Shown here: positions 1-64,000 of the stretch, piece by piece | Layout: every line of letters begins with the position of its first letter | How positions within the stretch are numbered: the first letter of the stretch is position 1 | NCBI GenBank assembly: GCA_029881795.1 | Contig: JAOULX010000004.1 | Location: forward strand, 1 to 64,000 | From: Gammaproteobacteria bacterium | Lineage (GTDB): Bacteria; Pseudomonadota; Gammaproteobacteria; SZUA-229 | Reading direction: 5' to 3' | Length of the DNA: 64,000 nt | Notes under the pieces: model-generated | Seen by the model: only the letters and a program-made list of their open reading frames with translations | Database searches by the model: none | What the model was told of the DNA's origin: nothing | Translations under genes and position numbers: made by a program

Positions 1-3000
1 ACATTTCCGACATTGATTAAAAAGCTTTGATCAATATTAACCACGCCATCAGTGACCCGGAGTGTGACTAAATAAGTGCCGACATCTGCATTACTCGGGG
101 TACCCGTTAATTCACCGGTCGACACATTAAAACTCAGCCAGTCCGGCTTGGTCTGCACACTGTAGCTCAGTACATCACCAACATCTTCATCAGAGGCGGC
201 AAATGTATAACTGTAAGCAACCTCTTCGGTTGCAGAAGTTGGCGCCACACTGCTAATAACCGGGTCATCATTTGTATTGCTAACCGTAATTGTAAAGCTC
301 TGGTCAATATCGACGGATCCATCATTCACTCTGAGTGTTACCGCATGACTACCGACATCGGCATTAGCAGGTATGCCGCTGAGTTCACCCGTGGTGGCAT
401 CTATACTCAGCCATGTTGGTGATACCGGCGCACTGTAAGTCAGCACATCAGAAACATCTACATCAGTGGCACTGAAGAGATAGCTATAAGCCACTTCTTC
501 AGTGGCCGACAAAATCGCAGTGCTGGTAATAACAGGCAGATCATTACTATTGATAACAGTCACAATAAAACTTTGATCCACATTCACCGTGCCGTCAAAC
601 ACACGCAGTGTAATACTATGCTCTCCAACATGTGTATTGTCAGGTGTACCACTTAATATGCCAGTGCCCGAATCAAAAACTAACCAGCCTGGCAACAGAG
701 GCGCAGTGTAGATCAGCGTGTCACCCGCGTCGGCATCAGTGGCGGTAAAGGTGTAACTGTAAGCAGCATCTTCGGTGGCCGTCGTTATTGCTGTACTGCT
801 AATCACCGGTGCATCATTGGTGTTGTTAACTGTTATGCTAAAACCTTGATCCACATTAACCGAGCCATCTGATACTCGCAGTGTGACCGTATGATCGCCG
901 ACATCGTCATTCGAAGGCGTGCCACTTAATACGCCAGTGCTGGCATCAAAATTCAACCATGTCGGTAACACTGCCAGCGCGCTGTAAGTCAGCGTATCGG
1001 CAACATCGACATCGCTGGCAGAGAAAGTGTAACTGTAAGGCTGATCCTGGGTAGCACTGATGATAGCCACACTATCAATAAACGGCGCATCGTTGGTATT
1101 ACTAACCGTGATAGTAAAGCTTTGATCCACATTGACCGTGCCATCAGTCACGCGCAAAGTTACTGTATGATCGCCAACATCCGCATTTAACGGTGAGCCA
1201 CTTAAAACACCAGTGCCAGGATCAAAATCTAACCAACCCGGTAACAGTGGTGCACTGTAGGTCAGTGCATCAAGATCGGCATCGGTGGCGCTAAACGTGT
1301 AACTATAAGCCAAGTCTTCTGTTGCAACATTATTCGATGTACTGCTAATCACCGGTGCATCATTGGTGTTGTTGACGGTGATAGTAAAACTTTGATCCAC
1401 ATTAACCGTGCCATCTGATACACGCAGGGTGACCGCGTGATTACCGACGTCGGCATTTAACGGTGTGCCACTTAATACAGCCGTGCTGTCATCAAAACTC
1501 AGCCATGTCGGTAACACTGTCTGCACACTGTAAGTCAGTGTATCGGTAGCATCAACATCGCTGGCAGAAAAGCTATAACTGTAAGCCAGATCCTGAGTCG
1601 CCGCAGTGATCGCCACACTACTAATTACCGGCGCATCGTTGGTATTACTCACCGTGATGGTAAAACTTTGATCCACATTAACCGTACCATCAAACACCCG
1701 CAGGGTGACTGCATGCTCACCGACATTGGTATTTAACGGCGTGCCACTTAAAACACTCGTACCAGGATCAAAAGTTAACCAGTCTGGTAACAGTGGCGCA
1801 CTGTAAGTCAGCGTGTCACTTGTATCGGCATCAGTGGCAGTTAACGTGTAGCTATAAGCAGTATCTTCAGTTGCAGTGGTTATTTCGGTACTGCTAATCA
1901 CTGGCGCATCATTGGTGTTGCTGACCGTGATAGTAAAACTTTGATCAACGTTAACCGTGCCATCAGACACTCTCAGTGTGACCATATGATCGCCGACATC
2001 GGCATTCGAAGGCGTGCCACTTAATACACCCGTGCTGGCATCAAAATTCAACCATGCTGGTGTTGTGGGTGCACTGTAAATCAGTACATCACCTACATCC
2101 TCATCGCTGGCAATGACGCTATAACTATAAGCAGTGTCTTGCACCACACCTGTTAGTGCGACACTACTAATTACAGGAGCATCGTTTATATTACTGACAT
2201 TTAAATTGAAGGCAGGCAATGAGTCTGTCGCAGATGCCGCGTCAGTTACTGTAATCACTATATTATTAGTGATACCCACATCAGCATTTGTAGGTGTACC
2301 ACTTAATGTACCTGTCGTGGTACTAAAACTAGCCCAGCTAGGCTGGTTGTTAATACTAAAGGTTAAGACATCTCCCACATCCACATCACTGGCAACTGGT
2401 GTAAAACTGTATGCTAAATCTTCATCAATAAATGTAACGGATGAGCCACTGATAGTCGGTGCATCATTGGTATTTGAAACCGTAATAGTAAAGCTTTGAT
2501 CAACAGTCACTGCGCCATCAGACACGCTCAATGTCACGGCGTGAGCACCGACATCAGCATTCACTGGCGTGCCACTTAATACACCATTGACAGCATTAAA
2601 ACCCAACCACGCAGGTATTGAGGTAGCACTGTAAATCAGAGTATCGTCCTTATCGACATCTTCAGCAGCAAAGCTATAACTGTATCCTGAGTCTTCCGTT
2701 GCAAGCACAACAGCTGATGATGTAACCGTGGGCGCATCGTTGGTATTAACGACCTGTAAATTAAACAATGGCAAGGTAGCTGATGCTAATGATGCATCGG
2801 AAACAGTGATCAATATATTATTAGTTGTACCGACATTCGCATTGTTTGGTGTACCACTTAAAGTACCGGTAGCCGAATCGAAGTCAGCCCATATTGGCTT
2901 ATTTCCAATAGTAAAGATCAAGCCATCACTATCACCAACATCGACATCGCTACTGACAGGCGTGAAAGTATAAAAACTGTCTTCTTCAACCGTTATGGCG

Positions 3001-4680
3001 GGAGCACCACTAATCACCGGCGCATCATTGGTATTGCTAACCGTAATGGTAAAACTTTGTTCTACGTTAACCGTGCCATCAAACACACGTAAGGTAACTG
3101 GATGATCACCGACATGCTCATTTAACGGCGTCCCCGTTAACTCGCCGGTACTAGGATTAATGACCAACCACACTGGTGAAACAGGTGCGCTATAAGTCAG
3201 TGCATCAAGATCAGCATCGATGGCGCTAAAGGTATAACTATAGGCTATATCTTCGGTAGCTGTCGTTATTGCCGTACTGCTAATCACCGGTGCATCATTG
3301 GTGTTGCTGACGCTGATGGTAAAACTTTGTTCTACGATAACTGCGCCATCCGACACGCGCAAAGTGACCGCATGATTGCCGACATCAGCATTCACTGGCG
3401 TGCCACTCAACACACCTGTGCTGTCATCAAAACTCAGCCATGTGGGTATTTCAAATGCACTGTAAATTAATGTATCGAGAGCATCGACATCACTGGCACT
3501 AAAAGTATAACTGTAAGCCAGATCTTGAATCGCTGTAGCGATAAACACACTATCAATAACAGGCACATCATTGGTATTACTAACCGTGATGATGAAACTT
3601 TGTTCTACGTTAACCGTGCCATCATACACACGTAAGGTAACCGCATGATCACCAACATGCTCATTTAACGGCGTACCACTTAAATCACCCGTATCAGGCT
3701 CAAAAGTTAACCAGCCCGGTAACAGTGGCGCACTGTAAGTCAACGTGTCACTTGTATCGGCATCGGTGGCAGTTAACGTGTAGCTATAAGCCAGGTCTTC
3801 TGTTGCAACGGTGTTTGATGCACTGCTAATCACCGGTGCATCATTGATGTTACTGACGCTGATAGTAAAACTTTGATCCACATTGACCGTGCCATCAGAC
3901 ACACGAAGATTGACTGCATGATCGCCGACGTCAGCATTTAGAGGTGTGCCACTTAATACTCCCGTGCTGTCATCAAAACCCAGCCATGCAGGCAACACCG
4001 TTGCACTGTATGTCAGGCTGTCACCAAGATCAGCATCAGTGGCGCTAAAAGTATAACTATAGGCTGTATCTTCGGTCGCAGCAGTAATGGCCACACTATT
4101 GATCAGCGGTGCATCGTTGATGTTGCTGACGCTGATGGTAAAACTTTGATCCACATTGACCGTGCCATCAGACACACGAAGAGTGACTGCATGATCGCCG
4201 ACATCAGCATTCGATGGTGTACCACTCAACACACCCGTGCTGTCATCGAAATTCAGCCATGTCGGCAACACTGTCTGCGTGCTGTAAGTCAGGGTATCAG
4301 CAACATCAACATCGCTGGCAAAGAAACTGTAACTGTAGGCAAGATCCTGGCTAGCGGCGGTAATTGCAACGCTATTAATAACCGGAGCATCGTTAATATT
4401 AATAACTTCCAAATCAAAACTGGCTAATGAATCGCTTGCCAGCTCTACGTCGGTGCTGGTAATTATGATGCCGGAGGTAGTACCGACATCTGCGTTTGTC
4501 GGGCTACCACTAAGAGTTCCGGTTGCAGTATCAAAGTCTGCCCAGGCCGGTTGATTAACAATACTGAAGCTTTGTGTATCACCATCAAGATCGCTGACGA
4601 CTGGTGTAAAACTGTAACTACTGTCCTGATCAACGGTAAGTAGAGGTATTCCGCTGATAACCGGTGGACTATTAGCCACC
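1..4680 (-). repeat. About 17 tandem ~275-bp coding repeats of two subtypes
   Basis: The segment encoding NDAP recurs on the plus-strand coordinates near 265, 541, 808, 1084, 1357, 1639, 1909, 2180, 2460, 2731, 3023, 3289, 3565, 3835, 4105, 4384 and 4666, a spacing of 266-292 bp. Most units are subtype A (RVxDGTVNVDQSF near the end). The units at about 4384-4666, 2731-3023 and 2180-2460 are subtype B (xQPxWAxF and VGTTxxI). Many A units are nearly identical in DNA, so the array is prone to recombination and to assembly collapse. Confidence 0.85.
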
Positions 4681-5033
4681 AGCACATTGGCTGTTGTTAT
4701 GGCCACTGAACCATCGTTATTATCATTGGCTGTAACCTGAGCACTTATCGAGGCATGAGCTTCCAGCGTGGTGAGTGTGTAGTCAATGTTAACTGCGCCA
4801 ATAATCGGGACTTCATCGGCAAACCACTGGTAACTGACAGTGACTATGTCACCAACATCTGCGTCTGTTGCTTCGGTATCGATAATAGAAAGCGTATTAC
4901 CCACCACCGCTGTGCCACTGATAGACGGGGTGCCAGTGAACGCAGGCAAAACTAAAGCACTGGCACTTATGACTCCTCCGAGTATAAATGCCAGACTTAT
5001 CCTGAATGTCCATTTGTGCAACCTTATTACCAT
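1..5033 (-). CDS. Giant secreted cadherin-like/Ig-like repeat protein (adhesin-like), C-terminus outside the window
   Basis: The minus strand is open without a stop from an ATG at 5033 to the window edge, giving at least 1677 codons. The start has a GGGGAG ribosome site (plus-strand CTCCCC, 5045-5050) and begins MVIRLHKWTFRISLAFILGG, a signal peptide. After one Ig-like segment (residues about 35-120) come about 17 repeats of roughly 90 residues, each with a core like LSGTPxNADVGDHAVTLRV and ending in NxNDAPVI. These match dystroglycan-type cadherin-like (CADG/He_PIG) domains, and DxDxxD acidic motifs suggest calcium binding. Role inferred: extracellular adhesin or matrix protein. No C-terminal anchor or secretion domain can be seen here, so the export route is unknown. 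The gene stands alone; the next gene upstream is phoU. Confidence 0.85.
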   Translation of the reverse strand, partial: MVIRLHKWTFRISLAFILGGVISASALVLPAFTGTPSISGTAVVGNTLSIIDTEATDADVGDIVTVSYQWFADEVPIIGAVNIDYTLTTLEAHASISAQVTANDNNDGSVAITTANVLVANSPPVISGIPLLTVDQDSSYSFTPVVSDLDGDTQSFSIVNQPAWADFDTATGTLSGSPTNADVGTTSGIIITSTDVELASDSLASFDLEVININDAPVINSVAITAASQDLAYSYSFFASDVDVADTLTYSTQTVLPTWLNFDDSTGVLSGTPSNADVGDHAVTLRVSDGTVNVDQSFTISVSNINDAPLINSVAITAATEDTAYSYTFSATDADLGDSLTYSATVLPAWLGFDDSTGVLSGTPLNADVGDHAVNLRVSDGTVNVDQSFTISVSNINDAPVISSASNTVATEDLAYSYTLTATDADTSDTLTYSAPLLPGWLTFEPDTGDLSGTPLNEHVGDHAVTLRVYDGTVNVEQSFIITVSNTNDVPVIDSVFIATAIQDLAYSYTFSASDVDALDTLIYSAFEIPTWLSFDDSTGVLSGTPVNADVGNHAVTLRVSDGAVIVEQSFTISVSNTNDAPVISSTAITTATEDIAYSYTFSAIDADLDALTYSAPVSPVWLVINPSTGELTGTPLNEHVGDHPVTLRVFDGTVNVEQSFTITVSNTNDAPVISGAPAITVEEDSFYTFTPVSSDVDVGDSDGLIFTIGNKPIWADFDSATGTLSGTPNNANVGTTNNILITVSDASLASATLPLFNLQVVNTNDAPTVTSSAVVLATEDSGYSYSFAAEDVDKDDTLIYSATSIPAWLGFNAVNGVLSGTPVNADVGAHAVTLSVSDGAVTVDQSFTITVSNTNDAPTISGSSVTFIDEDLAYSFTPVASDVDVGDVLTFSINNQPSWASFSTTTGTLSGTPTNADVGITNNIVITVTDAASATDSLPAFNLNVSNINDAPVISSVALTGVVQDTAYSYSVIASDEDVGDVLIYSAPTTPAWLNFDASTGVLSGTPSNADVGDHMVTLRVSDGTVNVDQSFTITVSNTNDAPVISSTEITTATEDTAYSYTLTATDADTSDTLTYSAPLLPDWLTFDPGTSVLSGTPLNTNVGEHAVTLRVFDGTVNVDQSFTITVSNTNDAPVISSVAITAATQDLAYSYSFSASDVDATDTLTYSVQTVLPTWLSFDDSTAVLSGTPLNADVGNHAVTLRVSDGTVNVDQSFTITVNNTNDAPVISSTSNNVATEDLAYSYTFSATDADLDALTYSAPLLPGWLDFDPGTGVLSGSPLNADVGDHTVTLRVTDGTVNVDQSFTITVSNTNDAPFIDSVAIISATQDQPYSYTFSASDVDVADTLTYSALAVLPTWLNFDASTGVLSGTPSNDDVGDHTVTLRVSDGSVNVDQGFSITVNNTNDAPVISSTAITTATEDAAYSYTFTATDADAGDTLIYTAPLLPGWLVFDSGTGILSGTPDNTHVGEHSITLRVFDGTVNVDQSFIVTVINSNDLPVITSTAILSATEEVAYSYLFSATDVDVSDVLTYSAPVSPTWLSIDATTGELSGIPANADVGSHAVTLRVNDGSVDIDQSFTITVSNTNDDPVISSVAPTSATEEVAYSYTFAASDEDVGDVLSYSVQTKPDWLSFNVSTGELTGTPSNADVGTYLVTLRVTDGVVNIDQSFLINVGN

Positions 5034-5545
5034 CCCGGTAACAACTCCCCATTTATTGCATTACGTATTTTGCAGCATGATCGCGTCAGCTTTTTTTACT
5101 AATTGATGCTATTAACAACACGATTGATCGTTATAAAACACTATAAAACGTATTCGAAGCAATGAGAAGTAAAGATATTTTAATTAACAATTATTAAAAA
5201 AAATAATGCAAGGAAAAGCAGTTGTTTCAGCGCTATCTTTTTAGTAAAAAAATAGCACCCAGACCATTCATAAAGCAGAAAAAAACCATGTGGAAAAATC
5301 CAAATATTAATAAAATCAGTGACATCAACACAGTTCTTGATTGTTTACTCAAAAACTTACAATGTGAGAGCACTAACTGAACGATGAGCTTTATTTATTT
5401 GTATTGGCTAGCAACATGAATGGATGCAGCGCTGAATATTTTTTTGTAAAAATTATCAACGCTCACAAAGACAGTCAAATCCATAACGAGGTGCGTCAGG
5501 TTTTTTAACACACAAGTTTTACCTTCAGCGGCTAGCAACTAAAGA
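5034..5545. other. AT-rich intergenic region between phoU and the giant repeat gene
   Basis: This stretch of about 510 bases has no credible gene. It holds the ribosome site of the repeat protein (5045-5050) and must carry its promoter, but no convincing -35/-10 pair or sigma-54 site (GG-N10-GC on the minus strand) was found. No clear terminator hairpin follows phoU. Confidence 0.5.
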
Positions 5546-6250
5546 CTATTTACCGAGTGCTTCCTGCTGCATCTGCTCCAGTGTTGTATGCCTTACATCC
5601 CTGCCCTTAACCATATAAATAACGTATTCACAGATATTTTTTGAGTGATCACCAATTCGTTCCAGTGCACGAGCTGACCAGAGTGTATTAAGTACACGTC
5701 TTACATTACGCGTATCTTCCATCATCAGTGTAATCATCTGCCGTACAGCGGCTTCATATTCTGCATCAATTTTTTCATCTTCTGCTGCACAATCTAGCGC
5801 AGCTTCAATATCGGTTCTGGCAAATGCATCGAGTGAATCGTGCAACATTTTACGAACGTGATCACCTAAATGCTTTATTTCGCGGTACTGATCTTTTGGC
5901 CGTTCCATGTCAGCCAATTCAATCGCCATACGCGCAATTTTTTCTGCTTCATCGCCAATCCGTTCAATATCAGTAATGGTTTTTACGATCATCATTACCA
6001 GCCGCAAATCACTGGCAGTGGGCTGACGTCGCGCGATAATCTGCATACACTGCTCATCAATCGAGACTTCTAGAGCATTCACTTTAAAATCTTCATTCAC
6101 AACGCGCTCGCCCAGCTCTACATTTCCGTCAACCAGTGCGGTTATGGCATTTTTGACATTCGTTTCAACCAGACCACCCATGGTCATGACTTTGTTTTTT
6201 ACATCCTCCAGTTCTACGTTAAACTGTTGTGATATATGTTTGTTATCCAT
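5546..6250 (-). CDS. phoU: Phosphate-specific transport system accessory protein PhoU
   Basis: The 234-residue protein has the PhoU length and two repeated three-helix halves with the family's E/DxxxD metal-binding motifs, for example residues near ERIGDEAEKIAR and ERIGDHSKNICEY. PhoU links the PstSCAB transporter to PhoR and turns the Pho response off when phosphate is plentiful; it acts at the cytoplasmic face of the membrane. It is the last gene of phoB-phoR-pstSCAB-phoU, 35 bp after pstB, the usual order. Control is probably by read-through from the Pho-box promoters upstream. Confidence 0.96.
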   Translation of the reverse strand: MDNKHISQQFNVELEDVKNKVMTMGGLVETNVKNAITALVDGNVELGERVVNEDFKVNALEVSIDEQCMQIIARRQPTASDLRLVMMIVKTITDIERIGDEAEKIARMAIELADMERPKDQYREIKHLGDHVRKMLHDSLDAFARTDIEAALDCAAEDEKIDAEYEAAVRQMITLMMEDTRNVRRVLNTLWSARALERIGDHSKNICEYVIYMVKGRDVRHTTLEQMQQEALGK

Positions 6251-6285
6251 GCTCTTACCTTTTTAATGTAACTGTGAACGCGAAC

Positions 6286-7119
6286 TTAACCGTAGCGACC
6301 CGTAATGTAATCTTCGGTCTGTTTTTCTTTTGGGTTTGTAAACAGATTATCCGTGGCACCAAATTCAATGAGGTCGCCCATATACATAAACGCAGTATAA
6401 TCCGATACCCGCGCTGCCTGTTGCATATTATGCGTAACAATCACGATAGTGTATTCAGATTTTAATTCATAAATTAATTCTTCTATTTTTAAAGTCGAGA
6501 TCGGATCAAGCGCAGATGCGGGCTCATCCAGCAGCAAAACATCCGGTTTAATCGCAATAGCACGGGCAATAACCAGACGCTGTTGTTGTCCGCCAGACAA
6601 GCCCAACGCACTTTCATGCAGACGATCTTTTACCTCATTCCACAAGGCCGCGCCTTTTAACGACTTTTCAACGGCCTCATCGAGAATGTGCCGCTGTTTT
6701 ATGCCTTGCAGACGCAGGCCATAGGCCACGTTTTCATAAATTGATTTTGGGAACGGGTTTGGACGCTGAAACACCATACCAACACGACGGCGCAAAGCCG
6801 ACACATCAATATCAGGCTGATAGATGTTTTCACCATCAATCTGAATTTCACCTTCAATCTTTACATTATCAACCAGATCGTTCATCCGATTAAAACAGCG
6901 TAACAAGGTGGACTTACCACAACCACTGGGGCCGATAAAAGCAGTCACCCGCTTGCGTGGAATCGGCAGATTAATACCATGCAGCGCTTCTTTTTCACCG
7001 TATGATAATTTCAGGTCATTTACATTGATACAGATATCTTCATTTTCCAGTGCCATAGGCTGACCACTGGCTGAGAGAATACTTGTATCTATACCGTGTG
7101 TTAAAACTTCATTACTCAT
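6286..7119 (-). CDS. pstB: Phosphate ABC transporter ATP-binding protein PstB
   Basis: The 277-residue ATPase has Walker [10 protein letters not shown], the Q-loop region, signature LSGGQQQRL and Walker [14 protein letters not shown], then the H-loop in [14 protein letters not shown]. It hydrolyses ATP to drive phosphate import through PstC and PstA. The N-terminal extension of about 25 residues before the ABC core is common in long PstB forms. It lies 44 bp downstream of pstA and 35 bp upstream of phoU in one operon. Confidence 0.97.
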
Positions 7120-7163
7120 TCGAGTCTGCTCCGGCCTTTAATTTCATAAACACAAAATATTTA

Positions 7164-8831
7164 TCAATCAAGGGCTTTGTATTTTTCGCGTAAGCGATTA
7201 CGTAACATAATCGCACTTAAATTCAGTAAGACAATAACCAGCACTAATAAAAACGCCGTGGCATAAACCAGTGGCCGGGCGGCTTCTACATTAGGGCTTT
7301 GAAAACCGACATCATAAATATGAAAACCCAGATGCATGAATTTACGTTCCATATGTAAAAATGGGAAGTTATCATCAAGTGGCAACTCAGGCGCCAGCTT
7401 AACCACTCCGACTAGCATCAACGGTGCCACCTCACCTGCTGCGCGCGCCACCGCCAGAATAAGACCGGTCATAATAGCCGGACTAGACATCGGTAAAATC
7501 ACACGCCACAGTGTTTCGGCCTTGGTTGCACCCAATGCCAGACTGCCTTCACGCAGATTTTTTGGAATCCGCGCCAGACCTTCTTCGGTAGAAACAATAA
7601 CCACCGGCACCGTTAATAAGGCCAGCGTTAAAGCCGCCCAGACCAGCCCCGGTGTGCCGTAAGTTGGTGCAGGTAGTGCCTCTGGATAAAACAGCTGATC
7701 AATATTTCCACCAAGAAAATACACAAAGAAACCCAGACCAAACACACCATATACAATAGATGGCACACCGGCGAGATTATTAACGGCAATACGAATCAGT
7801 CGAATTAACGGCCCCTGTCTGGCATATTCTCGTAAGTAAACAGCGGCTATCACACCAAAAGGCGTGACCAGTATGGACATTAAAATCACCATCATTACGG
7901 TGCCAAAGATAGCAGGAAATACACCGCCCTCAGTATTAGCCTCACGCGGATCTTCAAAAATGAAGTTATAAAAATTCAGTGCATAATGACCCAGCTTGCT
8001 AACAACACTCATCTGATTTGGTTTGAGTATTGATACCAGCATATGCAGCGAAACAACAACCTCTTTATTATCTGCCGTAATAAACGTAGCACTGTCGCGT
8101 TTAATCTCATCACGCAGTAAATTAAGTCGCTTTATAACGATCTGGTAATCCGCTTTAAAAGCATCCTCTTTTACTGCCAGCGCTGCCAGATTTTCCGCAC
8201 TGTTTTTATTCTCAAGTTCCAGTTTGCGTTTTTTCAGACGCAGTCTTTCCAGTCCATAATTAATTGAACTGATACTGTTTTTTTCCAGTTCTTCAAGCTC
8301 AGATCGCAAACCCAGCACACGCTGAAAGCGATGATTCAGTTCATCCCAGGCCTGCTTTTCACTGGCAACAACCCTGCCCTGCTCTTTAACATCTTTCAGA
8401 TAACCGTAAAAGTTACCCCACTCCAGACGTTCAAGTTTTATCAAATGCTCGGGCTTGGCTTGTTTTGTAATATAGTGTGCATAAATCCATTGGAAATCGG
8501 CAGAAGCCTGATCACGGTTACCGCTTTTAATTAAAACTCGCTGGATAACATCAACGCCGGCAGGTGCTTTTACTGACGCAACTTCTTCAAATAATTTGGA
8601 TGAAAATTCGGCGGTTTCAATACGCTCACCAATTATAGTGCGGGGTTGCGCTTTGCTATCATGGTAATCAAGCTGATAAATATCAGAAACCCAGAAATGT
8701 CCCATGCCTTTGACCATGATCATCGCAAGAATACCGATAACCAATAGCAGGCTGATACTTACCGCACCTGCATTGAGCCAGATCCACGGACTGCCACTGC
8801 CCCACCAGTTTTTTAATTTATCTATCATCAT
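7164..8831 (-). CDS. pstA: Phosphate ABC transporter permease PstA, long form
   Basis: At 555 residues this is nearly twice the length of Escherichia coli PstA. One membrane segment (about 18-40) is followed by some 250 residues predicted to be periplasmic, including a charged coiled-coil stretch (about 175-255). Residues about 300-545 hold the binding-protein-dependent permease domain with the EAA-type loop (EGSLALGATKAETLWRVILP). Long PstA proteins are known in Vibrio and Pseudomonas relatives. It pairs with the equally extended PstC, whose gene ends 8 bp upstream. Confidence 0.94.
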   Translation of the reverse strand: MMIDKLKNWWGSGSPWIWLNAGAVSISLLLVIGILAMIMVKGMGHFWVSDIYQLDYHDSKAQPRTIIGERIETAEFSSKLFEEVASVKAPAGVDVIQRVLIKSGNRDQASADFQWIYAHYITKQAKPEHLIKLERLEWGNFYGYLKDVKEQGRVVASEKQAWDELNHRFQRVLGLRSELEELEKNSISSINYGLERLRLKKRKLELENKNSAENLAALAVKEDAFKADYQIVIKRLNLLRDEIKRDSATFITADNKEVVVSLHMLVSILKPNQMSVVSKLGHYALNFYNFIFEDPREANTEGGVFPAIFGTVMMVILMSILVTPFGVIAAVYLREYARQGPLIRLIRIAVNNLAGVPSIVYGVFGLGFFVYFLGGNIDQLFYPEALPAPTYGTPGLVWAALTLALLTVPVVIVSTEEGLARIPKNLREGSLALGATKAETLWRVILPMSSPAIMTGLILAVARAAGEVAPLMLVGVVKLAPELPLDDNFPFLHMERKFMHLGFHIYDVGFQSPNVEAARPLVYATAFLLVLVIVLLNLSAIMLRNRLREKYKALD

Positions 8832-8839
8832 AAATTTTC

Positions 8840-11062
8840 TTACAAGCTACCGTATTGTTTACGTAAACGCTGGCGCACAATTTCAGCAGCGGTGTTAAAA
8901 AAGAAAGTCACTACAAACAGCACAAACGCAGCAAGGAATAATATCCGATAATGTGAACTGTCAATTTCTGATTCTGGTAATTCAACCGCGACATTGGCCG
9001 ACAATGTACGCATACCTTCAAAGATACTGAAATCCATGACCGCTGTATTACCGGTTGCCATTAATACAATCATGGTTTCGCCTACAGCGCGTCCCAGCCC
9101 GATCATAACCGCGGAAAAAATACCCGGGCTCGCTGTCAAAATAACAACCCTTGTCAGTGTCTGCCACGGTGTTGCCCCAAGTGCCAGCGAGCCCTGTGTT
9201 AAGTATTTTGGCACACTGAAAATAGCATCTTCGGTAATAGAAAAGATAGTCGGAATGACAGCCAGTCCCATCGCGATACCGACGACCAGTGAATTTCTCT
9301 GATCGTAGCCAATACCGAACTCATGCTCCATCCAGACCCGCAAACTGCCATCAAAAAACCAGCTTTCGATGACAGGGCCGCTGGCAATAGAAAACCAGAC
9401 CAGTAAAGCTATCACCGGCATTAATACCGCAGCCTGCCAGCCATCGGGTATCAGGTAATGAATTTTTTTCGGCAGTTTATGCCAGAGCACAGAAAAAGCC
9501 AAAATACCCGGTGGCAAGATTAACAGGATTGAAATAATGCCGGTGAGATTATCCTCTATCACGGGAGCCAGCCACAAGCCGGCAAGAAAACCAAGAATAA
9601 CCGTGGGCAGTGCTTCCATAATTTCAATACCGGGTTTAACCCAGCTGCGCATGCCCGGCGACATAAAATAAGCGGTGTATATTGCACCCATAATCGCCAG
9701 CGGCGTAGCAAACAGCATGGCATAAAATGCTGCTTTTAACGTACCAAATGCCAGTGGAACCAGACTAAACTTCGGCTCAAAATCGTTATCCGCAGAAGAC
9801 GACTGCCAAATATAATCTGCTTTATCATAGCCTTCGTAAGTCACTTCACTCCAGAGTGCAGACCATGATAATTCTGGATGTTCATTATGAATATAAGTGA
9901 CAACAATTTGATGATCTGCATCTTCATGCAATAACAGATTGGCACGGGTTGAAAGCGCAAAATGCTTAACCGGAAGATCCGACAAATGCTGTTTTGCCAG
10001 CAAATTATCGGCGGTGGTATGATAAATCAGCAAACTGCCTTTTTCATCCAGTGCCAGTACGCCTTTACGACGATGTTCAGACTGAATATGCAGCAACTTA
10101 TTGTCATTCTTAAAACCACGCACCCGCACCAGCGCATAGTTATTTGATTTATCTCGCTGTAATGTCCACTGACTAAACCCGCCCTTTTCATCGGCAGCTA
10201 AAATCGATAAGCCGCCCAGTAACATTTTTAATGCAGAAAGTTTTTCCTTGGGCGGTAAAATTTTAGTCTGACTTACCAGCGTCACATCTTCCAGCTCAGA
10301 AATATCAAAGACACTGACCTCGCCCTGCTCATTGGAAAGATAGAGCCATAAGGCCTGCGCATCAAGCAGCATATAATCAGTCTGATGCGGCTCTTCGACA
10401 ACCACTTCTGCGACGGCTTCTGAAAAGCTATCATCGTCTTCGATTTCATAACGATACAGTCTGACTTCACCGTCTGCCATCAGCAGACTTAGCGTCAGTT
10501 GATCTTCTTCGCGTGTCGTGATGACTTGTTTAAAATCATCTTTAAAATCTATAAACGAATCTTCAAACGGGTATTCGATATCCGGTGTCAAGACACGTTT
10601 ATCATTGTTGAAGCTGACTTTATAAGTAAGACGGATAAAGAACAGTTTGCTGTTATCCAGTTCCAACGCCAGCATACTTTCATTCAGTCCAACAACTTTT
10701 GCACCGGTCACCACGGCATCGTCCGGTAACTCAAGCGTCATCACATCGGAGACATCACCGCTTTGTAGTTCAAAAAAGACGGCTTTTCCCTGATCGGTTA
10801 AGCGCAACCCCTGCTCACCACTTTCTTCCGGCAACAATAAAACGGTATTACCCGATTCTGCTGATGGCAGCGAATAATGTTCTTTGGTCTGTATATCGAC
10901 CGAGCTGAACATGGGTAGCACTACCCATAACAGATAAAAGAAAATAAGCACGATAGCCAAAATAACACTGAGACCACCCAGACCTACGCCATAACGGGTG
11001 ATGTTATCGATGAGCAATCGCCTTTGCTGGCGCCAGGCGCTGGATTTCTGAAGTGTAGTCAT
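8840..11062 (-). CDS. pstC: Phosphate ABC transporter permease PstC, long form
   Basis: The 740-residue protein starts with one membrane segment (about 29-50), followed by about 370 residues of predicted periplasmic beta-rich sequence that looks propeller-like. The PstC permease domain occupies about 425-735 and includes the EAA loop (TQGSLALGATPWQTLTRVVI). Usual PstC proteins have about 320 residues, and the extension is typical of a gammaproteobacterial long form. The function of the insert is not known; it may contact PstS or sense the periplasm. A separate Pho box lies upstream at 11086-11103. Confidence 0.94.
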   Translation of the reverse strand: MTTLQKSSAWRQQRRLLIDNITRYGVGLGGLSVILAIVLIFFYLLWVVLPMFSSVDIQTKEHYSLPSAESGNTVLLLPEESGEQGLRLTDQGKAVFFELQSGDVSDVMTLELPDDAVVTGAKVVGLNESMLALELDNSKLFFIRLTYKVSFNNDKRVLTPDIEYPFEDSFIDFKDDFKQVITTREEDQLTLSLLMADGEVRLYRYEIEDDDSFSEAVAEVVVEEPHQTDYMLLDAQALWLYLSNEQGEVSVFDISELEDVTLVSQTKILPPKEKLSALKMLLGGLSILAADEKGGFSQWTLQRDKSNNYALVRVRGFKNDNKLLHIQSEHRRKGVLALDEKGSLLIYHTTADNLLAKQHLSDLPVKHFALSTRANLLLHEDADHQIVVTYIHNEHPELSWSALWSEVTYEGYDKADYIWQSSSADNDFEPKFSLVPLAFGTLKAAFYAMLFATPLAIMGAIYTAYFMSPGMRSWVKPGIEIMEALPTVILGFLAGLWLAPVIEDNLTGIISILLILPPGILAFSVLWHKLPKKIHYLIPDGWQAAVLMPVIALLVWFSIASGPVIESWFFDGSLRVWMEHEFGIGYDQRNSLVVGIAMGLAVIPTIFSITEDAIFSVPKYLTQGSLALGATPWQTLTRVVILTASPGIFSAVMIGLGRAVGETMIVLMATGNTAVMDFSIFEGMRTLSANVAVELPESEIDSSHYRILFLAAFVLFVVTFFFNTAAEIVRQRLRKQYGSL

Positions 11063-11085
11063 AGCCTCTATTTTATTTCACTTTT

Positions 11086-11103
11086 ATGACACTATTATGA
11101 CAG
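11086..11103 (-). promoter_or_regulatory. Pho box upstream of pstC
   Basis: On the plus strand ATGACAC (11086-11092) and ATGACAG (11097-11103) lie exactly 11 bp apart. On the minus strand this reads as two TGTCAT half-sites, the direct-repeat arrangement bound by PhoB dimers. It sits 24 bp before the pstC start, so pstC-pstA-pstB-phoU can be boosted separately from pstS. Confidence 0.8.
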
Positions 11104-11187
11104 TGCATAAGTAAAGGCCGCACTGATGATTATCAGCCGGCCTGTTGATGACAAAATGCCATCTACTCTAAGCATTTCTGCCCAAAA

Positions 11188-12159
11188 TTAATCCAGCTTC
11201 TGCAGTTCTTTTGCAATCACTTTAGCCGGTAATGGTATATAACCGTCTTTTATTACAATTTCCTGACCCATTTTTGACAACACCAGCTTGACAAACTCTT
11301 TTTCCAGCGGGGGCAGCGGCTTTTCAGGGTGCTTATTCACATAAACATAGAGAAAGCGTGATAGCGGATAAGTCTTGTTAATTGCATTTTCAGGGGTGGC
11401 CGCAACAAAAGGCTTACCGGCTTTTTTCGCTAAAGGCAGCGCACGTACACCGGATGTTTTATAGCCGATACCTGAATAACCAATACCGTTTATCGATGAG
11501 CTTATCGATTGCACCACAGATGCCGAACCCGGTTGCTCATTTACATTCTTTTTAAAATCGCCTTTACACAGACCTTTCTTCTTGAAGTAGCCATAAGTAC
11601 CGGAAACCGAATTACGACCATATAACTGAACTGAGCGTGAAGCCCATGAACCACCAAGCCCAAGATCGCCCCATTTTTCTATATCGCTATTACCACCGCA
11701 TTTACGGGTCGATGAAAAAACAGCGTCTACATCAGGAATCGTCATGCCTTTAATCGGGTTGTCTTTGTTGACATAAACCGCTAAAGCATCGATGGCTACA
11801 CGAATAGCTACCGGCTTATAACCGTGTTTCTTTTCGAACGATTCTTTTTCTTTACTTTTCATCTTTCGGCTCATCGGGCCAAGATTAGAAATACCATTAG
11901 TTAAAGCTGGTGGTGCGGTAGATGAACCTGCCGCCTGAATCTGAATATTAACGCTTGGGTACTGACGCTTGAATTCTTCTGCCCAGAATGTCATCAGGTT
12001 AGCCAGCGTATCAGAACCGATACTGGACAGGTTTCCTGAAACACCACTGACAGCCTTATAATCAGCAACAGCCGAATCTACTTTAACATCGGCCTGAGCC
12101 TGATTCATACCAGCTATTAGCACTGCAAACAAAGCAATTAGATTTTGTTTTATTTTCAT
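11188..12159 (-). CDS. pstS: Periplasmic phosphate-binding protein PstS
   Basis: The 323-residue protein has a clear signal peptide, probably cleaved after MNQAQA (residue about 23). The phosphate-binding loops are visible: IGSDTLANL near the N-terminus, then GSSTAPPAL, and [11 protein letters not shown] in the middle. It captures phosphate in the periplasm and hands it to PstCA. A PhoB-controlled promoter lies just upstream, and the 125-bp gap to pstC, with its own Pho box, suggests differential expression of the abundant binding protein. Confidence 0.95.
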
Positions 12160-12192
12160 TGTATTTCCTCTTTTAATTAATGAGGCCAGTAT

Positions 12193-12243
12193 CCGTCAGT
12201 TATATGACAGCTTTATGACAACTGCATTAACATTTGATGACAT
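12193..12243 (-). promoter_or_regulatory. Tandem Pho boxes upstream of pstS
   Basis: Plus-strand half-sites ATGACAG (12204-12210), ATGACAA (12215-12221), a weak ATTAACA (12226-12232) and ATGACAT (12237-12243) follow an exact 11-bp period. A degenerate CCGTCAG lies one period further at 12193. The two central sites read TTGTCAT-N4-CTGTCAT on the minus strand, nearly the PhoB consensus. The array lies 34-84 bp before the pstS start. Confidence 0.88.
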
Positions 12244-12253
12244 ATAAAGCGCA

Positions 12254-13561
12254 TTAATTCGTTGTAACGGTATCCGACTCAACGCGAGCGACTGGGAATC
12301 GGCAGCTGAAAATACTGCCACCGGCCGCTTTACTATTGATCACTAATTCAGCATCGTGTCGGCGTAAAATTTGCTTAACAATCGCCAATCCCAGGCCGGT
12401 GCCGCCCACTTCACGCGAACGCCCTGCATCAACCCGGTAAAAACGCTCGGTTAAACGTCCAATATGTTGTGGCGCAATTCCCAGCCCCTGATCACTGACA
12501 CTGACTTGATAGGAATTATTATCCAGCGACGTTTCGATAATAATTTCGCCACCATCGGGGGAATATCGAATCGCATTGCTAATCAAGTTGCTAAGGGCGC
12601 TGTACATCTCCGATTCAACCGCTTTCAGCTTAACCTGCAAAGTATTTTTCAGTGAGATTGTATGTTGCCCCTGACTGAGCTGCTCACCATCTTTTTTCAG
12701 CTGTGATAATAAAGTCTGCATATCGAGCAGCGGTGCTTCTGATGAATTAGTCGGCACATCGAGATCAAGCCGGGACAATAACAACAGGTCGGTAACAATC
12801 TGATTCATACGTTGTGCCGGCGACGATAATTTGCTCAGTTGCTGTTTGATTTCAACTGCACTGAGATCATCAATCTCCTGCAATGATTCCAGATAACCGA
12901 GGATAACTGTCAGCGGTGTACGTAATTCATGCGACACATTGGCGACAAATTCTTGTCGCATCAGTTTGAGTTTTTGCACCTGTGTAATATTTCGGATCAG
13001 CAATAGTTGTTGACCAACACCATAAGGCATGATGCGTAAATCCAGCGACTGGGTTTCATCTAGCGGAGAACGCATCTCAAATGACTCGCCCTGTTCTGCC
13101 TGCCTTAAAAAATGAATAAATGACGGCAGCCGGATCAGATTGCCGATATTCTGACCGATATCCTGACTGCTTAGCCGCAAAATTTTGGTTGCAGCCGGAT
13201 TAAGCCAGAGAATATTGTTATCTTTATCCAGCACGATGGCCGCATCTGGCATCATGGTGACTGAATCCTGAAAACGCCTGAGCATTTTACTCAGACTTTT
13301 CTTTCGGCTACGACTACGCTTGCGCTTGTGATAGATTTTATAAGCCAGCTCTTCCCATAAACCTTTGACGTTTAGATCGGCATCAAGGCTGCTGTTGAGC
13401 CAGCGATAGAGCTTGATAAACTGCCGGTACTGATGCGATATAAATAATAACAAGGCAATAAACAAGGCCAGCGACGGCGCATCAAACATCCAACCCAGCA
13501 GTAATGCAGGCAACAGGAAACGCGTCAGACGCCAGAGTTCATAAAGCCATATATTTCGCAT
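12254..13561 (-). CDS. phoR: Phosphate regulon sensor histidine kinase PhoR
   Basis: The 435-residue protein has N-terminal membrane helices (about 10-50), a very basic linker (RKRSRSRKKS, about 78-88), a PAS domain (about 95-190), a HisKA domain with the phospho-acceptor motif NVSHELRTPLT (about 205-215) and a C-terminal HATPase with GGTGLGLAIVKQI. There is no large periplasmic domain, as in other PhoR proteins that sense phosphate through Pst and PhoU. It begins 2 bp after phoB, so the two are translationally linked. Confidence 0.95.
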   Translation of the reverse strand: MRNIWLYELWRLTRFLLPALLLGWMFDAPSLALFIALLLFISHQYRQFIKLYRWLNSSLDADLNVKGLWEELAYKIYHKRKRSRSRKKSLSKMLRRFQDSVTMMPDAAIVLDKDNNILWLNPAATKILRLSSQDIGQNIGNLIRLPSFIHFLRQAEQGESFEMRSPLDETQSLDLRIMPYGVGQQLLLIRNITQVQKLKLMRQEFVANVSHELRTPLTVILGYLESLQEIDDLSAVEIKQQLSKLSSPAQRMNQIVTDLLLLSRLDLDVPTNSSEAPLLDMQTLLSQLKKDGEQLSQGQHTISLKNTLQVKLKAVESEMYSALSNLISNAIRYSPDGGEIIIETSLDNNSYQVSVSDQGLGIAPQHIGRLTERFYRVDAGRSREVGGTGLGLAIVKQILRRHDAELVINSKAAGGSIFSCRFPVARVESDTVTTN

Positions 13562-13563
13562 TA

Positions 13564-14277
13564 TTATCTGGCCTGATTATTTGCCAAGTCTTGCTCGGGG
13601 GAAAAACGATAGCCAGCACCGCGTACGGTTTTTATCCAGCCATCACAGCCATACGGCGTTAACAGTTTTCTTAGCCGCAAAATATGAACATCTACCGTGC
13701 GCTCTTCAACATAAACATTGCGACCCCAAACCCTGTCCAGCAATTGTTCTCGGCTATAGACCCGGTTTGTTTTCTCCATAAAAAACTCGAGCAGTCGATA
13801 TTCAGTCGGACCAATATCGACATTTTTTCCATCGATCGTCAGCAAATGCTGTCCCAGATCAAGAATCATTTGACCAGCTACCAGCTTATCATCTTCGGCC
13901 ACACGGGAGCGACGCAACAAAGCCTTGATGCGGGCCAGTAATTCTTTCGGTGAAAATGGTTTGGTCATAAAATCATCAACACCGTGATCAAAGCCGGTTA
14001 ACTTATCATGCTCTTCACCGCGCGCTGTCAGCATAATCAATGGCAAGCCCTGGGTTATTTCATCTTTTCGTAATAACCGCACCAGTTCCACTCCCGAGAT
14101 GCCCGGCAACATCCAGTCAACCAGCAGCAAATCGGGTAAACGGGCATGTAACTGCTGCAGTGCATCTTCTGCAGTCTCGGCTTCTACTATTTCAAAATCA
14201 GCACGCTCGAGAGTAAAACGCAGCATATCCCTGATTTCAGCTTCATCTTCTACAATCAGAATGCTTGCCTTAGTCAT
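13564..14277 (-). CDS. phoB: Phosphate regulon response regulator PhoB
   Basis: The 237-residue protein is of the OmpR/PhoB class. Its receiver domain (1-120) has the acidic pair IVEDE, the phospho-acceptor Asp54 in LLVDWML and Lys in FMTKPF. The winged-helix DNA-binding domain (about 130-228) includes RTVDVHILRLRKLL. It activates genes with Pho boxes, including its own operon (box at 14323-14340). It is the first gene of the phosphate cluster. Confidence 0.96.
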   Translation of the reverse strand: MTKASILIVEDEAEIRDMLRFTLERADFEIVEAETAEDALQQLHARLPDLLLVDWMLPGISGVELVRLLRKDEITQGLPLIMLTARGEEHDKLTGFDHGVDDFMTKPFSPKELLARIKALLRRSRVAEDDKLVAGQMILDLGQHLLTIDGKNVDIGPTEYRLLEFFMEKTNRVYSREQLLDRVWGRNVYVEERTVDVHILRLRKLLTPYGCDGWIKTVRGAGYRFSPEQDLANNQAR

Positions 14278-14322
14278 AATTTCGTCCAGTATTTCATATT
14301 GGGTGTATTAAACAGCCTCAAT

Positions 14323-14340
14323 GTGACAGCAATATGACAC
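14323..14340 (-). promoter_or_regulatory. Pho box upstream of phoB
   Basis: Plus-strand GTGACAG (14323-14329) and ATGACAC (14334-14340) are 11 bp apart. On the minus strand they form TGTCATATTGCTGTCAC, a PhoB site 46 bp before the phoB start. This indicates positive autoregulation of phoBR. Confidence 0.82.
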
Positions 14341-14353
14341 GGCAGAGTAATTT

Positions 14354-15703
14354 TCAGTCTGCCAGGCTTATAAACTGCAAACCTGCTTGACCCGGCTTAT
14401 TTTGATATCCATCTGCCTGCCAGTAGTCAGCCACTGCTATCAATTCATCATCCAGGTATAACAAAGGTATTCTGTCCCGCAACCAGGGGGGAATGGCCGC
14501 TTGCTGCATCAGTTTTTTCAGATCCATCGTATGAGCTCTGCCTGCCGGTTTGATCTTCTCTCCACCCTGACGAAAGCGAATAGTCAGTGACTTATGCAAG
14601 ATATCAGTGGATAAACCCGTTTCAGCAGACTGCAGCAATACCTGCTGACGCAAAGATTCGAGGTTGATCACTTGACGACCACTCCATGTCAGATGTTGAC
14701 TGGCAGCATGCTCAGAAAGCCGGGGCATCGCGTACAAATCACCCTGAAATCGTCGCACTTCGGTCTCGGCCCAGCTCACTAGCGGGCTTTTATCGTCGGC
14801 CGCTGTCAGCATCGGGCCGAGAATTTCATGCAATCGTTTTGCTGTCGGCACATCCAGCTCAAGCTGCTTTAACCAGTAGCGAATGCTGTTTCGTTGCCGC
14901 GCCGGACTCAGTCTGATCAGCGCACTAATCGCCAGTGTATCGCCACTGATCATAGACGGCGCATCCAGCGCCGCCAGATCATTCATTAATTCGGAAGCCT
15001 CGGCTTGTAACAGACTGACATTGGACAATGTCTGATTAATTGCTGGCCAGCGCTGCTGTAGCAAAGGAAAAACAGACTGACGAAAAAAATTCCGGTCATA
15101 ACGCTGATCCGTATTGGAAGGGTCTTCAATCCATTGCAGCTGATGATGCCGGGCATAGGCTTCCAGCTCAGTGCGGGCAACGCCTAACAGAGGTCGCAAA
15201 TGCCAACCCTGGGCAAATAGTTTTGTCTGTGGCATTGCCGCCAGCCCATCCGGCCCGGCTGTTCTTAGCATTTGCAATAACAGTGTTTCAGCCTGATCCT
15301 GTAGATGCTGTGCGGTCAGCAAAATATCACCGGGCCGCATTAGTTCCGCCAGCGCCCGGTAACGAGCCGTTCTGGCCGACGCTTCCGGACTTTCACCGGC
15401 GGCTGCACGGGCATTAACGCTGACTGACTGAAACTCAACTGCCAGTAGCTGACAGTTTGCCGCGCAGTGCGCCGACCAGCTTTTGGAAAGCGCCTGCAGG
15501 CCATGATCAATATAGACCGCGAGGCAACTTAGCCCACTACTGTGTACTAAGTGCAGCAGTACATGAGAATCCAGCCCGCCACTATAAGCCACGATAAACC
15601 GCGGCTGATGAGCAGCAGCGGACGCTGAAAATGAAACCGGGCCAGCTGATTGCTCAACTAACCCGGTAAGGTGTGCTTTAAAATGGTCTTTATCAAGTGT
15701 CAT
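14354..15703 (-). CDS. tilS: tRNA(Ile)-lysidine synthetase TilS
   Basis: The PP-loop ATPase motif SGGLDS is near residue 40, followed by the N-type catalytic domain, the middle helical domain and the C-terminal TilS domain with IPPWLRDRIPLLY. The enzyme puts lysidine on C34 of the minor tRNA-Ile(CAU), which changes its decoding to AUA. I place the start at ATG 15703, giving 449 residues. An upstream in-frame TTG at 15745 would overlap the end of accA by 26 bp and adds only non-conserved residues. Pairing with accA is common in Gammaproteobacteria. Confidence 0.93.
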   Translation of the reverse strand: MTLDKDHFKAHLTGLVEQSAGPVSFSASAAAHQPRFIVAYSGGLDSHVLLHLVHSSGLSCLAVYIDHGLQALSKSWSAHCAANCQLLAVEFQSVSVNARAAAGESPEASARTARYRALAELMRPGDILLTAQHLQDQAETLLLQMLRTAGPDGLAAMPQTKLFAQGWHLRPLLGVARTELEAYARHHQLQWIEDPSNTDQRYDRNFFRQSVFPLLQQRWPAINQTLSNVSLLQAEASELMNDLAALDAPSMISGDTLAISALIRLSPARQRNSIRYWLKQLELDVPTAKRLHEILGPMLTAADDKSPLVSWAETEVRRFQGDLYAMPRLSEHAASQHLTWSGRQVINLESLRQQVLLQSAETGLSTDILHKSLTIRFRQGGEKIKPAGRAHTMDLKKLMQQAAIPPWLRDRIPLLYLDDELIAVADYWQADGYQNKPGQAGLQFISLAD

Positions 15704-15719
15704 CTTGATATCGCTGGCA

Positions 15720-16682
15720 TTAACCGCCGGTACTAAACTCACCAAAGCTCATCAAACGCTGGTAACGGTGTTCCAATAATTTATCCAGCCCCATCTGATC
15801 CAGATTCTTGAGGCTGTCCGTTAAGGCTCGCTTGATATTAATCGCCGCCTGATCCACATCACGATAAGCACTGCCCAGTGGCTCTTCGATAATATGATCA
15901 ATTAAATCCAGCTCTTTCAGTCGCTCGGATGTAATACCCAGCGCTTCCGCAGCATCTTTGGCTTTATCAGCACTCTTCCATAAAATGGACGCACAGCCTT
16001 CCGGTGAGATAACCGAATACGTGCTGTATTCGAGCATCATCACGTTATCACCAACACCGATTGCCAGCGCGCCACCGGAGCCACCCTCACCAATAACGGT
16101 ACAGATGATCGGGGTTTTAAGGTCAGCCATGACAAACAGGTTTTTGGCAATCGCTTCTGACTGCCCGCGCTCTTCTGCGCCAACACCCGGATAGGCTCCC
16201 GGTGTATCGATAAAGGTAATTAACGGCAACTGAAAACGCTCTGCCATTTTCATTAAACGCATCGCTTTGCGGTAGCCTTCTGGACTCGGCATGCCGAAGT
16301 TACGACGAATTTTTTCTTTGGTATCACGACCTTTCTGATGACCAATTACCATCACCGGGCGGCCGTCTAATCGTGCCACGCCACCGACAATCGCTTTATC
16401 ATCAGCAAAAGCGCGGTCACCGTGTAGCTCCTGAAAGTCAGTAAAAATTCGGTCGATGTAATCAAGCGTATAAGGACGCTGTGGATGACGCGCTAGACGG
16501 GCAATATCCCAGGGCTTTAATTTAGAAAAAATACTTTCGCTAAGGCTCCGGCATTTGTCCTGCAAGCGTGAAATTTCATCGCCGATATTAACTTCACTAT
16601 CATCACCAACAAAGCGTAATTCTTCAATTTTGGCTTCTAGTTCTGCAATTGGTTGTTCAAAGTCGAGAAAGTTTGGATTCAT
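15720..16682 (-). CDS. accA: Acetyl-CoA carboxylase carboxyltransferase subunit alpha
   Basis: The 320-residue protein has the full AccA length. Conserved features are the N-terminal helical region ([15 protein letters not shown]), [11 protein letters not shown], the core [19 protein letters not shown] and [15 protein letters not shown]. With AccD it transfers carboxyl from biotin to acetyl-CoA to form malonyl-CoA, the first step of fatty acid synthesis in the cytoplasm. It precedes tilS with a 16-bp gap to that gene's preferred start. Confidence 0.97.
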
Positions 16683-16760
16683 GCTAAAACGTCGTTATAT
16701 GTTGTTAATTGTTATAGAAATTCTACCGATAATACCATGTGAGGCCTATTCGCGCACAGA

Positions 16761-17798
16761 TTATTTAGACATATCCTTAATTTGGCATAACTCGCGTAAT
16801 ACAGCAGTCGCGTAACTGCCTTTAATTAACTCAAAACTGACGCTGAGCGTATTATCGCTGCCAAACTGCCATTGCATTTGCGCCGGCATTAAGCGCATTG
16901 CCCGCCTTTCCTGTTTTAAACCGGCCTGTTCCAGAGCGCTGGTAAAATCGCTAAATTCTGCTACCACAGCCTGTTCCAACTGAGCTGCCTGCGCCGAGAC
17001 CATGGCTTGCCCGCGCCCCCACAATGCCGCTGTGATATGAATATCAGCCTGAGAAAGTCGTAGCAAATCGTCCTCACCAAGTGCATCGTCAAAACAGGCC
17101 TGGCTGGCTGCCAGCATATACACATCACCGACCAGTGGCTGATCAAAGCTTGTCTCGACGAGGCGCTGCGAGACAATCCGGTTAAAAATCCAGGAACGCA
17201 TTGCCGATAGATACAGTCCGCGTTTAAACGGTTTTAGCCGCCTCATCTTATTCCCCGCTATTAATTCAGTGGCCCGACTCAGGTTTCCCATGCTATGACC
17301 AAAGCGCTGCTGTCCAAAATAATTGGGCACCCCTTTAGTGGCGATGAGTTCCAGCTGCTGCTGCCACAGAGCCTGTTCCCCCTGCAGTTCTGACAAACGG
17401 ATATTAAAGCGATTGCCACTTAAGGTACCGCGTTTAAGTTTGCGTGAATGTCGGCAAATTTGCTGAACTTGAAAGCTGTCACAATCTAACTGATGCCAGT
17501 CCGGCCCTTGCTGACCCGGCAGCTGAACACTAAACCATTGTGTGGTAATGCCATGACGATCTTTAAGCCCGGCATAACTGACCGCCACTTGTTTTACCTG
17601 TGCAAATTTTTGCAACTCTTTTGCCACATGCTCGGTATTACAACCCTGTTTAGTAATTTGTAACCAAACATGCTCGCCTTCACCGGAGCAACTGACCGGC
17701 ATGATTTCATCGACCAGAAAGTCATCATGCTCTGTTTTAAAGTGAGCACTAAGGACGGGGCGGATATGCTGAAAGGCGAGACCATCGTAATCAAACAT
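16761..17798 (-). CDS. truD: tRNA pseudouridine(13) synthase TruD
   Basis: The catalytic Asp lies in the motif AGLKDRHGITTQWF. Other family motifs are KLKRGTLSGNRFNI and NYFGQQRFG. The enzyme converts U13 of tRNA to pseudouridine. The start is ATG 17798 (MFDYDGLAFQHI), giving 345 residues, typical of the family. A longer in-frame reading to 17918 would run into the divergent SGNH gene and encode unrelated hydrophobic sequence, so it is left out. Confidence 0.94.
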   Translation of the reverse strand: MFDYDGLAFQHIRPVLSAHFKTEHDDFLVDEIMPVSCSGEGEHVWLQITKQGCNTEHVAKELQKFAQVKQVAVSYAGLKDRHGITTQWFSVQLPGQQGPDWHQLDCDSFQVQQICRHSRKLKRGTLSGNRFNIRLSELQGEQALWQQQLELIATKGVPNYFGQQRFGHSMGNLSRATELIAGNKMRRLKPFKRGLYLSAMRSWIFNRIVSQRLVETSFDQPLVGDVYMLAASQACFDDALGEDDLLRLSQADIHITAALWGRGQAMVSAQAAQLEQAVVAEFSDFTSALEQAGLKQERRAMRLMPAQMQWQFGSDNTLSVSFELIKGSYATAVLRELCQIKDMSK

Positions 17799-17847
17799 CT
17801 GTTCTATTAATCTGTATTGGCTAACTGATTGCAGTAAGATACAGCCT

Positions 17848-18462
17848 ATGAAATACAAATCAACAGCAATAGTGTATTTTTTCATTTTTGTTATTACTGC
17901 ATCCTGCAGTGATAACAATGCGCGCTTCTCAAAACTACCGGCAAACGCAACGATTCTGGCCTTTGGTGACAGCCTGACAAAAGGTAATGGCGCCGCCCTA
18001 TCCCAGAGCTATCCATCACGCTTACAGCAGTTAACCCGACTCAGGGTAATCAATGCCGGCATTTCCGGTGAAATCAGTGAACACGGCCTAAATCGCTTAG
18101 CCAGCTTATTAGAAAAACACCGCCCTCAGCTAGTGATTATCTGCCATGGTGGTAATGATATTTTGCGTCACCTGAGACTGGAAAAAACCAAAACCAATAT
18201 CACCGAGATGATCCGGCTAGCTCGCAGCTATCATGCACAGGTATTATTAATGGCTGTTCCTAAACCGTCTCTGTTAGTTAAACCCGCTGACTTTTATGCC
18301 GACATTGCTGAGAGTACCCGGGTCGGTTTTGATAACTGGACATTTGCCGAGGTACTAAAAAACAATGCGCTTAAATCGGATAGCTACCATCCTAACGCCG
18401 CTGGCTACGCTGTGATCGCAGACGCGATTTTTCAGTTGCTTTCACAGCAAGGTGCCATCTGA
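17848..18462 (+). CDS. SGNH/GDSL-family lipase/esterase, predicted lipoprotein
   Basis: The 204-residue protein has a lipoprotein signal with the lipobox ITASC near residue 20. The SGNH blocks follow: GDSLTKG (nucleophile Ser, block I), NAGISGE (Gly, block II), GGNDIL (Asn, block III) and SDSYHPN (Asp/His, block V). This matches TesA-like arylesterase/lysophospholipase proteins, which act on acyl esters or thioesters in the periplasm. The retained Cys suggests membrane anchoring rather than the free periplasmic TesA form. It is divergent from truD and followed by a thioesterase-like gene. Confidence 0.88.
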   Translation: MKYKSTAIVYFFIFVITASCSDNNARFSKLPANATILAFGDSLTKGNGAALSQSYPSRLQQLTRLRVINAGISGEISEHGLNRLASLLEKHRPQLVIICHGGNDILRHLRLEKTKTNITEMIRLARSYHAQVLLMAVPKPSLLVKPADFYADIAESTRVGFDNWTFAEVLKNNALKSDSYHPNAAGYAVIADAIFQLLSQQGAI

Positions 18463-18500
18463 ATAACTTTTAACACAATCACTTGAGCAGGTTTTTACTG

Positions 18501-18989
18501 ATGAATTTATACCTGAGATTACTGTTAATACTGATAAAATGCAGATTCGGCCCGCCTATGCAAACACTCGATACCTCGATTATAAAACTGCGCGTACTAC
18601 TGAATGATCTCGACCTTAACCGGCACATGAATAACGGTCGTTTTTTAACCATTATGGATCTAGGAAGAATGGACCTTTTAAGCCGAACTGGCACCTTGAA
18701 ACAGGCGATGAAACAACGCTGGATGCCGATAGTTGGCACTGCCAGTATTGATTTTCAGCGTCCATTAAAATTATGGCAGCGCTATGAACTGCACAGCAGA
18801 ATTTATGCTTGGGATGAAAAATGGATTTATCTTGAACAAACCTTTATCAGTCGTGGCAAACTGATTGCCAAGGCACGAATCAAGGGTCTGCTGCGTGGCA
18901 AGGATGGTAATATTGCACCGCAAATTGTTATCGATAGCATTCAACCCGGACTGGTCAGCCCGGTTGCGGCAGAAAAGCAAATATTTTAA
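18501..18989 (+). CDS. Acyl-CoA thioesterase-like (hotdog-fold, 4HBT) protein
   Basis: A protein of about 162 residues with the hotdog-family region LNDLDLNRHMNNGRFLTIMD, where Asp/His/Asn correspond to the 4HBT active-site helix start. It resembles THEM6/FcbC-like thioesterases, and the substrate is unknown. I chose ATG 18501, which has GAGCAGG at 18485-18491, rather than the in-frame TTG at 18483. The hydrophobic N-terminus (MNLYLRLLLILIK) may associate with the membrane. It follows the SGNH gene and precedes an LTA-synthase-like gene, which hints at a lipid-related group. Confidence 0.8.
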   Translation: MNLYLRLLLILIKCRFGPPMQTLDTSIIKLRVLLNDLDLNRHMNNGRFLTIMDLGRMDLLSRTGTLKQAMKQRWMPIVGTASIDFQRPLKLWQRYELHSRIYAWDEKWIYLEQTFISRGKLIAKARIKGLLRGKDGNIAPQIVIDSIQPGLVSPVAAEKQIF

Positions 18990-19100
18990 ACTGCCAACTG
19001 ATCGTAAGCGCAACGGACAGCCTGATTACTGAACATAAAAGCGCGTCTTTAGCGCTCTGTGCAGGCGGATTCATACTAATGAAATAAGGAAGCGAATCGT

Positions 19101-20861
19101 TTGTTTTATTCGACATTAAGCGTTTTGTTTGGCTATCGGTACCTCGTTAGCGTATTCATTGGCTACTTTGTTATCAGTGGCTGCTTCCGTTTTATTCTGG
19201 CCACTGACCATCAGGCATTAACCGGCAACACCTTTCTTTATGGCCTTAGAATGGATCTGATTATAATCAGTCTTTTTTCATTCCTCTCGGTCATTTTATA
19301 TAGTGTTAACCTACATAAAGCCAACCGCATCTATCTCGGGCTGATATTTTCTGTGTTTATTTTTCTTGAAATGATAAACCTGCATTTTTTTGCTGAATTC
19401 AATCTGCGCCTGAATTATTTATTGATCGATAATCTTGCGTATTTAGGCCAGATTTTACCCAGTCTGTTTGCAGACTACCGTTTCAGCCTTATTTCGACTC
19501 TGATTTTATTGCCGGCTGTTTTTTATATTGTGTTTCGATACTCCGCGGTTTTTTTTAAACAAAACACCCCGTTAAAACAAAACCTGATTGCACTGCCTTT
19601 TTTATTATTTATCCTGCTGTTAAGCAGTCGCGGCTCTTTAGGCCAAGCCGCTCCCAGCCCGAGCTATTACTCATGGTCATCTGATAACAGCATAAATGAA
19701 ATCAGCACCAATACCGTTCATTCATTACTATCATCTTTTATCTTTCACGAAGAAGATAATCTGTATATGTACGGACAGGCACCGACCTTATTAAAAAAAC
19801 GTTTCGGACAAACCATTCAGAGCTCTTTGAAAAAGAAAAAGCGCATTGTGTTAACCATTATGGAATCGTTCGGCCATCTGTTTGTTGGCAGTCTTGGTGG
19901 TAAAAAAGCCTCCCCTGAATTTGATCGTCTGACTAAAAAAGGCCTGTTCTTTTCCAATATGTATTCTTCATCCAACAGAACAAACCGCGGCATCGAAGCC
20001 ATTTTAAGCTCGATATACCCGTTTGTAGGTCGGACCTATTTGAAATTACCTGATGCACAGGGTGATTTCTGGACGCTTGCCTCAAGCCTAAAGCAACAGG
20101 GCTATCGCACCGTTTTTTTATACGGCGGCGATATAAAATTTGATAATATGAAGTCTTTTTTACTTTCCAATGGCTTTGATGAAATTATTGATAGCAGCAA
20201 TATCGGACTCGATACCAAAGAGTTTTCCTGGGGCTATGCTGATGAAGATATCTACAATAAAGCGATCGGGCTTTTACAAACATCAGACCAACCTATTTTC
20301 CTGACGATTCTGACTTTGTCCAACCATAAACCTTTTGATTTTCCTGAAAACAGGATCAGTCTGTTTCCCGATGCAGATAAAAAAAGTTTTGAAAATGCCA
20401 CCCGCTACGCTGACTGGGCATTAGGAAAATTCAGCCGCGAGATCATTGAAAAAGATTTATTTAATGATTCATTATTAGTGTATGTCGCCGATCACAATGC
20501 CGACGTAAAAGGCTCTAAAATCGTGCCGGTTGAACGCTACCGTATTCCAGCACTCTTTCTTGGGGAGGATATCGGGCCCAGGGAAATAACCGGCGTCACT
20601 CATCAGGCCGACATAGCGCCCACATTATTAGCTGCCGCCGGTATTAACACCACGATTCCGGCGCAGGGCTTTAATATGCTGCAAGCAGAAAAATCACGAG
20701 CACTCATCATTAAACAGAAATCCTATGCTTTTGTGAATGATCAGGGTCAGGTTATTTTTCAGCCTGAACACAAACCGATCGGCAATCAGATACTGACAGA
20801 AGAAGGTTTAGCACTGATCTATAACAGTTATGCCGCTTATAAAAACCACACACATAAGTAA
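19101..20861 (+). CDS. LTA-synthase/MdoB-like sulfatase-family phosphotransferase
   Basis: The 586-residue protein has about five N-terminal membrane segments (residues about 5-175) and then an extracytoplasmic sulfatase-fold domain (about 245-570). Motifs include TIMESFGHLF (metal-binding Glu), SSSNRTNRGIEA (candidate nucleophile Thr) and VYVADHNADVKG (Asp-His metal ligands). Family members move phosphoglycerol or phosphoethanolamine onto glycans or lipids. In a Gram-negative the product is more likely a decorated periplasmic glucan or envelope glycan than lipoteichoic acid. The start is TTG 19101 with AAGGAAG 8 nt upstream. Confidence 0.85.
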   Translation: MFYSTLSVLFGYRYLVSVFIGYFVISGCFRFILATDHQALTGNTFLYGLRMDLIIISLFSFLSVILYSVNLHKANRIYLGLIFSVFIFLEMINLHFFAEFNLRLNYLLIDNLAYLGQILPSLFADYRFSLISTLILLPAVFYIVFRYSAVFFKQNTPLKQNLIALPFLLFILLLSSRGSLGQAAPSPSYYSWSSDNSINEISTNTVHSLLSSFIFHEEDNLYMYGQAPTLLKKRFGQTIQSSLKKKKRIVLTIMESFGHLFVGSLGGKKASPEFDRLTKKGLFFSNMYSSSNRTNRGIEAILSSIYPFVGRTYLKLPDAQGDFWTLASSLKQQGYRTVFLYGGDIKFDNMKSFLLSNGFDEIIDSSNIGLDTKEFSWGYADEDIYNKAIGLLQTSDQPIFLTILTLSNHKPFDFPENRISLFPDADKKSFENATRYADWALGKFSREIIEKDLFNDSLLVYVADHNADVKGSKIVPVERYRIPALFLGEDIGPREITGVTHQADIAPTLLAAAGINTTIPAQGFNMLQAEKSRALIIKQKSYAFVNDQGQVIFQPEHKPIGNQILTEEGLALIYNSYAAYKNHTHK

Positions 20862-20878
20862 GCTGAGTATAAAGCCTT

Positions 20879-21241
20879 CTAGTTCGGCGAACTGTCTAAA
20901 TGCATTAATACAAACTGCCTGACGGCTTCATCGATTAATGAAGATTGCTTTATGAAGAGCTGGCGTATTGCCGGCAGATCATAAGCCGTATGCTGGGTAA
21001 GAATCGGTGTGGCTTTATAATGACCATGACGATTTTCTCCGCTATCAACCAGCTCATGAACAAAACCCGCCGATGGCTTCCAGCTTAAGGCTTTTTCCTG
21101 CTGCAATTTATCATAACAAAGCTGAAAGCCGACAATCTCAGTCGCCTGCTGCCACACAATTAAGTCCATATCTTCCCCACTGAACCAGCGTCTGGATGGC
21201 TCCTCTGGTATTTGACGTGTAGCCCGAATTTCTTTTAGCAT
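20879..21241 (-). CDS. Conserved hypothetical protein, function unknown
   Basis: This 120-residue protein is not recognised. It has no signal peptide or membrane segment. Its most striking segment is EEPSRRWFSGEDMDLIVWQQ near residues 13-32, followed by a region like GFVHELVDSGENRHGHYKAT. It starts 13 bp after uvrB on the same strand, so it is probably co-transcribed. Its tail meets the LTA-synthase-like gene with only 17 bp between the convergent stops. Confidence 0.75.
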   Translation of the reverse strand: MLKEIRATRQIPEEPSRRWFSGEDMDLIVWQQATEIVGFQLCYDKLQQEKALSWKPSAGFVHELVDSGENRHGHYKATPILTQHTAYDLPAIRQLFIKQSSLIDEAVRQFVLMHLDSSPN

Positions 21242-21254
21242 CTGTCGTTACTCT

Positions 21255-23261
21255 TTACTTTAAACCCAGCAGCTTCTCATTAATGGCTTGAACTTTATCT
21301 CGTATCGCAGCGGCTTCTTCAAACTCAAGATTTTTTGCATGTTCATGCATCTGCTGTTCCAGTTTTTTCATTTCCTGGGCCAGCTGTTTATCTGTCATCT
21401 GCTGATATTGCTGCATGGGCTCTGCAACATGGCGCTCGTCAATACTGAAGGCTTTATGCTGATAACCGGTTTGCATCACATCCGCCACGGCTTTTTTAAT
21501 ACTGGTCGGAGTAATACCATGAGCCAGATTATATTCATGCTGTTTCTGACGGCGTCTTTGGGTTTCATCAATGGCTTTTTTCATTGATTTGGTAATTTTA
21601 TCTCCATACAAAATAGCTTTGCCATTAAGGTTTCTGGCTGCCCGTCCAATGGTCTGTATCAATGACCTTTCTGAACGCAAAAAACCCTCCTTATCGGCAT
21701 CCAAAATAGCGACTAGTGAAACCTCGGGCATATCAAGGCCTTCTCTTAACAGGTTAATTCCGACCAGCACATCAAATTCACCCAGCCGCAAATCACGGAT
21801 AATTTCAGTGCGCTCAACCGTATCGATATCAGAATGTAAATACCTGACTCTGACGCCGTGTTCACTCAGGTAATCCGTCAGGTCCTCAGACATGCGTTTG
21901 GTTAATGTCGTAATCAGTACACGCTCATTAATTTCAGAGCGCTTATTAATTTCAGAAAGCACATCATCAACCTGAGTAGCCACAGGTCTCACTTCAATTT
22001 CAGGATCCAGTAAACCGGTTGGCCTGACAAGCTGTTCAAGCACATTATCGGAGTGCTCTTCTTCATAGATTGCCGGTGTGGCCGAGACATAAATCGCCTG
22101 CGGTTTTAAGCGTTCCCATTCCTCAAAACGCAAAGGCCGGTTATCCAGCGCAGACAGCATCCGAAAACCATAATTCACCAGATTTTCTTTACGCGAACGG
22201 TCACCTTTGTACATCGCACCTAGCTGCGGCACAGTGACGTGACTTTCATCAACAACTAATAAGGCATTATCGGGCAGATAATCATACAGACACGGTGGCG
22301 CTTCACCCGGAGCACGGCTGGATAGATAACGGGAATAGTTTTCGATGCCGTTGCAGTAACCCATCTCACGGATCATTTCGATATCGTACTGGGTACGCTG
22401 CTCCAGTCGCTGAGCCTCGACCAGCTTGTTCTCATCACGCAGCTGTTGAAGCCGCTCCTTGAGTTCTGCTTTGATTTCATCAATGGCATTAATCAAGGTA
22501 CTTCTGGGTGTGACATAATGGGTCTTGGGGTAAATAGTCAGGCGCGACACTTTACGTATCACTTCGCCTGTCAGCGGATCAAAGAAACTCAGCTGCTCGA
22601 TTTCATCATCAAATAACTCCAGTCGAATCGCTTCTTTATCGGATTCAGCCGGGAAAATATCAATCACTTCACCGCGAACCCGGTAACAACCACGAGTCAG
22701 CTCAAGATCGTTGCGGGTATATTGCAGCTCGGCCAGCCGTCTGAGCACTTCTCTCTGATCTATGATATCGCCTTTAACCATATGCAATACCATGCTGAAA
22801 TATAATTCCGGATCACCTAACCCATAGATCGATGAGACAGTGGCTACAATGATGGTATCTTCTCTTTCTAATAAGGCCTTGGTAGCAGAAAGTCGCATCT
22901 GCTCAATATGTTCATTAACCGAAGCGTCTTTTTCGATAAACGTGTCACTCGCAGCGACATAGGCTTCCGGCTGATAATAATCATAATAGGAAACAAAATA
23001 TTCCACAGAGTTCTCCGGGAAAAAATCTTTCATCTCACCATAAAGCTGAGCCGCCAGGGTTTTATTTGGCGCCAGTAATAGCGTGGGTCGCTGTACCTGC
23101 TCGATCACATTAGCAATCGTAAAGGTCTTGCCTGATCCGGTGACGCCTAATAATGTCTGACCTGCCAGACCATCATTTAATCCTTCAACCAGACCTTTTA
23201 TTGCTGTCGGTTGGTCGCCAGCTGGTGTATATTCTGTATGTAATTTAAAAGTTTTAGACAT
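21255..23261 (-). CDS. uvrB: Excinuclease ABC subunit B
   Basis: The 668-residue UvrB has Walker [11 protein letters not shown] (about 39-48), the beta-hairpin region [11 protein letters not shown], the DEAD-like VVDESH, helicase motifs QTIGRAARN and a C-terminal UVR domain ([16 protein letters not shown]) that binds UvrC. It loads onto DNA with UvrA and verifies damage in nucleotide excision repair. The length is standard. A small unknown gene follows at 13 bp. Confidence 0.97.
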
Positions 23262-23307
23262 TGCTCTACAATTAACATTATTAGAAAATCGATATCAGGA
23301 AATCTTA

Positions 23308-24492
23308 GTGGATATAAAAACTGCAAACCGCCTGTCCCGCGTTAAACCATCACCTACTCTTGCTGTTACCGCTCTTGCCAATCAACTAAAAGCTGAAGGC
23401 AAAGATGTGGTTGGCCTCGCCGCAGGTGAACCGGATTTTGATACTCCTGATCATATCAAACAAGCCGCTATTGAAGCGATCCAAAACGGTTTTACACGAT
23501 ATACCGCTGTGGATGGCACACCCAGCCTGAAGCAGGCCATTATAACCAAGTTCTCACGAGATAATGGTCTTGATTACACCGCCGATCAAATTCTGGTTTC
23601 CAGCGGCGGCAAACAGAGCTTTTATAACCTTGCTCAGGCGCTGTTAAATCCGGGTGACGAAGTGATCATCCCGGCGCCGTACTGGGTTTCATATCCTGAT
23701 ATGGTGCTGTTAGCCGATGCCGAACCGGTAATTGTCGCGGCAGATCAGTCACAGGATTTTAAAATTACTGCGGAACAGCTGGAAGCGGCGATCACGCCTA
23801 AGACGCGTTTATTTGTGATCAACAGCCCGTCTAACCCGTCAGGCAAAGCCTATAGCCGGGCAGAGCTAAAAGCGCTGGCCGACGTCTTAAAAAAATATCC
23901 TGAGATTATCATTGCCACCGATGATATGTACGAGCTGATGATCTGGAATGATGAAGGCTTTAATAACATTCTGAATGTAGCACCTGATCTATACAACAGA
24001 ACCGTGGTACTTAACGGGGTTTCAAAAGCCTATTCAATGACCGGCTGGCGCATTGGTTATGCCGGCGGCCCTGCCGACCTGATAAAAGCGATGAAGAAAA
24101 TTCAGTCACAGAGCACCTCCAATCCCTGTTCGATTTCACAGGCAGCTGCTGAAGCCGCATTAAATGGTGATCAGAGCAGTGTCAAGATGATGAGAGATGC
24201 CTTCAAAGATCGCCATGACTATGTGGTACGACGCCTCAACACTATTAAAGGTGTTGATTGTGTTGAAAGTGACGGCACATTCTACAGCTTCCCTAATTTT
24301 CAGGCCGCTATTGACGCACTGGATGACGTCAGTGACGATGTCGAACTGGCCGAGAAATTACTGGCGGACGTCGGTGTCGCACTGGTCCCTGGTTCTGCTT
24401 TTGGTGCCCCCGGACACCTGCGACTTTCATTTGCTACCAGCATGGAAAACCTCGAACAGGCATTAAGCCGAATTAATTCCATATTTAATTAA
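23308..24492 (+). CDS. Pyridoxal-phosphate aspartate aminotransferase (class I, type Ib)
   Basis: The 394-residue class I/II aminotransferase has AGEPDFDTPDHIK near the N-terminus, SPSNPSGKAYS, the PLP lysine in NGVSKAYSMTGWRIGYAGG and a C-terminal LRLSFA. These match the AspC/AatA type Ib enzymes, which interconvert aspartate and oxaloacetate, some also using prephenate. Substrate range cannot be read from sequence. The start is GTG 23308 with CAGGA upstream. It is divergent from uvrB, with 46 bp between the start codons. Confidence 0.9.
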   Translation: MDIKTANRLSRVKPSPTLAVTALANQLKAEGKDVVGLAAGEPDFDTPDHIKQAAIEAIQNGFTRYTAVDGTPSLKQAIITKFSRDNGLDYTADQILVSSGGKQSFYNLAQALLNPGDEVIIPAPYWVSYPDMVLLADAEPVIVAADQSQDFKITAEQLEAAITPKTRLFVINSPSNPSGKAYSRAELKALADVLKKYPEIIIATDDMYELMIWNDEGFNNILNVAPDLYNRTVVLNGVSKAYSMTGWRIGYAGGPADLIKAMKKIQSQSTSNPCSISQAAAEAALNGDQSSVKMMRDAFKDRHDYVVRRLNTIKGVDCVESDGTFYSFPNFQAAIDALDDVSDDVELAEKLLADVGVALVPGSAFGAPGHLRLSFATSMENLEQALSRINSIFN

Positions 24493-24500
24493 TTTAGCTA

Positions 24501-24527
24501 TTGACCGACGAAAGGTGAATCTATAAT
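24501..24527 (+). promoter_or_regulatory. Probable sigma-70 promoter of tRNA-Asn
   Basis: TTGACC (24501-24506) and TATAAT (24522-24527) are 15 bp apart, or 17 bp if TAATAT at 24524-24529 is used. Transcription would begin about 20 nt before the mature tRNA. Confidence 0.6.
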
Positions 24528-24553
24528 ATAGCGCCCTCTGTTGAAGAGCATGT

Positions 24554-24629
24554 TCCCTGATAGCTCAGTTGGTAGAGCAACGGACTGTTAATCCGTTTGT
24601 CCCTGGTTCGAGTCCAGGTCGGGGAGCCA
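24554..24629 (+). tRNA. tRNA-Asn (anticodon GUU)
   Basis: A 76-base cloverleaf with encoded CCA. The acceptor TCCCTGA pairs with TCGGGGA. The D arm holds AGCTCAGTTGGTAGAGC, the anticodon loop is CTGTTAA (anticodon GTT), and the T arm has GGTTCGAGTCC. Confidence 0.97.
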
Positions 24630-24779
24630 CTTCTTTCTTCACAGCTCTACTCCTTCAAAAAAAACCTTGTTTCATCGCTATTTACTACTTTCTTTCATTA
24701 AAACTGTTGTCTGTATGGCTTTCTTTGCATATTGTGTCTAAAATGTTAAAAGTATGTTACAAAAAAACAAGGATATACC

Positions 24780-25490
24780 GTGCTAATAGCTATTATTGAA
24801 GATGACGTAGATCAGTCACGAATGCTATCTATCTGGCTGGAAGCTGCAGGACACGTTCCCAGTATTTTCGGCACCGCCGAAACCTTTCTCGAAAAAAACA
24901 CTATTGATGATTTTGACATTCTGATTCTTGACTGGGACCTTCCCGGCATTGACGGAATCGAGTTACTTCGCATTATCAGAGAAGACAAAAAACTCAACAC
25001 CACCGTGCTCTTTGCAACCCGCCATGAAAGCAAAACCGACATCGTCACAGTGCTCGAGGCCGGTGCTGATGATTACATGGTCAAACCGGTTGACCGGCGC
25101 GAATTACTGGCCCGACTAAATACTCTTAAACGCCGCAAGTCTGATGATGTTGCACCTGTCTCCAGCCAAATCATTGCCGGCGAATTTAAACTCGATGATA
25201 AAACTCACCGCCTGACACGTCATGGTGAGATTCTGGAATTAACACCTAAAGAATATGAACTGGTATCGTATCTGTTCACTAATCTGGAACAGGTTTTATC
25301 GAGAGCCGATTTATTATCCCATGTCTGGGGTTGTGATGCGGATATCAATACCCGCACCGTCGACACCCATATCAGCCGGATCCGCAAGAAGCTTTCTTTA
25401 ACACCGGAAAATGGCTGGAAACTTGAATCGATTTATCACTACGGTTATCGACTCGAGCAAATCAATGACACGGAAACCGAAGCTGTCTGA
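24780..25490 (+). CDS. OmpR/PhoB-family response regulator, orphan
   Basis: The 236-residue protein has a receiver domain (about 1-118: acidic IIEDD, phospho-acceptor Asp in LILDWDLPG, Lys in MVKPVDR) and a winged-helix domain (about 130-228, with RTVDTHISRIRKKL). The start is GTG 24780 with AAGGA upstream. No histidine kinase lies next to it; it stands between tRNA-Asn and fdxA. Its target genes and stimulus cannot be inferred. Confidence 0.9.
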   Translation: MLIAIIEDDVDQSRMLSIWLEAAGHVPSIFGTAETFLEKNTIDDFDILILDWDLPGIDGIELLRIIREDKKLNTTVLFATRHESKTDIVTVLEAGADDYMVKPVDRRELLARLNTLKRRKSDDVAPVSSQIIAGEFKLDDKTHRLTRHGEILELTPKEYELVSYLFTNLEQVLSRADLLSHVWGCDADINTRTVDTHISRIRKKLSLTPENGWKLESIYHYGYRLEQINDTETEAV

Positions 25491-25578
25491 GCCAATCACA
25501 ATAATATATTAGTGGTTTTTAATTAAACCATTAATATATGATATTCTTTAGCCTTCCTTAAAGACCCGACCTGAAGCC

Positions 25579-25902
25579 ATGACTTACGTCGTAACCGATA
25601 ATTGCATACGCTGCAAATATACTGACTGCGTGGATGTATGCCCAGTTGACTGTTTCCATGAAGGCCCTAACTTTCTTGTGATTGATCCTGACGAATGTAT
25701 CGACTGCACACTGTGTGAACCTGCCTGCCCGATTGAAGCTATTTACGCCGAACAGGATGTACCTGATGATATGCAACTATTTATCAGCTTAAATGCAGAA
25801 CTCAGTCAAAGCTGGCCAGTTATCAATCAGATGATTGCCGCGCCAGCAGATGCTAAAAAGTGGGACGGCGTTGAAAACAAACTTAAATACCTTGAACGAT
25901 AA
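25579..25902 (+). CDS. fdxA: 7Fe ferredoxin FdxA ([3Fe-4S][4Fe-4S])
   Basis: The 107-residue protein has cysteines at 9, 12, 17, 21 and 25 and a second set in [17 protein letters not shown]. This spacing matches Azotobacter ferredoxin I, where one cluster is [3Fe-4S] and the other [4Fe-4S]. It is a cytoplasmic low-potential electron carrier. The C-terminal 45 residues are the usual extension of this subgroup. It ends 12 bp before the AddB-like nuclease gene, so the two are probably co-transcribed. Confidence 0.95.
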
Positions 25903-25914
25903 GCTCCCGCTACT

Positions 25915-28809
25915 ATGACAGAGAACACCAAGTGCGTTAATGAAAATGCTTTCTTTTTTGTAGCACACGGCCTTAACCTGCAACAAACCATCAGCGAACA
26001 TATCTATCGATTATTTTCTGACCAGTTACCTGATCTGAGTCAGCTGGTGATTATTGTACCGGCACCTGATCTGATTTATACCTTTCGCAGGTTTCTGTTG
26101 TCCTATTTGTCGGCAAACAATATCGACGCCATCATTGGCACTGAAATCACGCCGTTAAAGAAGTGGGTTGAGACCAATCTAAACCTGCCAGAGCAGACAC
26201 CGACATTTATTAATAACCACTGCCGGCAACTGATAATTTTAGAAGCCTTGCAGGCTTACCCTGCTCATTTTAAGGACGAGAATCTGTGGCAAGTGTCGAC
26301 ATCCTTATTACAGTTATTTGACGAACTGACACTCAATAATCTCAACCCGGCTGAGTTCAGTGAAAGCAACTGGCAACAACAGATTCAGTCACACTATGGT
26401 ATCAATAGCAGGCCCCAACACCTGAGCAATGAAGCACAGCTGATTTATCGTTTATGGAGCGCCTGGCATCAGCAACTTGAGGATGAAACCTTAATTGATC
26501 AGACCAGTGCCTATGTAAGACGCCTGCAAAGCAGTTCCACCCAGAGCATAAAAGATAAAGTGTTTATTATTGCTGGTGCAGAGAAACTCACACTGAATGA
26601 AGTGGCGTTAATAAAAAACCTGTCTCAGTCAAATACCGTACACTTTTTTATTCAGGCAGCGCCAGACAATATCGCCCAGCCACAGCACCCCGATCATTTT
26701 GTAAACAGCCTTGTGCAAACGCTGGGGTTTGATCAGAACATCATCAACAATCTGGCACAGCAAGCCATCAATAAGGTGTTTGAGCACGAACTTCCCGTTC
26801 ATCAGCGCAGCCAGGTGGATAACACTAAAACAGATGCCAATACGCTACAGGTTTTTGCTGCCTTTAGTGAGGAGCACGAGTCCAATGCTGTCGATCTGCA
26901 AGTCAGGCAATGGTTATTACAGGGTAAACGCAATATTGCCATCGTCACTGAAAATCGCAAACTGGCAAGACGTGTGCGCGCCCTGTTAGAGCGCGCCGGC
27001 ATCAACCTGGTCGACTCGGTTGGCTGGTCATTATCTACCACCAGTCCCGCTACTATTGTCGAGCGCTGGCTGGAATGTATCGAGCAGGACTTTGCGGCTA
27101 TTACATTTCTGGATTTTATGAAATCACCGTATTTTAAATCTAACCAGAAAGATGATCGCTTACTGCAGGATATTTTCAGATTTGAGCAGGATGTCATCTT
27201 TCACGAAAACATCAGCGGCAATATTGAACGTTATAAAAATGGGCTTCTGCTCAGAAAACAGCGCCTGGCTCACTGGGAAAGCAACAGCTACAACAACATC
27301 AGCAACTTACTCAATGAAATCAATGAGCAATCCGCGGTACTGGTCACGATGTATACAGCCAATAAAAAAACTGCTGCCAGTGAATACCTCAAAGCCTTGT
27401 CGCTGAGCTTAGACGAACTCGGCATAACAAGCGCTTTACAAGCTGATGAAGCCGGTGAACAGGTATTAGCAGAAATCACCCATATGCTCAATGCCTGCGC
27501 CACTGCCAACCCGGAGATGAACTGGTTTGATTTCAGAACCTGGCTCGCAAGCGCTTTCGAAAACCACCATTACAGCCCTAGCAGTGCGGCCTCTCATGTC
27601 AGACTACTGAACCTTAAACAATCGAACAGCGGTTATTACGACGGTCTCATCATCGCCTCTGCTGAAGCCTCTCAGTTACCGGGAGCAGCACCTAAGACTG
27701 CTTTTTTTAATCACCATGTCAGGCGTTCTCTTGGGCTTTCAGACTGGCAACAGCATAAATCAGAAAAGTATTATCTGTTCAGGCGGCTGCTACAAAGCGC
27801 TGATCAGACCCTGATTAGCTACTGCAAAGAAAAAAACAACGAAGAACAGCTGCCTTCTCCTTGGCTGCAAACCATTCTGGACTTTTATCAACTACACAAT
27901 GATGAATCACTTTATCCAGAGCAGTTGTATCAATTGCTGGCTAGCAATAAAACATCCGTGTTCGCTTCAGTTGATATTCCCTTGCCTGATCTCAGCAGCG
28001 CAGCAAAACCGGTTATTGATCACAAACAACGCCCTGCCAGCTTTTCATCCTCGCGACATCAGCGTCTGATCAATTGCCCTTATCAGTTTTTTGCCAGTGA
28101 TGTACTTAACTTAAAAGCCCCGGATGAACTTATTTTAGAATTACAAAAATCCGAGTACGGCCAGAAGGTTCATAAAATACTGGAACTCTATCACCTCGAT
28201 CATAAAAGCGGCGAAAGCTTTGAGCAAAGCTTGTCGCGGCTGCAACGACTATCTGAAGAGGTTTTTAAGGAGCAAGTTGAAGATAACTTTTTACACCGTG
28301 GCTGGTTAAAACGCTGGCTCGACCACTGTGAAAATTACCTCAAATGGCAACAAGTGAGACAGCAGGAATGGCACTTTAGTGAAGCGGAAACCGACCACAC
28401 AGTTAATCTAGGCAATAACACTGAGCTCAAAGGCCGGATCGACCGGATTGATAAACAAAGTTCATCGCTTGCGATTATTGATTATAAAACCAGCAGCAAA
28501 ACCCCGTCTCAAAATGACGTGCTCTGCGGCGAGGAAGTCCAGCTCAGCAGCTATGCCCTGCTGCTTGAGAATGCATCCAAGGTTGAATATTTAAAACTGG
28601 ATGAATCTTATGGCAAGGTTAGCAGCGGTGCAATGCTGCAGGATGAGCAACTCGAAGAGATTGCTTTAAAAACAAAGCAACGATTAGTCGAACTGTTACA
28701 ACAGATCGACAACAATACCGCACTGGTTTCTAACGGCAATCAGGAAGTCTGCCAGTTCTGTAATGTATCCGGACTTTGCCGAGAGAATTTCTGGCGTCTA
28801 AATTCTTAG
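25915..28809 (+). CDS. AddB/RecB-like PD-(D/E)XK nuclease, probable DNA repair protein with Fe-S motif
   Basis: The 964-residue protein resembles the TIGR03623-type probable DNA repair proteins. The N-terminal two-thirds have a helicase-like fold but no Walker A GxGKT, so it is probably an inactive helicase. The C-terminal nuclease domain has GRIDRIDK and AIIDYKTSSK (PD-(D/E)XK core). A Cys in LINCPYQFF and the end motif CQFCNVSGLC give C-xn-C-x2-C-x5-C, the AddB-type [4Fe-4S] signature. The usual UvrD/RecB-like partner is not adjacent. It lies directly behind fdxA and ends at a strong terminator. Confidence 0.85.
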   Translation: MTENTKCVNENAFFFVAHGLNLQQTISEHIYRLFSDQLPDLSQLVIIVPAPDLIYTFRRFLLSYLSANNIDAIIGTEITPLKKWVETNLNLPEQTPTFINNHCRQLIILEALQAYPAHFKDENLWQVSTSLLQLFDELTLNNLNPAEFSESNWQQQIQSHYGINSRPQHLSNEAQLIYRLWSAWHQQLEDETLIDQTSAYVRRLQSSSTQSIKDKVFIIAGAEKLTLNEVALIKNLSQSNTVHFFIQAAPDNIAQPQHPDHFVNSLVQTLGFDQNIINNLAQQAINKVFEHELPVHQRSQVDNTKTDANTLQVFAAFSEEHESNAVDLQVRQWLLQGKRNIAIVTENRKLARRVRALLERAGINLVDSVGWSLSTTSPATIVERWLECIEQDFAAITFLDFMKSPYFKSNQKDDRLLQDIFRFEQDVIFHENISGNIERYKNGLLLRKQRLAHWESNSYNNISNLLNEINEQSAVLVTMYTANKKTAASEYLKALSLSLDELGITSALQADEAGEQVLAEITHMLNACATANPEMNWFDFRTWLASAFENHHYSPSSAASHVRLLNLKQSNSGYYDGLIIASAEASQLPGAAPKTAFFNHHVRRSLGLSDWQQHKSEKYYLFRRLLQSADQTLISYCKEKNNEEQLPSPWLQTILDFYQLHNDESLYPEQLYQLLASNKTSVFASVDIPLPDLSSAAKPVIDHKQRPASFSSSRHQRLINCPYQFFASDVLNLKAPDELILELQKSEYGQKVHKILELYHLDHKSGESFEQSLSRLQRLSEEVFKEQVEDNFLHRGWLKRWLDHCENYLKWQQVRQQEWHFSEAETDHTVNLGNNTELKGRIDRIDKQSSSLAIIDYKTSSKTPSQNDVLCGEEVQLSSYALLLENASKVEYLKLDESYGKVSSGAMLQDEQLEEIALKTKQRLVELLQQIDNNTALVSNGNQEVCQFCNVSGLCRENFWRLNS

Positions 28810-28820
28810 CGTATAAACAA

Positions 28821-28848
28821 AAAAAGGCTGAAATTATCAGCCTTTTTT
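28821..28848. terminator. Intrinsic terminator between convergent genes
   Basis: AAAAAGGCTG, a 7-base loop, then CAGCCTTTTTT forms a stem with a T-run on the plus strand and a matching A-run, so it can serve both the nuclease gene and the convergent propeller gene. Confidence 0.88.
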
Positions 28849-28908
28849 CTAAGTCCACGCTGTCACTCAAGCCACTAGATAGCAGTAACAGCGTTTTTCA
28901 GCGCCGCA

Positions 28909-29994
28909 TTATTGCACAGCAAACAGTTCACCATTAATACTGCTAAACATTATCATGCCGGAATATGCCACCGGAGCAGACAAAATTTTATCTGAGGCCC
29001 TGTATTTCCATAATAATTTACCGCTATCATTAATCGCATAGAGGTGAGTATCATGACTGCCTATATAGGTAATATCAGATGCTATGGTTGGCGATGATAA
29101 AACAGCACCAGCCGTTTTGTATTCCCAGATCCGTTTACCGGTATCCTTATTCAGCGAATAGACATAGCTGTCGCCACTGCCAAAAATGATGCTGTCATCA
29201 TTGATCGCGGGGGACGAATAGACCCGGCCAGCTGTTTTCTTGTTCCAAACTTCCTGACCTGTTTTCTGATTAATTGCATACAGGCGTTTGTTATCACTGC
29301 CAAAATAAAGTTTTTCATCATCCAGTGCCGGTGATGAATAAATCCGGCTGCCTACTCTGAATTTCCACTGTTCCTGACCAGAGCGAGTATTGATGGCATA
29401 CATATAACCATCTAGGCTTGAGACATAAGCATACTTGTCCTTTACAGCCGGTGAGGTTGGAATGCCGCCACTGGTTTTAAAGCTCCACACTTCGGCACCG
29501 GTTTCAGCATTAACCGCATACAAGTGCATATCTTCACTGCCAAAGTAAACGACACCATCATAGATCGTAGGCGCTGAATAAATCTGTCCTTTGGTACGGA
29601 AACTCCATAACGTTGAGCCATTATTGGCATCCACGGCATACAGATTACCGTCCCAACTGGCAATGTAAACCGCATCACCTGCAACCGCTACGGCCACTTC
29701 TATATTTCCACCGGTACGGAATTTCCAGAGGATTGTGCCGTCTGAGGCATCTAAAGCATATAAATTACCGTCTTTTCCGCCCAGATAAACCCGGTTATCA
29801 ACTGCTATGGGGGAAGCGTAGCTTTTATCTGGCAAGCTGTATTTCCACTTCAATTTATCCAGCTCATCGATTCCAGCACTATCGGATATACCCGAATGCA
29901 TTGCATCACCACGGTACATCATCGATACGCCACCACAACCCGAGAGTATCAGCACCAAACCACAAACTAAGACAACTTTCATGCGCGATAACAT
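28909..29994 (-). CDS. BamB-like PQQ beta-propeller lipoprotein
   Basis: The 361-residue protein has a lipoprotein signal with lipobox LSGC (Cys about 20) and seven to eight near-regular 40-residue PQQ-like repeats. The repeated features are YFGSxDxxLYAIN and GxxxWxFKTxGxIYSSP. This is the fold of BamB, the outer-membrane assembly lipoprotein, but the repeats are more regular than usual and the gene is not in the hisS-bamB-der context. It could be BamB itself or a related outer-membrane propeller. No PQQ-enzyme catalytic residues were recognised. Confidence 0.75.
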   Translation of the reverse strand: MLSRMKVVLVCGLVLILSGCGGVSMMYRGDAMHSGISDSAGIDELDKLKWKYSLPDKSYASPIAVDNRVYLGGKDGNLYALDASDGTILWKFRTGGNIEVAVAVAGDAVYIASWDGNLYAVDANNGSTLWSFRTKGQIYSAPTIYDGVVYFGSEDMHLYAVNAETGAEVWSFKTSGGIPTSPAVKDKYAYVSSLDGYMYAINTRSGQEQWKFRVGSRIYSSPALDDEKLYFGSDNKRLYAINQKTGQEVWNKKTAGRVYSSPAINDDSIIFGSGDSYVYSLNKDTGKRIWEYKTAGAVLSSPTIASDITYIGSHDTHLYAINDSGKLLWKYRASDKILSAPVAYSGMIMFSSINGELFAVQ

Positions 29995-30115
29995 AAAAAC
30001 TCCATCAAACTTTATAATATTTTAATTAAAACAGACTGAAATTCTTTAATATTCTAATAACAATCATACGGATACAGTTACTTTAGCACAATTTACATTA
30101 AAAATTGATGAAAGC

Positions 30116-31180
30116 TTATTGATCCTTGCCGCAATGACATAACAATTCGTATGAAATGGTCGATGCCGCCTCGGCAACCTCATTAATATCCAGCGGCCCG
30201 CCCCACAAAGTGACTTCATCACCGATGTTTACCGTGCTGTCACAGTCGCTGATATCTACACAGATCATATCCATCGAAACCTGGCCGACTAAGGCCAAGC
30301 GCTGACCATTAAGCCATACCGGTGTACCATTATTTGCATGACGCGGGTAACCATCGCCATAGCCAATACCGACAACAGCAATTTGACTATCCCGACTACT
30401 TCGCCAGAGACTTCCATAACCCAGTGCCTGGCCAGCGCTGAGGGAATTGATCGCAATCACCTGACTGGTTAATGTCATCACCGGCTTTAAACCAAAATCA
30501 GCGGCAGCTCGATGCCCGAACGGGGATGCGCCATAAAGCATTATACCGGGGCGTACCCAGTGCTGAATGGCATTTGGCATCGACAGTATCGCCGCAGAAT
30601 TGGCCAGACTGGCTTCCAGTCCTAGTGCTTGCTGACACTGATTAAACCGATCAAGCTGAATCTGATTAAAAGCGGATGCGCTATCATCAGCATTAGCAAA
30701 GTGACTCATCAGCCGCAGCTGCGCGACTACGGGCGCATCATTCAACTGTTGAGCTGCCAACAGCGCCTGCTCCGGCGCGATACCCAGCCGATGCATACCG
30801 GTATCGATTTTTAACCAGCAATTAATACGCTGTGCAGAATCGGCCTGTGACAACAGCTGAATTTGCCACTGTTGATGACAGACCGGTTGCAGATCAAAAT
30901 CCAGGCATTGTTGTAATTGATACTGATTCTGAAACCCCTGTAAAACCATAATAGCCGCATTAATGCCATCAGCTCTTAAAACCAGAGCCTCTTCAATGCA
31001 GGCCACCGCCAGCGCGTCAACCCTGCTCTGCAGATGCCGGGCAACCGCAAGCATGCCATGGCCATAGGCATTGGCTTTGATCACTGCAATAATATTGGCA
31101 TCAGCTGAATACTGACGCACTATTGAAAGGTTATGCGTTAATGCATCAAAATCTATTTTAAGCCGCGCACTGCGTTGCAT
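30116..31180 (-). CDS. alr: Alanine racemase
   Basis: The 354-residue protein has the PLP lysine motif VIKANAYGHG (about 32-41) in the N-terminal barrel and the GIGYGDGYPR motif near 250, with the catalytic Tyr in the C-terminal half. It converts L-alanine to D-alanine for peptidoglycan. The ATG overlaps the dnaB stop by 1 bp, showing translational coupling; alr following dnaB is common in Gammaproteobacteria. Confidence 0.96.
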   Translation of the reverse strand: MQRSARLKIDFDALTHNLSIVRQYSADANIIAVIKANAYGHGMLAVARHLQSRVDALAVACIEEALVLRADGINAAIMVLQGFQNQYQLQQCLDFDLQPVCHQQWQIQLLSQADSAQRINCWLKIDTGMHRLGIAPEQALLAAQQLNDAPVVAQLRLMSHFANADDSASAFNQIQLDRFNQCQQALGLEASLANSAAILSMPNAIQHWVRPGIMLYGASPFGHRAAADFGLKPVMTLTSQVIAINSLSAGQALGYGSLWRSSRDSQIAVVGIGYGDGYPRHANNGTPVWLNGQRLALVGQVSMDMICVDISDCDSTVNIGDEVTLWGGPLDINEVAEAASTISYELLCHCGKDQ

Positions 31181-32574
31181 TAAAACCCATCACCGTCATA
31201 AACTTCGGGCATATGATTTTCAAAACGCGTGTATTTACCAAGGAATGTTAAACGACAGGTACCGATCGGACCATTTCTTTGTTTCGCGATGATAATTTCG
31301 GCAGTGCCTTTTTGTTCACTGTCTTCGTTATACACTTCATCACGATAAATGAAGATGATTAAATCGGCATCCTGCTCAATCGCACCCGACTCACGTAAAT
31401 CTGACATAACCGGGCGTTTATTCGGCCGCTGCTCCAGACTTCGGTTTAACTGAGACAATGCAATGACAGGTACTTCCAGCTCTTTTGCCAGCGCCTTTAA
31501 GGAGCGTGAAATTTCCGATACTTCAGCGGTTCTGTTTTCTGACGCTGACTTTGCACTGCCCTGCATTAACTGTAGATAATCAATCACAATCAAGTCCAGA
31601 CCATGTTCTCTTTTTAAACGTCGGGCACGGGCGCGTAATTCTGAAGGCGACAAGGCAGCGGTATCATCAACAAAAACCTTGGTCTGCGATAACATACTGA
31701 CTGTGGATGTGATTCTGGCCCAGTCATCATCTTTGATCTGGCCGGTGCGCAAATTATGCTGATCAATACGTCCGAGCGACGAAATCATACGCATCGAAAG
31801 TGACTCGCCTGGCATTTCCATACTGAATACCGCGACGGTTTTACCGTTACCAATCGCTGCATTTTCGGCCAGATTCATCGCGAATGTGGTTTTACCCATC
31901 GATGGGCGCCCTGCAACAATAATCAGCTCGCCAGCTTGCAAGCCCGATGTCATTTCATCAAACTTATCAAAACCCGTGGCAATACCGGTAATTGCACCTT
32001 CATTCTGGTAGAGCTGATCAATCTGATCGACGGTATTTTTTAACAGCGCATTCATGCCGACAAAACCTTTCTGGTTTCTGGCACCTTGTTCCGCTATTTT
32101 AAAGACACTTCGCTCCGCTGAATCAAGCAAATCACGGCTGTCACGCCCTTCCTGATTATAGGCACTGTCGGCAATTTCAATACCGACCGCTGCGAGCTGA
32201 CGTAAGATGGATTTCTCGCGCACGATATCAGCATAGGCTTTTATATTGGCGGCCGTTGGGGTTTCTTTTGCCAGTCGCCCCAGATATGACAGACCACCAG
32301 CCTGTTCAAGCTCATCTGTTGACTGCAAATGCTGTGACAAGGTGACCGCATCATTGGGCACGTCTTTGGCTTCTAGCTGCTGAATCGCCCGAAAAATTAA
32401 TCGATGATCATGCCGATAAAAGTCACCATCGCTGACTCTGTCCGCGATTTTCTCCCACGCTCTGTTATCCAGCATCAAGCCGCCTAAAACGGCCTGTTCT
32501 GCTTCTATTGAATGCGGTGGGACTTTTAGCTGACTAACTTCTGTGTCGCCTGAATAAGATATCATTTCTGCCAT
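31180..32574 (-). CDS. dnaB: Replicative DNA helicase DnaB
   Basis: The 464-residue protein has the N-terminal helical domain (PPHSIEAEQAVLGGLM), Walker A AGRPSMGKTTFAMN, Walker B LIVIDYLQLM and the arginine-finger region GPIGTCRLTF. It is a hexameric helicase that unwinds DNA at the replication fork. No intein is seen. A 220-bp gap with two hairpins separates it from rplI, so it may also have its own promoter. Confidence 0.97.
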   Translation of the reverse strand: MAEMISYSGDTEVSQLKVPPHSIEAEQAVLGGLMLDNRAWEKIADRVSDGDFYRHDHRLIFRAIQQLEAKDVPNDAVTLSQHLQSTDELEQAGGLSYLGRLAKETPTAANIKAYADIVREKSILRQLAAVGIEIADSAYNQEGRDSRDLLDSAERSVFKIAEQGARNQKGFVGMNALLKNTVDQIDQLYQNEGAITGIATGFDKFDEMTSGLQAGELIIVAGRPSMGKTTFAMNLAENAAIGNGKTVAVFSMEMPGESLSMRMISSLGRIDQHNLRTGQIKDDDWARITSTVSMLSQTKVFVDDTAALSPSELRARARRLKREHGLDLIVIDYLQLMQGSAKSASENRTAEVSEISRSLKALAKELEVPVIALSQLNRSLEQRPNKRPVMSDLRESGAIEQDADLIIFIYRDEVYNEDSEQKGTAEIIIAKQRNGPIGTCRLTFLGKYTRFENHMPEVYDGDGF

Positions 32575-32713
32575 ATAGAAATTAAAACATACGCCCTGTT
32601 CTCTAGCAATGAATCACTGTCAATATATCAAGAAAATATAGAACAGCAGGAATTAGCGAGGTTACTAGAGACAAATATTCATTTATTGTTTAAATATAAG
32701 ACAACGAACACAC

Positions 32714-32747
32714 AAAAGCCTGCCCGGAATGACCCGGACAGGCTTTT
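32714..32747. terminator. Hairpin, possible attenuating terminator after rplI
   Basis: AAAAGCCTG-C-CCGG (32714-32727) and CCGG-A-CAGGCTTTT (32734-32747) pair with one mismatch around a 6-base loop. On the minus strand the 3' arm ends CTTTTGTG, so the T-run is short. It probably reduces rather than stops read-through from rplI into dnaB. Confidence 0.6.
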
Positions 32748-32759
32748 GTTTTCAGTATT

Positions 32760-32790
32760 CATCAGCCGGGCATATTCTGGCCGGCTGATG
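32760..32790. repeat. Perfect 10-bp inverted repeat directly after rplI
   Basis: CATCAGCCGG (32760-32769) and CCGGCTGATG (32781-32790) are perfectly complementary around an 11-base loop. There is no T-run. It begins 2 bp after the rplI stop and may protect the 3' end of the ribosomal-protein mRNA, working together with the second hairpin. Confidence 0.65.
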
Positions 32791-32792
32791 AA

Positions 32793-33248
32793 TTACTCTT
32801 CTTCCTGGCCTATAACAGTCAGTTTTAGAGTAGCATCAACATCAGTTAACAGGTGGACCGCAATATCGTATTCACCGGCCTGACGAATCGCACCATGAGG
32901 CATACGGATTTCACGCTTAGCCAACTCAGTACCTAGGGCAGTCACGTGCTCAGCCAGATCAACCGGGCCAACAGAACCGAATAATTTGCCTTCGTTACCG
33001 GCGCGAACGGTAATGGTAACTTCCATACCGTCCAGCTTGGCTTTACGTGCTTCAGCCGCAGCCAAGGCATCAGCCGCCTGTTTTTCAAGCTCAGCACGAC
33101 GTGCTTCAAAAGCCTCTAAATTTTCAGCTGTTGCTGATGTTGCTTTGCCTTGTGGTAACAAGAAGTTACGCGCAAATCCAGACTTTACGTTTACTTTATC
33201 GCCCAGAGTACCTAAACGATCCACTTTTTCAAGTAATATGACTTCCAT
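32793..33248 (-). CDS. rplI: 50S ribosomal protein L9
   Basis: The protein begins [19 protein letters not shown] and has the L9 signature [13 protein letters not shown], a long connecting helix and the C-terminal domain with [17 protein letters not shown] 33248 is preferred over the GTG one codon earlier because a GAGGG site lies upstream. The 151 residues are the normal length. It is part of the rpsF-rpsR-rplI block. Confidence 0.97.
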
Positions 33249-33307
33249 CACTTATACCCTCTATTTTATTTTTCAGCCTGATCATCAGACTGAAAAGAAA
33301 CTTTAAT

Positions 33308-34210
33308 TTACGATTGTGTTGCCGGCGATATCAATTTTCTGACATCAACCCAGGCATCTAACAAACCCAGTACTGCTAAAATGACCGTCACTTGCGGGAT
33401 CAGTAATAGCAAAATATAAAAACCGAACATCCAGCCTCTGGACAACTGCTTTTTGGCAATAACACCGTGCATGATAGCCGTGCCCTGTACAAGTGTCATT
33501 GTCAGCATCACTAGCATTGACCCCAGTACCCAGTCGTTATCAACAAAGGTATTAGCAACTAAAAATAACAGCGCAGCTGATGCAAACACTTTACCAAGGC
33601 GCAGCTCGTTAAATTCACGAGCCAAACCACCTGGGTTAAACAGACCAGCCTGCCACCAGCGTGCTATCAATAAACCTATCAGGATATTGAATATCACTAC
33701 TATTGACAGCAAACCAATCACCGCATGTGAAAACAGCTGTAACAAGTTTTCCAGTTTCTGTGGGTCAACCCGTGTACCCGACTGCTCTAAAGCCGGTTTT
33801 AAAATCTGCTCAAAGGCCTCACGCCAAGTTTCCCCCATAGAGGGAAACAATAGGTATAAGCCCGTTACTATCAGCAAACCTAAAACAGTTAATAACTGCA
33901 GGCTCAGTGTTAACGAAACACTTTGCCTTAATACATAAGCAATAAGACCGGCAGGCAACCACAAAAACAGCAGGTAACCGGCAGCCAGTACAGGTGCGCC
34001 GAATATAACCCAACTCATCACCAGTACTGCCAGAGCGGCGATCGCTGTTACTTTGAATGCAGCTTCTTTGTCCTGATGCAACACCACCAAGATAAGTGCC
34101 GCTGCACTGATCCAGGAAAACGGCATTAATATGATGGAAAGCAGCGCACTGCTAGCCATCACCAGAGCCGCCTGGCTCGGCCCCCGAAGGATAAATCGAG
34201 CCAGTACCAT
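33308..34210 (-). CDS. DUF2232 (YybS-like) membrane protein
   Basis: The 300-residue protein has about eight predicted membrane segments across its length and few charged residues. Its place between rpsR and rplI and its topology match DUF2232/YybS-like proteins that occupy this position in many Gammaproteobacteria. The function is not known. It starts 18 bp after rpsR, in the same operon. Confidence 0.8.
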   Translation of the reverse strand: MVLARFILRGPSQAALVMASSALLSIILMPFSWISAAALILVVLHQDKEAAFKVTAIAALAVLVMSWVIFGAPVLAAGYLLFLWLPAGLIAYVLRQSVSLTLSLQLLTVLGLLIVTGLYLLFPSMGETWREAFEQILKPALEQSGTRVDPQKLENLLQLFSHAVIGLLSIVVIFNILIGLLIARWWQAGLFNPGGLAREFNELRLGKVFASAALLFLVANTFVDNDWVLGSMLVMLTMTLVQGTAIMHGVIAKKQLSRGWMFGFYILLLLIPQVTVILAVLGLLDAWVDVRKLISPATQS

Positions 34211-34228
34211 GCTCAGCTCAGCCCCTTA

Positions 34229-34450
34229 TCAGTGGCGATCTGTATAAGGAATTAACGCCAGATAACGAGCGCGTTTAATCGCCGTTGATAACTGACGCTG
34301 ATATTTAGCACCGGTGCCTGTCACACGACTCGGTACAATTTTACCGGCTTCGCTGACATAGTTTTTTAACAAGTCCAGATCTTTATAATCGATAATGTTA
34401 CTGCTATCACCGCTAAAGCGGCAGAATTTTTTACGACGGAAAAATGCCAT
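34229..34450 (-). CDS. rpsR: 30S ribosomal protein S18
   Basis: The protein of about 73 residues begins [14 protein letters not shown] and carries the S18 signature [15 protein letters not shown] and [21 protein letters not shown]. The start is ATG 34450 with GAGG upstream; the ATG at 34465 lies in the ribosome-site region and adds five non-family residues. S18 binds 16S rRNA as a heterodimer with S6. Confidence 0.97.
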
Positions 34451-34511
34451 GTTTGTATTCCTCATTTACCAGCCTGATCAATCAAACCGGTATCAACAAT
34501 AATTATATGAA

Positions 34512-34937
34512 TTACTCGGCTGCAGCAGCTTTATCATCCGCTGCTTCATCAAGATCATCGTCATCATCCTGTTCTTCATCATCTACAGGTGCTGCGCGCT
34601 CAGTTTTCTTCTCTTCGTCTTTCTCTTTCATCAATAATGATGCTTCAGTAATCGCTTCTTTGCGTTTGATAATTAAATTACGCAATACAGCATCATTGAA
34701 TTTGAAAGCCGACTCAAGCTCAGACAGAGCTTCGCCATTGCACTCTACATTCATTAAAATATAATGTGCTTTGTGGATTTTGTTGATGGGATACGCTAAC
34801 TGGCGACGACCCCAGTCTTCTAGACGATGGATATTTCCACCAAAAGACTCGATCATGCTGCGATAACGATCGATCATAGCGTTAACTTGATCGCTTTGGT
34901 CTGGATGAACCAGAAATACTACTTCATAATGACGCAT
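34512..34937 (-). CDS. rpsF: 30S ribosomal protein S6
   Basis: The 141-residue protein begins [18 protein letters not shown] and shows the S6 fold through residue about 95. The C-terminal tail is long and very acidic ([16 protein letters not shown]), longer than in many relatives; in E. coli the S6 tail is extended by RimK with glutamates. It is the first gene of the block, and its leader can hide the ribosome site (34945-34998). Confidence 0.96.
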
Positions 34938-34944
34938 TTACATG

Positions 34945-34998
34945 CTCCTTACGGTTAGATGCCCCCTGCACCTGTAATCAGGCCAGTGAAGCAAGGAG
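34945..34998 (-). promoter_or_regulatory. rpsF leader: probable S6:S18-binding autoregulatory RNA
   Basis: In the rpsF mRNA, CUCCUUGC (plus 34991-34998) pairs over 8 bp with GUAAGGAG (plus 34945-34952), which contains the rpsF ribosome site. A CCG triplet (plus 34952-34954) lies at the base of the paired 3' strand, and an inner GCCUG-AUUA-CAGGU hairpin can form. A sequestered ribosome site with a conserved CCG is the hallmark of the S6:S18 leader motif known from many bacteria. The fold was judged by eye. Confidence 0.55.
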
Positions 34999-35168
34999 TA
35001 AAAATTACAAGCCGCGTATTCTAATTAGCTACGCCCCCACAAGCAAGCTAAATCACTGGTTTTTGGCTTTTATCATGCCTTTTACTATGATTACCGCTAT
35101 ATTTTACTCAGGATCCCGTAAAAACGGCGCGATATGCCTAAAAACAATAATACGGGTTAAAAGCATAA

Positions 35169-36920
35169 ATGACGCAAACAACTATTAATCTCATTATTTT
35201 TAAAATCGGCCCGGTACCCTGCTGCGTCGATTCTAACTCTGTCCAGGTGGTAATCGAACCACCGGACCATATCACAGCGATACCCGGCAGTAATGCACTG
35301 CGCCCTGGTTTATTCAGCCATATGAAAAAAACAGTGGCTGTTTATGATGTTCGTTCAAAATTCAGCTTATCGACCGGACAACGCGGTAAGATTCTGATTG
35401 CCAATATGCATCAACAACAATTTGGCTTCTGGGTCGACAACATCCAGGAAATTATTTCTTCCGATAAGGCTCGCTGGCAAGCACTGCCGGCAGAATGTCC
35501 AAAAGATATTTTTGACGGCATCCTGCTTTATAAAGAGCAACTAATCCTCAAAACCGACTTTGACAAACTGGCGCATGCCAACGTCAGCACGCAGACGCAA
35601 TTATTTATCAAACAATTCATAGCACCTGAACCTGAGCAGAATTCTGCCACTGAGATCGATTCTAATACCATCCCCACCAACAAAAAGACAGCAACATTGG
35701 GCAGCCAGCACGAACAAATCGCTCAAACGACAAGCCATACCTCAGACAAATCACCGCAAGCTGTTAGACCTCAATCTGTTGTGGCACCTAACCATCAGCA
35801 TACTGCTGTAGGCACTGCAGTCACTCCGCATGCGGATAAAAAACCTGCACCAACACCTGCAACCACACCTTCATTTACAGCCAGCGCTGCTAGCACCAGC
35901 ACCAGCACCAGCACCAGCACCAGCACCAGCACTAGCACTAGCACTAGCACTAGCACTAGCACTAGCAGGGCTGAGTCAGTTATAAAACCTGCTTCAGCAG
36001 CGGAAAGTCACAGCCCGGCTCAAACAATTACTCAGCCGCGCACAGCAACAAACACGGCGGCAAAGAAAAATATCACCCCAACCACGGCCGTCAATCCAGC
36101 AGCTCATTTATACTCAAATACAAGTGACATAAAAACCAGTATCAAGCCAGACCCGTTACAGAAACCAGCCACTGCAAAAACAGTTCCAGCTGAATCCGTG
36201 ACCGGCGCAGAAAAATCAGAACATACAGTCCGCCAGGCGAAACAAGCTTCCAATAAATTTTACGCCAGCATGTTTCTTTTAGCCGTAATAACTGCAGCTA
36301 TTACCGTGCCATTTATTGATTTCAAAAAATCCAGCTCTGGTTCTCAACCGTCACCAGTGGCACCGAGCAGACCATCGCAACTAGCACTCGATATAGTAAA
36401 TAATGAATCAGATTTAAATGATCACGTTACACCTGATAGTGTCGATAACACAGCAACTATGACACTAACAACAGAAACACCACCTGAACCAAAACAAAGT
36501 GCCAGCGATACACAAGAGATAGTATTTACTGATTCAGGCCTTCAAATCAGCAAACAAAAAGATACAATCGTTATCACTTTAGACGACAGCGAAGCTCGAC
36601 TTAACTCAGTCAGCACAAACACAAAACCCAATGCACTCACCCCCCAAGCGCTAAGCACAGCCAAAAATCCTGATAGCAACAATAAAACACAACACGCAGC
36701 CAGTAAAAACAGAATTTCAAATAACAAAACTTCCGCAACAAAACCTGAAAAAATTACTCATGTGGTCGTTAAAGGTGACACGCTATGGCATATAGCAAAG
36801 CGATATATACATGACCCGTTCAAATATAAACAAATCGCAAAGCTCAGCAGAATAAAAAACCCTGACCTTATTTACCCGGGCAATCGCATTATCATCATCA
36901 TTCACAAAAACAACAAATAA
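35169..36920 (+). CDS. CheW-like domain / transmembrane / LysM fusion protein
   Basis: The 583-residue protein has an N-terminal CheW-like domain (about 5-140: NLIIFKIG, VAVYDVRSKF, GFWVDNIQEII, LILKTDFDKL). A 220-residue Ser/Thr/Pro/Ala-rich linker follows, with a pure Ser-Thr repeat at residues 242-265. One membrane helix comes next (about 367-385, FYASMFLLAVITAAITVPF), then a second low-complexity region, and a C-terminal LysM domain (about 532-580, VVVKGDTLWHIAKRY and NPDLIYPGNRIII). Topology inferred: CheW inside, LysM in the periplasm on peptidoglycan. No kinase or receptor gene of a chemosensory array is adjacent. The architecture is not one I recognise; the function is unknown. Confidence 0.85.
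   Translation: MTQTTINLIIFKIGPVPCCVDSNSVQVVIEPPDHITAIPGSNALRPGLFSHMKKTVAVYDVRSKFSLSTGQRGKILIANMHQQQFGFWVDNIQEIISSDKARWQALPAECPKDIFDGILLYKEQLILKTDFDKLAHANVSTQTQLFIKQFIAPEPEQNSATEIDSNTIPTNKKTATLGSQHEQIAQTTSHTSDKSPQAVRPQSVVAPNHQHTAVGTAVTPHADKKPAPTPATTPSFTASAASTSTSTSTSTSTSTSTSTSTSTSTSRAESVIKPASAAESHSPAQTITQPRTATNTAAKKNITPTTAVNPAAHLYSNTSDIKTSIKPDPLQKPATAKTVPAESVTGAEKSEHTVRQAKQASNKFYASMFLLAVITAAITVPFIDFKKSSSGSQPSPVAPSRPSQLALDIVNNESDLNDHVTPDSVDNTATMTLTTETPPEPKQSASDTQEIVFTDSGLQISKQKDTIVITLDDSEARLNSVSTNTKPNALTPQALSTAKNPDSNNKTQHAASKNRISNNKTSATKPEKITHVVVKGDTLWHIAKRYIHDPFKYKQIAKLSRIKNPDLIYPGNRIIIIIHKNNK
35892..35963 (+). repeat. Hexanucleotide repeat, six AGCACC then six AGCACT
   Basis: Twelve in-frame 6-bp units encode (Ser-Thr)12 in the linker of the CheW-LysM protein. 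The first six are AGCACC and the last six AGCACT. Gain or loss of units keeps the frame, so it would change linker length only. Confidence 0.95.
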
Positions 36921-37053
36921 AATTGGCAGCAGAAATATTGCTTATAAAAATAACACACACAACACTTTACAACACCGATAACACATGTGTCCGCCATTGC
37001 TTGATCAGACAGATTTTAATATAAATAAACTAGGGTAATAAGTGTGTATAAAA

Positions 37054-38601
37054 TCAGAGTTGCTTCATAACAAGCAGGGTTAGGTCATCAAAGATTTTTT
37101 GCTTGCCAATATGCTGTTTGACATCTTTGATAATCAGATCTTTAATGTCTTCCGGGAGCTTAAGGTAATTAGCCTGCAGTATTTTACACAATCGCTCTGT
37201 TCCATATAATTCATGTGCTGTATTTGCAGCCTCGGTGATACCATCCGTATACAAAGCAACCAGATCACCCTGATACAGTGATATTTTTTTACTATGGAAA
37301 AAATCATTGGCATCACTGACAAGACCAATTGGAAAACCCAGTTCATCAGTATCAATTTCTTCAACTTCACCGTTATTTCTTATAATGATCACAGATTCAT
37401 GCTGACCTGCCAGAGTCATTTCAGCAGACGGCCTGTCCGCTGCGGCGGCGGACAAACCAAAATTTTTATAATCAAGCAGCATCAGGGTCAGATTCTTTTC
37501 AGAATTCATTCTGTCTACATTGTTGTAAATCGTTATATTGGCAACTTTCAGCATTTCGATCAGATCATAACTCGATGCGCTTAGCTGAGACCGGATGATA
37601 CTTTGAATCATCAACATTACCATACCGCTTTCCAGGCCATGCCCAGTGACGTCACCAATACCAACTAACGCACCACTATCATGTTTAAGCACCTCATAAT
37701 AATCACCGCCTATTTCATCGGCAGGCTGCATAAAAGCAGCGATTTCAAGCCCGTCAATAGTGGAAATTTCTTGCTGAGTTGGCAGAATAACTTTCTGTAG
37801 CTGCCTACTGACGTCAAGCTCCGCTCCCATCCGCATATTTTCTTCACGCGTATGAAAAAGTTCTTTAGTACGTTTTTCTACCCGTTGCTCAAGCGTTTGA
37901 TTTACTTCTTCAAGCTGCTGCATAAGAACAGTTAATTTAATACCCTGGTTTCTTATCTGACGAATCACAAAATATACAATCATCAGGCTGAATGCCAGAC
38001 CAAATAAACCCAGCACCACCATCTGACTTCTTGTCTCTTCATAGGAAGTTCGCGCATCCAGCAATTCATGCCGTGATAGTTTAGACTGCATTTTACGCAA
38101 TTTATTTAATCGCTCGAGCACGCCGGCATTAACTTCTCTGGCTTTACTGATGAGTTCAATCTGATTATTACCTGTCTCATCGATCGCATTTTCGACAATC
38201 TGAGCAAGCAGAAGCTGCGCCTGTTTGAGTATTTTCCTCTGATCAACAAGTTCATCGATCTGTGTTTTAGTCAGATCCAGTGACATTAGTTTTTCACGGG
38301 CGTTGATGAAATCCGTTGCTTTTTTAGAAAGCCCCATATTCATTTCATCAATTTCAAAGGCATCTTCAGAATTGAGGATGTCGTAAACAATTAACATGCG
38401 ATCCCTTATAGAATCACTGAGCTCTGTCATACTTTCGGATTTTGCATTGCTTTGATTAACCAGATAATCCAGTTTTTTATAATTTTCCTCCTGATTATTA
38501 AGCACTACCTTGACCGCAACACCAAGTATCGAAAAGGTTAGTACAAATCCGACGATCACCAATGTGATTTGTCGACCAACTATATGATCCTTTTTATTCA
38601 A
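37054..38601 (-). CDS. Membrane sensor PP2C/SpoIIE-type serine phosphatase
   Basis: The 515-residue protein has a membrane helix (about 10-33), a helical periplasmic domain (about 35-190, like a four-helix receptor domain), a second membrane helix (about 193-213) and a coiled coil (about 225-270). The SpoIIE-type PP2C domain (about 285-515) has metal-binding motifs DEIGGDYYEV, GIGDVTGHGLESG and LYTDGITEA. It probably removes phosphate from the STAS protein encoded 5 bp upstream, restoring partner switching in answer to an outside signal. It resembles SiaA/RsbU-like phosphatases. Confidence 0.88.
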   Translation of the reverse strand: MNKKDHIVGRQITLVIVGFVLTFSILGVAVKVVLNNQEENYKKLDYLVNQSNAKSESMTELSDSIRDRMLIVYDILNSEDAFEIDEMNMGLSKKATDFINAREKLMSLDLTKTQIDELVDQRKILKQAQLLLAQIVENAIDETGNNQIELISKAREVNAGVLERLNKLRKMQSKLSRHELLDARTSYEETRSQMVVLGLFGLAFSLMIVYFVIRQIRNQGIKLTVLMQQLEEVNQTLEQRVEKRTKELFHTREENMRMGAELDVSRQLQKVILPTQQEISTIDGLEIAAFMQPADEIGGDYYEVLKHDSGALVGIGDVTGHGLESGMVMLMIQSIIRSQLSASSYDLIEMLKVANITIYNNVDRMNSEKNLTLMLLDYKNFGLSAAAADRPSAEMTLAGQHESVIIIRNNGEVEEIDTDELGFPIGLVSDANDFFHSKKISLYQGDLVALYTDGITEAANTAHELYGTERLCKILQANYLKLPEDIKDLIIKDVKQHIGKQKIFDDLTLLVMKQL

Positions 38602-38606
38602 TTTTT

Positions 38607-38954
38607 TTATTCCAGAATCAATTCCATTGCAGGCATTAGTCTTTTTAAATTATTCAGTGATTTTGTCTGCCAAGGAACACTCTGCGAACCGACAACAACC
38701 AGTTTAAACTCGGCTTTGTTACGTGCATTGATAACAAACTTAGAAAACATGGCAATACCTGAACTGTTTAAAAACTCCAGTTCTTTAAGCGACAGTGTCA
38801 ACGCATCTGACTCAGTGACAGCTTGCGTAAGGCAATCGGCAATAGGCGCATACTCAGACAAACCACCTAGTCGCAAAGTACCTGTAAATCTAACTACGCT
38901 ATCAGCTGGTTGATATTCTACCTGGTAATTATCATCTTCAATTTTAATCATCAT
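38607..38954 (-). CDS. STAS-domain anti-sigma-factor-antagonist-like protein
   Basis: The 115-residue protein carries a STAS fold with the motif LEFLNSSGIAMFSKFV, where a Ser of NSSG corresponds to the phosphorylated Ser of SpoIIAA/RsbV (usually DSSG). It is likely the switching partner of the HATPase encoded 10 bp upstream and of the PP2C phosphatase encoded next. It resembles cyanobacterial slr1659-type regulators. Confidence 0.82.
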   Translation of the reverse strand: MMIKIEDDNYQVEYQPADSVVRFTGTLRLGGLSEYAPIADCLTQAVTESDALTLSLKELEFLNSSGIAMFSKFVINARNKAEFKLVVVGSQSVPWQTKSLNNLKRLMPAMELILE

Positions 38955-38964
38955 ATCTCTCGTA

Positions 38965-39534
38965 TTAGATCTTTATCACGACTTGAGTGGTCACTTTACA
39001 GGCATCATTAATATCATCGAACTGCCAGCCCAATTCTGCCTGATAATCATTAATCATTGTTAAATACCCCAGACCCGACGCCGAGTCAGACTCCGCACTG
39101 GCTTCGAGCCGTTTCATAAACAATTCATCTGGGTCACTGCTTTCAAGCTCCTTAATAAAGGCCTTAAACTCAGTTTTTTGGCCTGCACTGATGCCATTAA
39201 TTTCAGTAAAAATTAACTGGTCAGGTAATAAGGTTAGATCAATGCTATTGGGTATATTGCCGTTTTCATCACAATATTTCATTGCATTTTCTAGTAACTC
39301 ATTGGCTATATAGGTTGCCGCATCACGAACTATCGCTTGTTTTTTAGCCGAATCAGGCTGCTCATTATCTTTTGGAAAAAAGGTGGTCAGATAGTCTCCC
39401 AAAAAATCTGCCGAGAGACCATTGTTTCTCCATCTCTGTTTAATAGGTACTGAACTTGGCTTAAAGCTAAGACACATATGTTCACAATAGTTATTTGGAT
39501 CAATTTCATTAAAACAACCGTATCGCTCACTCAT
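38965..39534 (-). CDS. HATPase-like switch kinase (slr1658/SiaB-like)
   Basis: The 189-residue protein has a GHKL ATPase N-box ANELLENAMKYCDENG (about 92-107) and a glycine motif SASGLGYLTMINDY near 155. No phospho-acceptor domain or receiver is present. It is likely a serine kinase/anti-sigma-like regulator acting on the STAS protein. The start overlaps the GGDEF stop (ATGA, 39531-39534), so the two are translated together. Assignment to the SiaB-like group is inferred from fold and context. Confidence 0.7.
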   Translation of the reverse strand: MSERYGCFNEIDPNNYCEHMCLSFKPSSVPIKQRWRNNGLSADFLGDYLTTFFPKDNEQPDSAKKQAIVRDAATYIANELLENAMKYCDENGNIPNSIDLTLLPDQLIFTEINGISAGQKTEFKAFIKELESSDPDELFMKRLEASAESDSASGLGYLTMINDYQAELGWQFDDINDACKVTTQVVIKI

Positions 39535-40406
39535 TCAGCAGGCCCTCTGCAATTACTTTTATTTTCGGTTTCATTATTAAATCCGACAACTTGATTTCTG
39601 CCTTTTTCTTTGGCTTTATAAAGCATATTATCTGCCTGTTGTAAAAGACAGGATTCTTCTGCACCAGTAATAACGGTGCAGCTGGCAACGCCGATACTGA
39701 CACTGACAGTGTCACTGATTTTTGATTTATTATGCGGAATATCGAGCTGCTTAACAGCCAGACGCAAGTCTGATGCAATTTTCATTGCCCCATCGTAATC
39801 GGTATCAGGCAGAACAATTGCAAACTCTTCACCACCATAACGGGCAAATAAATCGGTACTTCTTACCGATATTTTTTTCCCCTGCTCAGCAATACGTTTA
39901 ATACAGTCGTCACCTATCTGGTGGCCGTATTCATCATTAAAGAGTTTGAAATAATCGATATCTATCATGATAATTGAGAATTTCGAATGGTGTCGTAAAG
40001 CCCGGCTCCATTCACTGGCAAGGTAATGATCAAAATGCCGCCTGTTTGATACTTGGGTTAAGCCATCCGTTAAGGCTTCTTCTTCTGCTACCCCCAAACG
40101 TTCGAGCCATTCATATTGCAAATCATCACCATGAGAAGTAATGGTTTCGACCAGCACCTCAAGATCATCTTTTTGCTGGGTTAATGCAGAGATTAGATTT
40201 TGAAGGCGGTTTTCAGCTTTCCTGCGCTCGTTGGCTTCACGCTCCAGCGAATCGTTAACCAACAATAGCTGCTCCTCTATTGAGTCGCCATGCTCGATCG
40301 CTGTCATCAACGCAATCTCAAGATCTGAAGCATCCTGACTCAGGCGTTTGATTGCTTTTGCCTGATCTTCAATAATTTGCAGTAAATCAGATTTTTCTTT
40401 TATCAT
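39531..40406 (-). CDS. Diguanylate cyclase (GGDEF), coiled-coil N-terminus
   Basis: The 291-residue protein has an N-terminal coiled coil (about 1-95) and a GGDEF domain (about 115-280). The active site is RYGGEEF and the inhibitory site RSTD lies five residues before it, so it should make c-di-GMP with product feedback. There is no sensory or receiver domain, which suggests control by protein contact, most likely with the STAS or HATPase partner. It is the first gene of the four-gene operon. Confidence 0.92.
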   Translation of the reverse strand: MIKEKSDLLQIIEDQAKAIKRLSQDASDLEIALMTAIEHGDSIEEQLLLVNDSLEREANERRKAENRLQNLISALTQQKDDLEVLVETITSHGDDLQYEWLERLGVAEEEALTDGLTQVSNRRHFDHYLASEWSRALRHHSKFSIIMIDIDYFKLFNDEYGHQIGDDCIKRIAEQGKKISVRSTDLFARYGGEEFAIVLPDTDYDGAMKIASDLRLAVKQLDIPHNKSKISDTVSVSIGVASCTVITGAEESCLLQQADNMLYKAKEKGRNQVVGFNNETENKSNCRGPAE

Positions 40407-40592
40407 TATTATTTCTGCACAAATAAATGCCCGCTGGAGTATTTAACATAAAGCTATTAATTTAAATGCCGCCAATTTAGGAAAGTCTAATTTATTATTT
40501 ACTTAGCAGAGAGCGTACTGACATGGCTACTGATAAGCTTATTATTTTATATTTATATGCTTTTATTATATAAAAAAAGAACTATCAGGTAA

Positions 40593-40621
40593 TCTATAGC
40601 TGATTGCCGCTTTTTTGACAA
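40593..40621 (-). promoter_or_regulatory. Candidate sigma-70 promoter of the GGDEF-HATPase-STAS-PP2C operon
   Basis: On the minus strand TTGTCA (40616-40621) and TATAGA (40593-40598) are 17 bp apart, about 185 bp before the GGDEF start. The region between, 40407-40592, is AT-rich with no other clear signal. Confidence 0.35.
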
Positions 40622-40681
40622 GTTATTTAAATAAAATGATTGAATACACTGGAAAAACTGGATATAAAATAAACACGATAG

Positions 40682-41227
40682 TCAGTGTTTTACAGGTTTC
40701 TTCTGAAGTTTTCTTTGCAATGTGCGCCGGTGCATATTCATCGCTCTTGCAGCGGCAGAAATATTACCGTCATGCTCGTGCAATACTTTTTGCAGGTGTT
40801 CCCATTCAAGACGTTTTATTGACATCGGGTTAGCTGCGGCTTCGACATTAACATCGCCTGGTATTTTATCAAAGGCATCGATAATATCTTCTACCTCAGC
40901 CGGCTTTGTTAGGTACTGACTCGCACCCAGCTTTATCGCCTCAACAGCAGTTGCAATACTCGCATAACCGGTTAAAACAACAATGCTGATATCAGGCTGT
41001 AAAGTAACCAGTATTTCTACCATACTCAACCCCGAATCCTGACCAATACGGAGATCAACCACGGCACAGCCAAAAGCCTGTTGTTCGGCTACCTTTCGAC
41101 CCTCAGCTACTGACTGCACTGCACACACATTATAGCCATGTCTTTGTAATGCCCTGGATAGAACCTCACAAAATGCCAGATCATCATCAACTAATAATAA
41201 TTCTTTATTAACGACGCCAGTATTCAT
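40682..41227 (-). CDS. regA: RegA/PrrA/ActR-type redox response regulator
   Basis: The 181-residue protein has a receiver domain (LLVDDDLAF, phospho-acceptor Asp in AVVDLRIG, VLTGYAS, Lys in YLTKPAE) and a C-terminal Fis-type helix-turn-helix (NISAAARAMNMHRRTLQRKLQKK). This is the length and order of RegA/PrrA, which controls respiration, carbon and nitrogen genes in response to redox state. It lies 3 bp after regB. Confidence 0.92.
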   Translation of the reverse strand: MNTGVVNKELLLVDDDLAFCEVLSRALQRHGYNVCAVQSVAEGRKVAEQQAFGCAVVDLRIGQDSGLSMVEILVTLQPDISIVVLTGYASIATAVEAIKLGASQYLTKPAEVEDIIDAFDKIPGDVNVEAAANPMSIKRLEWEHLQKVLHEHDGNISAAARAMNMHRRTLQRKLQKKPVKH

Positions 41228-41230
41228 AGA

Positions 41231-42544
41231 CTAAATTACTTGCTCTAACGGTATACTAATCAAGGTTCGGCTGCCTTTAGTTTGCCGGTTACTTTGCGTG
41301 ATTTGCCCTCCCTGCCTTCTTATTGCAGCATAAGCTAAATATAAACCTAATCCCAGACCCAGCTCTTTTTCACTGTAAGGTTGCTTGCCAATCGTCTGCA
41401 ACGCTTTCTCAGACAAGCCAGGGCCATGATCCAGTATTTCAACTGAAAGACTGTACTGATCAGAACTCAGTATCCATTTTACAAAATCAGGGGAAACATC
41501 GATCGCATTTTCAATGATGTTAATCAGTGCAAGACTCATCGTCCGGCTCGTAACAATCCTGCTAAGCGGATCGACAGCATCCCATGCGTAAAGCACATTT
41601 GCTTCCGGTCTGATCAAAGCAATTTCATCTTTCAAACGCGCAAAATAATCCACCGCGTTTTCAATATTGCTGCCATACAAATCAGAAGACATACCAACAG
41701 ATGCCGACAAATCTGACAATGATGTCTTGCACCGACCAATCTGTGATTTTAAATTTTCAAGATCCTTATGCACCTGCCGGTTTTCATCATCGATTTCTGC
41801 CTCAAGCTCACTCACTAGTAAGGACATTGTCCCCAATGGAGTACCCAGTTCATGCGCTGTGCTCGCAGCCAGTGTTCCTAATATTACCAGCTGCTCATCT
41901 CTTATAGACTGTTCGCGGGCATGTGCCAGCTGCTTGTTTTGTAAACGCAGTGTATTGCTCATACCATAAACATAATAAGTAATCAGACCTGCATTCAGAA
42001 TAAAGGCCAGCCACATCCCCATTAAGTGCAGATCATATTCAGAGCTCAGTAACTGACCATGCATACCAGGATTCACTGCCTGCGCTGCAGCATGATTCAT
42101 TTCATGCCCCATATTGTGCATCATCGGTAAGGCCTGATAATTAAACATCAGCAAGCTATAACAGATCACTGCCAGCACAGCCAACCACCACGCATAACGA
42201 ACCGGTAATATTGTTACCGTTATGGTTAAAGGAAACAGAAACAACATCACAAACGGGTTTGTTGCTCCGCCGGTAAAATACAACAACAAAGCAAGAGCCA
42301 GCAGGTCAAAAGCCAGATGAATGAATATTTCATTTTCAGTCACACGCTTAGGCTGCCGAAGGCGCATCCAGACAAAGGCATTAAACAAAATAATCTGAAA
42401 AATTATAAGACTGATCGGCAACACAGGAAGGTCAATTTTTAGCCACAACAAAACGACCAGAAGCGCACTAAACTGCCCAGCAATAGCGAGATTTCTCAAT
42501 ACAAACAAACGTTTTAAATGGAAATAGTTAGCTGTTTCTTTCAT
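41231..42544 (-). CDS. regB: RegB/PrrB-type redox sensor histidine kinase
   Basis: The 437-residue protein has six membrane segments in residues about 15-195. The second extracytoplasmic turn carries GGATNPF, the quinone-binding heptapeptide of RegB. The H-box is ASTAHELGTPLGT, and QIGRCKTSL holds the redox-active Cys typical of RegB. The HATPase has NIIENAIDVSP and ELGLGLGLYLAYAAI. A Met/His-rich stretch (MMHNMGHEMNH) lies before the last membrane helix. It should sense ubiquinone redox state and phosphorylate RegA. Confidence 0.93.
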   Translation of the reverse strand: MKETANYFHLKRLFVLRNLAIAGQFSALLVVLLWLKIDLPVLPISLIIFQIILFNAFVWMRLRQPKRVTENEIFIHLAFDLLALALLLYFTGGATNPFVMLFLFPLTITVTILPVRYAWWLAVLAVICYSLLMFNYQALPMMHNMGHEMNHAAAQAVNPGMHGQLLSSEYDLHLMGMWLAFILNAGLITYYVYGMSNTLRLQNKQLAHAREQSIRDEQLVILGTLAASTAHELGTPLGTMSLLVSELEAEIDDENRQVHKDLENLKSQIGRCKTSLSDLSASVGMSSDLYGSNIENAVDYFARLKDEIALIRPEANVLYAWDAVDPLSRIVTSRTMSLALINIIENAIDVSPDFVKWILSSDQYSLSVEILDHGPGLSEKALQTIGKQPYSEKELGLGLGLYLAYAAIRRQGGQITQSNRQTKGSRTLISIPLEQVI

Positions 42545-42857
42545 CTGCCAAGTCTAGCATAGCCAGACTTGCGCAGGGTGCGACAATTTGTCACGCGACA
42601 CTGTGTCACATTCCCTATAACGATTAGAGAGTTTATGCTTGATTTACGTACTGACATACGTTCTTCAGAACAGGAAAGGCGCACCCCGTGCTTTTCCTGT
42701 TCTGGCCTCTTTTACAAGCGCCCTTACCTAACCCAGATCTCTATATGGGAATTAGGAATTCTGCTTTATCTTTATCTAACCAGTAACACAAAATACGTCA
42801 CAGCTGATTACTTTTGATGCTCAATAAGCTGTCATAAATCATTACGTGTCGGAAAAA
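42545..42857. other. Intergenic region upstream of regB
   Basis: This stretch of about 310 bases has no credible gene. It holds the long hairpin at 42666-42704 and must contain the regB promoter. A short frame at 42569-42817 on the plus strand has no ribosome site or family resemblance. Confidence 0.5.
42666..42704. repeat. Long imperfect inverted repeat upstream of regB
   Basis: CAGAACAGGAAA (42666-42677) pairs with TTTCCTGTTCTG (42693-42704), and GCAC (42681-42684) pairs with GTGC (42688-42691), with a 3-base loop and a small internal loop. There is no T-run on either strand. It could be an operator, an RNA structure or a remnant of a mobile repeat. Confidence 0.75.
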
Positions 42858-43889
42858 TCACTTCATCAAATCCACTTCTATTCCCTGATCCCGTAGCCTG
42901 TGTGCTCGCTGATCTATCCAGCGCTGAAAGTTACTGTGTTTTATATAAGCCTGTTGCGCGACATAATCGAGCACAGACTGCACATGAAAAGACTTCAAAT
43001 AACCTTCTATACGAAAAACATCTTTCCCATCACGATCAAAAAAAACCAGACTAGGTGCATACTGAATATCCAGCTCTTTAGCCCAGGATGACATTTTACT
43101 TCTGCCACCATCAGGCTTGATAATGGATTCATCACTCCACATATCCACAACAGCAATTTCAAAAGGTTTCAGCAGTTTTTTGCTCTGATCACGCATTAGC
43201 GTATCCAGATGCAGCTCATCACAGGCAGGGCACTGTTTCTGCTCAAACATGACGACTAATGGCTTGCCTTTTTTTAATGCCTGTCTGAACTGATATGGTT
43301 GATCAACAGTCTCCAGCGACTTATGCAGTTTTCCGGCTGATTTAACCGGCGTCACTTCTGCCATATATTCACTGAATTTCTGATATGTGAATTTATTAAG
43401 CCGCACATAATCCAGTGCCGCTTCAAATTTTCCGGGCTGATAATACCCATTCATTCGTAAAACAATATTACTTTTTTCATCAAAAAACAGTATCGTCGGT
43501 GTATACATTACTTTTGCGACTTCAGAAAATGACTTTTCAGTAAATGTATTTTTTCTGAAAACCAGCTCATTATCTCCCCACATATTCACAGCAACCAGAT
43601 CAAAATGTTTTCTGGTTTTATCTGCAATGTCTTTTTGTGAAAAATTATCATCCAGTATTTTTTTACAGTACGGACAACCGTCCTGATAAAAGAAAACAAT
43701 CAGTTTTTTACCGGATTCTCTGGCTTCTGCAATATCTTCATTGAGATCAAGAAATGAGTTTTTAAACCATTCCGGCTTTTCATGAAAACCTGGGTTAACC
43801 ATTCCTTCGGCTAGCTCACCCGGTTCTTTTGCAAATACCGGACTCGCCAATAGAAAAAGACACAGACCCAGCCAGTAATACAATTTCAT
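42858..43889 (-). CDS. Periplasmic protein with two thioredoxin-like domains (SoxW-like)
   Basis: The 343-residue protein has a signal peptide (MKLYYWLGLCLFLLASPVFA) and two thioredoxin-fold domains: one at about 40-165 with CPYC, the second at about 185-320 with CPAC. The halves share the pattern TP/APxLxFFD and GYxxxxxxxxxLDYV, showing an internal duplication. Single-domain relatives are SoxW/DUF255-like thioredoxins that reduce periplasmic disulfides, often near Sox or Ccm genes. The substrate is unknown. Confidence 0.82.
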   Translation of the reverse strand: MKLYYWLGLCLFLLASPVFAKEPGELAEGMVNPGFHEKPEWFKNSFLDLNEDIAEARESGKKLIVFFYQDGCPYCKKILDDNFSQKDIADKTRKHFDLVAVNMWGDNELVFRKNTFTEKSFSEVAKVMYTPTILFFDEKSNIVLRMNGYYQPGKFEAALDYVRLNKFTYQKFSEYMAEVTPVKSAGKLHKSLETVDQPYQFRQALKKGKPLVVMFEQKQCPACDELHLDTLMRDQSKKLLKPFEIAVVDMWSDESIIKPDGGRSKMSSWAKELDIQYAPSLVFFDRDGKDVFRIEGYLKSFHVQSVLDYVAQQAYIKHSNFQRWIDQRAHRLRDQGIEVDLMK

Positions 43890-43915
43890 TATTCTTTTCT
43901 CCGTCTGATAATCGC

Positions 43916-44755
43916 TTAGCTGCGATTCTTTTTTGCAAAAGAACCCAGATTTTTTTTCTTACTAGCCGAGGTATATTTCTGACGACGACTTTCTTCAATT
44001 TTGCCTTTATTAATACGTGTTAAACCGACAGTAGCCGCCAGTTTAGTCACATCGCTGTCACTCAGCTCTTTAAAATTACCCTGACGTATTGCACGGGATA
44101 GCTCAATATCACCATAACGCACACGGATAAGCCGACTCACCTTAAACCCAAAATGCTCCCATAGGCGTCGTACTTCACGGGTCCGGCCTTCACGTAAGAT
44201 AACGTGGTACCAATGATTCGCACCCTGCCCACCAGCATCAATGATTTTATCAAAGTGAGCCATGCCATCTTCCAGCAAAACACCGTCGTGCAGTTCTTTA
44301 AGAACTTCATTACTGACTTCACCCAAAATTCGTACTGCATATTCACGCTCAATTTCATGTGACGGATGCATCAGACGATTCGCCAGCTCACCATCATTGG
44401 TGAACAACAACAGGCCGGTTGTATTCAAGTCCAGCCGGCCGATTGCGACCCAGCGTGCCGATTGTAGTCTCGGTAGCGACTCGAAAACTGTCTTGCGCCC
44501 TTCTTCATCTTTACGAGTTGTCACCTCTCCTTCGGGCTTATGATAGGCCAGAACACGGGTACGCAGCATTTCAGCCGGTTTAATTTCCAGCTTTCTGTTT
44601 TTATAACTGATTTTATCACCGGCTTTTACTGCCTGTCCCGGTGTTGCCACATTGCCATTAACACGAATAAGGCCTTCTTCAACCCATCGTTCAACTTCTC
44701 TTCGTGAGCCCAGCCCCATACGAGACAGAGCTTTTTGAATTCTTTCTGTTTCCAT
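43916..44755 (-). CDS. rluB: 23S rRNA pseudouridine(2605) synthase RluB
   Basis: The 279-residue protein has an N-terminal S4 RNA-binding domain (ERIQKALSRMGLGSRREVE) and the RsuA-family catalytic motif GRLDLNTTGLLLFTNDG. HPSHEIEREYAVRI and REGRTREVRRLWEHFG confirm the RluB/RsuA group. The basic C-terminal tail is typical of RluB. It lies 26 bp upstream of the thioredoxin gene and is divergent from moaB. Confidence 0.93.
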   Translation of the reverse strand: METERIQKALSRMGLGSRREVERWVEEGLIRVNGNVATPGQAVKAGDKISYKNRKLEIKPAEMLRTRVLAYHKPEGEVTTRKDEEGRKTVFESLPRLQSARWVAIGRLDLNTTGLLLFTNDGELANRLMHPSHEIEREYAVRILGEVSNEVLKELHDGVLLEDGMAHFDKIIDAGGQGANHWYHVILREGRTREVRRLWEHFGFKVSRLIRVRYGDIELSRAIRQGNFKELSDSDVTKLAATVGLTRINKGKIEESRRQKYTSASKKKNLGSFAKKNRS

Positions 44756-44856
44756 AAAACGTCAATACCTGAAGGCGCGTTAGCGCTGTATAATAGAAGA
44801 TAAGTTTTTAACAAATATTCCAGCTATTTTAACTGATTTATTAACAGGTATCAGAT

Positions 44857-45378
44857 ATGTCTGACAATCGAGAGTTTATTTCTTTAAATATATGTGTTTT
44901 AACTATTTCAGACAGCCGTACAGCGGCAGATGACACATCCGGCAATATCCTTGTCGAGCGCGCTAAATCCGCTGGACACCAAGTTATTAACAAACACATA
45001 GTGGCTGATGATATCTACCAGATCCGTGCTGTGATTTCAGACTGGATAGCCAATCCCACGATTCACGCGGTGGTCAGCACCGGCGGAACCGGCGTCACCG
45101 GCAGAGACGGAACACCGGAGGCAATAAAGCCCTTGCTTGATAAGGAAATTGAAGGCTTTGGCGAAATGTTTCGGATGCTCTCGTACAACGATATCAAAAC
45201 CTCGGCATTGCAGTCTCGCGCCATCGCAGGTGTTGCCAATGGCACCTATCTGTTCTGTTTACCCGGCTCATCTGGTGCCTGCCGCACAGCTTGGGACAAT
45301 ATAATTAAAGAACAGTTAGATTTACGCACAGCGCCCTGCAATCTTGCAATGCTGATCCCCCGCTTATTAGAGAAATAA
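44857..45378 (+). CDS. moaB: Molybdenum cofactor biosynthesis protein MoaB
   Basis: The 173-residue protein has the MoaB/MogA fold: VLTISDSRTAADDTSG, the MPT-binding loop STGGTGVTGRDGTPEA and the end LPGSSGACRTAWD. It is thought to adenylate molybdopterin or help insert Mo. The presence of moaB implies molybdoenzymes elsewhere in the genome. It stands alone, with a PilZ gene 102 bp downstream. Confidence 0.94.
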   Translation: MSDNREFISLNICVLTISDSRTAADDTSGNILVERAKSAGHQVINKHIVADDIYQIRAVISDWIANPTIHAVVSTGGTGVTGRDGTPEAIKPLLDKEIEGFGEMFRMLSYNDIKTSALQSRAIAGVANGTYLFCLPGSSGACRTAWDNIIKEQLDLRTAPCNLAMLIPRLLEK

Positions 45379-45480
45379 GACGTTTAATGACTTTAGGCCA
45401 TTTAATGATTGATTTATAAGCATATTCACGTATATATAGTAACCCGCATAAGAAATTATTCAGTACATTTGGGGGAATTA

Positions 45481-45771
45481 ATGGCTCACGACTTTTCTGA
45501 AAAACGCAGTTTTTTTCGTATGCCTGTTGAATGTCAGCTAGAGTACAGCGAAACCGGAAATGACGAAATACGTACCGGCCATGTAAAAAATATCAGTGGT
45601 GACGGCATTTTATTTCAGATAGCCCATGCCGTTAATATCGGCACAGAAATGAATATTATTGTTAAAGCCGGCAGCAATTTAACCCCGCCTCTGCATGCAA
45701 CTATCGAAGTGATACGCTGCCACTTAACTGACGATGACAGCTATGAAGTCGCGGCGACAATGAAAAACTAG
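45481..45771 (+). CDS. PilZ-domain c-di-GMP-binding protein
   Basis: The 96-residue protein has the two PilZ motifs, KRSFFRMPVE (RxxxR type) and VKNISGDGILF (NxSxxG type), followed by the beta-barrel. ATG 45481 is chosen for its GGGGGA ribosome site 4 nt upstream; the longer frame from 45409 has no such site. As a single-domain PilZ it is probably a c-di-GMP-responsive adaptor. It belongs to the c-di-GMP gene group around 39-56 kb. Confidence 0.88.
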   Translation: MAHDFSEKRSFFRMPVECQLEYSETGNDEIRTGHVKNISGDGILFQIAHAVNIGTEMNIIVKAGSNLTPPLHATIEVIRCHLTDDDSYEVAATMKN

Positions 45772-45793
45772 CCGGTAAATTTGAATCTGAGCA

Positions 45794-46489
45794 CTAGGCC
45801 ACTATATCAAAAACGTCTTGAGCTGGTGAAGCCAGACTAGTGCTTGAGTAACCCGCCGCAGCCGCCTCGGCCTGTGTATTCAGTGTTTCTGTATCAGCCT
45901 GTTCGTTCTTCTCACCCGCCGCTTTATTTTTGCCTGCTTGTGCCTGCATCTGTTGCAACTCTCTTTGCTGAATAGCTATATCAACCCTGGCTTTAGAAGC
46001 CATGCGTGTTGCATCTGAGGCTACGCGTAAATCCTGCGTTGATGGCTCGGCTGGTGCTAATGCCGCTCGCCTGACAACTTCTGCCTTTGCCAGTGTTGCT
46101 CTGGGATCTGATGGCACCGCCGAAGTGCTGATCGAAACCTCTCCACCGACAGCGTATAAACGGCCATCTGACCCACGTTGATAGGAAAAACTGGCACCAC
46201 TGGTAACATGCTTTCCACCGGCCGCGATATGAGCCTGTTCATGCGCCCGTACTTCCCGGTCGCGACTTTGTAGTTTTTGTAGCTGTTTTGCTTCTGCTTG
46301 CTGAGTCTGCTGCTGCCTTTTCTCAGCCGCTGCAGTTTCTGGTGTAGCATCTGATTTTTGCTGGTATGAGGAGGTTGAAGCAGACGCTTCGGAAGAACTG
46401 ACTGATTTTGATTCAGACGAATCGGTGCGCGCTGAGCTCGACGCGCCTCGAATCGGACCGGTTATTTTGTGTGTAGAAATTTCCACCAT
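45794..46489 (-). CDS. HEQAH putative metalloprotease (SprA-related/CJM1_0395-like family)
   Basis: The 231-residue protein has a Ser/Gln-rich disordered N-terminus (about 1-75), a conserved block REVRAHEQAHIAAGG (zinc-protease-like HExxH, about 79-93), YAVGGEVSI, and a helical, Gln/Ala-rich C-terminus. There is no signal peptide. The block matches the family often labelled SprA-related or CJM1_0395-like putative metalloprotease. The true activity is unknown. It starts 30 bp after the mini axial-type gene, so the pair is likely one operon. Confidence 0.78.
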   Translation of the reverse strand: MVEISTHKITGPIRGASSSARTDSSESKSVSSSEASASTSSYQQKSDATPETAAAEKRQQQTQQAEAKQLQKLQSRDREVRAHEQAHIAAGGKHVTSGASFSYQRGSDGRLYAVGGEVSISTSAVPSDPRATLAKAEVVRRAALAPAEPSTQDLRVASDATRMASKARVDIAIQQRELQQMQAQAGKNKAAGEKNEQADTETLNTQAEAAAAGYSSTSLASPAQDVFDIVA

Positions 46490-46519
46490 TCAGAACTCAA
46501 AGGTTTAAACGGAGTTGCG

Positions 46520-46759
46520 TTAGGCTTCTGTGTCCAGCAATGTTCCCACCGTTTCACTAACGGCCGAAACCACTTTGGCATTAGCCTGTACCTGAACTTC
46601 GCTTTGTTTTAAGCCAACCAGAGAGCCTGCCAGGTCTGTTTCTTTACCGGCCTGATTAAGCTGGTCAGCACCGGCAATCTCAGACGCATTACGACGCAGG
46701 TTATTGAGACCTTGCTGAATACCCATAACTGCGCTGTTTTGTACCGCCAAAATACCCAT
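46520..46759 (-). CDS. Miniature flagellar rod/hook-like protein
   Basis: The 79-residue protein looks like the two end helices of a flagellar axial protein joined directly. The N-terminus MGILAVQNSAVMGIQQGL plus LRRNASEIAGA resembles the rod/hook start ALSGLxxxxxxLxxxANNIAN. The C-terminus VQVQANAKVVSAVSETVGTL resembles the FlgE/FlgG end YxANAKVIxTxDxMLGTLL. No D1/D2 domain is present. Such proteins are sometimes labelled FlgE in databases. The role is unknown; assembly at a rod or hook, or capping, is an inference. Confidence 0.72.
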   Translation of the reverse strand: MGILAVQNSAVMGIQQGLNNLRRNASEIAGADQLNQAGKETDLAGSLVGLKQSEVQVQANAKVVSAVSETVGTLLDTEA

Positions 46760-46906
46760 ATTGACTCCAGAAATGACGTTATTACTTGCTTTATAGCCTC
46801 TGATTGCTCAAAAAACAACCAGAACGAGTTCATTCTAACTGATTTCAGCGCTTTCGTAGCTTATTTTCTGACTAGTGGTTGACTTCGCGAATGTTACTCT
46901 CGCCAC

Positions 46907-47797
46907 TTATGCATTTTTATTCTTTTGCAAAGCAACACGCCGGATTCGTCGCATTCGCCTGACTTTAATCTTTCGCGGACTATCAAAATTACTAGACTTG
47001 CCGCTTTCTGACGAGTTCTCATCATCAGTGATGACTTGCTCGTTAATTATGGCGGTCGCTAATTCTTCGGTTTTTTGCTCCAAAGCCAGTTCAGGCGCTA
47101 TCTTATCTAAATCTTTTATTTCAGCCAAAGACGGTAACTGATCCAGAGATGTCAGATTGAAGTAATCGAGAAACTCCCGGGTTGATCCATAAATAGCCGG
47201 CTTCCCCGGTACATCACGGTGACCGACAACCCGAACCCACTCCCGCTCTACCAGAGTCTTTATGATATGGCTGCTGACACTGACACCCCGAATCGCCTCA
47301 ATCTCACCCCGTGTTATCGGCTGACGATAAGCAATCAAAACCAGCGTTTCCAGCAAAGCACGCGAATACTTTGAAGGCTTTTCTTCCCACAGTTTGCCGA
47401 CATAATCAGCATAACCCTGTCGCACCTGAAAACGGTAACCAGAAGCCACTTCTTTCAGCTCCATTGCGCGCCCGCTGTAATCCTGTTGCAAACTGCTAAT
47501 AACGTCTACGATGGCACGTTTCAGGTTAACTGACTCTGGCGTTTCCTGTGACTGATCTTTTGTATCCGCTATGCTTTCAGCGTTGTCATCAGCGACAGTT
47601 TCCGGCGCCGCAGCCTGATCTGCCGTATGCACCGTATCATTGGCTGCCACATTAACAGCCGCTTGAGGCTCACTACTATCGGCTTTTTGCTCAGTTGATC
47701 GCTCGCTCAACATTTTTTCAAGGTGACTCAGACTCAGTATCCGGTCAGAAGCCAGCAAAATAGCTTCTACAACATTTTTTAATTTGATTTTATCCAT
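46907..47797 (-). CDS. scpB: Segregation and condensation protein B
   Basis: The 296-residue ScpB starts KNVVEAILLASDRILSLSHL and has the conserved region GRAMELKEVASGYRFQVR and RALLETLVLIAYRQPITRGEIEAIRGVSV. About 65 acidic, low-complexity residues (about 32-97) are inserted inside the first winged-helix domain, and the C-terminus ends in a basic tail (RKIKVRRMRRIRRV). With ScpA and SMC it condenses chromosomes. It begins 11 bp after scpA. Confidence 0.94.
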   Translation of the reverse strand: MDKIKLKNVVEAILLASDRILSLSHLEKMLSERSTEQKADSSEPQAAVNVAANDTVHTADQAAAPETVADDNAESIADTKDQSQETPESVNLKRAIVDVISSLQQDYSGRAMELKEVASGYRFQVRQGYADYVGKLWEEKPSKYSRALLETLVLIAYRQPITRGEIEAIRGVSVSSHIIKTLVEREWVRVVGHRDVPGKPAIYGSTREFLDYFNLTSLDQLPSLAEIKDLDKIAPELALEQKTEELATAIINEQVITDDENSSESGKSSNFDSPRKIKVRRMRRIRRVALQKNKNA

Positions 47798-47808
47798 TGT
47801 ATTACCTG

Positions 47809-48723
47809 TTATGAGGATGGACTCGAAGTATCATCAGATTCAAAAGAATCATCCATCGATTCGGCATCACTTTCCTCTTCTTCAATCTCAGTTTGATTAT
47901 GACTATTTGCAACGGCTTTAACATGTATCGGCGCGTAGGGTTCAGCTTGAACCATATCAATCAACTGTTCCTTTACCAGCTCCAGAATTGCCAAGAAGGT
48001 AACAACCAGTCCACGCCTACCCTCCTGAACATTGAATAAGCTGGTATACGCGATGAACTCGCTGCTGGATAATTTCGACAAAACGATCGTCATCCGTTCG
48101 CGCACAGAAATCGGTTCACGAGAAATATGATGATGTGAACTGATTTCAGCCCGTTTTAACACATCCTGAAACGCTAATAGCAATTCACGCAGATCAATAT
48201 CCGGTAGCGGCTTATCCTGCTTCAAGTCCGGTAATTCGATATTGATTTCGAAGGTATCGCGCTCCATACGAGGCAGCTTGTCGATATTTTCAGCGGCACT
48301 TCGAAAACGCTCATATTCCTGCAAACGCCGAACCAGCTCGGCTCTGGGGTCTTCTTCGTCTTCGGTTTCTTCTACCCGTGGCAATAACATCCGCGATTTG
48401 ATTTCAGCCAGCATCGCAGCCATGACTAAATATTCAGCCGCTAATTCCAGCCTGATCTCGGTCATCAGGTGAATATATTGCATGTATTGCTCTGTTATCT
48501 CTGAGATAGAGACAGTCAATACATCCATATTCTGTCGTTTAATCAGATACAACAACAGATCCAGCGGCCCTTCAAAGGCTTCGAGAAAGATCTCCAGCGC
48601 ATCCGGCGGAATATACAGATCTTTCGGTAATACCGTGAGTGGCTCGCCCTGCACCAGAGCAAATGGCATTTCGCCTTGTTGCGGCTGAACAATCGTCTGG
48701 CGCTTATTTTCGTCGGTGATCAA
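47809..48723 (-). CDS. scpA: Segregation and condensation protein A
   Basis: The 304-residue ScpA (kleisin) has the signature FEGPLDLLLYLIKRQNMDV, YLVMAAMLAEIKSRMLLP and FLAILELVKEQLI. The C-terminus is an acidic Ser/Asp-rich tail. The frame opens at TTG 48723, 5 bp after trpS; ATG 48669 with AAGG upstream is an alternative start that keeps the whole family domain. It works with ScpB in the SMC-like complex. Confidence 0.94.
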   Translation of the reverse strand: MITDENKRQTIVQPQQGEMPFALVQGEPLTVLPKDLYIPPDALEIFLEAFEGPLDLLLYLIKRQNMDVLTVSISEITEQYMQYIHLMTEIRLELAAEYLVMAAMLAEIKSRMLLPRVEETEDEEDPRAELVRRLQEYERFRSAAENIDKLPRMERDTFEINIELPDLKQDKPLPDIDLRELLLAFQDVLKRAEISSHHHISREPISVRERMTIVLSKLSSSEFIAYTSLFNVQEGRRGLVVTFLAILELVKEQLIDMVQAEPYAPIHVKAVANSHNQTEIEEEESDAESMDDSFESDDTSSPSS

Positions 48724-48728
48724 TGACT

Positions 48729-49940
48729 TTATCCCAGCCCCATCGCTTTACGTACTTCTTCCAGCGTATCACGAGCCACGTCACGGGCTGCTTCACAGCC
48801 TTCATCAACAATAGCTTTAACCGCACTGGGGTCATCAATATATTCTTTAGCACGTTCCTGAATGGGTTTTAACTCAGCAATCACCGCATCAATCACCGGC
48901 TGTTTGCACTCAACACAGCCGATACCGGCACTCTTACAGCCTTCCTGTACCCACTCGCAGGTTTGCTCATCGGAATAAACTTCATGAAACTGCCAGACCG
49001 GACAATTTTTTGGGTCACCCGGATCGGTACGACGAACCCGCGCGGGATCGGTCGGCATGGTGCGCATTTTTTTCTCAATATCATCTGTCGAATCACGTAA
49101 GGCAATCGTGTTTCGATATGATTTGGACATTTTCTGACCATCCAGTCCCGGCATTTTCGAAGCCTTGGTTAACAGGGCTTTTGGCTCTGGCAATATGATC
49201 TTACCAGCACCTTCCAGATAGCCGAATAAGCGCTCTTTGTCGCCGATAGAGATATTCTGTTGCGATTCGAGTAAAGCACGGGCCACATCCAGTGCCTGTG
49301 CATCACCTTGTTCCTGATAACTTTTACGGTATTCACGGAACATTTTAGCGTTTTTCTTGCCCATTTTTGAAATGGCGGATTCGGCTTTTTCTTCAAAACC
49401 AATTTCACGACCATAGATGTGATTAAACCGTCTTGCCACTTCGCGGGTTAATTCGACGTGCGCAACCTGATCTTCACCGACCGGTACCTGACCCGCTTTA
49501 TAAACCAATATATCAGCGCTTTGTAACAACGGGTAACCCAGAAAACCATACGTAGCGAGGTCTTTTTCTTTCAGCTTGGCCTGCTGATCTTTAAATGTTG
49601 GTACTCGCTCAAGCCAGCCCAGAGGGGTGATCATTGACAATAATAAATGCAACTCAGCATGTTCAGGTACTCGGGACTGAATGAAAATTTTTGACGCACC
49701 AGGGCTGACGCCGGCGGCCAGCCAGTCAATCACCATATCATTGCTGCTTTCGGCGATGATGCCAGGGTTTTCGTATTCGGTGGTTAGCGCGTGCCAGTCG
49801 GCAACAAAGAAAAAGCATTCGTATTCATGCTGTAGATTCACCCAATTTTTTAATACGCCATGGTAGTGTCCTAAATGCAATAAACCAGTAGGACGCATAC
49901 CCGATAATACACGTTGATGCTGAGCAGGAACGGTGTTCAT
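48729..49940 (-). CDS. trpS: Tryptophanyl-tRNA synthetase with likely [4Fe-4S] motif
   Basis: The 403-residue class I synthetase has HIGH-type RPTGLLHLGHYHG and KMSKS in GLDGQKMSKSYRNT. It is longer than the usual 330-350 residues. The extra C-terminal part holds cysteines in NCPVW, QEGC, GIGC and VEC, giving C-x21-C-x6-C-x2-C. This is very close to the C-x22-C-x6-C-x2-C motif that binds a [4Fe-4S] cluster in the Thermotoga enzyme. It charges tRNA-Trp. It lies in an operon between the M50 protease and scpA. Confidence 0.95.
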   Translation of the reverse strand: MNTVPAQHQRVLSGMRPTGLLHLGHYHGVLKNWVNLQHEYECFFFVADWHALTTEYENPGIIAESSNDMVIDWLAAGVSPGASKIFIQSRVPEHAELHLLLSMITPLGWLERVPTFKDQQAKLKEKDLATYGFLGYPLLQSADILVYKAGQVPVGEDQVAHVELTREVARRFNHIYGREIGFEEKAESAISKMGKKNAKMFREYRKSYQEQGDAQALDVARALLESQQNISIGDKERLFGYLEGAGKIILPEPKALLTKASKMPGLDGQKMSKSYRNTIALRDSTDDIEKKMRTMPTDPARVRRTDPGDPKNCPVWQFHEVYSDEQTCEWVQEGCKSAGIGCVECKQPVIDAVIAELKPIQERAKEYIDDPSAVKAIVDEGCEAARDVARDTLEEVRKAMGLG

Positions 49941-49987
49941 TATAACCCTCTAGTAACCCCAAAAAGTGCGCATGTTGGATCTCAGCA

Positions 49988-50641
49988 TCATAATCCGACG
50001 ATGGAATAGATAATCGTCTGTAGCTGAGCCACAACCGGCCCCAGAATTTTACCTAATATGCCACTAAACAACAGCAATAACAGAATAATCATCCCGTATG
50101 GTTCGAGTTTCATATACTTTATCGCCAGCACTGGTGACAAAAAACCCGTCACAACACGCCCGCCATCCAGCGGCAGCAAGGGCAATAGATTTAATGCCAT
50201 TAATATCAGATTAATCATAATGCCGGCTTGTGCCATCATCGCCAGCGGTCTGGTCAGTGAACCTTGTGGGTCCATCCAGTTAATCGCAAACGCCAGCATT
50301 AATGCCCAAAATCCAGCCATTATTAAATTAGATGCTGGCCCGGCCACTGCTACTATCGCCATATCTTGCAGTGGTTTTTTAAAATTTCGCGCATCAACCG
50401 GTACCGGCTTGGCCCAGCCAAACACAAAACCGCCCAGCACGATCAATATCAATGGCACAAGCACAGTGCCAATGAGGTCGATATGCTTTAGCGGATTGGC
50501 AGTAATCCGTCCCAGTGTTCTGGCTGTCGGGTCACCGAGTTTATTCGCCACCCAGCCATGAGCCGCCTCATGCAAAGTGATAGCGAAGATAACCGGTAAA
50601 CTCCAGATAGTAATGGCTTCTAAAATTTGATCAAAATTCAT
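49988..50641 (-). CDS. Site-2 protease family (M50) membrane metalloprotease
   Basis: The 217-residue protein has about five membrane segments, the zinc motif FAITLHEAAHGWVAN (HExxH, about 19-33) and LNLLPLLPLDGGRVV (NxxPxxPxDGG, about 147-161). It lacks PDZ or CBS domains, so it is the minimal form often found beside trpS and scpA. Substrate unknown; it would cut within the membrane. Confidence 0.9.
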   Translation of the reverse strand: MNFDQILEAITIWSLPVIFAITLHEAAHGWVANKLGDPTARTLGRITANPLKHIDLIGTVLVPLILIVLGGFVFGWAKPVPVDARNFKKPLQDMAIVAVAGPASNLIMAGFWALMLAFAINWMDPQGSLTRPLAMMAQAGIMINLILMALNLLPLLPLDGGRVVTGFLSPVLAIKYMKLEPYGMIILLLLLFSGILGKILGPVVAQLQTIIYSIVGL

Positions 50642-50690
50642 CTTTACTCTTAATAACTCACTTGTAACTTGGCCGGGTTAATAACCGACT

Positions 50691-51317
50691 TTATAGCGCC
50701 TCAATACCATGATCAGTACCTTTACCCTGACGCCTCAGCAGCGGGACATCTCCTGTTAAATCAATCACAGTCGTCGGTTCAAAGCCACAATGCCCGCCAT
50801 CAATCACCAGATCCAGTTCATGCTCTAGCAGCTGCCGGATCTCCCAGGCATCGGTCATCGGTAATTCCTCACCTGGCAGGATCGCTGTCGAACTGAGGAT
50901 TGGTTGCCCCAGTGTTGAAAGCAGCTCTGTCACAATCGGGTGATCAACAATACGGATGCCTATGGTACGGCGTTTCGGGTGCATTAAACGCCGCGGCACT
51001 TCGTGTGTAGCGGGTAATAGAAATGTATATGGCCCGGGCGAAATCGACTTCAATAAACGGTAATGAGTATTGGTCACCTTGGCATAGGTGGCGATTTCAG
51101 ACAAATCCTTACAAACCAGCGTAAAGTGATGCTTGTCATCAACTTTACGAATCCGGCGGATCACTTCAAGTGCCTTTTTATCGCCTAAATGACAACCAAA
51201 AGCATAACTGGAATCCGTCGGGTAAGCGATAACGCCGCCCTTATCCAGAATTTCCACAGCCTGATGAATCAGCCGTGCCTGTGGGTGAGTAGGATGGATT
51301 TCAAAAAACTGGCTCAT
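50691..51317 (-). CDS. YciO/Sua5/YrdC-family protein (TsaC-like)
   Basis: The 208-residue protein has the YrdC fold: GGVIAYPTDSSYAFGCHLG, KDLSEIATYAK, SPGPYTFLLPAT and RTIGIRI. These match the YciO branch more than TsaC. TsaC forms threonylcarbamoyl-AMP for tRNA t6A; YciO itself has weak or uncertain activity. It precedes the M50 protease in the same operon. Confidence 0.88.
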   Translation of the reverse strand: MSQFFEIHPTHPQARLIHQAVEILDKGGVIAYPTDSSYAFGCHLGDKKALEVIRRIRKVDDKHHFTLVCKDLSEIATYAKVTNTHYRLLKSISPGPYTFLLPATHEVPRRLMHPKRRTIGIRIVDHPIVTELLSTLGQPILSSTAILPGEELPMTDAWEIRQLLEHELDLVIDGGHCGFEPTTVIDLTGDVPLLRRQGKGTDHGIEAL

Positions 51318-51470
51318 TAATTATTTTATTTGTCTGCAAGAGGCCGGCATTCTAGCATTCTCTGACAAGTTTGACCTATCAAAATAAAGCCCGCCCCAGC
51401 TATCGAAGCGCTTGAACTTGTGTTAGATTTGTTGGCCCAAAAGAAGATGACACAAGCCTTAAATACCTCT

Positions 51471-52121
51471 ATGAAGCTGTTAATTGATTTTTTTCCGATA
51501 ATTCTGTTTTTTATTACTTATCATCAGGCCGGTGCTATTACCGAGAACACGGCAATTGGCCAGCTGTTTGATTCTTCGCAGCCCGAGATCATCGTCGCCA
51601 CCATGCTGGCAACGGCGGTCGCCATCATCTCCAGCTTTATACAGGTTGGCGGTTACTGGTTAAAAAATCGCTCAGTAGAAAAAATGCACATCTTCTCTTT
51701 GTTATTGATTACGATTTTAGGCGGCATCACAATTGCTTTTGGCGACCCGGCTTTTATTCAGTGGAAACCTACCGTACTTAACTGGGTTTTTGCTGCCGCC
51801 TTTCTGATCAGCCAGTATGTGGGGAAAAGTAGTCTGGTACATCGTATGATGAGTTCACAAATCAGTCTACCTGATGCGGTCTGGAAAAGACTTAACTTAT
51901 CCTGGGTTGTATTTTTTATAATCAGCGGACTGGCTAATATCTACGTCGCCTTTTACTACGCAGTCGAACTGGACGAAAAAACCCGCATGGATACCTGGGT
52001 CAACTTCAAATTATTTGGTCTGTTAGGTTTAACTGTCATCTTTGTTATTGCACAGGCCTTCTATCTGGCCCGATACATGACACCTGAAGAAGATGCTAAC
52101 CAAGACGGAAATAACGCCTGA
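51471..52121 (+). CDS. YciB/IspZ-family inner membrane septation protein
   Basis: The protein has five membrane segments and the family motifs [36 protein letters not shown] and [21 protein letters not shown]. YciB links the envelope and the division machinery in Escherichia coli. ATG 51471 starts at the conserved family beginning; an in-frame ATG at 51447 and a GTG at 51420 are possible and none has a strong ribosome site. The C-terminus has an acidic tail. The stop overlaps the yciI ATG (TGATG). Confidence 0.9.
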
Positions 52122-52423
52122 TGCTATATGTGATTATTGCAACCGATGTAGAAAACAGTCTGGCTGACAGACTGGCCGCCCGACCTGCTCACCTTGAACG
52201 GCTACAGTTATTGCAAAAACAAGGTCGTCTGATCACAGCCGGGCCACACCCGGCGATTGATAGTGAAGACCCTGGCGAAGCTGGCTTCACAGGCAGCCTG
52301 ATTATTGCCGAATTTGAATCGCTGCAGGAGGCGCAATCGTGGGCGCAGGCCGATCCTTACAACGCAGCCGGTGTTTATGCCAAGGTTATCGTCAAACCAT
52401 TTAAAAAGGTATTTCCGCAATAG
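52121..52423 (+). CDS. yciI: YciI-family protein
   Basis: The 100-residue protein begins [28 protein letters not shown], with the His in [13 protein letters not shown] and [14 protein letters not shown], all typical of YciI. The YciI fold is a ferredoxin-like dimer with a His/Asp pocket; its reaction is uncertain. It is coupled by a 1-bp overlap to yciB, the usual partner. Confidence 0.92.
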
Positions 52424-52455
52424 TTTAAATTTCGCCGGATAATCGGCTTTTTCTC

Positions 52456-52485
52456 TTGCTGATGCAAGAAATTATCCTGTAGAAT
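52456..52485 (+). promoter_or_regulatory. Probable sigma-70 promoter of tRNA-Leu
   Basis: TTGCTG (52456-52461) and TAGAAT (52480-52485) are 18 bp apart, about 44 bp before the mature tRNA. Confidence 0.5.
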
Positions 52486-52528
52486 ACGCCGCTTGGTCAG
52501 GCAATCTGCCTATCTAAAATTGTTATAC

Positions 52529-52615
52529 GCCGGTGTGGTGAAATTGGTATACACGAGGGATTCAAAATCCCTTGCCAGCAATGGCGTGGCGGTTCAAGTC
52601 CGCCCACCGGTACCA
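52529..52615 (+). tRNA. tRNA-Leu (anticodon CAA)
   Basis: An 87-base type II tRNA with a long variable arm and encoded CCA. The acceptor GCCGGTG pairs with CACCGGT, with a G-U pair at the end. The anticodon stem AGGGA/TCCCT encloses the loop TTCAAAA (anticodon CAA, reads UUG). Confidence 0.95.
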
Positions 52616-52861
52616 CTTCTTAAATCATTATTTCTATTGCTCTGATAAGACCCCAGAACAACCACTCGACTATCAATAACAAGCTGTCCTATTAAATTAA
52701 ATACAACTTAAGTTAAGCGCTATTAAGAGAAATTGTTATTCTTTACACAATTCACGGAATAATATGCCTGTCATTCAATACGCGTCGAAATTATTTACAT
52801 TTCAGGATTTTTTATAAGACCTACTTTAGCTTAGTTATTGAAAATCCAATCAAAAAAAACA

Positions 52862-52879
52862 CTGGAACAGTAATTGCAT
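52862..52879 (+). promoter_or_regulatory. Sigma-54 promoter (-24/-12) of the PEP-CTERM gene
   Basis: CTGGAAC at -24 and TTGCAT at -12 (52862-52879) give the invariant GG-N10-GC spacing (GG 52864-52865, GC 52876-52877) and match TGGCAC-N5-TTGCA at 10 of 11 positions. Transcription would start near 52889, leaving a 5' leader of about 28 nt with AAAGGAGA before ATG 52917. The rest of the 52616-52861 gap is AT-rich and carries no other signal that I can identify; it may hold an enhancer-type activator site. Confidence 0.72.
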
Positions 52880-52916
52880 TGTTAAAGATGTATTTGTGAT
52901 AGAAAGGAGACTTATC

Positions 52917-53450
52917 ATGAAAGCGATTATTTCAACATTTTCGACCATCGCCTTACTGCTGTATTCGCTATCGGCCTCTGCTATTTTCATGGGTGGCTGG
53001 ACTGCAGATTCGGGCACGGGTGATGGCTACGTCGATGAATCAAACTTTCCAAACTCAATCATGCTATTTGGCAATGATAATGGTGACGAAGGCGTCTTTA
53101 CCAGCTACTTCACCACGATAGGTCAGGACATGAATTTCAGTTTTGACTGGATCTATGGCACCACTGACACTGAAGGAGCAGCATATGATCCGTTCGGCTA
53201 TTTTATCAACGATGAGTACACCCAATTAACCGATGACGATGGAAACTTTCTACAAATGGGTTCTGAAATGCTCAGCTTGCTGAGTTCAGATCTGTTTGGC
53301 TTTTATATTGACTCAACTGATGGCTGCTGCGGCGAAGCAGGTGCCTATATCAACCCAGACTACGAAGTTTCTGTACCAGAGCCTTCTACACTGGCACTGA
53401 TGGGGCTGGGACTGCTTGGTTTTGGATTAACCAGAATCCGGCTTAAGTAA
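52917..53450 (+). CDS. PEP-CTERM sorting-domain exported protein
   Basis: The 177-residue protein has a signal peptide (MKAIISTFSTIALLLYSLSA) and a C-terminal PEP-CTERM tail: VPEPSTLALMGLGLLGFGL followed by the basic TRIRLK. The mature part is acidic, Gly/Asp/Phe-rich, with SFDWIYGTTDTEG and a CC pair. PEP-CTERM proteins are cut and attached by an exosortase and usually go with exopolysaccharide, implying an EpsH-type exosortase elsewhere. ATG 52917 has AAAGGAGA upstream, and the sigma-54 promoter is just before it. Confidence 0.9.
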   Translation: MKAIISTFSTIALLLYSLSASAIFMGGWTADSGTGDGYVDESNFPNSIMLFGNDNGDEGVFTSYFTTIGQDMNFSFDWIYGTTDTEGAAYDPFGYFINDEYTQLTDDDGNFLQMGSEMLSLLSSDLFGFYIDSTDGCCGEAGAYINPDYEVSVPEPSTLALMGLGLLGFGLTRIRLK

Positions 53451-53475
53451 CCCTTAAGCAGATTAAACCCCTATT

Positions 53476-53502
53476 AAAAAGAGCCGAAAGGCTCTTTTTT
53501 TT
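53476..53502 (+). terminator. Intrinsic terminator after the PEP-CTERM gene
   Basis: AAAAAGAGCC-GAAA-GGCTCTTTTTTTT forms a tight stem with a GNRA-like tetraloop and a T-run, 26 bp after the stop. Confidence 0.92.
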
Positions 53503-53550
53503 GGTGGATTTTAATAACATTAACCGGTAGGACGCTTTGTAATAAACGTG

Positions 53551-54942
53551 CTAAATACGGCGCACTCTAAAACGCCGGCCTTTAAGCTTACCGTCCGTTA
53601 ACAGTGTCAGTGCCTTATCAGCCAGCTCTCTGTTGACCGCGACATAAGCCCAGTTTGCTGCAAGCTGAATCTTCCCCACCTGATCACCGGCAATACCATT
53701 GTCGCGTGTCAGCGCACCCAGAATATCACCCGGGCGTAATTTTTGCTTTTTACCACCATCAATGCGCAAGGTCGTCATCGGCGGGATATAAATCGGCTGA
53801 TCCAGCACATCAAAGGAAGGCAAGGCTTCAGACGAAAGTCGCTGACCTAAATAGTTCTGTAGCGACTCCAGTTTATACTGCTCTTTTTCATCATATAAGG
53901 TACAAGCCATGCCCGAATTTCCGGCTCGACCGGTTCGTCCGATCCGGTGTACATGTACCTCGTTATCGTGTGCAAAGTGGTAGTTGATCACCATATCCAG
54001 CGCATCAACATCAAGTCCACGCGCCGCAACATCGGTAGCCACCAGAACTGAAATACTGTGATTCATAAACCGTGTCAGGGTCTGATCACGATCCTTTTGG
54101 TCCAGATCGCCGTTTAACGCCAGCGCGCTAAAACCGTAACGCCGAAGTTCATCTGCCACTTCCTGCGTTTCTCGTTTGGTTGTACAGAAAACAACAACAG
54201 ATTGTGGATTATAACGCATCAGCAATAAACGCACCGCTGTAAGCCGGTCTACATCCTCGCCCACTTTATAAACATGTTGTAAAATACTGTTGCTATCATG
54301 CGTAGACAAAACCTGTATGGTCAGCGGCTGATGCATTATGCGCGCAGCAATCGACTGAATCTGCTCGGGAAAGGTTGCACTAAACAATAAGGTTTGCCGG
54401 TTTGCCGGAAGCTGCTCAATAATGGCGTCTAATGCATCCTGGAATCCCATATCCAGCATGCGATCGGCTTCATCGAGCACCAACATATTGAGGTTTTCGA
54501 GATTAAGATTAGCTTTACGTAGATGATCTTCAATTCTGCCCGGTGTCGCAACAATAATATGTGCGCCGTGTTCAAGCGATGCAGTTTGTGGCCCCATTGG
54601 TACACCACCACACAATGTCAGTACTTTTATATTTTGAATCCCTCGCCCCAGCTTACGAATTTCTTTTGCTACCTGTTCTGCCAGCTCCCGGGTTGGGCAC
54701 AATACCAGTGATTGTATACAAAAACGCTTAAGATCCAGCTTTTGTAACAAGCCTAAGGCAAAAGCAGCTGTTTTACCTGAGCCGGTCTGGCCCTGTGCAA
54801 TCACATCCTTAGCATCCAGAATCGCCGGCAAGGCTTCAGCCTGGATATCGGTCATAGCGTTGTAGCCAAGGGTTTTTAAATTATTGAGTAGCTCAGTGTT
54901 TAATTTAAGGCTAGAAAAGTCGGCTGGACTCACAGTAGTCAT
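53551..54942 (-). CDS. dbpA: ATP-dependent RNA helicase DbpA
   Basis: The 463-residue DEAD-box protein has the Q motif (MTDIQAEALPAIL), AQGQTGSGKTAAFAL, VLDEADRMLDMGF, SAT and HRIGRTGRAG. The C-terminal RNA-binding domain (about 385-463: TTLRIDGGKKQKLRPGDILGAL) is the DbpA type, which binds 23S rRNA hairpin 92 in 50S subunit assembly. It is convergent with the PEP-CTERM gene and follows the csp gene on the same strand. Confidence 0.95.
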   Translation of the reverse strand: MTTVSPADFSSLKLNTELLNNLKTLGYNAMTDIQAEALPAILDAKDVIAQGQTGSGKTAAFALGLLQKLDLKRFCIQSLVLCPTRELAEQVAKEIRKLGRGIQNIKVLTLCGGVPMGPQTASLEHGAHIIVATPGRIEDHLRKANLNLENLNMLVLDEADRMLDMGFQDALDAIIEQLPANRQTLLFSATFPEQIQSIAARIMHQPLTIQVLSTHDSNSILQHVYKVGEDVDRLTAVRLLLMRYNPQSVVVFCTTKRETQEVADELRRYGFSALALNGDLDQKDRDQTLTRFMNHSISVLVATDVAARGLDVDALDMVINYHFAHDNEVHVHRIGRTGRAGNSGMACTLYDEKEQYKLESLQNYLGQRLSSEALPSFDVLDQPIYIPPMTTLRIDGGKKQKLRPGDILGALTRDNGIAGDQVGKIQLAANWAYVAVNRELADKALTLLTDGKLKGRRFRVRRI

Positions 54943-55027
54943 CCTCTGTGGTGATTGTCGAAGGAAGCTCGAACAGGAATAGGAGCAGCTATAATATCAG
55001 ATAAGAAATAGATTTTTTTAGCTCAAT

Positions 55028-55059
55028 AAAAAAAGGGCAAGGCGTCAGCCTTACCCTTT
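55028..55059 (-). terminator. Intrinsic terminator after the cold-shock gene
   Basis: On the minus strand AAAGGGTAAGGC-TGAC-GCCTTGCCCTTTTTTT forms a stem with one mismatch and a T-run, 70 bp after the csp stop. Confidence 0.88.
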
Positions 55060-55128
55060 CACACCATCCTCTGTTAAAGAGGACAGCCCGGTTTGTATCG
55101 AACCGACACAAACCGCTAGCGTTTTAAA

Positions 55129-55335
55129 TTAAAGCGCTACGATGTTTTCTGCTTGAGGACCTTTAGCGCCCTGAGTTACAGTAAACTCAACTTTCTGACC
55201 TTCAGCAAGCGTTTTGAAACCGCCACCAGAGATTGCACTGAAGTGAGCGAAGACATCAGGACCTGATTCTTGCTCAATAAAACCAAAACCTTTCGCTTCG
55301 TTGAACCATTTTACTGTACCAGTAGTAGTAGACAT
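55129..55335 (-). CDS. Cold-shock domain protein (CspA family)
   Basis: The 68-residue protein has RNP1 KGFGFIE and RNP2 VFAHFSAI, the nucleic-acid-binding motifs of CspA-type RNA chaperones. Upstream lies a leader/promoter gap of about 240 bp, fitting the long structured leaders of cold-shock genes, though no cold box was clearly recognised. A terminator follows. Confidence 0.95.
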
Positions 55336-55572
55336 ATTTTTTACCTATTTAATCAAGAGTAATATAGCCTCGTAAAATACAAGACTATTAGTTTTGCTGA
55401 ATGTTGGTTTACTTATGAAGAACAGGACGAGGTACTAGGATGGAACATCGAAATGGCGTGCATAATATAAGTCGAACTTTCAAGCTATGCGGAGTATATA
55501 TCATCAAACCATGAAATCATAGCGTTTCAACTGTTTAATGCACTAATTAATTAACCGCGACTCTCCGCCTGT

Positions 55573-56634
55573 TCAAAGTGCATCATCGTACTGAGCCTTA
55601 ATCGCAAGAATCGTCTCAAGTTTGCTGACAAAAACCTCAACCAGCTTCGGATCAAACTGCAAGCCGGCTTTTTTCTTTATATATTCAACAGTTTCATCAA
55701 TCGTCCATGCCTCTTTATAAGGACGAATCGTGGTTAATGCGTCAAACACATCACTTAATGCCGTGATACGGCCCTCAATCGGGATCGATTCACCGGCCAA
55801 CCCTTTAGGATAACCAGCTCCATCCCAGCATTCATGATGACTTAGGGCAATACTACCAGCCATTTGTACCAGCATCGATTCATGGTCGGAGAGCAAATCA
55901 GCACCCATTTGAGCATGCCCGTTCATCACTTCACGCTCTTGTTCGGTTAACTTGCCTTTTTTTAATAAAATTTTATCGGGGATGCCGATTTTACCAAGAT
56001 CATGTAATGGAGCCGCTTTTTCAATCATATAGCCAATCTCATCAGGCAGACCTATAGCATCGGATAATACACGGGCATATTTCCCTACCCTGAGAACATG
56101 TCGACCGGTTTCGGTATCGCGCATTTCGCCAACCTGAGCCAGTCGCTGAATGAGGATAGACGTGGCTTTCTCAAGCTCCTGAGTTCTTTTTTCAACCCGT
56201 TCTTCAAGCTCGGTATTCATTCTCGATTGTGCCAGATACGCCGCTCTGACCCGTAATAGGTTTCGTACTCTTAATAACACTTCGGTATTATCAAAAGGTT
56301 TGGTGAGAAAATCTGAAGCGCCAACCTCCAGCGCCTTATTGCGAATGGCAGGCAACTGATTACCGGTCAGCACCAGTACCGGAATAAACTGATGGTGTAG
56401 TACAGACTGATGGATTTGCTCGATAACCTCAATACCACTTAAGCCTGGCATTTCAATATCCAGCAATAACAAGTCATAAGGCGTTTCCAGCATCGTCGGT
56501 AACACTTTCAGTGGATTTGTAATCGTGGTAATGGACTTATAACCGCTGTCCTGCAACAGCTTTTCCAGCAGCAACACATTTGAAATCGAATCGTCACAGA
56601 TTAGGATATTTAAATTTTTAATACTGATTTTCAT
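55573..56634 (-). CDS. Response regulator with HD-GYP c-di-GMP phosphodiesterase (RpfG-like)
   Basis: The 353-residue protein has a receiver domain (about 8-125: CDDS, phospho-acceptor Asp in LLLLDIEMPG, FLTKPFD), a coiled-coil linker (about 130-165) and an HD-GYP domain (about 170-350). The metal ligands are seen in HDLGKIGIPD, and the GYP motif is present in HHECWDGAGYPKGL. It should break c-di-GMP to GMP. No kinase is adjacent. It lies upstream of the csp gene and has its own leader. Confidence 0.92.
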   Translation of the reverse strand: MKISIKNLNILICDDSISNVLLLEKLLQDSGYKSITTITNPLKVLPTMLETPYDLLLLDIEMPGLSGIEVIEQIHQSVLHHQFIPVLVLTGNQLPAIRNKALEVGASDFLTKPFDNTEVLLRVRNLLRVRAAYLAQSRMNTELEERVEKRTQELEKATSILIQRLAQVGEMRDTETGRHVLRVGKYARVLSDAIGLPDEIGYMIEKAAPLHDLGKIGIPDKILLKKGKLTEQEREVMNGHAQMGADLLSDHESMLVQMAGSIALSHHECWDGAGYPKGLAGESIPIEGRITALSDVFDALTTIRPYKEAWTIDETVEYIKKKAGLQFDPKLVEVFVSKLETILAIKAQYDDAL

Positions 56635-56741
56635 ACAATACCTGACGTCGTTATCTCTAATTAACTGCTAAATCCATCCTGACTCAGTTATTCCTTGTTT
56701 TAGTTAATTCACTAAATAGCACTATGCAAAAAACGCATGGG

Positions 56742-57890
56742 CTATTGATACGGTTTAATGCGATACAGTTTACCGCTATCTGTTGAAAAATACAGCCAGC
56801 CCTGCGGGCTTTGGGCCAGCGCTCGAATTCGCTCATTCAGTGCTTCCAGCAGACGTTCTTCTTTCACCACCTGTGCCGCACTGTTTAAAACAATACGGTT
56901 GATATGACGTAATTTCAGCGCACCGGCAAACAAATTACCCCGCCATTGCTCCACTGCATTACTGTTATACAACAACAGACTTCCCGGTGCTATTGATGGG
57001 GTATATTCCTTTACCGGCTGTTGCATACCGGCTCGATGAGTCGCTTCACCGACAGCAAGCGGCCCCCAATATTCCTGTCCATATGAAATAACAGGCCAGC
57101 CATAATTTTGTGCCTTAGTAATCAGATTCAGCTCATCTCCACCTCTCGGGCCATGCTCATTCGACCACAGCCGATTGTTTTGAACATCATAGACCAGTCC
57201 CTGTGGGTTTCTGTGACCATAACTCCAGATCTCAGGCTTTGCAGTATTGTGTTTTACAAAGGGATTATCAGCCGGCACTGAACCGTCGAGATTAAGGCGT
57301 AAGATTGCACCGGCATGGTTTGACAGGTCCTGCGCATTGGGCCTATGACCACGGTCACCAATACCAAAAAACACATGGCCCTTGTTATCAAACGCAATAC
57401 GGCTGCCAAAATGCCGCGAGCTATCATTGTGAGAGTCAGTGACCAGCAGATCCTGCCACTGACTAAAACGATCTGCAGACAGTCTGGCTCTGGCCAGCAC
57501 GGTGACGACCTGAGAACTAACTGCTTTGACATAGGTGAAATATATCCAGCCGGTATGACTATAATCGGGAGACAGTGCCAGATCGAGCAATCCAGCCTGG
57601 CCAGCTGTGAATACTCTGGGTAAGTTTTTTAAGCGTAACTTGGCGCCCGTTTGTAAATTAAGACGATAGACAAAGCCTTGCCGTTCGGTAATCAGCATAC
57701 TTTGAGGCGACAAAAAAACCATTGCCCATGGCACCGTAAAACCCTCTGCCACCAACTCGACCTTAAGCTTGACACCTTCGCTTTCTAACGATAAATCAGG
57801 GCTTGCAGCCCACAGCAAATTGCAGCAGCAGAAAATCAGTAACGCCAGAAAAAAACGCAATCCAGTCATTCTCGCCGAAACAAGCATCAT
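56742..57890 (-). CDS. PQQ-dependent sugar dehydrogenase family (YliI/Asd-like), exported
   Basis: The protein of about 382 residues has a hydrophobic signal (MTGLRFFLALLIFCCCNLLW) and the soluble-glucose-dehydrogenase propeller fold, with VPWAMVFL, FGSRIAFDNKGHVFFGIGDRG, YGHRNPQGLVYD and SNEHGPRGGDELN. These match the PQQ-binding Asd/YliI aldose dehydrogenases. Activity needs PQQ; whether the cell makes it is not shown. ATG 57890 has AGGTGG upstream; the frame also opens earlier at 57935. It is 53 bp after ccmI and may be read through from the ccm operon. Confidence 0.85.
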   Translation of the reverse strand: MMLVSARMTGLRFFLALLIFCCCNLLWAASPDLSLESEGVKLKVELVAEGFTVPWAMVFLSPQSMLITERQGFVYRLNLQTGAKLRLKNLPRVFTAGQAGLLDLALSPDYSHTGWIYFTYVKAVSSQVVTVLARARLSADRFSQWQDLLVTDSHNDSSRHFGSRIAFDNKGHVFFGIGDRGHRPNAQDLSNHAGAILRLNLDGSVPADNPFVKHNTAKPEIWSYGHRNPQGLVYDVQNNRLWSNEHGPRGGDELNLITKAQNYGWPVISYGQEYWGPLAVGEATHRAGMQQPVKEYTPSIAPGSLLLYNSNAVEQWRGNLFAGALKLRHINRIVLNSAAQVVKEERLLEALNERIRALAQSPQGWLYFSTDSGKLYRIKPYQ

Positions 57891-57943
57891 CGGGTTCCAC
57901 CTAGGTTTAACAGCAATCTTAAACACCGCAGGCATTCAGCCGA

Positions 57944-59188
57944 CTATTGTTTAACCGAGTCAATAATCAGTTTAATACTAGCTGCTGATGGCAGATCTAC
58001 CGTTACTATTGCGGCCTGAAGATCACCGCTTTGTGCGATCGCTGAGCCACTACCTGAGACGCGGGCACTGACATCAACTTTTGCAAAAGTAGACAACTTC
58101 ATCTGCGGCATCATGGCCATACTGTCATCCAGTGTCACGGTAACAGGCAGCTCAGCCACCCGTTTACGTACGGCTGCCAGTGGCATTGGCGGCCCTTGAT
58201 GAGCCTTGGCATAAATAAACACCACATCATCCGCTTTAACACGTGACTTTAATGCATCTGACAGACTGATTGAGACCGTAATGGACACCGCAGCTGCGTT
58301 TTTCTTAACCGTGTTGACAACTGGCTGCTGAACAGAGACCTCTGCTTGACCCAGGTTCTTGCTGGCTTGTGCAATTAAGGCTCGGACTTTGGTTTGCGAG
58401 TCCTGATTGTTTTCAAGTAATGGCAGCAACTTTTGCCAGCTTTTTATCGCAGCCTGAAAGTCGCCGCTTTCACTATAACCCAGCCCCAGCAACCACAAGC
58501 CGGTGGTATTATTCGGCGACTGCTTAATGGCTTTCTTGATCAGCTCAAATGGTTGTCCACTAATCCGCCCGCCCCGGGTCATAGAGAGCGCATCAGCATA
58601 GGCTAACAAGACATCAGTCTGATCACCGACTAACTGATAGAGTTTTCCATAAGTATCAGCGGCAGCCTGAAACCGGCGCATCGACATATAACTGCGCCCC
58701 AGCATTTGCCAGCCTTTGACATTGGTCGGATCTTGCTCGAGTTTACGGGCCAGATTGTTTAACGCCTGCTCCATTGACACCATGCTGCTCTGTGCATGAT
58801 CAGCAGACACCGGGCTGACAGTAACACCATCAAGCGCAGACAGGTTACCCAGACTCAGGTAAAGCGGCAGCGCCACCAGTGGCAGCAAACCCAAAGCCAG
58901 TAGCAGCTGCCATTTAGGCAGCTTACTGGTCTGTAATGCAGCCTCAGCTTCAGTGACATCAGAAACCAGCGCCTTTTGCAATTCGATTTTCTGTTGCTGA
59001 TAGAGCTCATTATCTATCACCCCCTTTTCGAATTCTGCATCCAGTTCCTGCAACCGATCACTGGCGATAGCTGCATTCTGCTGATTACGATCGGCATTGC
59101 GTAAACGCTGTTTACCCAACAAAGCCGGCACAATAAAACCGGCCGCTGCCAGCAACATCAAAACAACCAGAGACCAGAACAATAGCAT
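57944..59188 (-). CDS. ccmI: Cytochrome c maturation protein CcmI
   Basis: The 414-residue protein has two N-terminal membrane segments (about 1-20 and 95-112) joined by a cytoplasmic helical loop, and a periplasmic part with TPR-like repeats (about 150-285: KGWQMLGRSYMSM, TGLWLLGLGYSES). The C-terminus is a beta-rich domain. CcmI holds apocytochrome c for heme attachment with CcmF and CcmH. It follows ccmH by 2 bp. Confidence 0.9.
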   Translation of the reverse strand: MLLFWSLVVLMLLAAAGFIVPALLGKQRLRNADRNQQNAAIASDRLQELDAEFEKGVIDNELYQQQKIELQKALVSDVTEAEAALQTSKLPKWQLLLALGLLPLVALPLYLSLGNLSALDGVTVSPVSADHAQSSMVSMEQALNNLARKLEQDPTNVKGWQMLGRSYMSMRRFQAAADTYGKLYQLVGDQTDVLLAYADALSMTRGGRISGQPFELIKKAIKQSPNNTTGLWLLGLGYSESGDFQAAIKSWQKLLPLLENNQDSQTKVRALIAQASKNLGQAEVSVQQPVVNTVKKNAAAVSITVSISLSDALKSRVKADDVVFIYAKAHQGPPMPLAAVRKRVAELPVTVTLDDSMAMMPQMKLSTFAKVDVSARVSGSGSAIAQSGDLQAAIVTVDLPSAASIKLIIDSVKQ

Positions 59189-59190
59189 GA

Positions 59191-59682
59191 CTATTTATTT
59201 CCTTTTATGACATCATTTTCTTTTTGTGACGCAAGCAAGGCATTGGCCTTTTTTAACTCGTCATCACTAAGTTCCGTTACCTCAGACTGTTTGTTGCGCT
59301 TAATAAATATCACAACAAACACAGTCGCCAGTAACAATAATACAAAAGGCCCCAGCCACAACAAAAACGTAATCGGCTTAAAGGGGGGGCGGTAGAGCAC
59401 AAAATCACCGTAACGAGCCACCATAAAATCGACGATCTCTGAATCAGTATCGCCTTTAACGATCATCGCAGACACTTCGTTTCTCAAATCCTGAGCCAGC
59501 TCTGAATTAGAATCGGCCAGGTTCTGGTTCTGACAAACCAGACAGCGCAATTCATTAATCAGTTTTTTGTACTGTTGATCCTGAGCCGCTGATGAAAATT
59601 CATGCACCTCTACTCCCGCACTCAACCAGGGCGAATAACTCAGGACAAAAACAGATAGGATGGCAAGTTTAAGCATTTTCAT
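59191..59682 (-). CDS. ccmH: Cytochrome c maturation protein CcmH
   Basis: The 163-residue protein has a signal peptide, the redox motif LRCLVCQNQNLADSNS, a membrane segment (about 106-128) and a charged C-terminus. It reduces the CXXCH cysteines of apocytochrome c together with CcmG. It overlaps ccmG by 4 bp (59679-59682). Confidence 0.95.
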   Translation of the reverse strand: MKMLKLAILSVFVLSYSPWLSAGVEVHEFSSAAQDQQYKKLINELRCLVCQNQNLADSNSELAQDLRNEVSAMIVKGDTDSEIVDFMVARYGDFVLYRPPFKPITFLLWLGPFVLLLLATVFVVIFIKRNKQSEVTELSDDELKKANALLASQKENDVIKGNK

Positions 59683-60215
59683 TCTGCGGTTTCCTTCATT
59701 AACTGCTGCACCAGCGGCATGATCTTTTCTTCAATATCTTGCCAGCCAACAGGCCCGGTATGCTTATACCGCACATGCCCGCGCTTATCGATGACGAAGG
59801 TTTCGGGCACGCCATAAACACCCCAGTCAATACCAGCCCGGCCAGAAAAATCAAAACCATTGGCAATATAAGGATTACCTCTTTGCTGCAGCCAGTTAAT
59901 GCCATCGGCACGCTGATCTTTATAATTTAAGCCGACAATTTTCAGTTTATATTTTGTGGCCAGCTGATTTAACACCGGATGCTCTGCCCGGCAAGAAACA
60001 CACCAGGAAGCCCAGACATTCAGTAACCAGACCTGACCTTTATATTGAGCCGGCGATACTTTCTGTTGCTCATTGTGCAGATCAGCCAAATTAAATTCTG
60101 GTGCCGGTTTGCCAAGTAACGGTGACGGCACATCTCTGGGATTAAGACTCAGCCCCATACTTAAGAAAATAACCAGCACGACAAACAAGCCCAGCGGAAG
60201 CAGATAACGCCACAT
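59679..60215 (-). CDS. ccmG: Thiol:disulfide interchange protein CcmG/DsbE
   Basis: The 178-residue protein has one N-terminal membrane anchor (about 3-22) and a thioredoxin-like domain with WASWCVSCRAEHP, GLNYKDQR and YGVPETFVID. The active CVSC pair fits CcmG, which passes reducing power to CcmH or apocytochrome c in the periplasm. It overlaps ccmF by 1 bp. Confidence 0.95.
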   Translation of the reverse strand: MWRYLLPLGLFVVLVIFLSMGLSLNPRDVPSPLLGKPAPEFNLADLHNEQQKVSPAQYKGQVWLLNVWASWCVSCRAEHPVLNQLATKYKLKIVGLNYKDQRADGINWLQQRGNPYIANGFDFSGRAGIDWGVYGVPETFVIDKRGHVRYKHTGPVGWQDIEEKIMPLVQQLMKETAE

Positions 60216-62185
60216 CAGATCGTTACCTCCGCTGAGTTTTTCTGTTGAGTTTTTTGTCGTGTCCGTCTATAACGGCGGTCGGTCGATGCCAACAAAGCTC
60301 CTAGTGACATAATAACCGCACCAATCCAGATCCAGCGTATAAAAGGTTTCACATACAAGCGAACACTCCATGCCCCCTGATGATCAAGCGGTTCACCTAA
60401 AGCCACAAAAAGATCCCGACTGATACCGGCATCAATCGCGGCTTCGGTCATAGGCATTTTCTGAACCCGGTAAATACGTTTCTGTGGTTCCATCACCTGC
60501 AATAATTGTTCACCTCTTGAAACCTTTACCCGACCCTGATTAGCGGTATAGTTTGGCCCCATCACCTGTGTCACGCCTTCAAATTCAAAGGTATATTCAC
60601 CCAGCTGGTAACTCTGACCGGGTTCCAGCCGCACATCTTTTTCCTGGCTGTACAAGCTAGTTAAGGTGATACCGATAATGAAAACCGCAATACCCATATG
60701 CGCAATAGTCATGCCGTAAAAACTTCTTGGGATCTCCAGTAAAGCAACAGACAAAGCTTTTTTTCGATTAAGTCTTTCCATAAACAAACGCAGAGCGGAA
60801 AGACATACCCAAACCGCCAGCAACAAACCGACAGCGGCAGCAACTTTAAACTCAGGCAATGCCAGCGATAAAAGAGCGGCGATAATTACACTGGCTAATG
60901 CGGTTATTCTGATACTTGAGAAAACCCTTTTCGTATCATCGTTTTTCCAGCGAGTAAAAATACCCACACCCAGCAACACAGCCAGTGGTGCCATTAATGG
61001 AACAAACACAGCATTAAAGTAAGGCGGGCCTACTGAAATTTTCCCCATACCTAAAGCATCTAACAATAACGGGTAAAGCGTACCCAGAAGAATACTGGCG
61101 GTGGCCACAACCAGTAACACATTATTCATTAACAACGCGGTTTCTCGGGAGAACAAAGAAAACTGTGTCGTGGTTTTTATCTGCGGGGCACGCCACGCAT
61201 ACAAGCTCAGCGAACCACCAATCACAACCACCAGGAAGATCAGAATAAAAACACCGCGCGCCGGATCAGTTGCAAACGCATGCACTGAAGTCAGTACGCC
61301 TGAGCGAACCAGAAAGGTTCCAAGCAAACTTAATGAGAATGCCAGAATGGCCAGTAACACAGTCCAAGCTTTAAACGCATTACGTTTTTCAGTCACTGCC
61401 AGCGAATGGATCAGAGCCGTGCCTACCAGCCAGGGCATAAATGAGGCATTTTCAACCGGATCCCAAAACCACCAGCCGCCCCAGCCAAGCTCATAATAAG
61501 CCCACCAGCTTCCGAGCGTTATGCCCAGCGTTAAAAAGACCCAGGCGATATTAGTCCAAGGCCTTGACCATCTGGCCCAGGCCGCATCCAGCTGACCGCC
61601 TAACATCGCCGCAATCGCAAACGCAAACGGTACTGCAAAACCGACATAGCCGAAATACAACATCGGCGGATGAAATGCCAGACCAGGATCCTGCAACAGT
61701 GGATTTAAATCCCTGCCTTCAAGCGCTGCCGGTATCATGCGATCAAACGGATTTGAGGTCAGCAGCATAAACAACAAAAACCCGATACTGATCAGGCCTA
61801 ATACGGCGACCACGCGTGCAACCATTTTTGCCGGCAAACTGGCGGAAAAAAGAATCACCGCATTGGTCCAGATCACCAGCGTGTAGCCCCATAATAACAA
61901 TGAGCCTTCATGCGCACCCCAAACTGCTGAGATACGGTATAACAACGGCAGATCTGTATTCGAATTATTGGCGACATAAGCCACGGAAAAATCACTGACA
62001 ATAAACGAATAAACCAGAACAGCAAACGAAATCGTCATGAAAAAAAACTGGCCCTGCGCTGCCGTTTTCGCAACAGCCATCAGATTCAGTTTGTTATTGG
62101 CAGCCCCCCAGAGCGGAACAACAGCCTGAAAAAAAGCCATACAAAGTGCCAGTATTAATGCAAAATGTCCTATTTCTGGAAGCAT
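60215..62185 (-). CDS. ccmF: Heme lyase CcmF
   Basis: The 656-residue protein has about 14-15 membrane segments and the heme-handling WWD motif WGGWWFWDPVENAS with flanking histidines (GAHEGSL, TALIHSLAV). It joins heme from CcmE to apocytochrome c. The C-terminal periplasmic loop (LEPGQSYQLGEYTF) is typical. A gap of about 125 bp separates it from ccmE. Confidence 0.96.
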   Translation of the reverse strand: MLPEIGHFALILALCMAFFQAVVPLWGAANNKLNLMAVAKTAAQGQFFFMTISFAVLVYSFIVSDFSVAYVANNSNTDLPLLYRISAVWGAHEGSLLLWGYTLVIWTNAVILFSASLPAKMVARVVAVLGLISIGFLLFMLLTSNPFDRMIPAALEGRDLNPLLQDPGLAFHPPMLYFGYVGFAVPFAFAIAAMLGGQLDAAWARWSRPWTNIAWVFLTLGITLGSWWAYYELGWGGWWFWDPVENASFMPWLVGTALIHSLAVTEKRNAFKAWTVLLAILAFSLSLLGTFLVRSGVLTSVHAFATDPARGVFILIFLVVVIGGSLSLYAWRAPQIKTTTQFSLFSRETALLMNNVLLVVATASILLGTLYPLLLDALGMGKISVGPPYFNAVFVPLMAPLAVLLGVGIFTRWKNDDTKRVFSSIRITALASVIIAALLSLALPEFKVAAAVGLLLAVWVCLSALRLFMERLNRKKALSVALLEIPRSFYGMTIAHMGIAVFIIGITLTSLYSQEKDVRLEPGQSYQLGEYTFEFEGVTQVMGPNYTANQGRVKVSRGEQLLQVMEPQKRIYRVQKMPMTEAAIDAGISRDLFVALGEPLDHQGAWSVRLYVKPFIRWIWIGAVIMSLGALLASTDRRYRRTRQKTQQKNSAEVTI

Positions 62186-62310
62186 TTTATTACCTTTTTT
62201 AGTGTGTTATCTGATCGCGCCAGTGATCTTTTCTGCATCCTGTCATAAAGACCGTTACTTAGACACAGGACTGCAGATCATTCCCATATCGATTGAACAG
62301 TCTTTACTGT

Positions 62311-62748
62311 TTAATATGCAGGTGTTGTTTTTGCTTTCATACTTTCTGCCACTTCAGGTGGCATATAGTTTTCATCGTGTTTAGCCAGCACTTCCTCGGC
62401 TTCAAAAATTCCGTCTTGCCGTAACCGTCCTTTAGAAACGATACCCTGACCTTCCCGAAATAAATCAGGCAGTATGCCGTTATAATAAACCGTGATCACC
62501 GACTGGTTATCGGTCAAATCAAAATAGGCTGCCAGACTTTTTTCTTTACGTTTAAAACTACCATTGACAACCATGCCGCCAAGACGAAAATCTTTTCCTG
62601 CCGGTGCTTTTCCAGCCTTTACATCAGTGACTGAGAAAAAAAACATCAGGTTTTCATTGAATGCTTTTAATGCGAATGCGGTGGCAATAGCAACACCTAT
62701 CACCATTATTGAAATCAGGAATATTCTTTTTTTTCTAGCCGGTGTCAT
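62311..62748 (-). CDS. ccmE: Heme chaperone CcmE
   Basis: The 145-residue protein has an N-terminal membrane anchor (about 9-27), FRLGGMVVNGS, and the heme-binding His/Tyr in LAKHDENYMPPEV. It carries heme in the periplasm from CcmC to CcmF. Its ATG overlaps the ccmD stop (ATGA). Confidence 0.95.
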   Translation of the reverse strand: MTPARKKRIFLISIMVIGVAIATAFALKAFNENLMFFFSVTDVKAGKAPAGKDFRLGGMVVNGSFKRKEKSLAAYFDLTDNQSVITVYYNGILPDLFREGQGIVSKGRLRQDGIFEAEEVLAKHDENYMPPEVAESMKAKTTPAY

Positions 62749-62909
62749 TTAAGCTGCTCCGCTCTTTCAAGTTGCTTTGTTAGTTTATTCAGCATCGATT
62801 TGCGCTGATAGATCGGCAATATTATATTTGCAATTAAAATAAGTGCCGCCACAGCGTATGAGCTCCAGACATAAAACCCGTAACCGCCCATATAAAAAAA
62901 TTCTTTCAT
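62745..62909 (-). CDS. ccmD: Heme exporter accessory protein CcmD
   Basis: The 54-residue protein starts MKEFFYMGGYGFYVWSSYAV and has one membrane helix (about 17-33) and a basic, helical C-terminus ending RAEQLK. The MGGYxxYVW start, the length and the place between ccmC and ccmE identify CcmD, which helps release holo-CcmE from CcmABC. Start ATG 62909 is 2 bp after ccmC; the stop overlaps ccmE by 4 bp. A longer frame over this spot (62785-63030) is not the gene. Confidence 0.93.
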   Translation of the reverse strand: MKEFFYMGGYGFYVWSSYAVAALILIANIILPIYQRKSMLNKLTKQLERAEQLK

Positions 62910-62911
62910 GC

Positions 62912-63658
62912 TCAGGCCTCTTTGCTCTGATGTAATAATTCTTTAACCCACTGGGTGTTTCGCTCGCGCTCCAGCAATTCAACCCGCACCCGTAAAAACA
63001 AGGCCCAGACATAATAAATTTTAAACGCAACAGCCATTATTAAAAGCGGCAGCAGCATTCTCATATCGATCGAAGGTTTATCAAACTTGGTTACGGTTGG
63101 CCCCTGATGCAGGGTATTCCACCACTCAACGGAATAATGAATTATGGGTATATTAACCATGCCAACCAGCGCTAATAATGCCACTGCACGGCTGGCGACT
63201 CGTTTATCCGGTATCGCCACGTAGAGCGACATCACGCCCAGATACAAAAACAATAATAATAATTCAGCCGTTAAACGTGCATCCCAGACCCACCAGGCAC
63301 CCCACATCGGTTTACCCCAGAGCGAACCGGTAACTAGTGCCAGCAAAGTAAAACCGGCACCGATCGGCGCACTGCAAACCGCCACGGTTTCTGCCAGTTT
63401 AATTCGCCAGATCAGACCTATTGCGCCAGCAGCAGCCATTGCCATATAAATAAACAGTGACATCCAGGCTGCCGGCACATGAATATAAATAATCCGGTAA
63501 CTCTCACCTTGCTGGTAGTCTGTCGGTGCGGCTATTAACCCACCATAAAGACCCGCTATTAACAGCAACAGTGTGATCGCACCCAGCCAGGGTATCCATA
63601 AACCACTGAGGCGATAAAAATACGGTGGTGAGGCGGTTTTATGAATGAATTTCATCAT
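62912..63658 (-). CDS. ccmC: Heme ABC transporter permease CcmC
   Basis: The 248-residue protein has six membrane segments, the WWD motif WGAWWVWDARLTAEL and periplasmic histidines in IIYIHVPAAW and SVEWWNTLHQGPT. It puts heme onto CcmE with CcmABD. It begins 1 bp after ccmB. Confidence 0.95.
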   Translation of the reverse strand: MMKFIHKTASPPYFYRLSGLWIPWLGAITLLLLIAGLYGGLIAAPTDYQQGESYRIIYIHVPAAWMSLFIYMAMAAAGAIGLIWRIKLAETVAVCSAPIGAGFTLLALVTGSLWGKPMWGAWWVWDARLTAELLLLFLYLGVMSLYVAIPDKRVASRAVALLALVGMVNIPIIHYSVEWWNTLHQGPTVTKFDKPSIDMRMLLPLLIMAVAFKIYYVWALFLRVRVELLERERNTQWVKELLHQSKEA

Positions 63659-63659
63659 A

Positions 63660-64000
63660 TCAGCTTAAACTCAGTTTCAGTGCTGCGGCAGTAGGCCACG
63701 GCGTTAAGGTAATGGCTAATAGTAAAAATGACGCCAGGATCCATAATTGCGCGGTAACGGGCATACCCGACATCGCCATTTCTATCGCATTGGTTGCGAA
63801 AATCAGTACCGGCACATAAAACGGTAACACCAGCAAAGATAATAAAATACCACCGCGTTTAAGTCCCACGGTTAAAGCAATAGCGACAGCGCCAATCAGG
63901 CTTAATACCGGAGTGCCTAGTAATAAGGTTAAAACAAGCAGCCCGATCACATCTTGATCAAGCCCAAGAAATAGCGCTAAAAGCGGTGCGATGATCATTA
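63660..64000 (-). CDS. ccmB: Heme exporter permease CcmB, 5' part outside the window
   Basis: About 113 residues are seen of a protein that usually has about 220, so the N-terminal half lies beyond the right edge. Several membrane segments are visible, with GLKRGGILLSLLVLPFYVPVLIF and LTPWPTAAALKLSL at the end, the CcmB pattern. With CcmA, expected just outside, it forms the ABC unit that releases holo-CcmE. Confidence 0.92.
   Translation of the reverse strand, partial: MIIAPLLALFLGLDQDVIGLLVLTLLLGTPVLSLIGAVAIALTVGLKRGGILLSLLVLPFYVPVLIFATNAIEMAMSGMPVTAQLWILASFLLLAITLTPWPTAAALKLSLS

Follow-up and report, generated by a model that had tools for sequence, protein, structure and literature searches.

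A gammaproteobacterial protein joining a divergent CheW domain through a membrane helix to a LysM domain, and its possible role in holding chemosensory arrays

Results

Domain layout and flanking genes

A 64,000-nucleotide stretch of gammaproteobacterial DNA (hereafter the window) carries, at positions 35169..36920 of the plus strand, a gene whose open reading frame and translation give, from an ATG start, a protein of 583 aa. Pfam recognises in it only two domains, CheW (41.2 bits, E 1.6e-10; cut-off 23.5) and LysM (42.2 bits, E 7.5e-11; cut-off 20.9). The CheW domain (aa 8-136; 35190..35576, +), which is predicted to be cytoplasmic, was recovered by Pfam, by an own-genome search, by AF2 and fold matches, and in residue tables and a tree. 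It is followed by a disordered linker, also predicted to be cytoplasmic (aa 151-360; 35619..36248, +), whose translation contains an (ST)n run and whose pLDDT lies below 50 across most of aa 154-359, and then by a single transmembrane helix (aa 362-385; 36252..36323, +), seen by AF2 and by hydropathy, where the one hydrophobic segment (aa 365-383) falls between CheW and LysM. The LysM domain, predicted to be periplasmic, occupies aa 531-576 (36759..36896, +) according to Pfam and to an own-genome LysM search, and aa 527-579 in the full-length AF2 model, a run on 15 sequences whose mean pLDDT of 57 includes a large share of disorder. The first-pass annotation had already described CheW, LysM and one membrane helix in a single protein; Pfam, hydropathy and AF2 upheld this description and found its coordinates correct to within a few residues.

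We infer that the N-terminus is cytoplasmic and the C-terminus periplasmic; the charges flanking the helix do not decide the topology. The linker between the CheW domain and the helix measures about 210 aa in the window protein and from ~130 to more than 600 aa across its relatives. Between the helix and LysM, a short beta-branched/aliphatic run follows a loose five-residue pattern in 19 of 25 sequences. The same predicted periplasmic part contains, in the AF2 model, a short beta-hairpin (aa 453-472; 36525..36584, +).

The gene is divergent from rpsF (34512-34937, minus strand) and convergent with a SpoIIE-type phosphatase gene (37054-38601, minus strand; SpoIIE domain by Pfam), whose presence beside it had been noted earlier. 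The phosphatase gene belongs to a four-gene GGDEF/slr1658/slr1659/SpoIIE operon (37054-40406, minus strand), two members of which match the slr1658 family (E 5.3e-69) and the slr1659 superfamily (E 3.4e-42), while the phosphatase itself has a weak similarity to SiaA (E 1.1e-16, below the cut-off). From its sequence, the operon looks like a SiaABCD-type partner switch made of slr1658/slr1659 parts. At 40682-42544 (minus strand), a response regulator with a Fis-type HTH stands beside a histidine kinase with a PilS-like transmembrane domain, a pair that we take to be reminiscent of RegA/RegB. No che gene adjoins the CheW-TM-LysM gene, which therefore does not have the setting of a stand-alone CheW in a che operon; consistent with the initial observation that neither cheA nor a receptor gene is adjacent, the nearest other CheW-domain gene lies ~97 kb away on the same contig.

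Distribution among Gammaproteobacteria

Within its own GTDB family, the protein was found in 17 of 54 genomes: 13 encode both domains in a single frame, and in the other four (G005, G012, G017 and G024) a contig end cuts the gene; one carrier, G001, has two copies. In a sample of the class, 16 of 369 gammaproteobacterial genomes were carriers, under 10 family labels and with three from the protein's own family. Twelve of these have both domains in one frame (G105 with two copies), two in overlapping frames (G230 and G178), and two are cut by contig ends (G154 and G243); as this search accepted matches up to E 1e-15 and scored no more than 10 candidates per genome, weaker or divergent carriers may be missed. 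Pfam identified both domains in all 15 members of an alignment picked for full-length proteins (the window protein and 14 relatives), as well as in 8/8 further CheW-LysM open reading frames (L173 from the protein's own GTDB family and seven from other families). A scan of named genomes with one peptide pattern, for which absence elsewhere is weak evidence, returned 27 loci, 19 of them CheW-TM-LysM, labelled Gammaproteobacteria, Pseudomonadota, Chromatiales or Ectothiorhodospiraceae; 16 have both domains in one open reading frame and three (L063, L064 and L071) end at the sequence end. At the other 8 loci (Nitrospirae, Nitrospiraceae, Thermodesulfovibrio), no CheW-LysM open reading frame was found. 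A one-off fusion or an assembly chimera is ruled out, as the domain order is repeated in many separate genomes.

Among the other long CheW open reading frames of the class list, seven were without LysM: five encode three-CheW proteins (G169, G284, G109, G245 and G251) and two, those of G342 and G310, gave no LysM match. G199 had no match among its retained open reading frames. Proteins with three tandem CheW domains, about 480-540 aa long, are encoded at L170, L172, L211, L212 and L213. The two cases of CheW and LysM in overlapping reading frames, at L163 (G178; 8032-9466) and L157 (G230; 6886-8948), could reflect sequencing error, decay or frameshifting alike.

Gene neighbourhoods of the relatives

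The neighbours of the CheW-TM-LysM gene differ by lineage. The rpsF side is common to three loci of the genus (the window, L039 and L042), and seven other genomes of the family (L045-L051) share the same two upstream genes, an acyltransferase gene and a divergent mlaA, these names resting on Pfam for L047 and on sequence for the rest. The neighbourhoods in G012 and G065 differ from those of L045-L051. At L072-L076, L157 and L159, the upstream gene is presumably ksgA-like, in L072 with four genes in between. A ComFB gene (PF10719; E 4.9e-20 to 2.2e-22) adjoins the CheW-LysM gene or lies one gene downstream of it at L072 (12187-12495), L073 (12683-12979), L076 (2796-3119) and L159 (6686-6982), and its product is a possible functional partner. 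The second copy of a congener (L040; G001:C140, 319-9511) stands one gene after chpA-chpC; no CheW-LysM copy was found at the chpC locus of the window genome (L055).

The conserved synteny with the GGDEF-HATPase-STAS-PP2C operon that the first-pass annotation had envisaged did not hold, since the operon adjoins the gene only in the window and in the congener locus L039. It is not beside the gene in L042 or in L040, it is not on the visible side of L041, where the contig ends about 400 bases past the gene, and it was not seen at the loci of other lineages that we examined. That the CheW-TM-LysM protein works with this operon is thus scarcely credible, being suggested by the two cases of adjacency and contradicted by the remaining loci and by the convergent orientation, and this link was dropped.

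Fold, phylogeny and diagnostic residues of the CheW domain

The isolated CheW domain was modelled by AF2 from 20 sequences with a pLDDT of 91.1 and a pTM of 0.84. The best PDB matches of this model are CheW chains (9a72_B, 6s1k_C, 2ch4_Y, 2qdl_B and 8c5v_E; Z 16-17 over 133-135 residues, rmsd 2.2-2.5), including the CheW of the E. coli core unit (6s1k_C), followed by CheA P5 (4 entries, Z 14-15). The prediction bears out the original reading of the N-terminus as a CheW fold and, together with the profile score above the cut-off, places the domain in PF01584. In a maximum-likelihood tree of 69 CheW-like domains, 20 CheW-TM-LysM domains form one group (support 100/99), separate from CheW, ParP and CheA P5, on a long stem of 3.25 changes per column; long branches meet elsewhere in this tree, which leaves the sister group uncertain. 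In an alignment with CheW, the family profile spans 139 columns and keeps the b4-b5 region. We rejected a relationship to ParP, because hhalign places the profile closer to CheW (E 1.8e-17, 139 columns) than to ParP (E 1.4e-8, 96 columns), a comparison biased toward CheW in that the CheW set consists of the best matches to the family profile, and because the tree also splits CheW-TM-LysM, CheW and ParP into separate groups. Identity with CheV was likewise discarded, as Pfam gave no Response_reg match in CheW-TM-LysM proteins.

The 20 domains were compared residue by residue with 21 ParP domains and with 22 CheWs, the latter being the best hits to the family profile outside the family, at least 12 of them within about 1 kb of a ParP match. 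The equivalent of E38 is E in 0/20 CheW-TM-LysM domains versus 22/22 CheWs, and that of R62 is R in 3/20 versus 22/22; the window protein has V and M, respectively. An E occurs one place earlier (position 26) in 13 of the 20, so that E38 counts as lost only if the alignment is left ungapped at that point. Among 18 further domains, two of which are repeats of the 20, E was found in 1 and R in 2. The two CheW-LysM paralogues of G105 (L160 and L161) have very different CheW domains, and the second copy, L161, keeps both equivalents. The NLRG motif of signal-coupling CheW is mostly lost. Three of the four receptor-groove positions, as given in PMC5706961, remain hydrophobic, and the fourth (V27; ParP L209) is T/S/A in 18/20. 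The ParP W305 column, assigned from the wording of that paper and the alignment, falls at position 114; it holds W in 21/21 ParP domains and V/I/L/M/S in the 20 CheW-TM-LysM domains, and the alignment excludes F115 as the W305 equivalent. The lack of W at this column, together with T/S/A in the groove, means that the individual residues support neither the ParP nor the CheW mode of array entry. The CheW-TM-LysM domains have instead a signature of their own (GPVxCC, PP, PGxF, GFWVD, W103, F115): G14, W103, F115, L119 and F131 occur in 20/20, and W103 and F115 each in 14/18 of the further domains. As far as sequence can tell, these family-specific residues point to a conserved surface or core absent from CheW.

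In PMC3828127, E. coli CheW R62A is described as having about normal affinity for both partners with impaired chemotaxis, and changes of Glu38 as reducing receptor binding. In the light of these mutants, the loss of E38 and R62 suggests that the CheW-TM-LysM domain is probably unable to perform normal receptor-kinase coupling; it may still bind array parts. The same loss bears on an explanation in which the protein senses the state of the wall, LysM occupancy or linker tension altering the hold of the CheW domain on CheA and so tuning kinase output. The union of a wall-binding domain with a kinase-scaffold fold is in keeping with such a sensor, for which the predicted periplasmic hairpin could be an extra input; however, linkers of ~130 to more than 600 aa, disordered in the window protein, would be poor conductors of a conformational signal and the E38/R62 coupling pair is mostly gone, which leaves this explanation decidedly unlikely. 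The loss of the coupling residues favours the fixing of position over the reporting of wall state.

Co-occurrence with chemosensory, flagellar and polar markers

CheA (PF02895) was present in every carrier, both in the class sample (16/16 versus 220/353 of the others, p 6.5e-4) and in the protein's own family (17/17 versus 28/37, p 0.023). FliG was found in 13/16 carriers versus 181/353 others in the class sample (p 0.016) and in 13/17 versus 14/37 in the family (p 0.009). With the AIF domain of the window genome's own parP as query and matches to E 1e-8, ParP showed a stronger association in the class sample (15/16 carriers versus 92/353, p 5e-8), which held within FliG-positive genomes (12/13 versus 88/181, p 0.0018) and by family label (10/10 versus 48/172, p 6e-6; 182 labels counted by hand, 58 with ParP), this last count being the only one of the co-occurrence tests to handle kinship. 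The association was weaker when restricted to strong ParP matches, with 11/16 versus 77/353 from 80 bits upward (p 1.3e-4) and 10/16 versus 65/353 from 100 bits upward (p 2e-4). Of the five weak matches in carriers, four (G347, G154, G369 and G352) lie less than 1 kb from a CheW match on the same contig; the window genome's parP likewise stands beside cheW in the flagellar che cluster, where its other neighbour is the gene of a ParA-type, ParC-like ATPase (L056). One carrier, G243, gave no ParP match, and 92 of the 107 genomes with a ParP match have no CheW-TM-LysM protein. The 98%-complete genomes G012 and G065, which carry a divergent CheW-LysM version, have no FliG, and no ParP was found in the six che regions fetched from them; Pil-Chp and other CheA clusters are present in both. 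The FimV core scored above the cut-off in 49 of the 54 family genomes, that of the window included (53/54 at E 0.001), so the CheW-TM-LysM protein does not replace FimV.

These counts bear on two further explanations. In the first, which we regard as unlikely although it deserves attention, the CheW domain has been co-opted by a partner that is not part of the arrays, for example an envelope-biogenesis or division protein, with LysM anchoring the complex, and the co-occurrence with CheA and ParP is no more than a by-product of CheW domains originating and being retained in motile lineages. A separate tree group on a long stem, the family-specific CC, PP, W103 and F115, the loss of most receptor-contact residues, neighbours of housekeeping or envelope type (rpsF; acyltransferase and mlaA; ksgA) and retention of the gene in G012 and G065 without FliG would all agree with it. 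Yet not one carrier among the 16 of the class or the 17 of the family is without CheA, and the link to ParP exceeds that to FliG and persists within FliG-positive genomes, which a general motility effect does not explain. In the second, the arrays served would be those of type IV pili (Pil-Chp) rather than flagellar ones. Here the second copy near chpA-chpC in L040, the presence of Pil-Chp in the FliG-lacking G012 and G065, and a dprA-linked protein of the same genome, whose LysM is similar to that of the CheW-TM-LysM protein and, we assume, resembles TsaP, have to be set against the finding that at least 15 of the 37 non-carrier genomes of the protein's own family have a CheA open reading frame of ChpA size (1865 aa or more), and that ParP, a flagellar-cluster marker here (L056), is the best correlate tested. 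We consider a dedicated Pil-Chp role improbable.

Discussion

Based on these observations, we propose, with a probability of roughly 0.5, that the CheW-TM-LysM protein is a peptidoglycan-anchored, transenvelope tether that holds chemosensory arrays in place, its putative binding partners being those suggested by its domains. LysM would grip peptidoglycan, a role also assumed for the LysM of HubP, and the CheW domain would bind the CheA/CheW baseplate, or the rim of it, in a geometry other than the canonical one that couples receptor to kinase, making a mechanical link only, through which no signal would pass. On either side of the membrane, the disordered linkers would serve as ropes, and the arrays, of ParP type in most carriers, would be held, clustered or positioned relative to the cell wall. 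In effect, this would resemble the tying of arrays to ParC by ParP, here achieved by a single molecule.

This tether is supported by the CheW fold, the LysM domain, the conserved domain order, the presence of CheA in every carrier and the co-occurrence with ParP. The first-pass annotation had suggested a tie between a signalling array and the wall, and that much gained from the conserved architecture and from a presence that tracks CheA and, more strongly, ParP, whereas the operon placed beside it there did not. Several points speak against the tether. In the window and at most of the loci seen, the gene has no array gene beside it; the ParP association weakens when only strong matches are counted; G012 and G065 are without FliG, and without ParP in the regions fetched, and G243 is without a ParP match; L161 keeps both E and R, the loss of E38 hinges on the alignment, and the charges leave the topology unsettled. 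In addition, with FimV in 49/54 family genomes a wall-anchored polar hub is not lacking, and 92/107 ParP-positive genomes do without the CheW-TM-LysM protein.

Two positioning systems may be regarded as the nearest working analogues, ParP and HubP, and by the tests made, which read sequence, the protein belongs to neither. In PMC5706961, ParP, whose AIF domain serves polar array positioning in Vibrio, has a CheW/P5-like domain divergent from CheW that forms its own clade among SH3-like domains, and, beyond a long linker, a second part with which it recognises a localisation cue; by inserting its CheW-like domain into arrays, ParP connects them to ParC. There, the CheW-like domain is C-terminal and follows an N-terminal part that binds ParC, unlike the N-terminal CheW domain described here; moreover, W305 is not conserved in the CheW-TM-LysM family and the ParP of the window genome has no LysM. 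HubP/FimV, as presented in PMC8789113 and PMC12918733, likewise has a single membrane helix, a periplasmic LysM and a long cytoplasmic part and acts on array positioning, and the first of these papers reports LysM to be necessary and sufficient for the polar targeting of HubP. The CheW-TM-LysM protein shares with it LysM and one membrane helix, the membrane side of its LysM being predicted, and differs in that HubP/FimV is acidic in its cytoplasmic part, carries a TPR domain at its C-terminus and has no CheW fold, whereas the C-terminus here is LysM; the window genome also has a separate FimV. In HubP/FimV, LysM lies, in sequence order, on the opposite side of the helix from that in the CheW-TM-LysM protein.

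Other CheW-related proteins offer more partial likenesses. The CheW coupling protein shares the whole predicted fold (Z 16-17), but in the CheW-TM-LysM family E38, R62 and NLRG are mostly lost, and the protein is membrane-anchored and falls outside the CheW group of the tree. FrzB of Myxococcus (PMC6952110) is a CheW-like protein whose part in forming and distributing arrays is altered; it is without b4-b5, a region whose length the CheW-TM-LysM protein keeps, and is described without mention of LysM. In CheWS of Treponema, a CheW-CheR-like fusion (PMC10653840), a CheW domain that gives entry to arrays is likewise linked to a further domain, there a methyltransferase-like one rather than TM-LysM. 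In the open-access literature, we found no account of CheW and LysM in one protein among the matches listed. A 2023 survey (PMC10653840) puts the number of CheW architectures in Pfam v35 that had not been described at 30 (its figure S10), and the CheW-LysM order may be catalogued among them.

The holding of arrays at fixed places of the envelope is understood in few bacteria, where it works through cytoplasmic adaptors and landmark proteins. A protein that ties the array scaffold to the wall, if this proves true, would make a mechanical link between arrays and peptidoglycan directly testable, and the CheW-TM-LysM protein would serve as a marker for a gammaproteobacterial branch of CheW domains that has apparently gone unstudied.

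Follow-up and report, generated by a model that had tools for sequence, protein, structure and literature searches.

Partner switches are best known for the control of sigma factors, and in few cases they control a diguanylate cyclase (DGC). One such case is the HsbR-HsbA-HsbD system of Pseudomonas aeruginosa, in which HsbR combines phosphatase, kinase and receiver domains in a single protein and HsbA also acts on FlgM. The Hsb reports describe a STAS protein that controls a DGC (PMC6482189, PMC5085249), and HsbA promotes HsbD activity (PMC7647112). In the structure of the SiaC-SiaD complex, four SiaC molecules occupy two conserved stalk motifs of the SiaD dimer (PMC8457831). SiaC contacts the stalk through its phosphosite helix alpha-2 and through alpha-3, phosphorylation of T68 blocks binding, and unphosphorylated SiaC activates SiaD (PMC8457831). 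In Sinorhizobium meliloti, the BgrRUWV system for mixed-linkage glucan (Baena 2019) is described as a PP2C phosphatase, a kinase and a STAS protein that control a DGC (PMC7647112, PMC8457831). In Moorella, the switch kinase MtT is reported to dock on the DGC MtG, with the STAS protein competing it off (PMC7647112). After iron limitation, slr1658 mutants of Synechocystis PCC 6803 recover poorly, and they overexpress Pgr5 (Zer 2018, cited in PMC7555055). No output enzyme was assigned to Slr1658/Slr1659 in the literature found, and a full-text search for the slr1658/slr1659 family names, whose coverage excluded subscription literature, returned no paper.

The window analyzed here is the whole stretch of 64,000 nucleotides from a gammaproteobacterium (contig JAOULX010000004.1, positions 1 to 64,000). 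It contains a locus with the following features:

37054 to 38601, minus strand: membrane PP2C/SpoIIE phosphatase of 515 amino acids with a TTG start (Pfam SpoIIE, 122 bits)
38607 to 38954, minus strand: slr1659-family STAS switch protein of 115 amino acids (NCBIfam slr1659_superfam, 143.2 bits; cut-off, 100)
38637 to 38675, minus strand: STAS helix 94-106, proposed stalk-binding helix (conservation, structural model and analogy with SiaC alpha-3 [PMC8457831])
38757 to 38768, minus strand: NSSG, STAS residues 63-66, presumed phosphorylation site (invariant in 51 homologues)
38965 to 39534, minus strand: slr1658-family GHKL switch kinase of 189 amino acids (NCBIfam slr1658_cyano, 231.6 bits; cut-off, 200)
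39531 to 40406, minus strand: DGC of 291 amino acids with a coiled-coil stalk (about residues 1-108) and a GGDEF domain (residues 111-272; Pfam GGDEF, 172 bits)
39822 to 39863, minus strand: GGEEF active site with the upstream RxxD inhibitory site, RSTDLFARYGGEEF, DGC residues 182-195 (sequence pattern)
40107 to 40166, minus strand: stalk motif copy 2, DLEVLVETITSHGDDLQYEW, DGC residues 81-100 (profile search, E 8e-8)
40266 to 40325, minus strand: stalk motif copy 1, DLEIALMTAIEHGDSIEEQL, DGC residues 28-47 (alignment A1 and profile, E 1.4e-16 in its own genome)

The genes for the DGC, the HATPase kinase, the STAS protein and the membrane PP2C form, in this order, one tight minus-strand operon. 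The DGC gene (40406-39531) overlaps the kinase gene (39534-38965) by 4 bp; 10 bp lie between the kinase and STAS (38954-38607) genes and 5 bp between the STAS and PP2C (38601-37054) genes. The order, overlap and gaps given in the first-pass annotation were all exact on re-checking. No sigma factor gene is adjacent to the four genes, and promoter matches showed no excess over shuffled sequences. A congener (loci L004 and L033, JAOUKT010000001) carries the identical four genes in the identical order, with a kinase 82% identical, and another pseudomonadote (G437, locus L074) has them in the same order with one extra gene inserted. Because the order recurs in both genomes, the arrangement is not a product of chance. 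The first-pass annotation had made its reading depend on the four genes occurring together elsewhere, and the check, once made, did not overturn it. The extra gene in G437 (L074:6351-7229, minus strand), between the STAS and PP2C genes, encodes an apparent periplasmic (phosphate-type) substrate-binding protein, possibly a ligand sensor for the phosphatase.

Two further observations concern the surroundings of the operon. A RegB/RegA-like (PrrB/PrrA) redox two-component pair (40682-42544, minus strand) lies directly upstream and likewise precedes the operon in the congener (L033); both proteins score under the equivalog cut-offs, and the pair may or may not be functionally linked to the operon. 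On the plus strand, positions 35169-36920 encode a protein of 583 amino acids with an N-terminal CheW domain, a C-terminal LysM domain, an apparent transmembrane stretch and a long linker that is rich in Ser/Thr and includes an STSTST run. As judged from its sequence, it is apparently an unusual link between a chemotaxis adaptor and a peptidoglycan-binding module.

Analysis of the individual proteins revealed the components of an RsbU/RsbW/RsbV-type switch, whose characteristic residues (the phosphorylatable serine of STAS, the GHKL residues of the kinase and the metal-site motifs of PP2C) are intact. The kinase also exceeds the cut-off of the NCBIfam slr1658 superfamily (206.5 bits; cut-off, 100), which upholds its earlier description as slr1658-like; in Pfam, the kinase scores under the gathering cut-off of DUF6272 and the STAS protein under that of STAS. 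Across 55 homologues, the kinase N-box (N78, E79, E82 and N83) and S153/G156 are invariant, as are W35 and W170, which are candidate surface residues. The genome's single slr1659 match is the STAS protein of the operon. In its family-specific helix 94-106, W95 and N102 are invariant and Q96, K98, S99, L100 and L103 nearly so. The PP2C has intact catalytic motifs (GGDY/GDVTGHG/TDGITE/DDLT), and its hydropathy indicates two membrane-spanning segments (near residues 7-36 and 191-216) with roughly 155 extracytoplasmic amino acids between them; it is presumed to be the sensor. Judged by its GGEEF sequence, the DGC has the GG(D/E)EF active site expected of an active enzyme, and a sensor domain is absent from it, in agreement with the first-pass annotation, which had described a sensorless cyclase with intact active and inhibitory sites. 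Domains, motifs and neighboring genes likewise agree with its description of a complete switch joined to a c-di-GMP synthase and free of a sigma factor.

Identity of the operon with SiaABCD was rejected. All four proteins fail the Sia equivalog or subfamily cut-offs (SiaA, 60.5 bits against a cut-off of 700; SiaB, 15 against 85; SiaD, 148.8 against 290; no match of the SiaC model to the STAS protein), and the gene order differs too. These scores, together with those above the slr1658 and slr1659 cut-offs, leave intact the earlier proposal that the operon parallels SiaABCD in a different order. Searching the Sia and slr1658/slr1659 families had been named as a check on that proposal, and the outcome did not refute it.

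Structures were predicted as single chains, on the sequence rows minus two from plasmid records, with pLDDT values of 94 for the STAS protein and 91 for the kinase. Sequence searches of the PDB with the STAS protein, the kinase and the stalk motif found no relatives. Comparison of the STAS model with the PDB placed SiaC at ranks 1 to 4 (Z 12.6-13.1 over 111-114 residues), ahead of the RsbV/SpoIIAA types (Z 9-11). The first-pass annotation had called the STAS protein a classical NSSG type; this holds for the sequence, but the predicted structure is closer to SiaC. NSSG is located at the start of helix 65-77 of the model. The kinase fold is nearest SiaB and RsbW/SpoIIAB, the scores for SiaB (Z 13.6 over 155 residues) and an RsbW-type kinase (Z 13.1 over 126 residues) being tied within 1.

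Alignment of DGCs encoded beside slr1658/slr1659 revealed a helical stalk motif, DLE-x2-L-x-T-x2-EHGD-x-IE-x2-L. It usually occurs as two copies in the N-terminal halves of these DGCs, and most two-copy proteins have a spacing of 53-55 residues; in the operon DGC, copy 2 follows 53 residues after copy 1. Two DGCs have exactly seven residues fewer, one heptad, between copy 2 and the GGDEF domain, which fits a coiled-coil stalk. No Pfam model covers the motif, in the DGC or in any other carrier. Many cyanobacteria have a DGC gene next to slr1658/slr1659, and the order of these genes takes several forms. Other carriers at slr1658/slr1659 loci are class III nucleotide cyclases, PAS proteins, histidine kinases, SpoIIE phosphatases (PP2Cs) and short HAMP-like proteins. 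For the earlier suggestion that the DGC probably receives its input from the switch, the repeated EHGD motif, shared with other output enzymes, offers a candidate physical site.

To follow the motif across genomes, 26 motif units (A1) were made into a profile, which was searched against the genome sets already used for slr1658, with matching denominators. Matches to slr1658 above the cut-off are common in cyanobacteria (31/146 genomes) and rare in Gammaproteobacteria (8/369) and Pseudomonadota at large (7/398). By Fisher tests, which ignore kinship and whose p-values are overstated because the genomes are related, the motif was present in 26/31 slr1658-positive versus 0/115 negative cyanobacteria (p 4e-24), 7/8 versus 0/361 Gammaproteobacteria (p 5e-14) and 2/7 versus 1/391 Pseudomonadota at large (p 8e-4). 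The profile was built partly from loci beside slr1658, so that the contributing positive genomes are circular evidence, a limit that does not apply to the lack of the motif in negative genomes. By our count, eight positive cyanobacterial genomes that are not near-duplicates of contributors gave nothing to the profile; a calculation that took this number as nine yielded p 1e-10. Five slr1658-positive cyanobacteria have no motif, and Rhizobiaceae loci possess PP2C-kinase-STAS without it. The motif co-occurs near-exclusively with slr1658/slr1659.

This distribution bears on the possibility that the EHGD stalk is a mere dimerization or linker helix and that the DGC shares a transcript with the switch but is not its target. 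Such a role would agree with the N-terminal part of the motif, which resembles ordinary coiled coil, and with the PDB matches of the motif, which are coiled coils with E 0.03 or worse. A generic linker, however, would not be limited to slr1658-positive genomes; the lone match outside them, a weak one in the pseudomonadote G536 (E 5e-4), belongs to an apparent Mfd transcription-repair helicase and was taken as chance. Furthermore, the window's own genome has 48 GGDEF matches, and the only motif found in it is that of the operon DGC; across loci the outputs vary while the motif stays. We therefore regard a linker-only role as very improbable. A partner switch with the DGC as its output, parallel to SiaABCD and not a member of it, is supported.

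The next point is which switch protein meets the stalk. At three cyanobacterial loci (L183, L184 and L185), an orphan slr1659 STAS gene lies directly beside a motif-bearing histidine kinase gene without an slr1658 kinase gene; these genomes do carry slr1658 copies, far from the orphan slr1659 genes. This arrangement favors STAS as the docking partner. The predicted STAS fold, nearest to SiaC, a known stalk binder, would by analogy support the same partner. Both observations speak against docking of the kinase on the stalk motif with STAS competing it off, as in Moorella MtT/MtG. Kinase docking has that precedent (PMC7647112), the overlap of the kinase and DGC genes here and invariant candidate surface residues such as W35 and W170 in its favor; all told, we consider it quite unlikely.

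We thus judge it likely that the operon encodes a partner switch in which STAS binds the two stalk motifs and, when unphosphorylated, activates the DGC. In this model, the membrane PP2C would sense something outside the cytoplasm and dephosphorylate the slr1659 STAS protein at the NSSG serine. Unphosphorylated STAS would then use its NSSG helix and its WQxKSLxNL helix to dock on the dimeric coiled-coil stalk of the DGC, at both EHGD motifs. Docking would set the stalk register and switch on the GGDEF domain, and c-di-GMP would rise. The slr1658 kinase would reverse the switch by phosphorylating STAS, which would release it from the stalk. We infer STAS as the direct binder, activation over inhibition and the phosphorylation cycle; the identity of the DGC as the output is the strongest of the inferences, direct STAS docking is weaker and polarity is weakest. 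The same docking could have the opposite effect, so that bound STAS (or phospho-STAS) inhibits the DGC, and sequence cannot tell the polarity. Inhibition nevertheless seems unlikely, as unphosphorylated SiaC, to which the STAS fold is nearest, activates SiaD (PMC8457831) and HsbA is a positive factor for HsbD (PMC7647112).

A tree of concatenated kinase and STAS sequences, of unknown root, joins the window and its congener to G437 as sister (support 96/88). The three are placed inside a well-supported group of mostly cyanobacterial loci, to which the Rhizobiaceae-type loci do not belong. The operon may plausibly have been acquired horizontally from a source of cyanobacterial type.

Several related loci show other arrangements. 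At L041:12169-13326 (minus strand), just upstream of PP2C-kinase-STAS, a STAS-like domain is fused to a SAM methyltransferase; it has NNAG where NSSG is expected and is for this reason probably not phosphorylatable. STAS-like matches of similar size occur at the corresponding place in L040, L075-L077, L146 and L182. Mastigocoleus has a natural fusion of an slr1658-type kinase with an slr1659-type STAS protein (L005:9603-10562 and L006:9562-10521, both plus strand), which adjoins unfused copies of both. On a Rhizobium plasmid (L145:1910-10956, plus strand), genes for a methyltransferase, a PP2C and slr1658- and slr1659-type proteins lie shortly before bcsA (cellulose synthase), a position that suggests control of an exopolysaccharide by this switch.

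The variety of carriers leads us to lean, with some reserve, toward a broader reading, in which slr1659 STAS proteins recognize one portable helical tag, the EHGD motif, which evolution would have placed on DGCs, class III nucleotide cyclases, histidine kinases and phosphatases. One switch type would then drive c-di-GMP, cyclic mononucleotide and two-component outputs, several of them at once in some genomes, and it may be plugged into many outputs. If this is true, the tag would also account for the output of Slr1658 in cyanobacteria and provide predictions for the many cyanobacteria with slr1658/slr1659, for which a phenotype and no output appear in the literature found. Switch targets would be predictable from sequence alone, and a short docking tag on unrelated enzymes would make the partner switch a general plug-in controller.

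Compared with known systems, the operon is most like SiaABCD of P. aeruginosa. Both combine a PP2C, a GHKL kinase, a STAS-fold switch protein and a sensorless DGC in one operon; SiaC and SiaB are the nearest or joint-nearest PDB folds of the STAS and kinase models; and the DGC stalk bears two repeated motifs, candidate docking sites, as the SiaD stalk bears two that bind SiaC (PMC8457831). The operon differs in its order (DGC-kinase-STAS-PP2C versus PP2C-kinase-SiaC-DGC), in the serine of NSSG in place of T68 of SiaC, and in the motif, which is unrelated in sequence and has copies 53 residues apart instead of 32 (S50/Q54 and S82/Q86 in SiaD). The motif profile gave no SiaD match in the PDB, and the two stalk motifs are consequently not detectably homologous; the close parallel with SiaC-SiaD concerns architecture and does not extend to the sequence of the motif.

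BgrRUWV, compared by description only, is alike in the control of a DGC by PP2C, kinase and STAS. In the S. meliloti plasmids, a search for the bgr locus found HATPase_c_2 matches only in frames of 477-1129 amino acids, all too long for a small switch kinase; bcsA led to a glycosyltransferase gene, but its neighborhood was not bgr-like. The slr1658/slr1659 locus of S. meliloti (L182) encodes an EAL-domain protein, two methyltransferases, a PP2C, a kinase and a STAS protein, with no stand-alone DGC. HsbR-HsbA-HsbD, likewise set beside the operon by description, shares a STAS-controlled DGC. RsbU/RsbW/RsbV and SpoIIAB/SpoIIAA are alike in folds and presumed chemistry, and the operon differs from them in having no sigma factor and a cyclase output. 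Slr1658/Slr1659 of Synechocystis belong to the same named kinase and STAS families as the operon proteins. The operon is of the slr1658/slr1659 lineage, which is apparently distinct from the other STAS-controlled DGC systems. STAS-controlled DGCs (SiaABCD, HsbRAD and BgrRUWV) and the kinase-controlled DGC of Moorella are already known; what appears to be new here is the shared candidate docking motif and the range of outputs that it marks.
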